Shown here one piece after another: positions 1 through 34,174 of a stretch of 34,174 bases of DNA. Origin of the DNA: Bacteroidaceae bacterium (GTDB lineage: Bacteria; Bacteroidota; Bacteroidia; Bacteroidales; Bacteroidaceae). Position 1 is the first letter of the stretch; every line of letters starts with the position of its first letter. The notes below the pieces were generated by a model. The model did no database searches, had not been told where the DNA came from, and worked only from the letters and a program-made list of their open reading frames with translations. Made by a program: the position numbers and the translations under genes. The stretch covers positions 1 to 34,174 of the forward strand of contig JAGCMB010000047.1 of NCBI GenBank assembly GCA_017646665.1, given 5' to 3'.

Positions 1-116
1 ACGGGAATTCTCTTTCGTATGTGGTTCTGTTGTGCAAAGACAGTACTGCAGATGCACAGCAGAAGAGATATTGCAAAATATCTCAATATGTATATAATAT
101 TACTCTTCTGTTGCAT
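1..116 (-). CDS. Secreted protein, N-terminal part only (runs off the left edge)
   Basis: An ATG at 116 opens a minus-strand frame that stays open to the window edge, 38 codons. It begins MQQKSNII, then has a hydrophobic stretch (IL.YFAISLLLCICSTVFA) ending in AQQ, a good signal peptide with cleavage after FA. The start lies inside the last codons of the RHS-type gene, so the two overlap by 17 nt in different frames, which suggests translational coupling in one operon. The product cannot be named from this fragment. By position it may be the next RHS-family protein, such as the core-bearing part missing from its neighbour, but that is inference. The length is too short for composition evidence; the signal peptide and the overlap are the support. 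Confidence 0.6.
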   Translation of the reverse strand, partial: MQQKSNIIYILRYFAISLLLCICSTVFAQQNHIRKRIP

Positions 117-3100
117 AATGGTACTCTATTTGCTCAATAATGTTTTCTGCGTCACCATCTACTTCTATTACTTGATGCAGGCGATTGAACTCATCGTATG
201 TGTAACGGGTCTCTACTCCACGTGCATCGGTCTGTGATATCATACCAACGAGCGGCTCGTATCTGTTTACTGTAACTTGTGCATTCGGCAATTTGCAGCG
301 CAATTTATGCAATTTTTCCCAATCTTCATCGACAGGCAAAAATTTTTCGGCCAATTCATCGACATTGATGCCACAATTGATAACTTCCTGTAGGGTCGCG
401 TTGTTTATTTGTGCTACAATGTGCTGGTTATTATAGCTCCAAAGAAGTACTACACGACGGCCACCACGGCTAATGAGTTCTGTCGGCTGCCCTTTGGCGG
501 TGTAGCTGTTATATGTCACATCGGCAGTAGTGGAACTGTCCATCGAAAGCGTTACTGGGTTTTTGTCCAAGCCTTGGTTTCCTATAAAACTATATTCTTT
601 ATACGGCTTAACTATTGTAGAGTTGTGATGGGTCTTTACAATGGCCTTTTCCAATGTATTGCCGGTATAATATTTTTCCATTAGAGGGACTGTTTTTAAT
701 TGGCTGTCTTTGAACGTACCACCTAAATATGAGGGGTAGTCTACAGAGTATGAATATTCAATTCTCTTTGTAGGGTGCCCTGTTGCATAAATCCTTGCTG
801 TTTTCAACTTGAAGATTGAATCGTGATAAGTGTATTTGAAACTCTTGACATTCTCATCCTCTTTAATACTCATACTGTCGAGGTATGTATAAAAATTCTT
901 AACATAGTAACATCTTGAGTAATTTGCATCACCTATTTTCAGACATTTTATTTTTTCAGTGGAAATAGTATCGTATTTGTATATGATATCTTTTTGAGGA
1001 ATTTCATTGTAGAACTGAACATGCCTTGTCATAGTCCCATTCAATGGATTATGCGTGCCTTGATCATTGTAATCATAATAATCAGTCTCTGGTTTGTTAA
1101 AGAATGTGTGTAATTCCGTAATACTATCTCCTGAGCAAAGTGTCGTACTATATACTTTTGAATAACCAATATGATTACCGTTATATGGATTATAAGCACT
1201 ACGAGTTGTAAATGAATTAAACGCAACTGTATAAAAAACAGCATTTACAATATTAAGCCCGGCACAATATGTGTAAAAATAACAAATTGTGGGATGCGAA
1301 TGCCTCGGTTCTCTTAATAGCAAGCCAGTGCTATACCCATTTTCTGCATAAAAATAGTTGATAGTAGAGAGAGGGGATTTTATTTGGGAAATCCTCACAC
1401 CTCCGACAATATCTTTTTTAAGAGCCGTTTCTATTTTTTGTATTGATACGTTAATATATACCTGTGCGTTTCTGATAGACTCCAATTTGAGGGTAAAAGT
1501 GTCCAAATACGCGTTTTGATTTATAAGCCCTTCAAGAGTAAATGTTTTTTTTATACTATCTCCATTCGTTTCGGTAATTGTACTTTGTGGATAAGAGAAG
1601 CATCTTATATACCCTGGCAGTGTATATATTCCAATCTTGTTGTTTGTGTTATTAAAAACTTTATTTTCTTGGTATTCTAATTTAATACGGTATGCATAAT
1701 TATTATCAATTTCTACAGGGATTTTTAAAATTGTATCACTGGAAATATTGTTTATTGTAAAGTCCTGCATCTTCGTTGAGGTATATACAGTATCAAGTTT
1801 TGTTGTGTATATATCATTACAATCATATTTAAAACGAGTTGATGCTCCAGTTGGAGTTGTTAGTCCTGTCAATATCCAAGTTTTTGCAGCAGTATCAGGT
1901 TTTGGATCATATTCATCTTGATAGTAATATGTTTGACCCTTTGGAACTACAATTTTGGTTTTGTCAATAGATATTCCACCGGTTGCACTGCTGTCTGTTT
2001 TATAAGCATACCAATTGTCTGTAATTGTACAAGGATAGAATGATTCCTTTTTGAAATTGTTTGTTGTGTAAAACCCCCATTTGTCAGTGAAATGGTCATT
2101 TTTTAGTGGCAGATTATTGCTCATATCATATTCCATCGTGTATTTTTGTGCGTTATTAATAGTGATAGAATCCAAACGTAACCTTGCTGCCAGATAATTT
2201 GTTGTGTCGTATACCACTTCTTGATTATATCTGTATTTCCCAACAAAATATGAATGGTGTAGTTTGTATGAAAGAATGGGTGAGTCGCCATATATAGGGT
2301 ATATGTTAATATATTCAAGTGCCCTATTTTCACTTGGCACACGCCTACCTTTTTCATATCCGGTTATGTCAAATCTCTCATTTAAATTTCTTTTAAATTC
2401 AATAGTTCCTTGATTCCATGTAATTGAATTTAAAATATATTCGCTCTTGTTCAAATCCATACTCCAATAACGTCTGTCTTTTGGTTTGCACTCATCCTTG
2501 GATATGATTGGATCGAAAAAGAAATATTGTTCTTCCAATATCTTGTATTTTGTATAAGATTCATAAGCAGGGCTTAGGTATGAATTTGTCAGCATTACGT
2601 AGTTGAATTGTATGGAATTTCCATTTGGAAGGATAATCTTACTTAACAACCAACTTGTGACTGTCGCAGGATATGAAAAATTTGTTTCATCATATGGAAC
2701 ATAATCGCTGTCGTAGCCGAGGGTTTCACTACCTTGTTTCTCATCTTCAAAACACATATTACAAGTCGCTCTTTGTTCTATGTCATTAAAAATGAACTTT
2801 GTATTGTCTTCTGCAGTGATTGTAAAACAATTGTCACATCCTTCTATGCGTAAATTGTCTTCTGGATTAAGCAACATAAATCTGCTTTCATCTTCTCTCT
2901 CATATTCGCCTTTACGCACGATGAATTTACCGGAATATCCGGCAAAGTTATAGTGATAAATATCTGATTCTGTGTCAAGTTCAGAGTTGCTGATATTATC
3001 TGTCTCTACTAATGGAGACTCGTAGTGGTCTGGAAAATCATCTGAACACATATAAAATCCGAATTCATCAAAATCATCTCTTCCCTGTATTGTCCTGCTT

Positions 3101-3498
3101 ATACAGCCACCGGCATGTAAACTCCATCCAAGTCCTACACGACTTGCTTCTTGCGCGACTTTTATCCCGGAGGCATGGTATCTTAGTGAAATTGGCAAAC
3201 TAAAATTGCCGACATTTATGGTATAAATGGGTATTGAAATGTCGGGAATACCAGTGTATAGCGATACCGGGATATCTGAGTATTGCATTAAAGCATGAGA
3301 TTCCGGTGATGGAGCATGGTCTTTGAAAATTTCATTTGCACCGCTGTGAACAGAAGCTTTTGCCGGCAAAGTTAAAGTGTCTGATAATATGCATTTACTC
3401 TCTTGCTTGACAGATAGCATAGACTCCTCATTAAGAATCTGTGCATTTGAAAGCAATGCTGTAAAAACAAAAAGTAATGATAATGTTGTTTTATTCAT
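100..3498 (-). CDS. Secreted RHS/YD-repeat family protein, N-terminal portion only
   Basis: 1132 residues with a signal peptide (MNKTTLSLLFVFTALLSNAQ). Around residues 75-130 it has the entry region typical of Bacteroidota RHS/SpvB-like shells (PVSLYTGIPDISIPIYTI, ISLRYHASGIKVAQEASRVG, LGWSLHAGG). The middle is a long beta-rich region with no recognised domain. A single clear YD-type repeat sits in the last 45 residues (TDARGVETRYTYDEFNRLHQV), and the protein stops 25 residues later at YHYATEE. There is no RHS-associated core and no C-terminal toxin-like tip, so this is only the front half of a usual RHS shell. It overlaps the upstream gene by 8 nt and the downstream one by 17 nt. Family assignment is good; the role (surface adhesin, polymorphic-toxin scaffold or other) is open. 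Confidence 0.85.
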   Translation of the reverse strand: MNKTTLSLLFVFTALLSNAQILNEESMLSVKQESKCILSDTLTLPAKASVHSGANEIFKDHAPSPESHALMQYSDIPVSLYTGIPDISIPIYTINVGNFSLPISLRYHASGIKVAQEASRVGLGWSLHAGGCISRTIQGRDDFDEFGFYMCSDDFPDHYESPLVETDNISNSELDTESDIYHYNFAGYSGKFIVRKGEYEREDESRFMLLNPEDNLRIEGCDNCFTITAEDNTKFIFNDIEQRATCNMCFEDEKQGSETLGYDSDYVPYDETNFSYPATVTSWLLSKIILPNGNSIQFNYVMLTNSYLSPAYESYTKYKILEEQYFFFDPIISKDECKPKDRRYWSMDLNKSEYILNSITWNQGTIEFKRNLNERFDITGYEKGRRVPSENRALEYINIYPIYGDSPILSYKLHHSYFVGKYRYNQEVVYDTTNYLAARLRLDSITINNAQKYTMEYDMSNNLPLKNDHFTDKWGFYTTNNFKKESFYPCTITDNWYAYKTDSSATGGISIDKTKIVVPKGQTYYYQDEYDPKPDTAAKTWILTGLTTPTGASTRFKYDCNDIYTTKLDTVYTSTKMQDFTINNISSDTILKIPVEIDNNYAYRIKLEYQENKVFNNTNNKIGIYTLPGYIRCFSYPQSTITETNGDSIKKTFTLEGLINQNAYLDTFTLKLESIRNAQVYINVSIQKIETALKKDIVGGVRISQIKSPLSTINYFYAENGYSTGLLLREPRHSHPTICYFYTYCAGLNIVNAVFYTVAFNSFTTRSAYNPYNGNHIGYSKVYSTTLCSGDSITELHTFFNKPETDYYDYNDQGTHNPLNGTMTRHVQFYNEIPQKDIIYKYDTISTEKIKCLKIGDANYSRCYYVKNFYTYLDSMSIKEDENVKSFKYTYHDSIFKLKTARIYATGHPTKRIEYSYSVDYPSYLGGTFKDSQLKTVPLMEKYYTGNTLEKAIVKTHHNSTIVKPYKEYSFIGNQGLDKNPVTLSMDSSTTADVTYNSYTAKGQPTELISRGGRRVVLLWSYNNQHIVAQINNATLQEVINCGINVDELAEKFLPVDEDWEKLHKLRCKLPNAQVTVNRYEPLVGMISQTDARGVETRYTYDEFNRLHQVIEVDGDAENIIEQIEYHYATEE

Positions 3499-4630
3499 TT
3501 AGGTTGTCCTCCATATATATTTTTTTACAAACCACCTTATTTTCATAGCTAACGATAAGCAGGTATGTCCCTTGTTGCAAATCGGTCAGGTCAAAAGTTG
3601 TTTTTATCGGATGGCCTTCTAATGTTTTTAAGTGTACATTCTCGAACGCTATACCACCAATACTTGCCAATGCGATGGAAATATCAAGATTCCTGTCTGT
3701 CATTAGCTCAATGGCTAATGTATTATGATTATCCTGGTGACAACTCAGTCTTATATCATCGTCACCAATTTCTGAAATCCCGGTATTGCAAAGCGTGTTT
3801 TCTTGTGTAAAAAGATTTACATGACGAAGTGTGTCGGATTTATTTATCGTAATAGTTTTTTTCTTTTGCCCGTAAATTGGGTAGTAATATGAGTTTGTAC
3901 TATGTAATGTCTTTTTGCCATCCTTTAGCAGATATGTAATTGTTGTCTCTATTATGGAATGTTTGTAGTCGGGGATATACCAATTATAGTTCTCTATAAT
4001 CCAGGTTAATGAATCTTGCTTTAATCTATCGTATATTGATGAATTGGGGCTATGTATATCATCATAAATCTTGGTATCCGGTGTGAGAATCTGTCCAATA
4101 TGCTTTCTCTTTAACGTTCGGTATGCACCGTACCTCACGCTGTCTCCCGGCAAGACTATTGAGCCGTATGAATCAATAGAATAGGCTGTTTCACCGTACA
4201 CGTGCAAATTCAAAGTGTTGGAATATATTCCTTCGCCATATATATTCGAAATGGCTGCAGAGCCGAATTGTAAACCATTAATCTTATGGATTTCCGGCTT
4301 TAAGTATTTCAGTTTTGTATTTTTGGTATTATAGCCAATGCAATAAAGAGTGTCCCCGGAATTTTTATAGTAGTTGTAACAGAATGGGGTTATCTCTACT
4401 GTTATGGAATCGTTTTGTGCGATATATTCATCTATATGCTCCTCGTCATAGATGCACAGCTCTCCAAAATCCCAAAACTTATTCTCACCGGTTTCACCCG
4501 GATGCGCAAATTCAATAGTTTTCCGAATGATTGTTTCACTGTTATTTAGCATTGCACTTTGGGATTGTGGAGAAACGGCAATGTTGCTTAAAGTGAAAAA
4601 CAAGAAAAATAAAAAACAACGATATCTCAT
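3491..4630 (-). CDS. Secreted protein with type IX sorting-like C-terminal tail
   Basis: The start chosen is the ATG at 4630, whose product begins MRYRCFLFFLFFTLSN, a hydrophobic signal peptide; a longer frame from a TTG at 4660 only adds residues ahead of it. The product is about 379 residues. The body has no domain I recognise and is rich in Tyr, Ser, Thr and Asn, as extracellular proteins of this group are. The last 60 residues (IALASIGGIAFENVHLKTL, then FDLTDLQQGTYLLIVSYE and VVCKKIYME) follow the pattern of the type A type IX secretion sorting domain: a GTYLL turn, then a final KK-containing strand. A DUF3244-like sandwich is a less likely reading. The stop overlaps the next gene's start by 8 nt. 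Confidence 0.75.
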   Translation of the reverse strand: MRYRCFLFFLFFTLSNIAVSPQSQSAMLNNSETIIRKTIEFAHPGETGENKFWDFGELCIYDEEHIDEYIAQNDSITVEITPFCYNYYKNSGDTLYCIGYNTKNTKLKYLKPEIHKINGLQFGSAAISNIYGEGIYSNTLNLHVYGETAYSIDSYGSIVLPGDSVRYGAYRTLKRKHIGQILTPDTKIYDDIHSPNSSIYDRLKQDSLTWIIENYNWYIPDYKHSIIETTITYLLKDGKKTLHSTNSYYYPIYGQKKKTITINKSDTLRHVNLFTQENTLCNTGISEIGDDDIRLSCHQDNHNTLAIELMTDRNLDISIALASIGGIAFENVHLKTLEGHPIKTTFDLTDLQQGTYLLIVSYENKVVCKKIYMEDNLNE

Positions 4631-4710
4631 AAACAAGCATTTTGTTATTGTAAACCCCAATATACACTATAAAATTGACATACACATATCCTCATATAAC
4701 GGCTACTCAT

Positions 4711-5142
4711 TTACTCAATTTCAAACTCTCCTTGGAAGCAGCTGCCGCCAAAATCAAAGACTATCTTATAAGAACCGACCGGCAGCAGTGGCAGCCACAA
4801 TTCAACATCACAACCTTTTGGAAGAGCAATTTCGCTTTGCTGCTGAACAGAACCTGATTCGTCCACAATGTAATATGTAACCGTTTCAAATGTTACATAA
4901 GGGCTCGTTACTGTAAATCGGGCATCTGCTGCATTGTAGAACACTGTTGGCAGGATGGAATATATATCCAAATCCCTCTCAGGTATACCTATTCTATCAA
5001 TATCAATGTCAATATCAATATCACCATCACCTTCTAACTTTTCCAAAACAACTTGTTTTGTTTCATCTGACTGTGCGTAAAGGAAGCTACTCGAGGATAA
5101 TAGAAATAAACACAAAAATACTTTGTTGACAATTTTTTCCAT
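4711..5142 (-). CDS. DUF3244-type secreted small protein with Asp-Ile repeat
   Basis: 143 residues: a signal peptide (MEKIVNKVFLCLFLLSSSSFLYAQ), an acidic repeat DGDIDIDIDIDR at about residues 38-49, then a short beta-sandwich ending LPVGSYKIVFDFGGSCFQGEFEIE. The final GSYKI...GxFEIE pattern, the size and the signal peptide match the DUF3244 proteins of Bacteroides, which are of unknown function and exported. It is the first gene of the minus-strand operon. A consensus promoter (5170-5200) lies just upstream, and an operator-like repeat stands immediately behind that. The gap to the next gene is 80 nt, the only real gap in the operon. The family call is by pattern and was not searched. Confidence 0.75.
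   Translation of the reverse strand: MEKIVNKVFLCLFLLSSSSFLYAQSDETKQVVLEKLEGDGDIDIDIDIDRIGIPERDLDIYSILPTVFYNAADARFTVTSPYVTFETVTYYIVDESGSVQQQSEIALPKGCDVELWLPLLPVGSYKIVFDFGGSCFQGEFEIE
4996..5031. repeat. Hexamer-type tandem repeat encoding Asp-Ile
   Basis: On the minus strand GAT/GAC and ATT codons alternate (GAT ATT GAT ATT GAC ATT GAT ATT GAT), preceded by GGT GAT. The unit is six bases, so slippage would change the number of Asp-Ile pairs without shifting the frame. It lies inside the DUF3244-type gene. Confidence 0.7.
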
Positions 5143-5169
5143 ATTTTTTAAATTTTGTTTAAACTATTA

Positions 5170-5200
5170 CAAAAATATCGGCTATAAAGTATTCTCCAAA
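5170..5200 (-). promoter_or_regulatory. Bacteroidales-type promoter for the DUF3244 operon
   Basis: Read on the minus strand: TTTG (5200-5197), a 19-base spacer, then TATTTTTG (5177-5170). This matches the Bacteroides consensus of TTTG at -33 and TAnnTTTG at -7 with the preferred spacing. Transcription would start near 5163, about 20 nt before the ATG at 5142. Confidence 0.75.
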
Positions 5201-5208
5201 GAAACCCG

Positions 5209-5225
5209 TGTCCAAACCTGTCCAA
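5209..5225 (-). promoter_or_regulatory. Operator-like direct repeat upstream of the DUF3244 operon
   Basis: On the minus strand this reads TTGGACA GGT TTGGACA: two exact 7-base copies, 10 bp (one helical turn) apart. It ends 8 bp behind the -33 box, the usual place for an activator. A matching site in mirror orientation lies at 5310-5326. The neighbouring TPR-HTH regulator is the natural candidate to bind it; that link is inference. Confidence 0.6.
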
Positions 5226-5309
5226 CTTTTGTTACATAGTCCATAACGCACTAACAGTCAATATATTAAAATCAAGCGCCAATCTTTTTATTATCATTTT
5301 TTTGGCATA

Positions 5310-5326
5310 ATAGACAAGATTGGACA
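5310..5326 (+). promoter_or_regulatory. Operator-like direct repeat upstream of the TPR-HTH regulator
   Basis: Reads ATAGACA AGA TTGGACA on the plus strand, so one half-site is exact and the other is 5 of 7. It has the same 10-bp period as the site at 5209-5225 and the same orientation relative to its own gene. Its edge is 32 bp from the first base of the -7-like TATTTTAG at 5358, exactly as in the opposite promoter. Confidence 0.55.
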
Positions 5327-5357
5327 AGAAGTCGCAATACAACTCGTTTTTTTACAT

Positions 5358-5365
5358 TATTTTAG
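5358..5365 (+). promoter_or_regulatory. Probable -7 box for the TPR-HTH regulator gene
   Basis: TATTTTAG differs from TAnnTTTG at one base. No good TTTG stands at the -33 position, which would fit a promoter that depends on an activator bound at 5310-5326. The start codon follows 29 nt after the box, against 27 nt on the opposite side. Confidence 0.45.
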
Positions 5366-5394
5366 CATACACAGAACAATAGAGAAAAAACACT

Positions 5395-7125
5395 ATGAGA
5401 TATTTTATTCGGATATTACTGTTTTCATCGGCACTTTTTGCAGCGTGCAGCAAACAGGAAAACGAAGTTCTATTAAAAGAGTTGAACGACATAAAGGCTA
5501 TGGGCGATACATTGCCACAAGCTGCAATGCGAAGACTCGATTCCATAAAACCGCAGTTCGACAACGAAACGGAATATATGCGCAACAAACTGGCTTTGCT
5601 TGAAATAAGGCTACAGGACAAAGCGTATATTACCCACAGAACAGACAAACAGATAAAGAACATCTGCCGTTTTTTTGAGAAAAACGGTACAAGCGTTGAC
5701 AAACAGGAGGCCTATTATTATATGGGCAGTGTGTATCGCGACCTTAATGACTACCCGAATGCAGTGACATTTTTTCTGAAATCAGCAGCCATTGCAGAAG
5801 AAACGTCTAATGCAGATGTTGCATTATGGGGAAATTCTTATTCACAATTATCCCATTTGTATAGAACACAATTAAATTACACCGAGGCTTTAGATGTCGC
5901 ACTTAAACGACTTGAAGTTGCAGAACGTAATGACAATGCCAATAATAGGACATATATGACTATTGCAAGCTGTTACTCTAAATTAAACGATACCATAAAT
6001 TCCGTAAAGTTCTATAACCTAATTATAAATAATTTAAACAATGCAGTTATTGATAGAAAAAATGCAGATATAATCGCAACAGCAATGGGAGATTACGCAC
6101 TATATGGATATAAAGACGAAGCTACACATTGCTATGAATTACTAAACAGGCTCAACAAAAAAGAACGCCCATTCAACTATCTATCAAACCTATCTGTCTA
6201 TTACGAATGTTTCGTATCAATTGACAGCGCAGCAGGTGCCAGGTTAGAACTTTATAACACAACTTCACGAATTGAATCGAAATATGATGCTTCGCAATGG
6301 TTGACAAGGTATTATGCTTCCATTAAGGATTATGAAAAAGCTACAGAATTTGCCATAAAATTCATTGATGCAAATTTGGCGGTAAACAACAAAAGAAACC
6401 TTGAGCACACTACGAATGCAAAGAATTTCTTCCAATACAGGCGCGACAAGGAAGAGGAGACAAGGGTGATGCAGAATGCCGCTAAAGACAGGTATAACCT
6501 TGTAATTGGGGTTTCAATATCAATAATAGTGCTATTAGGAACTGTTACGCTGCATTATAGACGGAAAAAACGTTTGCTCGACATTATCCTCAACAAGGAA
6601 AAGAATATTGAAAGTGCAAAGGTGTTGGTAGAAAAAAGAGAGATTGAACTTGAGAATGAGAAAAGGTGCATTGAAGAGAAAGAAAAAGAATTGAGGAAAC
6701 TGAACGCTGCCAATTCAAGGCTATCAAAAGAGTTGCAAAATGCAAAGGAAGATTTCGATATGCTTGTTGCGCAGAACTGCGAGTTGACGAAGCAGACCAT
6801 TATGAGCAATATGGCCAAGAGCAATGGCGATATCATTGAAAAGGTTAAAAAGACATCCAAAGGCAAATACCACCTGAGCAACAACGAGTGGAAGGAGTTG
6901 CTTGGCGCCATTGACAAACTATACCCCGAGTTCACTCACGAGGTACAGGCCAAGTTCAAGAAAATCAACGAGCCGCTGCTGCGTGTATGCTATCTTTTGA
7001 AAATAGGGTTGACCGGCCCGGAGATTGCGAATATAACGGATTACCCGCGCCAGACTGTCTGGGTCAGGATTAAAAAAGTTAAGGAGACAATCAAGCTGGG
7101 ACCTACTTTTTCTCAAAAAAACTGA
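5395..7125 (+). CDS. Membrane-anchored TPR / coiled-coil / HTH transcriptional regulator
   Basis: 576 residues. The N-terminus is a lipoprotein-like signal (ALFAAC, Cys18). Residues 100-350 are helical TPR-like repeats (AYYYMGSVYRDLNDYPNAVT, LSHLYRTQLNYTEALDVAL). One membrane segment lies at about 367-386 (LVIGVSISIIVLLGTVTL), followed by a long charged coiled coil (about 395-470). The C-terminal 90 residues end in a helix-turn-helix-like region (LKIGLTGPEIANITDYPRQTVWVRIKKV). This resembles the DUF6377-like regulators of Bacteroides, with a sensor outside and a DNA-binding part inside. It diverges from the secreted-protein operon and probably controls it through the repeats at 5209-5225 and 5310-5326. 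Its 3' end overlaps convergent rsmD by 23 bp. Architecture is clear; the target genes and the signal are inferred. Confidence 0.8.
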   Translation: MRYFIRILLFSSALFAACSKQENEVLLKELNDIKAMGDTLPQAAMRRLDSIKPQFDNETEYMRNKLALLEIRLQDKAYITHRTDKQIKNICRFFEKNGTSVDKQEAYYYMGSVYRDLNDYPNAVTFFLKSAAIAEETSNADVALWGNSYSQLSHLYRTQLNYTEALDVALKRLEVAERNDNANNRTYMTIASCYSKLNDTINSVKFYNLIINNLNNAVIDRKNADIIATAMGDYALYGYKDEATHCYELLNRLNKKERPFNYLSNLSVYYECFVSIDSAAGARLELYNTTSRIESKYDASQWLTRYYASIKDYEKATEFAIKFIDANLAVNNKRNLEHTTNAKNFFQYRRDKEEETRVMQNAAKDRYNLVIGVSISIIVLLGTVTLHYRRKKRLLDIILNKEKNIESAKVLVEKREIELENEKRCIEEKEKELRKLNAANSRLSKELQNAKEDFDMLVAQNCELTKQTIMSNMAKSNGDIIEKVKKTSKGKYHLSNNEWKELLGAIDKLYPEFTHEVQAKFKKINEPLLRVCYLLKIGLTGPEIANITDYPRQTVWVRIKKVKETIKLGPTFSQKN

Positions 7126-7639
7126 AGTTCACACTACCGTATGCCACGTGCCTGAAGAAATTGGGATGCGCGCTAAAATCGTAATCCTTTCCGTGTTCAA
7201 AAACAAGAATGCCGCCATTCTTGAGCAGACCGCCTTCAAGTACAAGGTCGGGAATAGTCTTGAGCTCCTTGAGCGCGTATGGAGGGTCGGCAAAGACAAG
7301 GTCATAAGCCGCAGGACTGCGACGTATATAGCGGAAGACATCGTCACGAACAACACACCAGGCACTGTCGCCCAAGAGTGCGGCAGTCTTCTTAAGGTGT
7401 GCCGCATGCATGGCATCCATCTCAACTGATGTGACAGCCTTGCAACCGCGCGAAAGGAATTCAAGGCTAATGCTGCCTGTTCCGGCAAAGAAATCAAGTA
7501 CCGACATATCTTCAAAATCCACTATATTGGCAAGGATATTGAAAAGGTTCTCTTTGGCAAAATCGGTTGTAGGACGTGCCTTGAAATTACGTGGCACATC
7601 AAAATGACGGCCTTTATATTTACCACTTATTATTCGCAT
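7103..7639 (-). CDS. rsmD: 16S rRNA (guanine-N2)-methyltransferase RsmD
   Basis: 178 residues, the usual RsmD length. It starts MRIISGKYKGR, has the SAM-binding motif VLDFFAGTGSISLE (47-60) and the catalytic DPPY motif (118-121, FADPPYALKEL). RsmD methylates G966 (E. coli numbering) of 16S rRNA in the small subunit, using S-adenosylmethionine, in the cytoplasm. The ATG at 7639 overlaps the stop of the DUF3822 gene by 10 nt, so the two are translationally coupled. At the other end the gene overlaps the convergent regulator by 23 bp, so no intergenic terminator separates them. Confidence 0.95.
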   Translation of the reverse strand: MRIISGKYKGRHFDVPRNFKARPTTDFAKENLFNILANIVDFEDMSVLDFFAGTGSISLEFLSRGCKAVTSVEMDAMHAAHLKKTAALLGDSAWCVVRDDVFRYIRRSPAAYDLVFADPPYALKELKTIPDLVLEGGLLKNGGILVFEHGKDYDFSAHPNFFRHVAYGSVNFSFFEKK

Positions 7640-8433
7640 AGTATCAATGACTGTAGATCGAAAGGAATACCTTCCATCTTGTTCAACAATGTCAACGGGA
7701 ACAATTCGTTTGCATTCATACGCTTACACCTCTTTATAAAGCGACCGATTGCCATCATATTAAGTTCGACACCCTTATCGCCACACAAATATAGTGTATC
7801 ATCCTCCTGTGACAACCCCTGCTCCTTCCAAATATTCAACAAATAGTATATGCTGTCGTGGCCACCCTCGCACCTGAACGCGTTTGCAAGCCTCATCTTT
7901 CCGTCCTGCATTGAAATAAAGAATGAGAGGTCGCCTTGGAAATATGCAAGCATATATCTCTCTTCTGTAGCCGGCTTGCTTGTCATCAAACCCAACAGTA
8001 TACTGAGAGTAGAATAGAATGTAACATCCCCTAGTTTCTGAAAACCCTCATACAAAGACTTCTCGACAGGAAACAGGACTGTCAGTCCTTGTGCATCAAG
8101 CCTATTTGCAACAACCTCGACACGAGCAACATTCTTTGGAAAACAAAGACGATAAAAAGTCTTGTAATCCTGTTTATTGTCGTATTCTACAGGGATGGTC
8201 GTAAAATCCTCAGTTTCGACAATAACCTTCACATCATACTTCTCGCCCTGCATGACAAACGGACACTGTTCAACACCGTGTTGCAGGTTCATTGTGAGTG
8301 TCAATCCTTTCTCGGGCTTGTAGAAGAAGTATTTGAGTGAATCGGGAAGCGATGGCGTATAGCTGCAAAAACAAAATCCATCCGTACTGATACGAATGGA
8401 TAATGTTTTATTCTGAATGTTATCCTTTGTCAT
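7630..8433 (-). CDS. DUF3822 family protein
   Basis: The ATG at 8433 (MTKDNIQNKTLSIRIS) was chosen because the family usually starts just before the NKTLSIRIS strand, and it leaves a 4-nt gap after the upstream stop; an ATG at 8457 would add 8 residues and overlap that gene by 20 nt. The product is 267 residues. DUF3822 is a Bacteroidota family of unknown function regularly placed beside rsmD; from memory, a structural-genomics member showed an actin-like ATPase fold (not checked). Visible pieces are STDGFCFCSY near the start, YMLAYFQGDLSFFI in the middle and LYLCGDKG near the end, consistent with the alternating strands of such a fold. It is in an operon with its neighbours. Confidence 0.8.
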   Translation of the reverse strand: MTKDNIQNKTLSIRISTDGFCFCSYTPSLPDSLKYFFYKPEKGLTLTMNLQHGVEQCPFVMQGEKYDVKVIVETEDFTTIPVEYDNKQDYKTFYRLCFPKNVARVEVVANRLDAQGLTVLFPVEKSLYEGFQKLGDVTFYSTLSILLGLMTSKPATEERYMLAYFQGDLSFFISMQDGKMRLANAFRCEGGHDSIYYLLNIWKEQGLSQEDDTLYLCGDKGVELNMMAIGRFIKRCKRMNANELFPLTLLNKMEGIPFDLQSLILCE

Positions 8434-8437
8434 TCTA

Positions 8438-9379
8438 TTAGGGCCAGTTTCCGGCATTATTGTTATTCTTGGTTACATCACCAACCTTGCGGCAAGGAAT
8501 AAGTCTTTTAAGAACACCATTTGCACCCATCAAAGGCTCGCCATTCTTGTCCACGCGGATTTCCTCTCTATACTCAGTACCATTGGTTATTACCTGCAAG
8601 AGATAGTTGTTGAGTTCCTGCTCGTTCAAGCCCTTGAGATAGAGGGCGAAATCGGCACGTGCCTCAAATACCTGAATGTAACCACCGGCCTTGCGGTTTG
8701 CTTGAGCATTAGGCTGAATACTGTCGGCCTTCATCCAGAACTCGATTGGCTTACCGACACTATCCTGGCTGAATGGGATATATCTCAACTGCTGGATATC
8801 GTATGATGGATTGTGATACAAAGTATCAACGTATGCAAGACGGGTTGTATCGCGATGGAAAGACTTTGCAATCATTGTTGTATCAACGAAAGCCTTGCGA
8901 CCAGCCTCAGCGTCCTCTACCCAAATTGTATCACGACGATATAGAGCATCGAGTTTCTCAATTCTCTTGGCATTCTTCTGCTGATTCTTCTTGTTGGTAT
9001 CGTTGAGGATGTTCAAGACAATCTGGTCTGCCTCGTCCTCACTGAATGCCATTTCATCGGCATTCTTTGGTTTTGTGTCCTCGACCTTGAAATCTCTTAC
9101 CAAAGCCAACTGCTTGTCGTTGAGGATATAGGTCTTATTCACAACCTTCATACTGTCATCAAGGAAAGAAATCAATTCGTCAAAAGTAGCTGCATATCTG
9201 CCATTTTGAGCACGATATTCCACCTGAGCTGTTCTAATGTCAATAAGGCGTTCGATGACCACCTTGTCACGCTCCAATCGCTGCTTGTCAAAATCTAGTG
9301 GCGCATTTACGCTGCTGAAGTTTGCATAAACAAGCGCAATGACAAGAACAAGCAAAACCACATTTAATACTTTTTTCAT
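8438..9379 (-). CDS. Conserved membrane-anchored protein with pilin-like N-terminus
   Basis: 313 residues. One N-terminal hydrophobic helix (residues 4-20, VLNVVLLVLVIALVYANF) is followed by a long helix and RTAQVEYRAQNGRYAATFDE, which recalls the region after the first helix of type IV pilins and pseudopilins (repeated Tyr, then GRYA and a TFDEL turn). The rest is charged, with no catalytic motif seen. It is the first gene of the operon with DUF3822 and rsmD. A -7 box TATTTTTG lies on the minus strand at 9421-9414, without a clear -33 partner. The pilin resemblance covers only the N-terminal third, and no prepilin peptidase site is obvious, so function is unknown. Confidence 0.75.
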   Translation of the reverse strand: MKKVLNVVLLVLVIALVYANFSSVNAPLDFDKQRLERDKVVIERLIDIRTAQVEYRAQNGRYAATFDELISFLDDSMKVVNKTYILNDKQLALVRDFKVEDTKPKNADEMAFSEDEADQIVLNILNDTNKKNQQKNAKRIEKLDALYRRDTIWVEDAEAGRKAFVDTTMIAKSFHRDTTRLAYVDTLYHNPSYDIQQLRYIPFSQDSVGKPIEFWMKADSIQPNAQANRKAGGYIQVFEARADFALYLKGLNEQELNNYLLQVITNGTEYREEIRVDKNGEPLMGANGVLKRLIPCRKVGDVTKNNNNAGNWP

Positions 9380-9528
9380 TGTTATATCTTTTTATTTAAT
9401 TATTTTCGTGTCACAAAAATAAGATAAAAAAACGAATATACATTATTTTATATAACTTTTTTACAATTGGGGTGCTGTTTATATTTATATCACGGCACTT
9501 TACACGTACAACGTAACCATTTTACTAA

Positions 9529-10950
9529 GTGATAAACAGATATTTAGCATCGCAAATAAAGTCAAATTTTCCATTCACTCCAACGATTGAACAGGAAAAA
9601 ACCATAGAGAGGCTGGCGGATTTCATTCTTTCGGGTGACGACCGCAAAGTCTTTCTGCTCTGCGGATATGCCGGAACAGGAAAGACATCACTTATTTCGG
9701 CACTTGTACGCACAATGGAACAACTCGACAGAAAGACCGTCCTGCTTGCCCCGACAGGTAGAGCCGCAAAGGTATTTACATCATATTCGGGGAAAGGAGC
9801 ACACACCATACACAAATGCATCTACCGCCAAAAATCCATTATGGACAACTCGGTGTTTACGCTCACCGAAAACAGAGCACAGAACACCCTTTTCATTGTG
9901 GATGAGGCTTCTATGATTTCAAACGAGAGCAACGCAATGACCTGTTCCAACGGTTTGCTCGACGACCTTATAGAATTTGTCTATTCCGGACGCGGCTGTT
10001 CAATGCTATTGCTTGGCGACACAGCCCAGCTACCCCCAGTCGGCGAATTCCAATCCCCGGCACTTACCGAGAGTTACCTGCGTTCAATGTTCTTGAATGT
10101 AACATCCATTGAGCTGAAACAGGTTATGCGCCAGCTCGACGACTCCGGCATTCTCTACAACGCCACAATGCTACGCAATAAGATAGAGGATGAGGACACA
10201 TACGATTTGCCTATCATCAAACTGAATGGGTTTCCCGACATTTGCAATGTACAGGGCGACGAACTTATCGAGGCGATTGAAACCTGTTACAATAAAACCG
10301 GCATTGATGAAACCATAATTCTTTGCCGTTCGAACAAACGCGCAAATGTCTACAACGAAGGCATACGCCGCCGCATCCTATACCGCGAGGAAGAACTAAG
10401 CCGTGGAGATATGCTTATGATTGTCAAGAACAACTACTATTGGCGCGAAGTTCTTGGAAAGGAAGACAAGACACTGTTGGAGAAACTCGATTTCATTGCC
10501 AACGGCGATATTGCAGAGATTATACGTGTTCACGGCACGGAGGAGATGTATGGATTCCGTTTCGCCGATGTAACTCTGTCATTGATAGATTATGAGGATT
10601 GCGAAATAGATGTAAAGATTATGCTCAACACCCTCACAAGCGAATCGCCGTCACTCACAAAAGAAGAAAACGAACGGCTTTTCAATGCCGTGTGGGAAGA
10701 TTACCCCGAGATACGTTCAAAGCGAAAACGAATGGAGGAGATACGCAAAAACCCATACTACAATGCGCTGCAAGTAAAATATGGTTACGCTGTCACCTGT
10801 CACAAAGCACAAGGCGGTGAATGGAAACGTGTTTTCATAGACCAAGGTTACATTACCGAAGATATGATTTCACCCGACTACTACCGCTGGTTATACACAG
10901 CATTCACACGGGCAAGCGAAAAATTATACCTCGTAAATTGGAAAGTCTGA
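9529..10950 (+). CDS. RecD-like ATP-dependent DNA helicase (AAA family)
   Basis: 473 residues from a GTG start; no ATG occurs before the Walker A motif, so GTG is the best choice. Superfamily 1 helicase motifs run in order: Walker A GYAGTGKTS (46-54), APTGRAA, Walker B FIVDEAS (122-128), motif III LLLGDTAQLPPVG, then motif V/VI in a UvrD C-terminal type domain (VTCHKAQGGEWKRVFID and LYTAFTRASEKLYLVNW). It is shorter than E. coli RecD and has no nuclease domain. Single-gene RecD-like helicases like this are common in Bacteroidales and probably act in replication or recombination repair. It stands divergent to the pilin-like gene and ends at a strong hairpin. Confidence 0.9.
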   Translation: MINRYLASQIKSNFPFTPTIEQEKTIERLADFILSGDDRKVFLLCGYAGTGKTSLISALVRTMEQLDRKTVLLAPTGRAAKVFTSYSGKGAHTIHKCIYRQKSIMDNSVFTLTENRAQNTLFIVDEASMISNESNAMTCSNGLLDDLIEFVYSGRGCSMLLLGDTAQLPPVGEFQSPALTESYLRSMFLNVTSIELKQVMRQLDDSGILYNATMLRNKIEDEDTYDLPIIKLNGFPDICNVQGDELIEAIETCYNKTGIDETIILCRSNKRANVYNEGIRRRILYREEELSRGDMLMIVKNNYYWREVLGKEDKTLLEKLDFIANGDIAEIIRVHGTEEMYGFRFADVTLSLIDYEDCEIDVKIMLNTLTSESPSLTKEENERLFNAVWEDYPEIRSKRKRMEEIRKNPYYNALQVKYGYAVTCHKAQGGEWKRVFIDQGYITEDMISPDYYRWLYTAFTRASEKLYLVNWKV

Positions 10951-10956
10951 TATAAA

Positions 10957-10994
10957 ATGAACAAAGAGTGACAGGCTTGTCACTCTTTGTTCAT
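10957..10994. terminator. Bidirectional hairpin terminator between helicase gene and alaS
   Basis: A perfect 17-bp stem (10957-10973 with 10978-10994) closes a 4-base GGCT loop. It lies between two convergent genes. A-rich and T-rich stem ends give U-runs in both directions. Confidence 0.8.
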
Positions 10995-11016
10995 TTAGGT
11001 TGTAAAGTATATTACG

Positions 11017-13635
11017 TTATCCTTTAACAATATCAAAGACTTTGTCAATGGCAGCCTTGACACCGGCAGGATTCTTGCCACCAGCCTGGGCAAAATGCGC
11101 CTGGCCACCACCGCCGCCCTGCATCTCGCGTGCTGCCTGACCAACAATCTTGCCTGCATTCAAGCCCTTCTCAACAAGGTCGGCACTGACTGAGATTGTC
11201 AACTGTGGTTTCTCATTATATACGCTACCTACTACAACAAGCAAGTTGTCGGGTTGCTCCTGACGCAACATAAATACAATATCCTTTACTGTTGCAGGCG
11301 CCAAAGGAAGCACAGTGCTGATATAACGCATACCATTGAACTCCTTGACATCCTTGAGCAGTTCAGCCTTAACCATAGCAGCTTTCTCCTTTGCATAAGC
11401 CTCAATCTCCTTCTTCAATTCAGCATTCTCTGCAATAGACTTAACGATTGTAGCCTTGAGGTTAGGCACATTGTTGAACAATGCCTGTATCTCCTTCAAA
11501 AGGTTCTGCACTTTGTAGTTATGATTCTCAAGAGCCTCACCGGTGATAGCCTCGATGCGTCGTACACCGGCCGCTACAGAGCTTTCGCTCACAATCTTCA
11601 CCATACCGATGTTACCGGTAGCAGCAACGTGTGTACCACCACAGAACTCAATAGAAGAACCGAACTGGACAACACGCACGTGGTCGCCGTACTTTTCACC
11701 GAACAACGCAATGGCACCAAGTTTCTTAGCCTCTTCGATTGGGATGTTGCGATAATCGGTCAAAGGAATGTTCTCGCGGATACGTGCATTCACAATACGC
11801 TCAACCTGTTCAATCTCCTCATCGGTAACCTTCTGGAAGTGAGAGAAGTCAAAACGTATACCCTCGGGAGTTACAAGTGAACCCTTCTGCTCAACGTGGG
11901 TACCCAACACCTGACGCAAAGCCTGGTCGAGCAAGTGAGTACAAGAGTGGTTTGCAGCACAAGCCGCACGCTTGGCCTTGTCCACCTGAGCAACAAACTC
12001 CGCAGCAGGGTCAGCAGGCAACTGCTTTGTTATGTGTATCGGAAGATTGTTCTCTTTCTTGGTATCGACAACCTCAATGCGCTCGTCGCCGCATACAAGG
12101 TAACCGGTGTCACCTACCTGACCACCACTCTCGGCATAGAATGGTGTTTCTTTGAGTACAATCTGATAGAACACCTGGTTTTTCTGCTTTGTCTGGCGGT
12201 AACGCAGAATTGATGTAGCACACTCTGTGTTATCATATCCAACGAAGACGCTCTCGCCCTCACCGACAACAATCCAATCGCCATTCTCAACAACAGCGGC
12301 ATTGCGTGCACGTGATTTCTGCTTCTGCATCTCCTCGTCGAACTGTGCCATATTAACAGCAAGATTGCTCTCACGCAGAATCAGCTGTGTCAAATCAATT
12401 GGGAAACCGAATGTATCGTAAAGCGTGAAAGCCTCGACACCACTGATTTCACTATTGCCGGCAGCCTTGGCTGTTGCAATTATTTTGTCGAGCATACCCA
12501 TACCGGTTTCCAATGTACGAAGGAAAGAGTCCTCCTCTTCCTTTATAACCTTTGTTATGAGTTCCTGCTGAAGTTTGAGCTCTGGGTAAGCATCGCCCAT
12601 ATTATCAATCAAGGCCGGTACAAGCTTGTGCATAAATGCCTGCTTCTGGCCAAGGAATGTATATCCATAACGCACTGCACGGCGCAAGATACGACGAATC
12701 ACATAGCCGGCCTTAGCATTTGAAGGGAGCTGACCATCGGTAATTGAGAACGATATTGTTCTGATATGGTCGGCAATAACACGCATAGCAACGTCAACCT
12801 GTGCATCGCATCCATAAGTCTTGCCGGAGATTTCTCCGATAGCCTTGATGATTGGCTGGAACACATCTGTGTCATAGTTGGACTGTTTGCCTTGAAGAGC
12901 CATACAAAGGCGTTCAAAACCCATACCGGTGTCAATAACCTTTGCAGGGAGTTCTTCAAGATGACCGTCGGCCATACGGTTGAACTGCATAAACACAAGG
13001 TTCCAGATTTCAATTACCTGAGGATGTGAACCGTTAACAAGGTCACGGCCATTGATTTTGGCTCTCTCCTCGTCACTGCGGAGGTCGATATGAATTTCGG
13101 AACAAGGACCACAAGGGCCTGTATCGCCCATTTCCCAGAAGTTATCCTTGTGATTTCCGTTGATGATTCGTTCTGCAGGCAAATGTTTCTCCCAAATGGC
13201 AGCCGCCTCATTGTCGCGCTCAAGACCCTCGGCCTCGCAACCCTCGAATACGGTTGCATACATACGCTCAGGGTCGAGCTTTACCACCTGTGTCAGATAC
13301 TCCCACGCCCAGTTGATGGCATCTTCCTTGAAATAATCGCCAAAAGACCAGTTTCCGAGCATCTCGAACATTGTATGGTGGTAAGTATCGTGTCCGACCT
13401 CCTCAAGGTCGTTATGCTTACCGCTCACGCGAAGACACTTCTGTGAGTCGGCAACACGTTTGCTCTTGGCTGGAGCATTTCCAAGTATTATATCCTTGAA
13501 CTGGTTCATACCAGCGTTGGTAAACATAAGCGTCGGGTCATCCTTCACAACCATTGGTGCTGAAGGAACTATCAAGTGACCCTTTTCTTCAAAAAACTTT
13601 TTGAATGAATCTCTAATTTCTTTCGATGTGAGCAT
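11017..13635 (-). CDS. alaS: Alanyl-tRNA synthetase
   Basis: 872 residues from the ATG at 13635 ([20 protein letters not shown]), the normal AlaRS start and length; the frame stays open to 13689 but the extra residues are not family-like. It charges tRNA-Ala with alanine in the cytoplasm. The class II catalytic domain comes first ([33 protein letters not shown]), then the editing domain with the zinc-binding HxxxH (NHSCTHLL, near 561) and CGGTH (near 665), then the DHHA1 part with the Gly-rich [15 protein letters not shown]. All key residues are present. A -7 box TAAATTTG is on the minus strand at 13722-13715, giving a leader of about 70 nt. Confidence 0.98.
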
Positions 13636-13714
13636 ATTACTATTTTTTCTGATTTTACGTAAACTTAGATATGCTTTACGCGCAGGCAACGTACCCGCGT
13701 GCGCATAAACAGCG

Positions 13715-13722
13715 CAAATTTA
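13715..13722 (-). promoter_or_regulatory. alaS: Likely -7 box of the alaS promoter
   Basis: TAAATTTG on the minus strand fits TAnnTTTG exactly. No TTTG sits at the ideal distance upstream, so the call rests on one box and on position. Confidence 0.45.
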
Positions 13723-13813
13723 CAACATTTTGGCAAATAAAACACAGCCCGACCAAATAATATTAACAGTAAAAGACATCTTTACACTCAAACTGCGCTT
13801 TAAATGAATTATA

Positions 13814-13845
13814 TTTGCATAAAAAGAGGGCTTTTACTATTTTTG
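13814..13845 (+). promoter_or_regulatory. Bacteroidales-type promoter for the M23 peptidase gene
   Basis: TTTG (13814-13817), a 20-base spacer, then TATTTTTG (13838-13845) match the -33/-7 consensus. An AAGGAG ribosome site follows at 13857-13862, just before the ATG at 13864, one of the few clear Shine-Dalgarno sequences here. Confidence 0.7.
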
Positions 13846-13863
13846 CCATAGAAAAAAGGAGCA

Positions 13864-14838
13864 ATGCGAAAGAAGTATTATACATTCAATCCGGACACAA
13901 GAACATACGACCGTGTCTACCCGAATTTTGCACAGAGGTTTCTCACAATCCTCCGTCGGACATTGCTTTTTATAATCTTCGGTGGAGGCGTTTTCCTTCT
14001 CTTTCACCTGTTCATAGACAAGCCCTCTGTCAAGGAATTGGAAAACGAGAATTCACAAATTCTTGCACAATACAAGATTCTTTCAAAACGTCTTGACGAT
14101 GCAATGCTTGTTTTGCAGGACATTCAACAGCGCGATGACAACCTCTACCGCGTTATGCTCGATGCAGAACCAATATCATCCGATGTAAGGAACGCGGGAT
14201 ATGGTGGCACCAACCGCTATGACGAACTGCTGAAGATGGACAATTCGGAGTTGCTCGTTGAAACGACACAAAAGATTGATCTACTTGAGAAACAGTTATA
14301 TATACAGATAAAATCTTTTGACGAGATTGTAGCACTAGACAAGGACTCCAAGACACGTCTTCGTCATACACCTGCCATACAGCCCATTTCAAACCGCGAC
14401 CTCAAACGCACGGCATCGGGATATGGCTATAGAATTGACCCCATTTACAATGTACGCACATTCCATAAAGGAATGGACTTCTCCTGTGACAAGAAAACCC
14501 CCGTATATGCAACAGCCGATGGAGTCATTGAGAGTGCGAAATGGATGTCGGGATATGGTTACACAGTCATCATCGATCACGGATATGGTTACAAGACATT
14601 GTACGCCCATCTGCTTGACAAGAAATTCCTTGTAAAGAGAGGACAGAAGGTTGTACGCGGCGAACAGATTGCGCTGAGCGGTAACTCGGGCAAGAGCACA
14701 GGCCCCCATTTGCATTACGAAGTGATAGTCAAAGGAAACCACGTCAACCCAATCAACTACTATTTTATGGATTTGGATGCCGATGGATATGATCAGATGC
14801 TCCAAATGGCCGAAAATCACGGAAAAATATACGACTGA
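13864..14838 (+). CDS. M23 family metallopeptidase (LytM/peptidoglycan hydrolase type)
   Basis: 324 residues. One membrane helix (31-49) anchors it in the inner membrane, a coiled coil follows (about 55-95 and 125-150), then a C-terminal M23 domain. Zinc and catalytic residues are in place: HxxxD at H201/D205 (HKGMDF), H249 in YAHLLDKK, and HLH at 282-284 (GPHLHYEV). M23 enzymes cut peptide cross-links of peptidoglycan. All the usual metal ligands are present, so it is predicted active rather than a degenerate EnvC-like activator. The next gene starts one base after its stop, so they share a transcript. Confidence 0.93.
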   Translation: MRKKYYTFNPDTRTYDRVYPNFAQRFLTILRRTLLFIIFGGGVFLLFHLFIDKPSVKELENENSQILAQYKILSKRLDDAMLVLQDIQQRDDNLYRVMLDAEPISSDVRNAGYGGTNRYDELLKMDNSELLVETTQKIDLLEKQLYIQIKSFDEIVALDKDSKTRLRHTPAIQPISNRDLKRTASGYGYRIDPIYNVRTFHKGMDFSCDKKTPVYATADGVIESAKWMSGYGYTVIIDHGYGYKTLYAHLLDKKFLVKRGQKVVRGEQIALSGNSGKSTGPHLHYEVIVKGNHVNPINYYFMDLDADGYDQMLQMAENHGKIYD

Positions 14839-14839
14839 T

Positions 14840-15190
14840 ATGGCACTTAATCTAAATAAAGACCTCAAGATGTACTACTCCATCAAGGAAGTAGCAAAGG
14901 AATTGTCAATTACAGAAACCACCCTGCGATACTGGGAAACCGTTTTTCCTCAAGTGTCACCATACAAGGGAGCCAATGGAGTGCGCCGATACACAAAAGA
15001 GGACATCAAGACATTACGCACCATCTACCACCTTGTCAAAGAGCGCAAGTTGACACTTGCCGGTGCAAAGAAACAGATGAAGAGCGGAGGTCCAAAAGAA
15101 ACAGCCGAAACAAACAGCGATGTGATAGACCGCCTAAAGGCAATTAAAGAGGAACTCCTTGGCATAAAACAGGAGCTCGACGCGCTATAA
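14840..15190 (+). CDS. MerR family transcriptional regulator
   Basis: 116 residues from the ATG at 14840, one base after the M23 stop; the frame is open further upstream but overlaps the peptidase. Residues 12-80 form a MerR-type winged HTH (YYSIKEVAKELSITETTLRY, WETVFP, VRRYTKEDIKTLRTIYHLVK), followed by a C-terminal dimerisation coiled coil (RLKAIKEELLGIKQELDAL). There is no effector-binding domain and no Cys set, so it is a short MerR of the kind linked in Bacteroidales to the alaS and M23 genes. The coupling suggests an envelope or growth-related role, but no target is known. It ends 24 bp before convergent cls. Confidence 0.88.
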   Translation: MALNLNKDLKMYYSIKEVAKELSITETTLRYWETVFPQVSPYKGANGVRRYTKEDIKTLRTIYHLVKERKLTLAGAKKQMKSGGPKETAETNSDVIDRLKAIKEELLGIKQELDAL

Positions 15191-15214
15191 CAGACACTCG
15201 CGGACACCCAAATA

Positions 15215-16642
15215 TCACAACAACGGCGAGAAGAGTTTAATAAACGATTCGGCACAACGTTTAAAGAATGAACGCTGACGATATTCATTGAGAGTCAGTT
15301 GGCGACACTGCTGCAAATCCTTAAGGAAACACTCCTTCACATTTTGAGCAACCCCCTTGTCATACACAAACGCACTGACCTCGAAATTATAGAAGAAACT
15401 TCTAAAGTCGAGATTGGTAGAGCCTATGGACGAGAGATAATCGTCACAGACAACCGTCTTGCTATGCAAAACGCCACCACGATACAGGTAGACCTTGACA
15501 CCTGCACTGAACAACGTTCCAAGATACGACATAGCAGCATAATCTGCAATAACACTGTCCGAGTGTTCTGGTATCATTAGCCTGACATCAACACCCGACA
15601 TCGACGCATTCTTCAAAGCCAACAAAAAAGACTCGTCGGGCATAAAATAAGGTGTCTGTAAATATACATAACCCTTTGCTTGGGAGAGCATCTTCACATA
15701 TCCGGCAGAAATTGACCTGACATCACCAACGGGATTGGAAGTTACAACCTGCACAAAAGATTTCCTGTTACCTTCGGAAACCGGAAAATATTTTTTTCCA
15801 CTTATGAGCGTGCGGTTTGCAAAATACCAATCTATCAGGAACGAAGCCTGCAGACCATTTACAGCGACTCCCTTCAGCATCAGCATAGTATCACGCCAAC
15901 CGGCACCATTTATTCCTTTCAAATAGCGGTCGGCAATATTACAGCCACCGACCAACCCCACCTCGCCATCTGCCACAACAATTTTTCGGTGGTTGCGATA
16001 GTTCACCCTATTTGAGAATAGCGGGAAAAAGACTTTCAGAAAAGACTCCACATATATACCGGCGTACCGCATACTCTCAAAGAAATCACTACCGACTCTC
16101 CAGCAGCCGACACTGTCATATATCAAACGAACTTCGACGCCCTGCTTGGCCTTTTCTACAAGAGCATCGCGCAAACGGCGACCGAATTCATCGTCTTCAA
16201 TTATGTAGAATTGCAAATGTATATGATCCTTTGCCGATGATATTATTTCAAAAAGGCGCTCTGCAAACAGATGTGTATCCGATATTACCTCGGCATTTTC
16301 AAAAGAGAGTAAAGAGGCCGATGAAGCATTCTCAAAGAATGTTGCAAGTGATTGGTATTCAGGCTGGATGTCACCCTTTGCACAACCATCGACCTTCAGT
16401 GTACTATGTTGTTTAATCTGAGATAGAAGACGTTTGCCCGCCATTTTCTTCTTGCGTGTATCGCGTCCAAAAAAGAAATAAAGCGCCAACCCCAAAAAGG
16501 GCATAAAGATAAATACCATAATCCACGCCAGTGTTTTGACGGTATCACGGTTTCTCAGTACAACTCTTGCCATAATGAATATAACCACAATCCAATATAG
16601 CCAATAGAGAACACCCATTGCAGATGTAGCACTCCAACTCAT
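15215..16642 (-). CDS. cls: Cardiolipin synthase (phospholipase D family)
   Basis: 475 residues from the ATG at 16642 (MSWSATSAMG). The frame can be extended to a GTG at 16711, but that stretch is the terminator hairpin of the upstream HAD gene, so the shorter start is preferred. Two N-terminal membrane helices are followed by two PLD motifs: HRKIVVADGEVGLVGG (His near 218) and HSKTVVCDDYLSSIGSTN (His near 393). Both HxK(x)4D sets are intact. The enzyme makes cardiolipin at the inner membrane from phosphatidylglycerol. It is the only phospholipid gene in the window. Confidence 0.93.
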   Translation of the reverse strand: MSWSATSAMGVLYWLYWIVVIFIMARVVLRNRDTVKTLAWIMVFIFMPFLGLALYFFFGRDTRKKKMAGKRLLSQIKQHSTLKVDGCAKGDIQPEYQSLATFFENASSASLLSFENAEVISDTHLFAERLFEIISSAKDHIHLQFYIIEDDEFGRRLRDALVEKAKQGVEVRLIYDSVGCWRVGSDFFESMRYAGIYVESFLKVFFPLFSNRVNYRNHRKIVVADGEVGLVGGCNIADRYLKGINGAGWRDTMLMLKGVAVNGLQASFLIDWYFANRTLISGKKYFPVSEGNRKSFVQVVTSNPVGDVRSISAGYVKMLSQAKGYVYLQTPYFMPDESFLLALKNASMSGVDVRLMIPEHSDSVIADYAAMSYLGTLFSAGVKVYLYRGGVLHSKTVVCDDYLSSIGSTNLDFRSFFYNFEVSAFVYDKGVAQNVKECFLKDLQQCRQLTLNEYRQRSFFKRCAESFIKLFSPLL

Positions 16643-16680
16643 TGATGCAAGTATTTTTGCGAAGATAAACATAAAGAAAC

Positions 16681-16706
16681 AAAAAAGCGGCAAAAATGCC
16701 GCTTTT
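16681..16706 (-). terminator. Intrinsic terminator after the HAD gene
   Basis: On the minus strand AAAAGCGGCA, a TTTT loop and TGCCGCTTTT form a 10-bp stem followed directly by TT GTTTC, a classic U-tract. It lies between the HAD stop and the cls start. Confidence 0.8.
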
Positions 16707-16729
16707 AACACAATTATTTATCCTTTTAT

Positions 16730-17353
16730 TCAATTTGATTTCAGGAATTCCAACAATTCAGAACGCCAATCTTCACCATTTTTCACCTTCATCGTTCTTA
16801 TTCCAAGAGCAGCAGCCGCTTCAAGATTCCTGTCACTGTCATCGATGAACAGCGTTTCTGCAGCAACCATACCGCCATCGGCAAGCATCTTGCGATAAAT
16901 CTCCTCGCCGGGCTTTGAGCACTTCATCAGGTAGCTCAGAAAAAGTGTATCAAAATAGTCGTCAAGCGATTTTGAGCAGGGGGTAAATTGTGATGAACGT
17001 GCCCAACTTTGAATAAAAGGATTTGTATTGCTCAACACCGAAAGGCGATATTGTGGACGTAATTGCTGTATAAATTCAAGCCATTCCACGTGTACTTCGG
17101 TTATAAATCCACACCAGGCCGACTTTGCCTCTTCATTGCCAATCCCCCTTCCGCAAAGTCCCGAAAGTTCCACACAGAACTCTTCGCCCGTAATATCTCC
17201 GTTCTCAAGAGCAAAGAATGGCCCTTTTTGACAATAGGAATTTATATATTCCTGAGGATTTGACAATCCCAACGAGCTGAAACAAGAAAGAGCTCTATCC
17301 GTATCTATGGTAGTGAGCACGCCACCAAAATCAAAAACTATATCTTTAATCAT
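16730..17353 (-). CDS. HAD family hydrolase (phosphatase, YihX-like)
   Basis: 207 residues from the ATG at 17353 (MIKDIVFDFGGVL); a longer frame to 17374 adds seven residues ahead of the first strand. HAD motifs in order: I DFGGV (nucleophile Asp8, with Gly in place of the second Asp, as in YihX-type members), II LSNTN, III the Lys of CSKPGEEIY, IV FIDDSDRN. The alpha-helical cap between I and II fits a subclass I phosphatase acting on a small sugar- or nucleotide-phosphate in the cytoplasm. The substrate cannot be told. It is a single gene followed by its own terminator and divergent from the DUF456 gene. Confidence 0.88.
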   Translation of the reverse strand: MIKDIVFDFGGVLTTIDTDRALSCFSSLGLSNPQEYINSYCQKGPFFALENGDITGEEFCVELSGLCGRGIGNEEAKSAWCGFITEVHVEWLEFIQQLRPQYRLSVLSNTNPFIQSWARSSQFTPCSKSLDDYFDTLFLSYLMKCSKPGEEIYRKMLADGGMVAAETLFIDDSDRNLEAAAALGIRTMKVKNGEDWRSELLEFLKSN

Positions 17354-17435
17354 ATACAACACAATTTCCACCACTAAGATAGTTATTTAAGTATCAAAAA
17401 TGCAACACTTTCTATCATATTAGACAATTAAACAC

Positions 17436-17443
17436 TAACTTTG
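17436..17443 (+). promoter_or_regulatory. Likely -7 box of the DUF456 gene
   Basis: TAACTTTG matches TAnnTTTG. It overlaps a possible TTG start at 17441, which supports using the ATG at 17465 instead. No clear -33 box is seen. Confidence 0.5.
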
Positions 17444-17464
17444 TCGGCAGATACAATAAACATT

Positions 17465-17950
17465 ATGGACATTCTACTTGTAATCATAGCTGTTTTCTCG
17501 GCCTTCGTGGGTATTATAGGAGCCATAGCTCCGGTAATTCCGGGACCGACACTGAGCATAGCCTCACTGCTTATACTGAAATTCTGCGATGGAAATGATA
17601 TCTCAACCACATCGCTTGTCATAATGGTTGCTGCCGCCGTGATTGTCACCATCCTCGACTATATTGCACCGGTATGGTTCACAAAAAAATCCGGAGGGTC
17701 GAAATATGGTACCTGGGGAGCGACTATTGGCCTTTTCATAGGAATGTTTGCCGGTTTTCTCGGAATAATACTCGGCCCGTTCATTGGTGCATATATAGGG
17801 GAGCTCATTGCAGAAACACCGTCATCAAAGGCTTTTAAAGTCGCCTGTATGTCATTCGTGGCCTTTATGCTCACGAGTGGCATCAAGTTAATTTTCAGCA
17901 TCTACATTCTTGTAACTGTAATATCAGAAGGTTGGAGCATTTTGTTTTAA
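17465..17950 (+). CDS. DUF456 family integral membrane protein
   Basis: 161 residues from the ATG at 17465, starting MDILLVIIAVFSAFVGIIGA. The N-terminal motif APVIPGPTLSIASLLIL, a middle DYIAPVWFTKKSGGSKYGTW and the Gly-rich GLFIGMFAGFLGIILGPFIGAYIGEL are the hallmarks of DUF456, with four or five membrane helices. Function is unknown; the double Pro-Gly repeats resemble small-molecule channel folds but no transport has been shown that I know of. It stands alone, divergent from the HAD gene, and ends at a strong hairpin shared with the convergent receptor gene. Confidence 0.88.
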   Translation: MDILLVIIAVFSAFVGIIGAIAPVIPGPTLSIASLLILKFCDGNDISTTSLVIMVAAAVIVTILDYIAPVWFTKKSGGSKYGTWGATIGLFIGMFAGFLGIILGPFIGAYIGELIAETPSSKAFKVACMSFVAFMLTSGIKLIFSIYILVTVISEGWSILF

Positions 17951-17960
17951 CAACAAACCT

Positions 17961-18001
17961 ATAGTATAAAAGCATCGCCAAAAGCGATGCTTTTATACTA
18001 T
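17961..18001. terminator. Bidirectional hairpin terminator
   Basis: A perfect 18-bp stem (17961-17978 with 17984-18001) with a CAAAA loop, between convergent genes. Confidence 0.8.
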
Positions 18002-18018
18002 CTATCAATCGTCACAAT

Positions 18019-20934
18019 TTACATCATTGGACCGCCAGGAGGCATCATACCTCTAGAGGGCATACCATATTCACGTGCAGCCTTGCCCTTCTTGTCGTTA
18101 CCGCCCGTATTGTTGAATTTGTACGTCAAGTTCAACATACAATAGCTATATATTGCATTCGTTTCGGAATCTCTGCGGTAGAGAGCCTCTACAACACGAC
18201 TGATATTACTCTGTTGCTGCAAAATATCATACAACTGCAACGACACTGTCAACGCATTCTTTGGCAAGAAACTTGCCGAGAGCTGTGCATTCCACAAAAG
18301 TTCATCGGTATTTGCATTCGGGTCACTATAACCGCGACGGCTGCTCATAGACAAGTTCGTTGAAATTTTAATATTGTACCAAGGCAAAGTATAGTTGACA
18401 CTCGGACCATAAGAGAAGTTGAATACATTCATTTTATCCTCTGGCTGAGCCGAAGATTTTGAGTGTGAATAACCAAAGAAACCGTTAAGCGAGATATCCC
18501 AATTATCGCTACGATAATTTGCAATTAATCGTTCACTAACATTCACCGTCTGAGCGATACTCTTTACACTACCTTGTACACGTTGCATACTTATATATGA
18601 CACTCTTTCAGAATATCCGCCATTGGTATATGTACTGAATGTAAATTTTGTATTTGCCGGTATTGCCGAGTTGAAGACAAATCCACCTTCAACATTCCAG
18701 TTACCGTTTATATTCTCGGGCTGTGTTGTCGTAGCACCGGTAGCCTCGTCATAGGTTGCCTTGCGTGTAATTGCGTTGATTGTATTTGAGTAGCGCGCAA
18801 ATACATTCATTCCACGTTGGGCATCGACATTGTATGTACCGAAATCAACATTCACATTATTCGAGAATGAAGGCTTCAACCCCGGATTACCCTTTGTAAT
18901 GTTCAATGGGTTCGAGTCATCGGTTATGTCAATCAAATCGGTCATCGACGGCTGCGATGTAGAACCACGGTAGCGGATGTTCAATGTTGTCTGCTTTGAC
19001 CATTTGTAGCGGAAACGGATGTTCGGCGACACATAATTGAGAACCTTGCGTGTGAACAGGGTATCGACACCCTGATATTTATAGTCAAGTTCGGTCTGCT
19101 GCGGCAGCCATGTCACACCGGCATTCAGGTTCATCTTTTCGGTAACATATCTGAATGTCACGCCGGCCTCGTGTCTTTGGGTGCGGTATGTCGAATAGCG
19201 GCTCAGGTCCTTGTCAAGATATGGAGCCAGGTCAGCAGGCAATGTCGGACGTGTGAAATCGGGGCTTACCTCAAGTATGTAATCGGCAAGCTCGTCAAAG
19301 TTATATGTCGCACGGTCGCTGTTCTTGTAGCTCTGGTTATAGCCGTAACTGAGTTGCAGGAACAGGTTCTTGAGCAAAGGTTCGGTATAGCTGAGGTTCA
19401 CATTGTAGCTCCAGTTCTTGCCGGGAGTGGTCGAATAGCGCTGCTGCTTGGTTGACATACCGGTCACCTGGTAATATTTGACATTGTTCAATGAGTAGCT
19501 CTCGCTCTCGCTGTAAGAATAGGAGTAGTTACCCCTGAGTGTAATGTTACGTCCAGGCTTGTTCAACCTGCGGTTCACCTGCAATCTTGCACTCACCGAG
19601 AAGTTCTCACCCATTGACAACGACTCATTGGCATTGTCATTCACTGCAATGCTGTCCAGTTTGTCCGATACATTGCCGTAAGACTCCTTGCTGTAATCCG
19701 TCTCATAGTCGAAGGGATTCTCGTTGAACGTTGCCGTGTGGCTCTCGTTCCAAAAGTCGTTGTTCGAATAGCTGACATTTGGAGTAAGGATGATATTTGT
19801 CATTGTATCAGGTTTCCACTCTAAACGGAAACTTGCATTCAGGTTCATTCTGCCGTTCAAGCTTGTGCTGCGGCCGTTTGAGAACTGGTTTCGGTCAATC
19901 TGTGGCATAAAGGTCTCGGTCGACGTCCAGCTCTTCGCGTCATTGCTCACATGGTCGCCACGCACATTACCGCCAAACTCAATCTTCTCGTTCTCGTATG
20001 CGAAGTTGAAACCGGCACGCTTGGGTGATGATATTCCACTGCCACCGAAACCGCCGAAGCCACGACCACGACCATCGGAGAAACCCTGGTCACCCACATT
20101 GTTTGCCGACAGCACAAGAGTATACTGTGCGTCGTCGTTATAATAACTTGTCGTGTTGCGCAAGCGGTAGAGCAGATGCTCGGCACTGAAGTCGGCACCC
20201 CCACCGGCATCGGTATTCGAGAAGAAACCGTCGGCAACACCCTTCTTCATCTGCAGGTCGAGCACAGTCTCCTCCTCGCCGTCATCAATACCTGTTATGC
20301 GTGAAAAATCGCTCTTCTTGTCATAGAACTTAACCTTGTCTACAGCATCGACAGAGATATTCTTCAGTGCCATATCCTTGTCGGTTCCAAAGAAGTCCTT
20401 ACCCTTCATGAGGATTCGGTTCACAGTCTTGCCGTTGATCTTTATGGTACCGTCCTCCTCAATGGTGACGCCGGGATATTTCTTTATGAGTTCCTCAAGC
20501 ATAGAGCCCTCGGGCACGCGGAATGCCGCAGTGTTGAACACAAGCGTATCTTCCGATGCCGTAACGGGAGGAACTTCGGCACTGACAACAGCCTCATCAA
20601 GGAGAGTGTTGTTCTGTTTCATTGAAATCCGGCCCACATTGCACGTCTTTTCATCTTCAACGGTAACATTCTTCTCAACTGTTATATATCCTACGAAAGA
20701 TATTTTCATAAAATAATTGCCGGCCTGCACCTTCAGGTTAATCTTGCCATCCAGGTCACTCACGGCACCGACACGAAAAACCGAGTCGGGCAAAGAAAAT
20801 AGCTGTACAGTAGCCGGAGTCAACGCCTCACCATCCTCCTTGCCTATAATTTCAGCCGTTATAGTGCCATTTTTCTTCTGCGCATAGGCAAAAGTCGAAA
20901 GAAATAACAATAATAGTAAAAGAACTTTTTTCAT
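18019..20934 (-). CDS. TonB-receptor-like outer-membrane beta-barrel protein
   Basis: 971 residues. A signal peptide (MKKVLLLLLLFLSTFAYAQ) is followed by a carboxypeptidase-regulatory-like beta domain (about 23-110, PATVQLFSLPDSVFRVG, LKVQAGNYFMKISFVGY), a plug-like region (about 130-235, PGVTIEEDGTIKINGKTV, ILMKGKDFFGTDKDMA), then a long barrel of alternating aromatic strands. This is the outer membrane protein beta-barrel family of Bacteroidota. No SusD-type partner is adjacent, so it is not a standard polysaccharide locus. The C-terminus is odd: after the last strand (MLNLTYKFNN) comes a basic linker and a Met/Gly/Pro tail, GMPSRGMMPPGGPMM. The ligand is unknown. The gene stands alone. Confidence 0.9.
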   Translation of the reverse strand: MKKVLLLLLLFLSTFAYAQKKNGTITAEIIGKEDGEALTPATVQLFSLPDSVFRVGAVSDLDGKINLKVQAGNYFMKISFVGYITVEKNVTVEDEKTCNVGRISMKQNNTLLDEAVVSAEVPPVTASEDTLVFNTAAFRVPEGSMLEELIKKYPGVTIEEDGTIKINGKTVNRILMKGKDFFGTDKDMALKNISVDAVDKVKFYDKKSDFSRITGIDDGEEETVLDLQMKKGVADGFFSNTDAGGGADFSAEHLLYRLRNTTSYYNDDAQYTLVLSANNVGDQGFSDGRGRGFGGFGGSGISSPKRAGFNFAYENEKIEFGGNVRGDHVSNDAKSWTSTETFMPQIDRNQFSNGRSTSLNGRMNLNASFRLEWKPDTMTNIILTPNVSYSNNDFWNESHTATFNENPFDYETDYSKESYGNVSDKLDSIAVNDNANESLSMGENFSVSARLQVNRRLNKPGRNITLRGNYSYSYSESESYSLNNVKYYQVTGMSTKQQRYSTTPGKNWSYNVNLSYTEPLLKNLFLQLSYGYNQSYKNSDRATYNFDELADYILEVSPDFTRPTLPADLAPYLDKDLSRYSTYRTQRHEAGVTFRYVTEKMNLNAGVTWLPQQTELDYKYQGVDTLFTRKVLNYVSPNIRFRYKWSKQTTLNIRYRGSTSQPSMTDLIDITDDSNPLNITKGNPGLKPSFSNNVNVDFGTYNVDAQRGMNVFARYSNTINAITRKATYDEATGATTTQPENINGNWNVEGGFVFNSAIPANTKFTFSTYTNGGYSERVSYISMQRVQGSVKSIAQTVNVSERLIANYRSDNWDISLNGFFGYSHSKSSAQPEDKMNVFNFSYGPSVNYTLPWYNIKISTNLSMSSRRGYSDPNANTDELLWNAQLSASFLPKNALTVSLQLYDILQQQSNISRVVEALYRRDSETNAIYSYCMLNLTYKFNNTGGNDKKGKAAREYGMPSRGMMPPGGPMM

Positions 20935-21108
20935 ATCTTATTATTCATTGTTTCGTATTATTTTTAAGACTGTATATTTTTAAAAAAGTTTAAAATCATT
21001 TTACAAAGTTCGTTCAAAATATGATAAAATAAAAGAAAAAAAGTATAAACAGACATTTTTTTACCTTTATACATATATAATGAATATACAAATATTGCGT
21101 GTTTATAA

Positions 21109-21116
21109 TATCTTTG
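21109..21116 (+). promoter_or_regulatory. TAnnTTTG box very close to a start codon
   Basis: TATCTTTG matches the -7 consensus but ends only 5 nt before the ATG at 21122, so a transcript from it would be almost leaderless. There is no -33 partner at the right distance. It may be chance. Confidence 0.3.
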
Positions 21117-21121
21117 CATCA

Positions 21122-21535
21122 ATGAAGAGATTAGCAGAAATAAAGACAGAAAGGCCGGACATTGCTGAAGCATTTGAGAAAATCACAGGCACTGTTCCGC
21201 CAATTGACTTTGGAGAGCCGTTCAACACAGCCTTTTCAAAGCTGTATAACGGTGAAAAGGATGAAATAGCAGCTGCAGCCTATACCTGTACACTTTTCCT
21301 CTCGGCAATTTTGGAAAAGTATCCCACAGAGCGGCTTCACACTTTCGTACACTATATTCAGGAGAATTACAACCGTTTCGACTTCAACTGCAATATGTAC
21401 GACACTATTTTCAAGAATATGGATTCCGAGAAGCTCAAATCGGTATGTCTGCTCAAGAGCAATAATGACACGACATTACGGGAATGTAAAAAGGAGGATA
21501 TTTTTGAAGCGTTTGATTTCTACACCAACAGATAG
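21122..21535 (+). CDS. Hypothetical helical protein
   Basis: 137 residues from the ATG at 21122 (MKRLAEIKTERPDIAEAFEK); an ATG at 21080 would add a non-conserved-looking 14 residues. I do not recognise a family. The protein looks all-alpha and soluble, with no signal peptide or membrane helix; it has amphipathic helices (EIAAAAYTCTLFLSAILEKY, LHTFVHYIQENYNRFDFNC) and a charged tail. It lies just ahead of a sigma-like gene on the same strand, separated by 142 nt that contain a separate promoter-like box, so co-transcription is possible but not required. Confidence 0.65.
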   Translation: MKRLAEIKTERPDIAEAFEKITGTVPPIDFGEPFNTAFSKLYNGEKDEIAAAAYTCTLFLSAILEKYPTERLHTFVHYIQENYNRFDFNCNMYDTIFKNMDSEKLKSVCLLKSNNDTTLRECKKEDIFEAFDFYTNR

Positions 21536-21626
21536 GCCCGATAAAGAATGGCAAAATCAAACCCATAAACAATTAAACTTTTACCATTCTGTACCATTTA
21601 GTTGTTTTTATTATCTCTTTTTTTAT

Positions 21627-21634
21627 TATGTTTG
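21627..21634 (+). promoter_or_regulatory. Likely -7 box of the sigma-like gene
   Basis: TATGTTTG matches TAnnTTTG. A GTTG at 21601-21604 stands 22 bases upstream, one or more bases beyond the ideal spacing. The ATG at 21678 follows after a leader of about 37 nt. Confidence 0.5.
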
Positions 21635-21677
21635 CAAAAATATAGCCAGAATGGGATTATTATAAAACCCTGATATT

Positions 21678-22364
21678 ATGGTACACCCCCAAGTCCGATA
21701 CATCTTTCAAAAAATGAAAATCTCAGACAACAGCGATAAATACGCATCATTGAGTGACCAGGAGCTGATTGAAAAATTGACGGCGACACCGGTTGATGAG
21801 AAGCTGCACACCTATTTTTTCACAAAAAAATGCAAGCAATTTCTCAGATATATATCATCGAACATTTACCCTTGCGAAAGCGAGAAGCAGTTGTGGGGAG
21901 AGTTCTATGAGTTCCTGTCAAAAGACAACTGGGCTGTAATGCGCAACTGGAAAAACAAGAACGGGGCAACGCTGTACACATATCTGGCATATTGTACCAC
22001 CAACCATTTTATCCACAAAAAACTTGTAGACAAGAAGGAGCAGGAACAATATCTGGTACCATCGTCACAGAATATGTACGAGCAGTTGGCCGAATTTATT
22101 GAAGAAGAGGAAGATGTCCAGATATACCCGATAAAAGAAGCATTCGATATGCTGAACAAGCGCGACCAAGTAATACTGCGTATGCTTGTGATAGACGGAC
22201 ATAGCGCCCTTGATGCGGCACCTGTAATCTGGAAGTATATCAAGAATAACAAACCGCTCGACGAAATGGAGCCCAAACGGGTACAATGCACAATAGCAAT
22301 GGCCAAACACCGCGCACAATTGGCTCTGCTGAATAATTTGAAGCAAATATCAAAAATAAACTAA
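21678..22364 (+). CDS. Sigma-70-family-like regulator (divergent)
   Basis: 228 residues. The order of pieces resembles an ECF-type sigma factor: an opening SLSDQELIEKLTATPVDEKL, a helical region 2-like block (YFFTKKCKQFLRYIS to LYTYLAYCTTNHFIHKKLVD, where sigma factors have FSTWLxRIARN), an acidic linker (EFIEEEEDVQIYP), then a region 4-like helix set (AFDMLNKRDQVILRMLVIDG, VQCTIAMAKHRAQLALLNN). It differs from standard sigma factors by a long insert before the final helix and a poor HTH signature. The ATG at 21678 is used; one at 21714 is possible. No anti-sigma gene is adjacent. A sigma-like role is a moderate inference. Confidence 0.65.
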   Translation: MVHPQVRYIFQKMKISDNSDKYASLSDQELIEKLTATPVDEKLHTYFFTKKCKQFLRYISSNIYPCESEKQLWGEFYEFLSKDNWAVMRNWKNKNGATLYTYLAYCTTNHFIHKKLVDKKEQEQYLVPSSQNMYEQLAEFIEEEEDVQIYPIKEAFDMLNKRDQVILRMLVIDGHSALDAAPVIWKYIKNNKPLDEMEPKRVQCTIAMAKHRAQLALLNNLKQISKIN

Positions 22365-22398
22365 AAAGAACGACAGCTAAGGCTGTCGTTCTTTTTAG
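22361..22398. terminator. Bidirectional hairpin terminator
   Basis: A perfect 17-bp stem (22361-22377 with 22382-22398) with a TAAG loop. The stop codon of the sigma-like gene lies inside its left arm, and the stop of the GNAT gene is the next base after its right arm. Confidence 0.85.
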
Positions 22399-22836
22399 TC
22401 AATCAAACTTCATCTTGTACACATTTGTTTCCCTTTGTTCAAAGCCACAGGAACGATATAACGCATTAGCCGCAATTCGTGACGGACGTGACGTCAGCAT
22501 AAGCACACAGTCGCCCACCTTCTGCGCATATTCCATCGCATATTCAACCATTGCGCGTCCAAAAGAGTTTCCGCGGGCTGCAACATCCACAACCACATCC
22601 TCTATCCACATTTTACGTCCCGTGGGGGCAAGATACTCTCCAACAGTGAGCATAGCTACAATCTCTCCATTGTATCTTGCCAAAAAAAGATGGGAAGAGC
22701 CGCTATCCACTATCGCTTGCAGTTCTTCAATTGTAAAATGTCTTTCCGACGACGACAATTGGGCCAGCAATCGGTCTATGGCTTCAACATATAAAGCCGT
22801 TGCCTCCTGAACTTCAAAGATATCCAGTTGCACCAT
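22399..22836 (-). CDS. GNAT family N-acetyltransferase
   Basis: 145 residues, the usual size for a single GNAT domain. The acetyl-CoA-binding motif is in WIEDVVVDVAARGNSFGRAM (R-G-N-S-F-G, near residues 85-97), and the last strand pair is MLTSRPSRIAANALYRSCGF. It transfers an acetyl group to an amine of unknown identity. It begins three bases after the stop of the GHL10 lipoprotein gene, so the two form an operon, with the acetyltransferase downstream. No signal peptide is seen, so it is cytoplasmic and need not act on the same substrate. Confidence 0.9.
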   Translation of the reverse strand: MVQLDIFEVQEATALYVEAIDRLLAQLSSSERHFTIEELQAIVDSGSSHLFLARYNGEIVAMLTVGEYLAPTGRKMWIEDVVVDVAARGNSFGRAMVEYAMEYAQKVGDCVLMLTSRPSRIAANALYRSCGFEQRETNVYKMKFD

Positions 22837-22839
22837 ACT

Positions 22840-24348
22840 CTACAATTCAACTTTGCACTTGCGACCTTTTGATTCATTCTGCATACGGTCGAGCACCGTT
22901 ACCACAAAAGTATACTTACCCGAGAGTTCCTTGGGCAATTTATAAAAAGTCTTGGATGTTATAGCCAAAATATTTTCAACGCTGTCAAGATCAACCTTTT
23001 CACCCTTGGCAAAGCAATAAACCACAAATCTATGTGGCACATTCATTTCGTCCTTGTCAGCGTTCTTGTTCAATAGCCAGACAAGTACATTTTCCCCGCT
23101 CTCTTCAATAAGTCTGACGCCTTTCAACTTTGAGGGAGCCTTGTCGTCTATAAAATCATAACGCGGCATCAATGCCGGATAACGGAATATACCTTGCGCC
23201 AAGAAGTCACGGTATCCGTTTACATTGTTTGCAGCCGATGCGGCATCCCAGAAACAGGTTCCCAGCACATTTTCTTGTGCACGCTGCATCCTATACTTGT
23301 CTGCCTGCTGATTTCCTGTAAGGCTTGATTCATCCTTTGCCTTTACAGTGCGTTGAACATCCTGACCAATATACAATGGACGTTGCGATGCATATTTTGC
23401 CCACCATTGCACAAGTTCTTCATAATCGGCAGCCTTGTGACCAATCTCCCAATAGACCTGTGGGATACAGTAATCGACCCATCCCTGTTCAATCCAGTAA
23501 AGGACATCGGCATACAAGTCATCATAACACTGCAATCCGTTTGTCTTGCTGCCAAACTCCCAGCTACTCTCATTACGGTATATACCAAAAGGTGACACTC
23601 CGAATTTTACCCAAGGTTTGGTTTCGCGCACCGTGCGATGTAACTGATATATCAGATGATTAACATTTTCTCTTCTCCATTTTCCCTTGTCCGTTTCATT
23701 GCTCTTTTTGAACCACTTTTCATCGGCGAACTCCTTGCCGGCAGTAGGATAAGGATAGAAATAGTCATCAATATGCAGTCCATCAACATCGTAACGGTGC
23801 AAGATGTCGCGTACTATACCACAAATATGGTCGCGATTACTCTGCAATGATGGGTTAAAGTAGAGTTGTCCTTCATATTTTATAAAATCCTCGGGTTTCT
23901 TGGCACTGTAATGATTGGCAGCCACACTTGTCGTGCCTTTTGTACGTGCGCGATAAGGGTTTATCCAAGCATGCAGTTCCATATTTCGTCTATGACACTC
24001 CTCGACCATAAAAGCCAATGGGTCCCACCCTGGTGATTTGCCTTGAACACCTGTCAAGAAACGGCTCCATGGTTCAAAACGCGACTCATAAAGAGCATCT
24101 CCCTCTACACGGACCTGGAATATTATGGCATTTACATTCACCATCTGTAAACTGTCAAGCATCCCGGTAAGATACCTCTTCATTTCCTGTTCTTCCATAC
24201 CCTTGAACTGCCCGTTTACAGCCTGTATCCAGGCTCCGCGGAATTCGCGTTTCGGATGTTCGTCAACATATCCTTGTACACTCTTCTTGCTCGCACAAGA
24301 AACAAGCAGAAGCATCAACATCAAGAATGATAAATATTTCAGTCGCAT
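22840..24348 (-). CDS. GHL10-family (DUF187-like) glycosyl hydrolase-like lipoprotein
   Basis: 502 residues from the ATG at 24348 (MRLKYLSFLMLMLLLVSC), which gives a clean lipoprotein signal with Cys18; the frame stays open to 24555 but the added residues are not protein-like and overlap uvrA. The GHL10 domain follows: REFRGAWIQAVNG, FQVRVEGDALYESRFEPWSR, LHAWINPYRART, VDGLHIDDYFYPYPTAG, GVSPFGIYRNESSWEFGS, VDYCIPQVYWEIG. These TIM-barrel motifs are typical of the family, thought to act on glycans such as peptidoglycan or polysaccharide. A C-terminal beta domain closes the protein. It is likely at the periplasmic face or cell surface. The enzyme's substrate is unknown. Confidence 0.9.
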   Translation of the reverse strand: MRLKYLSFLMLMLLLVSCASKKSVQGYVDEHPKREFRGAWIQAVNGQFKGMEEQEMKRYLTGMLDSLQMVNVNAIIFQVRVEGDALYESRFEPWSRFLTGVQGKSPGWDPLAFMVEECHRRNMELHAWINPYRARTKGTTSVAANHYSAKKPEDFIKYEGQLYFNPSLQSNRDHICGIVRDILHRYDVDGLHIDDYFYPYPTAGKEFADEKWFKKSNETDKGKWRRENVNHLIYQLHRTVRETKPWVKFGVSPFGIYRNESSWEFGSKTNGLQCYDDLYADVLYWIEQGWVDYCIPQVYWEIGHKAADYEELVQWWAKYASQRPLYIGQDVQRTVKAKDESSLTGNQQADKYRMQRAQENVLGTCFWDAASAANNVNGYRDFLAQGIFRYPALMPRYDFIDDKAPSKLKGVRLIEESGENVLVWLLNKNADKDEMNVPHRFVVYCFAKGEKVDLDSVENILAITSKTFYKLPKELSGKYTFVVTVLDRMQNESKGRKCKVEL

Positions 24349-24518
24349 ATATCTGTTGTGTATTTGTTTCAATCTGCGAATATAACCAAAAAATATCGTA
24401 TATAAGACATTTAGACCATTTCTTGTCATATTTAGCACGACATTGACATCTATTTTCCACAAACACGAACAATGTGCCCGTTTTTTTTGTAAATTCGCAA
24501 GAAGAAACAGTGACATAG

Positions 24519-27299
24519 ATGGAAGGCAACAAAAACATAGTGATAAAAGGAGCACGCGTCAACAATCTGAAAAATGTTGACGTGGAGATTCCACGAGGAA
24601 AATTCGTTGTTATTACCGGACTTTCGGGTTCGGGCAAATCGTCGTTGGCATTTGACACACTCTATGCCGAGGGACAACGCCGTTATGTAGAGTCACTGTC
24701 ATCATACGCGCGCCAGTTCCTTGGGCAGATGAACAAGCCCGAATGTGACTTCATAAAAGGCATACCCCCTGCCATTGCCATCGAGCAGAAGGTGAACAAC
24801 CGCAATCCACGTTCAACAGTGGGTACATCGACCGAGATTTACGAATACCTGAAACTTCTGTACGCACGCATTGGCAAGACATACTCCCCTATCAGTGGCA
24901 AGCTTGTCAAGAAGGACACCCCCGAGGACCTTGTCACCTGTATGCAAAGCCGCCCTGCCGGCACACGTTTCCTTTTGCTTGCCCCAATACCCAAGCGCAA
25001 AGGGCGAACACTTGACGAGCAACTGCAGATATATCTTCAGCAGGGTTTCACACGCATAGTCATAAAAAAAGAGGTTATACACATCGAGGAGTACGCCCCC
25101 AAGAAAGGTGACACCCCTATGTTACTGATTGACAGACTTACGGTCAACGACAACAAAGAGGCCATAAGCCGCCTTCTTGATTCAGCCGAAACAGCCTTCT
25201 ACGAAGGTAACGGTACTTGCCTGTTGCATTTTATGGACGAGGAGCAGCCTCATAGCTTCAGCATACGTTTTGAGGCCGATGGAATTGAGTTTGAGGAACC
25301 CACAGAGCAGATGTTTTCTTTCAACTCCCCTATTGGAGCCTGCCCCGAGTGTGAAGGCTTCGGGCGTATTGTAGGCATTGACGAGGACCTTGTCATCCCC
25401 AACAAGACACTCAGTGTTTACGACGGCGCAGTCTTCTGTTGGCGAGGCGACAAGATGGGCGAATGGAAAACCGAGTTCTGCCGCCGCGCACCACAGGACG
25501 ATTTTCCAATTTTTGAACCATACTATAACCTCACACAGGAGCAGAAGGACTACCTTTGGCACAAAGGCCCATGGATTGAGGAGTATGGCGAGGGCATCTG
25601 CATCGACAACTTCTTCAACATGGTAAAGGCCAACCAGTACAAGATACAATACCGCGTGATGCTTGCACGCTACCGTGGCAAACCAATCTGTCCCACCTGT
25701 CGTGGCACAAGGCTGAAAAAAGAGGCTACATACGTAAAGGTAGGAGGCACAAGCATCACCGAACTCATTGAGATGCCTGTCACCAAACTAAAAACATTCT
25801 TCGACACCCTGGCTCTTGACGAGCACGATGCCGCCATTGCCAAGCGCATACTCACCGAGATACGCAGCCGTATCGACTGCCTGTTGGATGTAGGACTCGG
25901 ATACCTCACCCTCAACCGCCTGAGCAACACCCTTTCGGGCGGTGAGAGCCAGCGTATAAACCTTGTAACATCACTTGGCAGTGCATTGGTGGGTTCACTG
26001 TACATTCTTGACGAGCCAAGCATCGGACTTCACAGCCGCGACACAGACCGCCTGATAAACGTACTCTACCGTCTGCGCGACCTTGGCAACACAGTTGTTG
26101 TAGTTGAGCACGACGAGGAAATCATCCGTGCGGCCGACTACATCATTGACGTTGGCCCGAAGGCCGGTTCATACGGCGGCAACATTGTCTACCACGGCGA
26201 CCTTGCCAATATCACATCCGGCAGCAACAGCTACACATTGAAATATCTGCTTGGCGAAGAGAATATTGACATTCCCAAGCACCGCCGCACTTCAAATAAC
26301 AAGATAACCATCAAAGGTGCACGCGAAAACAACCTTAAAGGTATCAATGTAGACATACCACTCAACACCTTTACCGTAGTGAGCGGTGTCAGCGGTTCTG
26401 GAAAATCGACCCTGGTACGCAACATCCTTTACCGTTCGTTAATGCGACATTTCGGGAACAACTGCGAAGCACCCGGACAATGCGAAGCTGTTGAGGGAGC
26501 ACTAAAACTCCTCGGCGGTGTAGAGTTCATTGATCAGAACCCTATTGGCAAATCGTCACGTTCCAACCCTGTAACATATCTAAAAGTTTACGACGACATA
26601 CGCCACCTCTTTGCACAGCAACCACTCGCCAAACAGATGGGCTTTGGCGCAGGACACTTCTCATTCAACTCGGACGGTGGCCGTTGCGAGGAGTGTAAGG
26701 GCGAGGGAACAATAACAGTATCTATGCAGTTTATGGCCGACTTAAAACTTGAATGTGAGGCCTGTCACGGCAAACGCTTCAAGAACGATGTGCTGGAGGT
26801 GAAATTCCACGACAAGAACATACACGACATACTGGAGATGACCGTCGGCGATGCCATCAACTTCTTCCAGGAACACGGACAGAAGCGCATTGCCGAGAAC
26901 CTGCAGCCACTGCAGGATGTGGGACTTGCATACATAAAGCTGGGGCAGTCATCATCGACCCTTTCGGGTGGTGAGAACCAGCGTGTGAAGCTTGCCTACT
27001 ACCTGAACCGCCAGAGCGACCGCCCCACAATGTTCATCTTTGACGAGCCCACGACAGGATTGCATTTCCACGACATAAAGAAACTGCTCAAATCGTTCGA
27101 GCGCCTGCTTGCACGCGGACACTCGCTTGTGGTAATTGAGCACAACATGGACATGATAAAGTGCGCCGACTACCTCATTGACCTTGGCCCCGAAGGCGGC
27201 GAAAAGGGCGGCAACCTTGTTGCCTGTGGAACACCAGAGGAAGTTGCAAAATGCGAGGCATCATATACAGGACAATTCCTGAAGGAAAAGTTGAAGTAA
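24519..27299 (+). CDS. uvrA: UvrABC excision nuclease subunit A
   Basis: 926 residues. UvrA finds bulky DNA damage and loads UvrB. Two ABC ATPase halves are complete: Walker A GLSGSGKSS (34-42) and GVSGSGKSTL (near 624), signatures LSGGESQRINL (near 473) and LSGGENQRVKL (near 814), and the Walker B strands LYILDEPSIGLH and MFIFDEPTTGLHF. The second zinc module is intact (CEECKGEG near 723 and CEACHGKRF near 746). In the first, only the downstream CPECEGFG pair (near 273) is present: where many UvrA proteins have CPxC about 20 residues earlier, this one has FEADGIEFEEP. Bacteroidales often carry this form. The gene stands alone, divergent from the GHL10 lipoprotein. Confidence 0.97.
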   Translation: MEGNKNIVIKGARVNNLKNVDVEIPRGKFVVITGLSGSGKSSLAFDTLYAEGQRRYVESLSSYARQFLGQMNKPECDFIKGIPPAIAIEQKVNNRNPRSTVGTSTEIYEYLKLLYARIGKTYSPISGKLVKKDTPEDLVTCMQSRPAGTRFLLLAPIPKRKGRTLDEQLQIYLQQGFTRIVIKKEVIHIEEYAPKKGDTPMLLIDRLTVNDNKEAISRLLDSAETAFYEGNGTCLLHFMDEEQPHSFSIRFEADGIEFEEPTEQMFSFNSPIGACPECEGFGRIVGIDEDLVIPNKTLSVYDGAVFCWRGDKMGEWKTEFCRRAPQDDFPIFEPYYNLTQEQKDYLWHKGPWIEEYGEGICIDNFFNMVKANQYKIQYRVMLARYRGKPICPTCRGTRLKKEATYVKVGGTSITELIEMPVTKLKTFFDTLALDEHDAAIAKRILTEIRSRIDCLLDVGLGYLTLNRLSNTLSGGESQRINLVTSLGSALVGSLYILDEPSIGLHSRDTDRLINVLYRLRDLGNTVVVVEHDEEIIRAADYIIDVGPKAGSYGGNIVYHGDLANITSGSNSYTLKYLLGEENIDIPKHRRTSNNKITIKGARENNLKGINVDIPLNTFTVVSGVSGSGKSTLVRNILYRSLMRHFGNNCEAPGQCEAVEGALKLLGGVEFIDQNPIGKSSRSNPVTYLKVYDDIRHLFAQQPLAKQMGFGAGHFSFNSDGGRCEECKGEGTITVSMQFMADLKLECEACHGKRFKNDVLEVKFHDKNIHDILEMTVGDAINFFQEHGQKRIAENLQPLQDVGLAYIKLGQSSSTLSGGENQRVKLAYYLNRQSDRPTMFIFDEPTTGLHFHDIKKLLKSFERLLARGHSLVVIEHNMDMIKCADYLIDLGPEGGEKGGNLVACGTPEEVAKCEASYTGQFLKEKLK

Positions 27300-27722
27300 T
27301 ATAAAGAGTTCTTCGCTGATAGCCTAATGATAGAGCATCAAGACATCCTTTCGCGAAATTTCAATAAAAAGAGATAAGAGATTGTTAACAAATTATACTA
27401 CGAACTTACTTATTTTTTTGTGTAAATTTACATTGAGGATAATTAGAATACCCAAAGAATCTTCCGTACTTTCCATTACGCTCAACAAGCTTGCCCACAT
27501 TCACTTACTTGCAGTTTTCAACCTTGTTCAATTATCTTATATTCATTCTGTAGTCTTGCAATCCTTTCTTTTTGAGCAACAAAAAGCACGTATAGAAAGA
27601 CTTGAAATAGAATACAAGCGAACGATTAAGTTGAGGATTGCCGTAGAATATAACAGCGAGCGAAAGAGAGGTTGTAACAATACTCCTTTTACTAACACTC
27701 ACGCGCAACTTTCACCTTTCAC
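27300..27722. other. Non-coding stretch between uvrA and the chromate transporter genes
   Basis: 423 bp without a supportable gene. A 118-codon plus-strand frame from a TTG (27382) has no start signal and no family-like sequence. The only recognisable content is the minus-strand zinc-ribbon relic at 27406-27577. No terminator with a U-tract was found for uvrA. Confidence 0.6.
27406..27577 (-). pseudogene. Decayed C-terminal zinc-ribbon relic
   Basis: On the minus strand, 27498-27406 encodes GKLVERNGKYGRFFG then SNYPQCKFTQKNK and a stop. This is the C-terminal half of a topoisomerase-type zinc ribbon (usual form CPxCGxxLVxRxGKYGxFxGCSNYPxC), with the third Cys changed to Tyr. The upstream Cys pair is not in this frame; a broken AQKERIARLQNEYKIIEQG and SECG are found in another frame a little upstream, with a stop codon between. 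It fits a frameshifted remnant of a helicase, nuclease or topoisomerase C-terminus whose body has been lost. Confidence 0.4.
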
Positions 27723-28304
27723 CTATATCAACCCATAGAACACCCCACCGAAAACACCGGCCAGGAGAAGAATAAGTATTGGACTTACCTTAAAGAATTT
27801 CATTGCGACGAATGCTGCGACAAACAGCGCTACGCTAACCCAGAATTGCAAAGGAGCCTCTGCTGGCGAACCGAAGTTCTCCTCGGTCATCAGCAACAGT
27901 GCTGCCGATGCTATCAAGCCCACCACAGCAGGACGCAACAAGCGGAAAACGTTTTCAACATTCCTGTGCTTGCTGTATTTCATGAAGAAACGGCTCACAA
28001 TTAGCATAAGCACAATCGAAGGCAACATCACGGCAAACGAAGCCGTCAACGAACCAAGTACCGCCAACACCTCACTGCCTGTGGCATTGAGTACCGCAGT
28101 ATAACCCACGTATGTTGCAGAATTTATTCCAATAGGGCCGGGGGTCATCTGGCTCACCGCTACAATATCAGTAAACTCGGCAGCCGTGAGCCACGCGTGA
28201 CGCGTCACCACCTCGCCCTGAATAACCGAGAGCATACCATAACCACCACCGAATGAGAAGAGACCTATCATAAGGAACGAGCAGAGAAGTTCAATAAAAA
28301 TCAT
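27723..28304 (-). CDS. chrA: Chromate transporter, second half-size subunit
   Basis: 193 residues, a single CHR domain with about six membrane helices. The signature GLFSFGGGYGMLSVIQGEVV stands at 14-33 and AVSQMTPGPIGINSATYVGY at about 50-70. Short CHR proteins work as pairs: two oppositely oriented half-size proteins together equal one long ChrA. Its ATG at 28304 overlaps the stop of the other half by 4 nt. Inner-membrane anion transport is the family role; chromate itself may not be the physiological substrate. Confidence 0.9.
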   Translation of the reverse strand: MIFIELLCSFLMIGLFSFGGGYGMLSVIQGEVVTRHAWLTAAEFTDIVAVSQMTPGPIGINSATYVGYTAVLNATGSEVLAVLGSLTASFAVMLPSIVLMLIVSRFFMKYSKHRNVENVFRLLRPAVVGLIASAALLLMTEENFGSPAEAPLQFWVSVALFVAAFVAMKFFKVSPILILLLAGVFGGVFYGLI

Positions 28305-28846
28305 AGCTTACCCCTCCCTATTTTACCCCACAGAAAACCGGCAATACCGGCAACAAGAATCACAAACACGGGCGACACCCCGAATGCCACTATCAGCAGC
28401 GCCGACAGCACAGGAATCCATGCCATACTCCACCCCACCTTTGCACTCTTTGCCACGTTAAACACAGGCACGGCAATGAGCGCCACCACAGCAGGGCGTA
28501 TGCCCTTGAACACGTTCTCCACCACCTCGATGTGGCGGAACTGACGGAAGAAAAGCGCAATTAGCAATATAATGATAACCGACGGCAACACGCAACCGAA
28601 CGATGCCGCCAACGCACCACGTACACCACGCAGCCTGTACCCGATGAACACAGCCATATTAACGGCGAACACACCTGGCGCCGACTGTGCCACAGCCAAC
28701 AGATCCACAAAATCCTCTTTGCCCACCCAACGGTTACGCTCAACGACATCGCTCTGAATGAGCGGTATCATTGCATATCCGCCGCCAAAGGTAAAAAGCC
28801 CAATGCGGAAGAATGTAGTAAAGAGTTTAAAAAGGGATGTCGGCAT
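28301..28846 (-). CDS. chrA: Chromate transporter, first half-size subunit
   Basis: 181 residues with the CHR signature GLFTFGGGYAMIPLIQSDVV (16-35) and LAVAQSAPGVFAVNMAVFIG. It is the upstream partner of the 193-residue gene, overlapping it by 4 nt. The two differ in sequence while keeping the motif order, as in known SCHR pairs. It lies downstream of purL on the same strand, separated by 94 bp of palindromic AT-rich sequence, so it is probably its own unit. Confidence 0.9.
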   Translation of the reverse strand: MPTSLFKLFTTFFRIGLFTFGGGYAMIPLIQSDVVERNRWVGKEDFVDLLAVAQSAPGVFAVNMAVFIGYRLRGVRGALAASFGCVLPSVIIILLIALFFRQFRHIEVVENVFKGIRPAVVALIAVPVFNVAKSAKVGWSMAWIPVLSALLIVAFGVSPVFVILVAGIAGFLWGKIGRGKL

Positions 28847-28874
28847 TAATATTGGATTATTAAGTCACTAAAGA

Positions 28875-28914
28875 GAATTAAGGAGAACCAAGGTACATTA
28901 ATGTTCCTTAATTC
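28875..28914. terminator. AT-rich imperfect palindrome after purL
   Basis: GAATTAAGGAGAAC (28875-28888) pairs with GTTCCTTAATTC (28903-28914) apart from a 2-base bulge, with a 14-base loop that itself contains CATTAATG. Further TTAATT copies follow to 28934. It may end purL transcription or be a repeated intergenic motif. Confidence 0.4.
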
Positions 28915-28940
28915 CCCTTAATTACCATTAATTTACTTTA

Positions 28941-31900
28941 TCACTTTTCAGTTCTTTCTGCTACCCAATTGTAAGCATTGCGGAAAATCTCAATCCAAGG
29001 TGTCACATCATCTGCCAAATGGTTAGCAGGATATGTAGCACACTGCCATGGGAAGATAGCACGCTCTGGGTGAGGCATCATTGCAACGTGACGACCGTTT
29101 GCACTTGCAAGGGCTGCAACATTGAAGTCAGAACCATTGGGGTTCGCAGGATATCCCTCGTATGCATACTGCGCCACGATGTTGTACTTCTCGGCATCGT
29201 ATGGGAGTGAGAACTTACCCTCGCCGTGAGCAACCCAAACACCAAGACGGCTGTTAGAGAGCGAACCGAAGAGAACGCTGTTGTTCTCGGGGATATTAAC
29301 GCCCACGAACGATGACTCGAACTTGTGTGAGTTATTGTGCAACATACGTCCACGCTCCTCGAATTCGGGGTTGATGAGGTTAAGCTCCATCATCAACTGG
29401 CAACCGTTACAGATACCGAGTGACAATGTATCCTCGCGCTGGTAGAAGCGGTCGAGAGCTGCCTTTGCCTTTGGATTGAACAGGAAGCCACCGGCCCATC
29501 CCTTAGCAGAACCAAGAACGTCGGAGTTAGAGAAACCACCACAGAACACGATGAAATTCACCTCGTCGAGAGTCTCGCGACCGCTTATGAGGTCGGTCAT
29601 TGTAACGTCCTTTACATCGAAGCCTGCAAGGTGCATAGCGTATGCCATCTCACGCTCGCCGTTTGTACCCTTCTCGCGGATGATTGCAGCGCGAACGCCC
29701 GATTTCTCACGACGGTCGGCCGACATACCATAATCCTTGAGCATTCCGCTGAAGCGTGAAGGCAAACGGAAACGCAAAGGCTGGTTCTTGTAGTTCTTAA
29801 GACGCTCGCTTGCACAACCATTGAAGCTCTGCTTCAAATCCATCAAATATGAGCTGTCATACCAAACATCGCGGTAGTGGTCAATGTCGAACAGGCGTGT
29901 ACGTTTGTCCTTTGCAACAGCAATGTGACGTTTCTCGCAAGGAGTACCAATCTTAACAAAGCAGACACCTGCCTCGTCAAGAATCTCCTGCATACGGCAC
30001 TTATCCTTGTCGGCAACCTGGATTACCAACGCCGGATTCTCGGCAAACAACAGTTTTACAATATCGTTCTCAGCAACAGCGTTAAGGTCAATCTCCATAC
30101 CACCGGTTGTGTTAGCAAAACACATCTCGAGCAATGTAGTGATAAGACCACCGGCTGATATATCGTGTCCAGCCATTACAATACCTGCATTTACCAACTT
30201 CTGAACAGCGTCGAATGCCTCGGCAAAATACTCGGGGTTGGCAACAGTAGGAACATCGTCACCGATGCAGTTGAGTGTCTGCGCGAATGCAGAACCACCA
30301 AGACGCAAGTGGTCGAAACTAAAGTCTATATGATAGAAAGCACTCTTTGGTTCGTTGACCATTACAGGAGAAACCACCTTGCGGATATCTGATACCTCAC
30401 CACCGGCAGAAACAATCACTGTTCCCGGGCTGATTACCTTTGTTCCATCAGGGTATTTCTGTGTCATTGACAAAGAGTCCTTACCTGTAGGTACGTTAAT
30501 CTTCAATGCGCAGCAGAAATCGCTGAGTGCCTCAACACCACGGTAGAGACGTGCGTCTTCACCCTCCTGTGAGCGACAAGGCCACATCCAGTTGGCGCTG
30601 AGAGAGATGCTCTTGATGCCGTTTGCAAGCGGAGCGAGAGCAATGTTTGTCAAAGCCTCTGACACTGCAAGCACTGAACCCTTTGCAGGATCGGCAAGAC
30701 CGGCCTGTGGTGCGTGACCGATAGATGTTGCAATACCCTGTTTTCCACGATAGTCGAGTGTTACGACACCGCAGTCGCTGAGTGGCAACTGAATCTCACC
30801 CTGACACTGCTGACGTGCAATCTTACCTGTTACGGAACGGTCAACCTTATTTGTCAACCAATCCTTACAAGCAACAGCCTCAAGACGGAGAACATCAGTC
30901 AAGTACTCCTCGATATTCTCTGCGTCATACTCGGCATCCTTGTAGTGACGCTCAACAGTCTTATCAACCATATATGTCTTTGGTGAAGAACCGAACATCT
31001 GGCTTACAGAGAGGTCGAACGGACGAACACCGTCGGCCTGCTCGAAAGCAAAACGGGCATCACCTGTTGTTTCACCTACTACGTACATTGGAGCACGCTC
31101 ACGCTCGGCAACCTTGCGTACATACTCAATGGCATCCTCCTTGATGAGCAAGCCCATACGCTCCTGTGACTCGTTGGCAATGATTTCCTTTGCCGATAGT
31201 GTGCTGTCACCAACAGGCAAGTTTGCCATATTGATTACACCACCGCACTCCTCAACAAGCTCGGACAAGCAGTTCACGTGACCGGCCGAACCGTGGTCGT
31301 GGATTGAAACAACAGGGTTTGTCTCGTCCTCGCACAGAGCACGTACAACATTGTATGCACGCTTCTGCATCTCGGCATTGGCACGCTGAACAGCATTAAG
31401 CTCGATACCCGATGAATAACGGCCTGTATCAACCGATGATACAGAACCACCACCAAGACCGATGCGGTAGTTGTCACCACCCATAACAATAACCTTGTTA
31501 CCCTTCTCTGGAGCACCCTTAAGACAGTCGCGACGTGTACCATAACCAACACCGCCGGCAAGCATAATAACCTTGTCATAACCGTAAACCTCATCGTTCT
31601 CCTTGTGTTCGAAAGTAAGCACTGAACCACAAATTAGCGGCTGACCGAACTTGTTACCGAAATCAGATGCACCATTTGAGGCCTTTGTCAATATCTGTTC
31701 AGGAGTCTGATACAACCATTTGCGAACTGGAAGCATCTCCTCCCACTTGCGGTCGTTATATGTACGTGGATATGATGTCATATACACAGCTGTACCGGCA
31801 ATAGGCCAAGAGCCCTTGCCACCACCCATACGGTCACGGATTTCGCCACCGGTACCTGTTGACGCGCCGTTGAAAGGCTCTACTGTTGTCGGGAAGTTAT

Positions 31901-32645
31901 GTGTCTCGGCTTTAAGAGAAATGACAGTTTCAATATCCTTGATTACGAAATAGTCGGGAATTGAGTGGTCTGCGGGAGCGAACTGCTCAACAACAGGACC
32001 TTGAGCAAAAGCGACATTATCCTTATAAGCCGAAATTATGCTATTGCGATTTTCGTTTGTAGTACGTTTAATCATTGCGAAGAGCGATGAAGGCATCTCC
32101 TCGCCATCGATGATGAATGTACCACCGAAGATTTTGTGACGACAGTGCTCCGAGTTGATTTGCGCGAAGCCGAACACCTCGCTGTCAGTGAGTTTGCGAC
32201 CGAGTTCTCCCTCTACACGGTGCAAGTAGTCAATCTCCTCTTTAGAAAGGGCAAGACCCTCCTGCTCGTTGTAGCTCTCCAAATCCTCAATGAACTCAAT
32301 TGGCTTTGGTTCAATGTCAACAGTGAAAATCTCCTGGTCAAGACCGCGGTACATACGCTGCAACATTGGGTCATACTCAGCGTCCTCGCTCTCGACTTCA
32401 AAATACTCTTCAATACGCACAATGCCACAAAGACCCATATTCTGGGTAATCTCAACAGCATTTGTACTCCAAGGAGTAATCATTTCACGACGAGGGCCAA
32501 CGAAAAAGCCTTCAACAGTTTCGCCTTCGACCAAAGTAGCTTCACCATACAGCCAGCAGAGTTTTTCAACATCCTCGGCTGTTAATACATTCTTTGTCTG
32601 GGTAGCAATGAACGAACCACCCTGTGTACTGAAAAAGTAAATCAT
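28941..32645 (-). CDS. purL: Phosphoribosylformylglycinamidine synthase (large single-chain type)
   Basis: 1234 residues from the ATG at 32645 (MIYFFSTQGGSFIATQT), the usual start of Bacteroidota PurL; the frame runs on to 32684 without family-like sequence. It makes FGAM from FGAR, glutamine and ATP in purine synthesis. The FGAM synthase core carries FAQINSEHCRHKIFGG, ETHNFPTTVEPFNGASTG and SIHDHGSAGHVNCLSE. The C-terminal class I glutaminase domain follows (GGFSNSD, nucleophile Cys in LGICNGCQ near 1078, HPER near 1190). Synthase and glutaminase are fused, as in proteobacterial PurL and unlike the PurQ/PurS/PurL split form. The probable leader is about 110 nt. Confidence 0.97.
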   Translation of the reverse strand: MIYFFSTQGGSFIATQTKNVLTAEDVEKLCWLYGEATLVEGETVEGFFVGPRREMITPWSTNAVEITQNMGLCGIVRIEEYFEVESEDAEYDPMLQRMYRGLDQEIFTVDIEPKPIEFIEDLESYNEQEGLALSKEEIDYLHRVEGELGRKLTDSEVFGFAQINSEHCRHKIFGGTFIIDGEEMPSSLFAMIKRTTNENRNSIISAYKDNVAFAQGPVVEQFAPADHSIPDYFVIKDIETVISLKAETHNFPTTVEPFNGASTGTGGEIRDRMGGGKGSWPIAGTAVYMTSYPRTYNDRKWEEMLPVRKWLYQTPEQILTKASNGASDFGNKFGQPLICGSVLTFEHKENDEVYGYDKVIMLAGGVGYGTRRDCLKGAPEKGNKVIVMGGDNYRIGLGGGSVSSVDTGRYSSGIELNAVQRANAEMQKRAYNVVRALCEDETNPVVSIHDHGSAGHVNCLSELVEECGGVINMANLPVGDSTLSAKEIIANESQERMGLLIKEDAIEYVRKVAERERAPMYVVGETTGDARFAFEQADGVRPFDLSVSQMFGSSPKTYMVDKTVERHYKDAEYDAENIEEYLTDVLRLEAVACKDWLTNKVDRSVTGKIARQQCQGEIQLPLSDCGVVTLDYRGKQGIATSIGHAPQAGLADPAKGSVLAVSEALTNIALAPLANGIKSISLSANWMWPCRSQEGEDARLYRGVEALSDFCCALKINVPTGKDSLSMTQKYPDGTKVISPGTVIVSAGGEVSDIRKVVSPVMVNEPKSAFYHIDFSFDHLRLGGSAFAQTLNCIGDDVPTVANPEYFAEAFDAVQKLVNAGIVMAGHDISAGGLITTLLEMCFANTTGGMEIDLNAVAENDIVKLLFAENPALVIQVADKDKCRMQEILDEAGVCFVKIGTPCEKRHIAVAKDKRTRLFDIDHYRDVWYDSSYLMDLKQSFNGCASERLKNYKNQPLRFRLPSRFSGMLKDYGMSADRREKSGVRAAIIREKGTNGEREMAYAMHLAGFDVKDVTMTDLISGRETLDEVNFIVFCGGFSNSDVLGSAKGWAGGFLFNPKAKAALDRFYQREDTLSLGICNGCQLMMELNLINPEFEERGRMLHNNSHKFESSFVGVNIPENNSVLFGSLSNSRLGVWVAHGEGKFSLPYDAEKYNIVAQYAYEGYPANPNGSDFNVAALASANGRHVAMMPHPERAIFPWQCATYPANHLADDVTPWIEIFRNAYNWVAERTEK

Positions 32646-32755
32646 ATATATGATATTTTGTTTTACATATTCGTGCACCACCATCCATTCCGAGCACTGC
32701 AGGACGTTTACATTCCAACGCCACAGGATTCAGCCCGAAACTACAAGGGCACAAT
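32646..32755 (-). promoter_or_regulatory. purL leader and -7 box at 32769-32762
   Basis: TATCTTTG on the minus strand (32769-32762) matches the -7 consensus, giving a leader of about 110 nt. It is less AT-rich than the intergenic sequence around it and can form GCCC...GGGC and GTGC...GCAC helices. No known purine riboswitch core was recognised. Confidence 0.35.
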
Positions 32756-32863
32756 ATGGAACAAAGATAACGATAAAAAACAATATTAAGGAATATTTGA
32801 CAACATTTGTTTTTGTTAAAACAAGATTATTGCAATAAGAGCTCTGTTATACACTGATTTTTA

Positions 32864-32871
32864 TACCTTTG
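32864..32871 (+). promoter_or_regulatory. Likely -7 box of the ZIP transporter gene
   Basis: TACCTTTG matches TAnnTTTG and lies 26 nt before the ATG at 32898. No TTTG is found at the right distance upstream. Confidence 0.5.
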
Positions 32872-32897
32872 CAAGGTAAATTCATATCACAGGAATT

Positions 32898-33671
32898 ATG
32901 GTAACATTCATAGGACTTACAATTCCCTTTTTAGGAACAGCCTTGGGAGCCGCTATTGTACTGATGATGCGCAATGGTATAAGCAAAAAGAGCAACAGCG
33001 CAATGCTCGGATTCGCATCGGGTGTTATGGTTGCTGCAAGCTTCTGGTCACTGTTACAGCCTGCTTTGGAACAGGTAGGCGACGGCATCGGCAACTCCTG
33101 GCCGGTATTGGCTGGATTTGCAGCCGGAATATGCTTTTTACTGTTATTGGACACTATAATCCCGCACCAGCACCCCGACGACAAGAGCCCCGAGGGACCT
33201 CGTTCACGTCTGCCACGCTCAATCAAGATGATACTTGCCGTTGCGCTGCACAATATTCCCGAAGGCATGGCTGTCGGCGTTGTTTTTGGCGGCGTGCTGA
33301 GCGGAAGCACCGACCTCACCATTGCCGGAGCATTGGCCTTATCTATAGGTATGGCAATACAGAATATTCCGGAAGGAGCCATCATCTCCGTGCCATTGCG
33401 CGACGAGGGCAAGAGCCGTGGTAAGGCATTCATTTGGGGAGCAGCATCGGGGCTTGTAGAACCAATAGCCGCACTTGCCACAATGTTCATTCTTAAAGAC
33501 AGCTTATCGGCAATGCCCGTTCTGCTCTCATTCGCAGCCGGAGCGATGCTTTATGTCGTTGTAGAAGAGCTTATCCCATCGTCACAAAAAGGCAAGCACA
33601 GCAACATTGGCACTATCGGTTTTGCCATAGGCTTTATGCTTATGATGCTGCTTGACAGTTGTTTGAGCTAA
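32898..33671 (+). CDS. ZIP family divalent metal transporter
   Basis: 257 residues with about eight membrane helices. The paired metal-binding helices are clear: VALHNIPEGMAVGVVFGG (near 116-133) and MAIQNIPEGAIISVPL (near 153-168), the HNxPEG and xNxPEG signatures of ZIP helices IV and V. A His-containing loop (DTIIPHQHPDD) follows helix III. The proteins bring zinc and related divalent metals into the cytoplasm; ZupT of E. coli is the best-known relative. The gene stands alone, divergent from purL. There is no Zur-like operator that I can identify. The substrate is inferred from the family. Confidence 0.93.
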   Translation: MVTFIGLTIPFLGTALGAAIVLMMRNGISKKSNSAMLGFASGVMVAASFWSLLQPALEQVGDGIGNSWPVLAGFAAGICFLLLLDTIIPHQHPDDKSPEGPRSRLPRSIKMILAVALHNIPEGMAVGVVFGGVLSGSTDLTIAGALALSIGMAIQNIPEGAIISVPLRDEGKSRGKAFIWGAASGLVEPIAALATMFILKDSLSAMPVLLSFAAGAMLYVVVEELIPSSQKGKHSNIGTIGFAIGFMLMMLLDSCLS

Positions 33672-33741
33672 CAAATTGGCCTAAACACAACCTGCGGCCA
33701 TACTACACGCGATTTTGCAGTGTGCTTTATCGATTAAAAAA

Positions 33742-33869
33742 TTGACAACACGCGCTAATCGCGACCCACGGGGGATGAAAGTTGCTCCCCTGCCCGAGGG
33801 GAGCTGTCGGTTTGCCGACTGAGGGGAGGGAGCATCCTGCCCGTGACCTTTCGCTGCGCGTATTGTCGA
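33742..33869. repeat. Palindromic intergenic element with internal hairpins
   Basis: Ends TTGACAACACGCGC and GCGCGTATTGTCGA are 12/14 inverted copies. Inside, CACGGGGGATG pairs with CATCCTGCCCGTG, and two perfect small hairpins sit in the middle: GCTCCCCT/AGGGGAGC (33784-33804) and GTCGG-TTTG-CCGAC (33806-33819). It is GC-rich against its surroundings and non-coding. It resembles the GGGGAGCTGTCGG...CCGACTGAGGGG repeats common in gut bacterial genomes, and may be a small non-autonomous mobile element. Confidence 0.6.
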
Positions 33870-33913
33870 TTAAATAGTAATGGCGAGGAAAAATCCTCGC
33901 CATTACTATTTAA
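33870..33913. terminator. Hairpin terminator after the small peptide gene
   Basis: A perfect 20-bp stem (33870-33889 with 33894-33913) closes an AAAA loop. The stop codon of the peptide gene lies in its right arm. Confidence 0.8.
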
Positions 33914-34074
33914 TTCCACAAATTGCCCCACTCACCGCGGTGTCCGCCACCAAGCTGACCGCCGTTTGAGGTATCTACCGATGTGTTACCGTCAATCTTT
34001 ACCGAAGCGGCAAGCATTGCCTCTGCTTCAACATTTACCTCTACCATGAGAGGTGATACATAATTCTTCTTCAT
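33910..34074 (-). CDS. Small Bacteroidales peptide (54 residues)
   Basis: ATG at 34074 to TAA at 33910. The product begins MKKNYVSPLMVEVNVEAEAM, continues LAASVKIDGNTSVDTSNGG and ends QLGGGHRGEWGNLWN. The opening K-x-Y-x-x-P-x-M-x-V, the LAAS in the middle and a Gly/Asp-rich tail fit a type of short peptide I recall from Bacteroides and Prevotella (usually KPEM...LLAGS); this was not searched. There is no signal peptide and no Cys. It ends in a dedicated strong terminator, which supports it being a real gene. The shape (conserved front, LAxS, variable Gly-rich end) recalls a leader-core precursor, but no modifying enzyme is visible in the window. Function unknown. Confidence 0.65.
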   Translation of the reverse strand: MKKNYVSPLMVEVNVEAEAMLAASVKIDGNTSVDTSNGGQLGGGHRGEWGNLWN

Positions 34075-34103
34075 ATATCGTAAAATTCTTTTTGTTTTTG
34101 TTT

Positions 34104-34130
34104 AGCAAGGGCGGGCGAACCGCCCTCGCT
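34104..34130. other. GC-rich hairpin upstream of the small peptide gene
   Basis: An 11-bp stem with one mismatch (34104-34114 with 34120-34130) and a GCGAA loop. On the plus strand it is followed by TTTCCTATTTTCT; on the minus strand by A-rich sequence, so as a terminator it would only work for plus-strand transcripts. It may otherwise be part of the peptide gene's leader. Confidence 0.4.
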
Positions 34131-34174
34131 TTCCTATTTTCTAATAAGTGAGATAAAAAGGTTCAAATACAAGG

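Follow-up and report, generated by a model that had tools for sequence, protein, structure and literature searches.

Mirrored direct-repeat operators in a divergent promoter pair of a gut Bacteroidaceae bacterium, and their probable control by the adjacent membrane-spanning regulator

The locus and its genes

The DNA analysed here (the window) is a stretch of 34,174 nucleotides that covers the whole of its contig (34,174 bases); the parent genome is incomplete (2.1 Mb, 92% complete). In it, 252 bp of intergenic DNA separates a regulator gene on the plus strand (5395-7125) from a three-gene operon on the minus strand. The genes and the control elements between them are listed below.

100..3498, minus strand: divergent operon gene 3; 1132 aa, one RHS repeat near the C-terminus
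3491..4660, minus strand: divergent operon gene 2; no Pfam family found
4711..5142, minus strand: divergent operon gene 1; small secreted DUF3244-like protein, 143 aa
5170..5177, minus strand: operon -7 box TATTTTTG (TAnnTTTG); 31 nt past the operator, 27 nt to the ATG at 5142
5197..5200, minus strand: operon -33 element TTTG; 19 nt before the -7 box (sigma-ABfr consensus from PMC7366714)
5209..5225, minus strand: operon operator TTGGACA-GGT-TTGGACA; two heptamers with a 10 bp period, checked base by base and with counterparts in homologous loci
5310..5326, plus strand: regulator operator ATAGACA-AGA-TTGGACA; first copy degenerate, 10 bp period, counterparts in homologous loci
5358..5365, plus strand: regulator-gene -7 box TATTTTAG; 5 of 6 consensus positions, 31 nt past the operator, 29 nt to the ATG at 5395
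5395..7125, plus strand: regulator gene; 576 aa, TPR, membrane helix and C-terminal HTH

The sole Pfam RHS repeat of the RHS-type protein (100-3498) occupies residues 1087-1116 of 1132, at the extreme C-terminus. Only 99 bases of contig lie beyond this gene, so that whatever gene follows it cannot be seen.

The regulator begins with a hydrophobic stretch and a lipobox-like Cys18, which is invariant in 13 of 13 aligned proteins. A TPR region (105-177 in Pfam TPR_12) is followed by a single hydrophobic, membrane-type helix near 366-388, then by RRKKR and a charged linker, and the C-terminal HTH carries R552 and V557 in its presumed recognition helix. Judged by this layout, the TPR part should be periplasmic and the HTH cytoplasmic. 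The assignment of the HTH fold by profile is only suggestive: HTH_23 matches 10 of 15 members (best 1.8e-6); the best solved-structure matches are weak ones to the response regulator VraR (E 0.07 and 0.11), with unrelated phosphotransferases also at 0.11; and the 25 Pfam families that the HTH profile comparison listed at E <= 10 include no GerE family.

In two relatives the regulator gene is broken (L074 8001-9727, with L002 and L018; and L084, with L017 and L021); both keep the operators and the divergent DUF3244-like gene.

Operators and promoters in the window

An earlier reading, made from the letters of this DNA alone (the sequence-only reading), had described in the direction of each gene two heptamers, a spacer of 31 nt and a -7 box. 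The coordinates bear this out base by base on both strands, as they do the 10 bp period of each operator and the gaps of 27 and 29 nt from box to ATG. The consensus given at that time, (A/T)T(A/T)GGACA, is literally absent; it was too generous because the first plus heptamer is ATAGACA, which holds no GGACA word. One of the four half-sites in the window is poor, and the plus operator is a match to the pattern only at two mismatches.

Promoters of the Bacteroides sigma-ABfr type carry TAnnTTTG at -7 and TTTG near -33 (PMC7366714). The minus promoter, TTTG-N19-TATTTTTG, has both elements, although its -33 TTTG (5200->5197) went unmentioned in the sequence-only reading. At the usual -33 position of the plus promoter TTTG is absent. 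Compared with the published type (PMC7366714), the operon has an ordinary sigma-ABfr core promoter to which a putative activator site is added, whereas the regulator promoter lacks the -33 TTTG.

The arrangement compared with chance

The word TTGGACA alone occurs in the window about as often as chance predicts (7 occurrences against 5.92 expected); it is the arrangement that is enriched. Dinucleotide shuffling of the window's own 330 nt reached the four-word mirrored score at a lag of 10 in 3 of 1500 cases, and in the window alone lags 11 and 14 nearly equal lag 10 (35 versus 36). The arrangement in the window is moderately beyond chance.

Related loci were scanned without reference to any particular word. 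Of 43 regulator loci examined three were too short; among the 40 scored, 10 bp was the best lag in 31, a tally that includes one tie with lag 15 (L003); in L057 and L094 the top lag-10 match is not operator-like. Mirrored scores of at least 39 were found in 16 of 40 loci as against 0 of 1600 shuffles, and scores of at least 35 in 28 of 40 as against 16 of 1600. Control upstream regions from the same contigs (n = 225) had no preference for lag 10 (it was best in 28, lag 9 in 31 and lag 12 in 29). Eleven of them reached 35; six are the same divergent regions taken from the other gene and five belong to other genes. Across related loci the mirrored lag-10 arrangement is clearly beyond chance.

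Conservation of repeats and spacing

Relatives of the regulator occur in 14 of 44 genomes of the genus (E <= 1e-20, the window's genome included). Outside the family they are few: an order-wide search, in which only three candidates per genome were scored, found them in 4 of 393 genomes including that of the window (E <= 1e-50). Named loci with relatives come mostly from metagenome assemblies of Bacteroidaceae, Bacteroidales or Prevotella, and 14 of 22 carry ruminant sample names.

The sequence-only reading had proposed conservation of the repeats and of the 31-base spacing in homologous loci as its check. Both are kept, and the identity of the regulators in these loci to that of the window spans about 25 to 97%. 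The mirrored 10-bp direct repeats persist while the word itself varies (TTGGACA, TCGGACA, TCGGATA, TGGGAGT and TTGAAAC). On the operon side the distance from operator end to -7 box is 31 nt in all 21 accepted operators; the boxes fit 6 of 6 consensus positions in 20 cases and 5 of 6 in one, and TTTG lies 7-8 nt past the operator in 16 of these 21 promoters. The regulator side is looser. There, 14 of 21 accepted operators have the 31 nt spacing (two of the 14 tie with another offset); of the seven exceptions two are at 30, one at 32, two at 41 (one turn further) and two have no box, and TTTG is found 7-8 nt past the operator in just 1 of 21. A later locus search gave 31 nt on 16 of 17 operon sides and 13 of 14 regulator sides.

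The spacing count omits L078 and the plus hit of L018, where the masked scan picked the wrong place (by eye the L018 plus site is TCAGACA-CAT-TCGTACA), and it admits four loci that fell short of the score limit of 7 (L001, L004, L010 and L088). L003, L011 and L018 have no accepted plus operator; L004, L008 and L072 have no accepted minus operator.

Another 20 loci belong mostly to a subgroup with an RW recognition helix. In them the distance from the end of a T.G.AAC window to the box is mainly 31-33 for the operon and mainly 32 or 42-44 for the regulator; a clear site was not found in four of the 20 (L062, L067, L092 and L128).

A conserved distance between the two operators was considered and rejected, since the gap ranges from 44 to 103 bp in close-clade loci with both operators placed (L004 and L011 were not measurable). 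The exact symmetry claimed in the sequence-only reading holds within each half, from operator to box. With a variable distance between them, the two operators look like separate units and not like a single symmetric element.

Operator word and recognition helix

The variation of the word among loci allows it to be set against the HTH of the neighbouring regulator. Half-sites were located by a scan in which word positions 2, 6 and 7 were masked; the resulting set comprises 76 half-sites from 23 loci with a score of at least 7 of 8 (L078, a near copy of L015, was omitted). Two associations stand out. Residue 557 goes with word position 2, V, F or Y occurring with T, D with C and N with G (70 of 76 half-sites), and residue 552 goes with position 6, R or K occurring with C, P with T and I with G (73 of 76). 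Permutation of labels equalled neither in 10000 trials (0/10000 for both). With a looser score limit of 6 the fits are 79 of 88 and 84 of 88, respectively. Crossed pairings also beat most permutations (552 with position 2 and 557 with position 6 were equalled in 8 and 15 of 10000); they carry 0.59 bits of information compared to 1.27 and 1.18 for the proposed pairings.

Exceptions exist: L072 has D and yet T, L011 is mixed, L007 and L016 each contain one T half-site, L020 one G, L021 two T at position 6 and L054 one C. L175, with R at 552, gave only a weak match. S at 557, which the rule does not cover, occurs with C in one locus, and M at 552 is mixed (C, T or G).

Because relatedness inflates counts of covariation, a tree was built without the HTH. 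On this tree three sister pairs differ by V/D at residue 557 and all three switch T/C at position 2 (L001/L002, support 100/100; L003/L017, 100/100; L008/L010, 91/95), while in four sister pairs without the V/D change the base is kept. One of the three pairs consists of the window and its closest relative, and here the switch is sharpest: the window has V and TTGGACA, and the relative in L074/L018 has D and TCGGACA, although in the best aligned segment the two regulators share 97% identity.

Both rules, and the grouping of residues, were initially derived from the data themselves. They were then fixed, and retested on 20 further loci with a QT helix, 19 of which had an accepted site. N occurred with G in 60 of 60 half-sites, K with C in 14 of 14 and I with G in 37 of 40. 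These loci come from the genus of G356, the source of some training loci, and residue 557 is nearly always N, so that the retest does not bear on V, D or P. Apparent near copies among the loci analysed (L058/L060, L153/L055 and L167/L168) inflate counts somewhat. The 20 derive from 55 new loci, four of which were omitted as copies of earlier ones; of the remaining 51, nine gave no usable open frame even under a looser open-frame rule, applied after the first count, which rescued nine others, one of which (L184) had a QT helix. The remaining new loci have other helices or short upstream sequence, and one matched place, G855, falls outside the set. In a single background, the usual word is TGGGAG where the helix reads A-K-I-QTVWN, and TGGGAC where it reads A-K-K-QTVWN.

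In the RW subgroup a third residue covaries with the word: T at 553 occurs with G in 15 of 18 half-sites (5 loci), and V or A with A in 27 of 28 (8 loci). Ten further loci with V or A at 553 had A in 34 of 40 half-sites and G in none. If the one-base difference in distance in this subgroup is taken as register, then R557 would face G at position 2, and R552 would still go with C at position 6. The order 557-2, 553-3, 552-6 would then be collinear, with the qualification that some loci stand at 33 and not at 32.

The sequence-only reading had named the TPR-HTH neighbour as regulator from its proximity. That the operator word covaries with the recognition-helix residues of this protein strongly supports it as the binder.

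Private words within a genome

The only exact operator match in the window's own genome is the minus operator itself, and the pattern search found no match with one mismatch. At two mismatches there are 21 matches (the plus operator and 19 others among them), compared to 39 for a reversed control pattern. A degenerate second site elsewhere is conceivable, given that matches at this level are fewer than for the control and that the genome is 92% complete.

Genomes with several paralogous loci are informative in another way. The three loci of G004 have TTGGACA, TCGGACA and TTGGATG; in G032 one locus combines TTAGACA with TTGGACA, and the second has mostly TCGGACA together with a single TTGGACA half-site. 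Base choice appears to depend on a small number of recognition-helix residues, so that words tend to be private to their loci. Such insulation is not universal, for two loci of G021 partly share TCGGACA.

Interpretation

The explanation that we consider very probable is a divergent promoter pair controlled, through activation, by the adjacent membrane-spanning regulator, whose own promoter is among its targets. The claim of the sequence-only reading that one regulator serves both promoters, its own included, very probably stands: conserved operators, conserved spacing and covariation carry it, and activation is read from the position of the operators. Binding of the neighbouring regulator to both operators is well supported by the way in which the word changes with its recognition helix; that it activates both promoters we infer from where the operators lie.

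The most likely sequence of events is as follows. A signal would be sensed by the periplasmic TPR part and the change relayed through the membrane helix and linker. Two copies of the HTH would then sit side by side on near-identical words, one helical turn apart and just upstream of -33, each recognition helix reading its word through contacts of 557 with position 2 and 552 with position 6 (and, in the related subgroup, of 553 with the base between). Bound in this way, the pair would bring in RNA polymerase, with the distance to the -7 box strictly fixed. One such unit would drive the DUF3244/RHS operon; the second, a weaker mirror image, would drive the regulator, and the positive autoregulation expected of it would make the locus switch-like. 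A rigid spacing beside an otherwise ordinary core promoter is what an activator in contact with polymerase would require. Side-by-side binding, topology, sensing by the TPR part and cargo as output are all steps suggested by this layout.

An unlikely alternative is that the same protein binds both operators as a repressor and is released when its periplasmic part senses a signal. Autoregulated divergent pairs are, in general, common among repressors, and covariation of word and helix is equally compatible with repression and activation. The geometry is what separates the two: the operators lie upstream of -33 and leave the core promoter uncovered, and a distance to -7 that is exact to the base on 21 of 21 operon sides suits contact with polymerase and would be needless for repression. 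Of the seven regulator-side operators that depart from 31 nt two sit one turn further (41 nt), and the regulator promoter has TTTG at 7-8 nt in just 1 of 21 loci, as dependence on an activator predicts.

The window alone contains nothing against a second alternative, in which the repeats are bound by some other regulator that acts genome-wide and has the TPR-HTH gene as just one target among others. This we regard as very improbable, because the word differs among paralogous loci within one genome (G004 and G032) and tracks the local helix; nor does the window's genome contain another match below two mismatches. That the repeats are chance matches in AT-rich intergenic DNA is less credible still. 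It would be consistent with the chance-level frequency of TTGGACA and with the near equality of lags 11 and 14 to lag 10 in the window (35 versus 36). Against it stand the rarity of equal scores among shuffles (3 of 1500 for the window, and 0 of 1600 at a score reached by 16 of 40 loci), the fixed spacing, the covariation, and the conservation found in homologous loci.

Returning to activation by the neighbouring protein, we tentatively suggest a broader possibility, to which we give somewhat less than even weight: that such proteins form an undescribed, Bacteroidaceae-centred family of membrane-anchored activators with a collinear helix code (557-2, 553-3, 552-6) that reads two words one turn apart, 31 nt from -7, and that their paralogues run largely insulated, private switches for their own secreted or surface cassettes, some perhaps tuned by the C tract described below. 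The comparisons, made from sequence alone, supply an operator, a promoter geometry and the start of a DNA-reading code for an uncharacterised class of Bacteroidota membrane regulators. Natural single-residue switches are available for testing the code, and the insulation of paralogous membrane regulators within one genome is directly testable. Operators of further members should be predictable and secreted cassettes (RHS, proteases, peptide-maturation genes) assignable to regulators; orthogonal switches might be selected for work with gut Bacteroides.

Relation to known systems

A membrane one-component regulator with a divergent autoregulated operon and a direct-repeat activator site is a kind already known. 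We found no description in open-access papers of this regulator, of the operator geometry or of the residue-base code.

SusR-like regulators are membrane regulators of Bacteroidota with a periplasmic sensor and a C-terminal HTH said to be unlike other known DNA-binding domains; their predicted sites are direct repeats, and the similarity of operators tracks that of the regulators (PMC3878776). The comparison with them made here rests on these published features (PMC3878776). Their sites are 67 or 77 bp apart, in contrast to 10 bp here, and three of five in B. thetaiotaomicron stand beside susC/susD (PMC3878776), whereas here a DUF3244-like gene and variable cargo occupy that place. The susC and susD Pfam families are absent among the eight proteins scanned (E <= 0.001, 103 to 10947).

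The nearest published cluster is B. thetaiotaomicron BT_3442-BT_3433, in which the cargo is MACPF lipoproteins; the text available describes BT_3442 as a TPR protein that belongs to a single putative operon and might act as an interaction partner, and not as a regulator (PMC2954219). The likeness lies in a TPR protein beside a small immunoglobulin-like protein (BT_3441), followed by secreted cargo (PMC2954219). Of nine proteins distantly related to the window's regulator, three match NF053779 at E <= 1e-5 (one over 4-566 at 4e-19) with scores of 45-71 bits, compared to a cut-off of 940 bits; for the window's regulator no match to NF053779 was found at E <= 1 (cut-off 940 bits). The HTH tail of the BT_3442 family differs from that of the window's regulator. 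The profile for the DUF3244-like proteins of the window's group missed 3d33, the solved relative of BT_3441, at E <= 1, so that this comparison does not join the two small proteins into one family. Loci of the BT3442 family had been expected to share the operator. This was rejected: 0 of 11 reach 35 at lag 10, which is the best lag in one locus (L150, at 32; L148 was omitted as partial). The mirrored operator thus appears confined to a subset of these TPR proteins.

SARP activators such as AfsR bind direct repeats that are spaced by one helical turn and lie at a fixed distance from the promoter element, with two copies of the activator side by side, and AfsR has a TPR region, as does the window's regulator (PMC10936776). 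They differ in the spacing of the repeats (11 or 22 bp, against 10 bp here), in the distance to the promoter element (8 bp from -10, against 31 nt here), and in their OmpR-type DNA-binding domain and Streptomyces origin (PMC10936776). SARP activators are not known to be membrane-anchored.

Covariation of amino acids and bases has been described for GntR-family divergons, with Asp-C, Arg-G and Asn-A as frequent predicted contacts (PMC4494728). Asp-C and Arg-G fit the present case (D occurs with C; R552 also occurs with C, whose partner on the opposite strand is G), unlike Asn-A, since Asn goes with G here; GntR is, however, another family, with palindromic sites (PMC4494728).

Genes under probable control and a C tract

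In 12 of 18 compared loci (two of the 12 are near copies) the divergent side begins with a DUF3244-like gene. The window's protein itself scores below the curated cut-off for PF11589 (14.9 of 25 bits, E 0.028); among 11 aligned homologues, 10 give a match to this family at E <= 10, the best of them at 9.1e-7. The cargo that follows varies and includes an RHS-type protein, a C10 protease with inhibitor domain, a papain-like protease and an O-antigen ligase. In L075 (4322-5866) it is a C10-family peptidase with a Spi-type inhibitor domain; in L083/L078 (L083 3734-7198) a C39-VKOR-thioredoxin protein, a LanC-like protein and a glycosyltransferase together resemble a peptide-maturation cluster.

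With 18 distant or BT3442-type loci set aside beforehand, 45 regulator upstream regions were compared, and seven of them have a run of 6-11 C between the operators (L003, L007, L015/L083, L078, L064, L065 and L125); the window's own upstream region has no C run. The background is 15 runs in 343,430 bases, some being these same runs. In the four cases measured, two of them near copies, the run starts exactly 17 nt behind the operon-side operator. Two near-identical loci (99.9% over 11,184 bp) differ by five substitutions and two indels, one of which is 7 versus 11 C, and we regard the tract as a candidate slippage-prone spacer. L078 was binned as Oscillospiraceae; being 99.9% identical over 11 kb to the Bacteroidales contig L083, it is probably a binning error.
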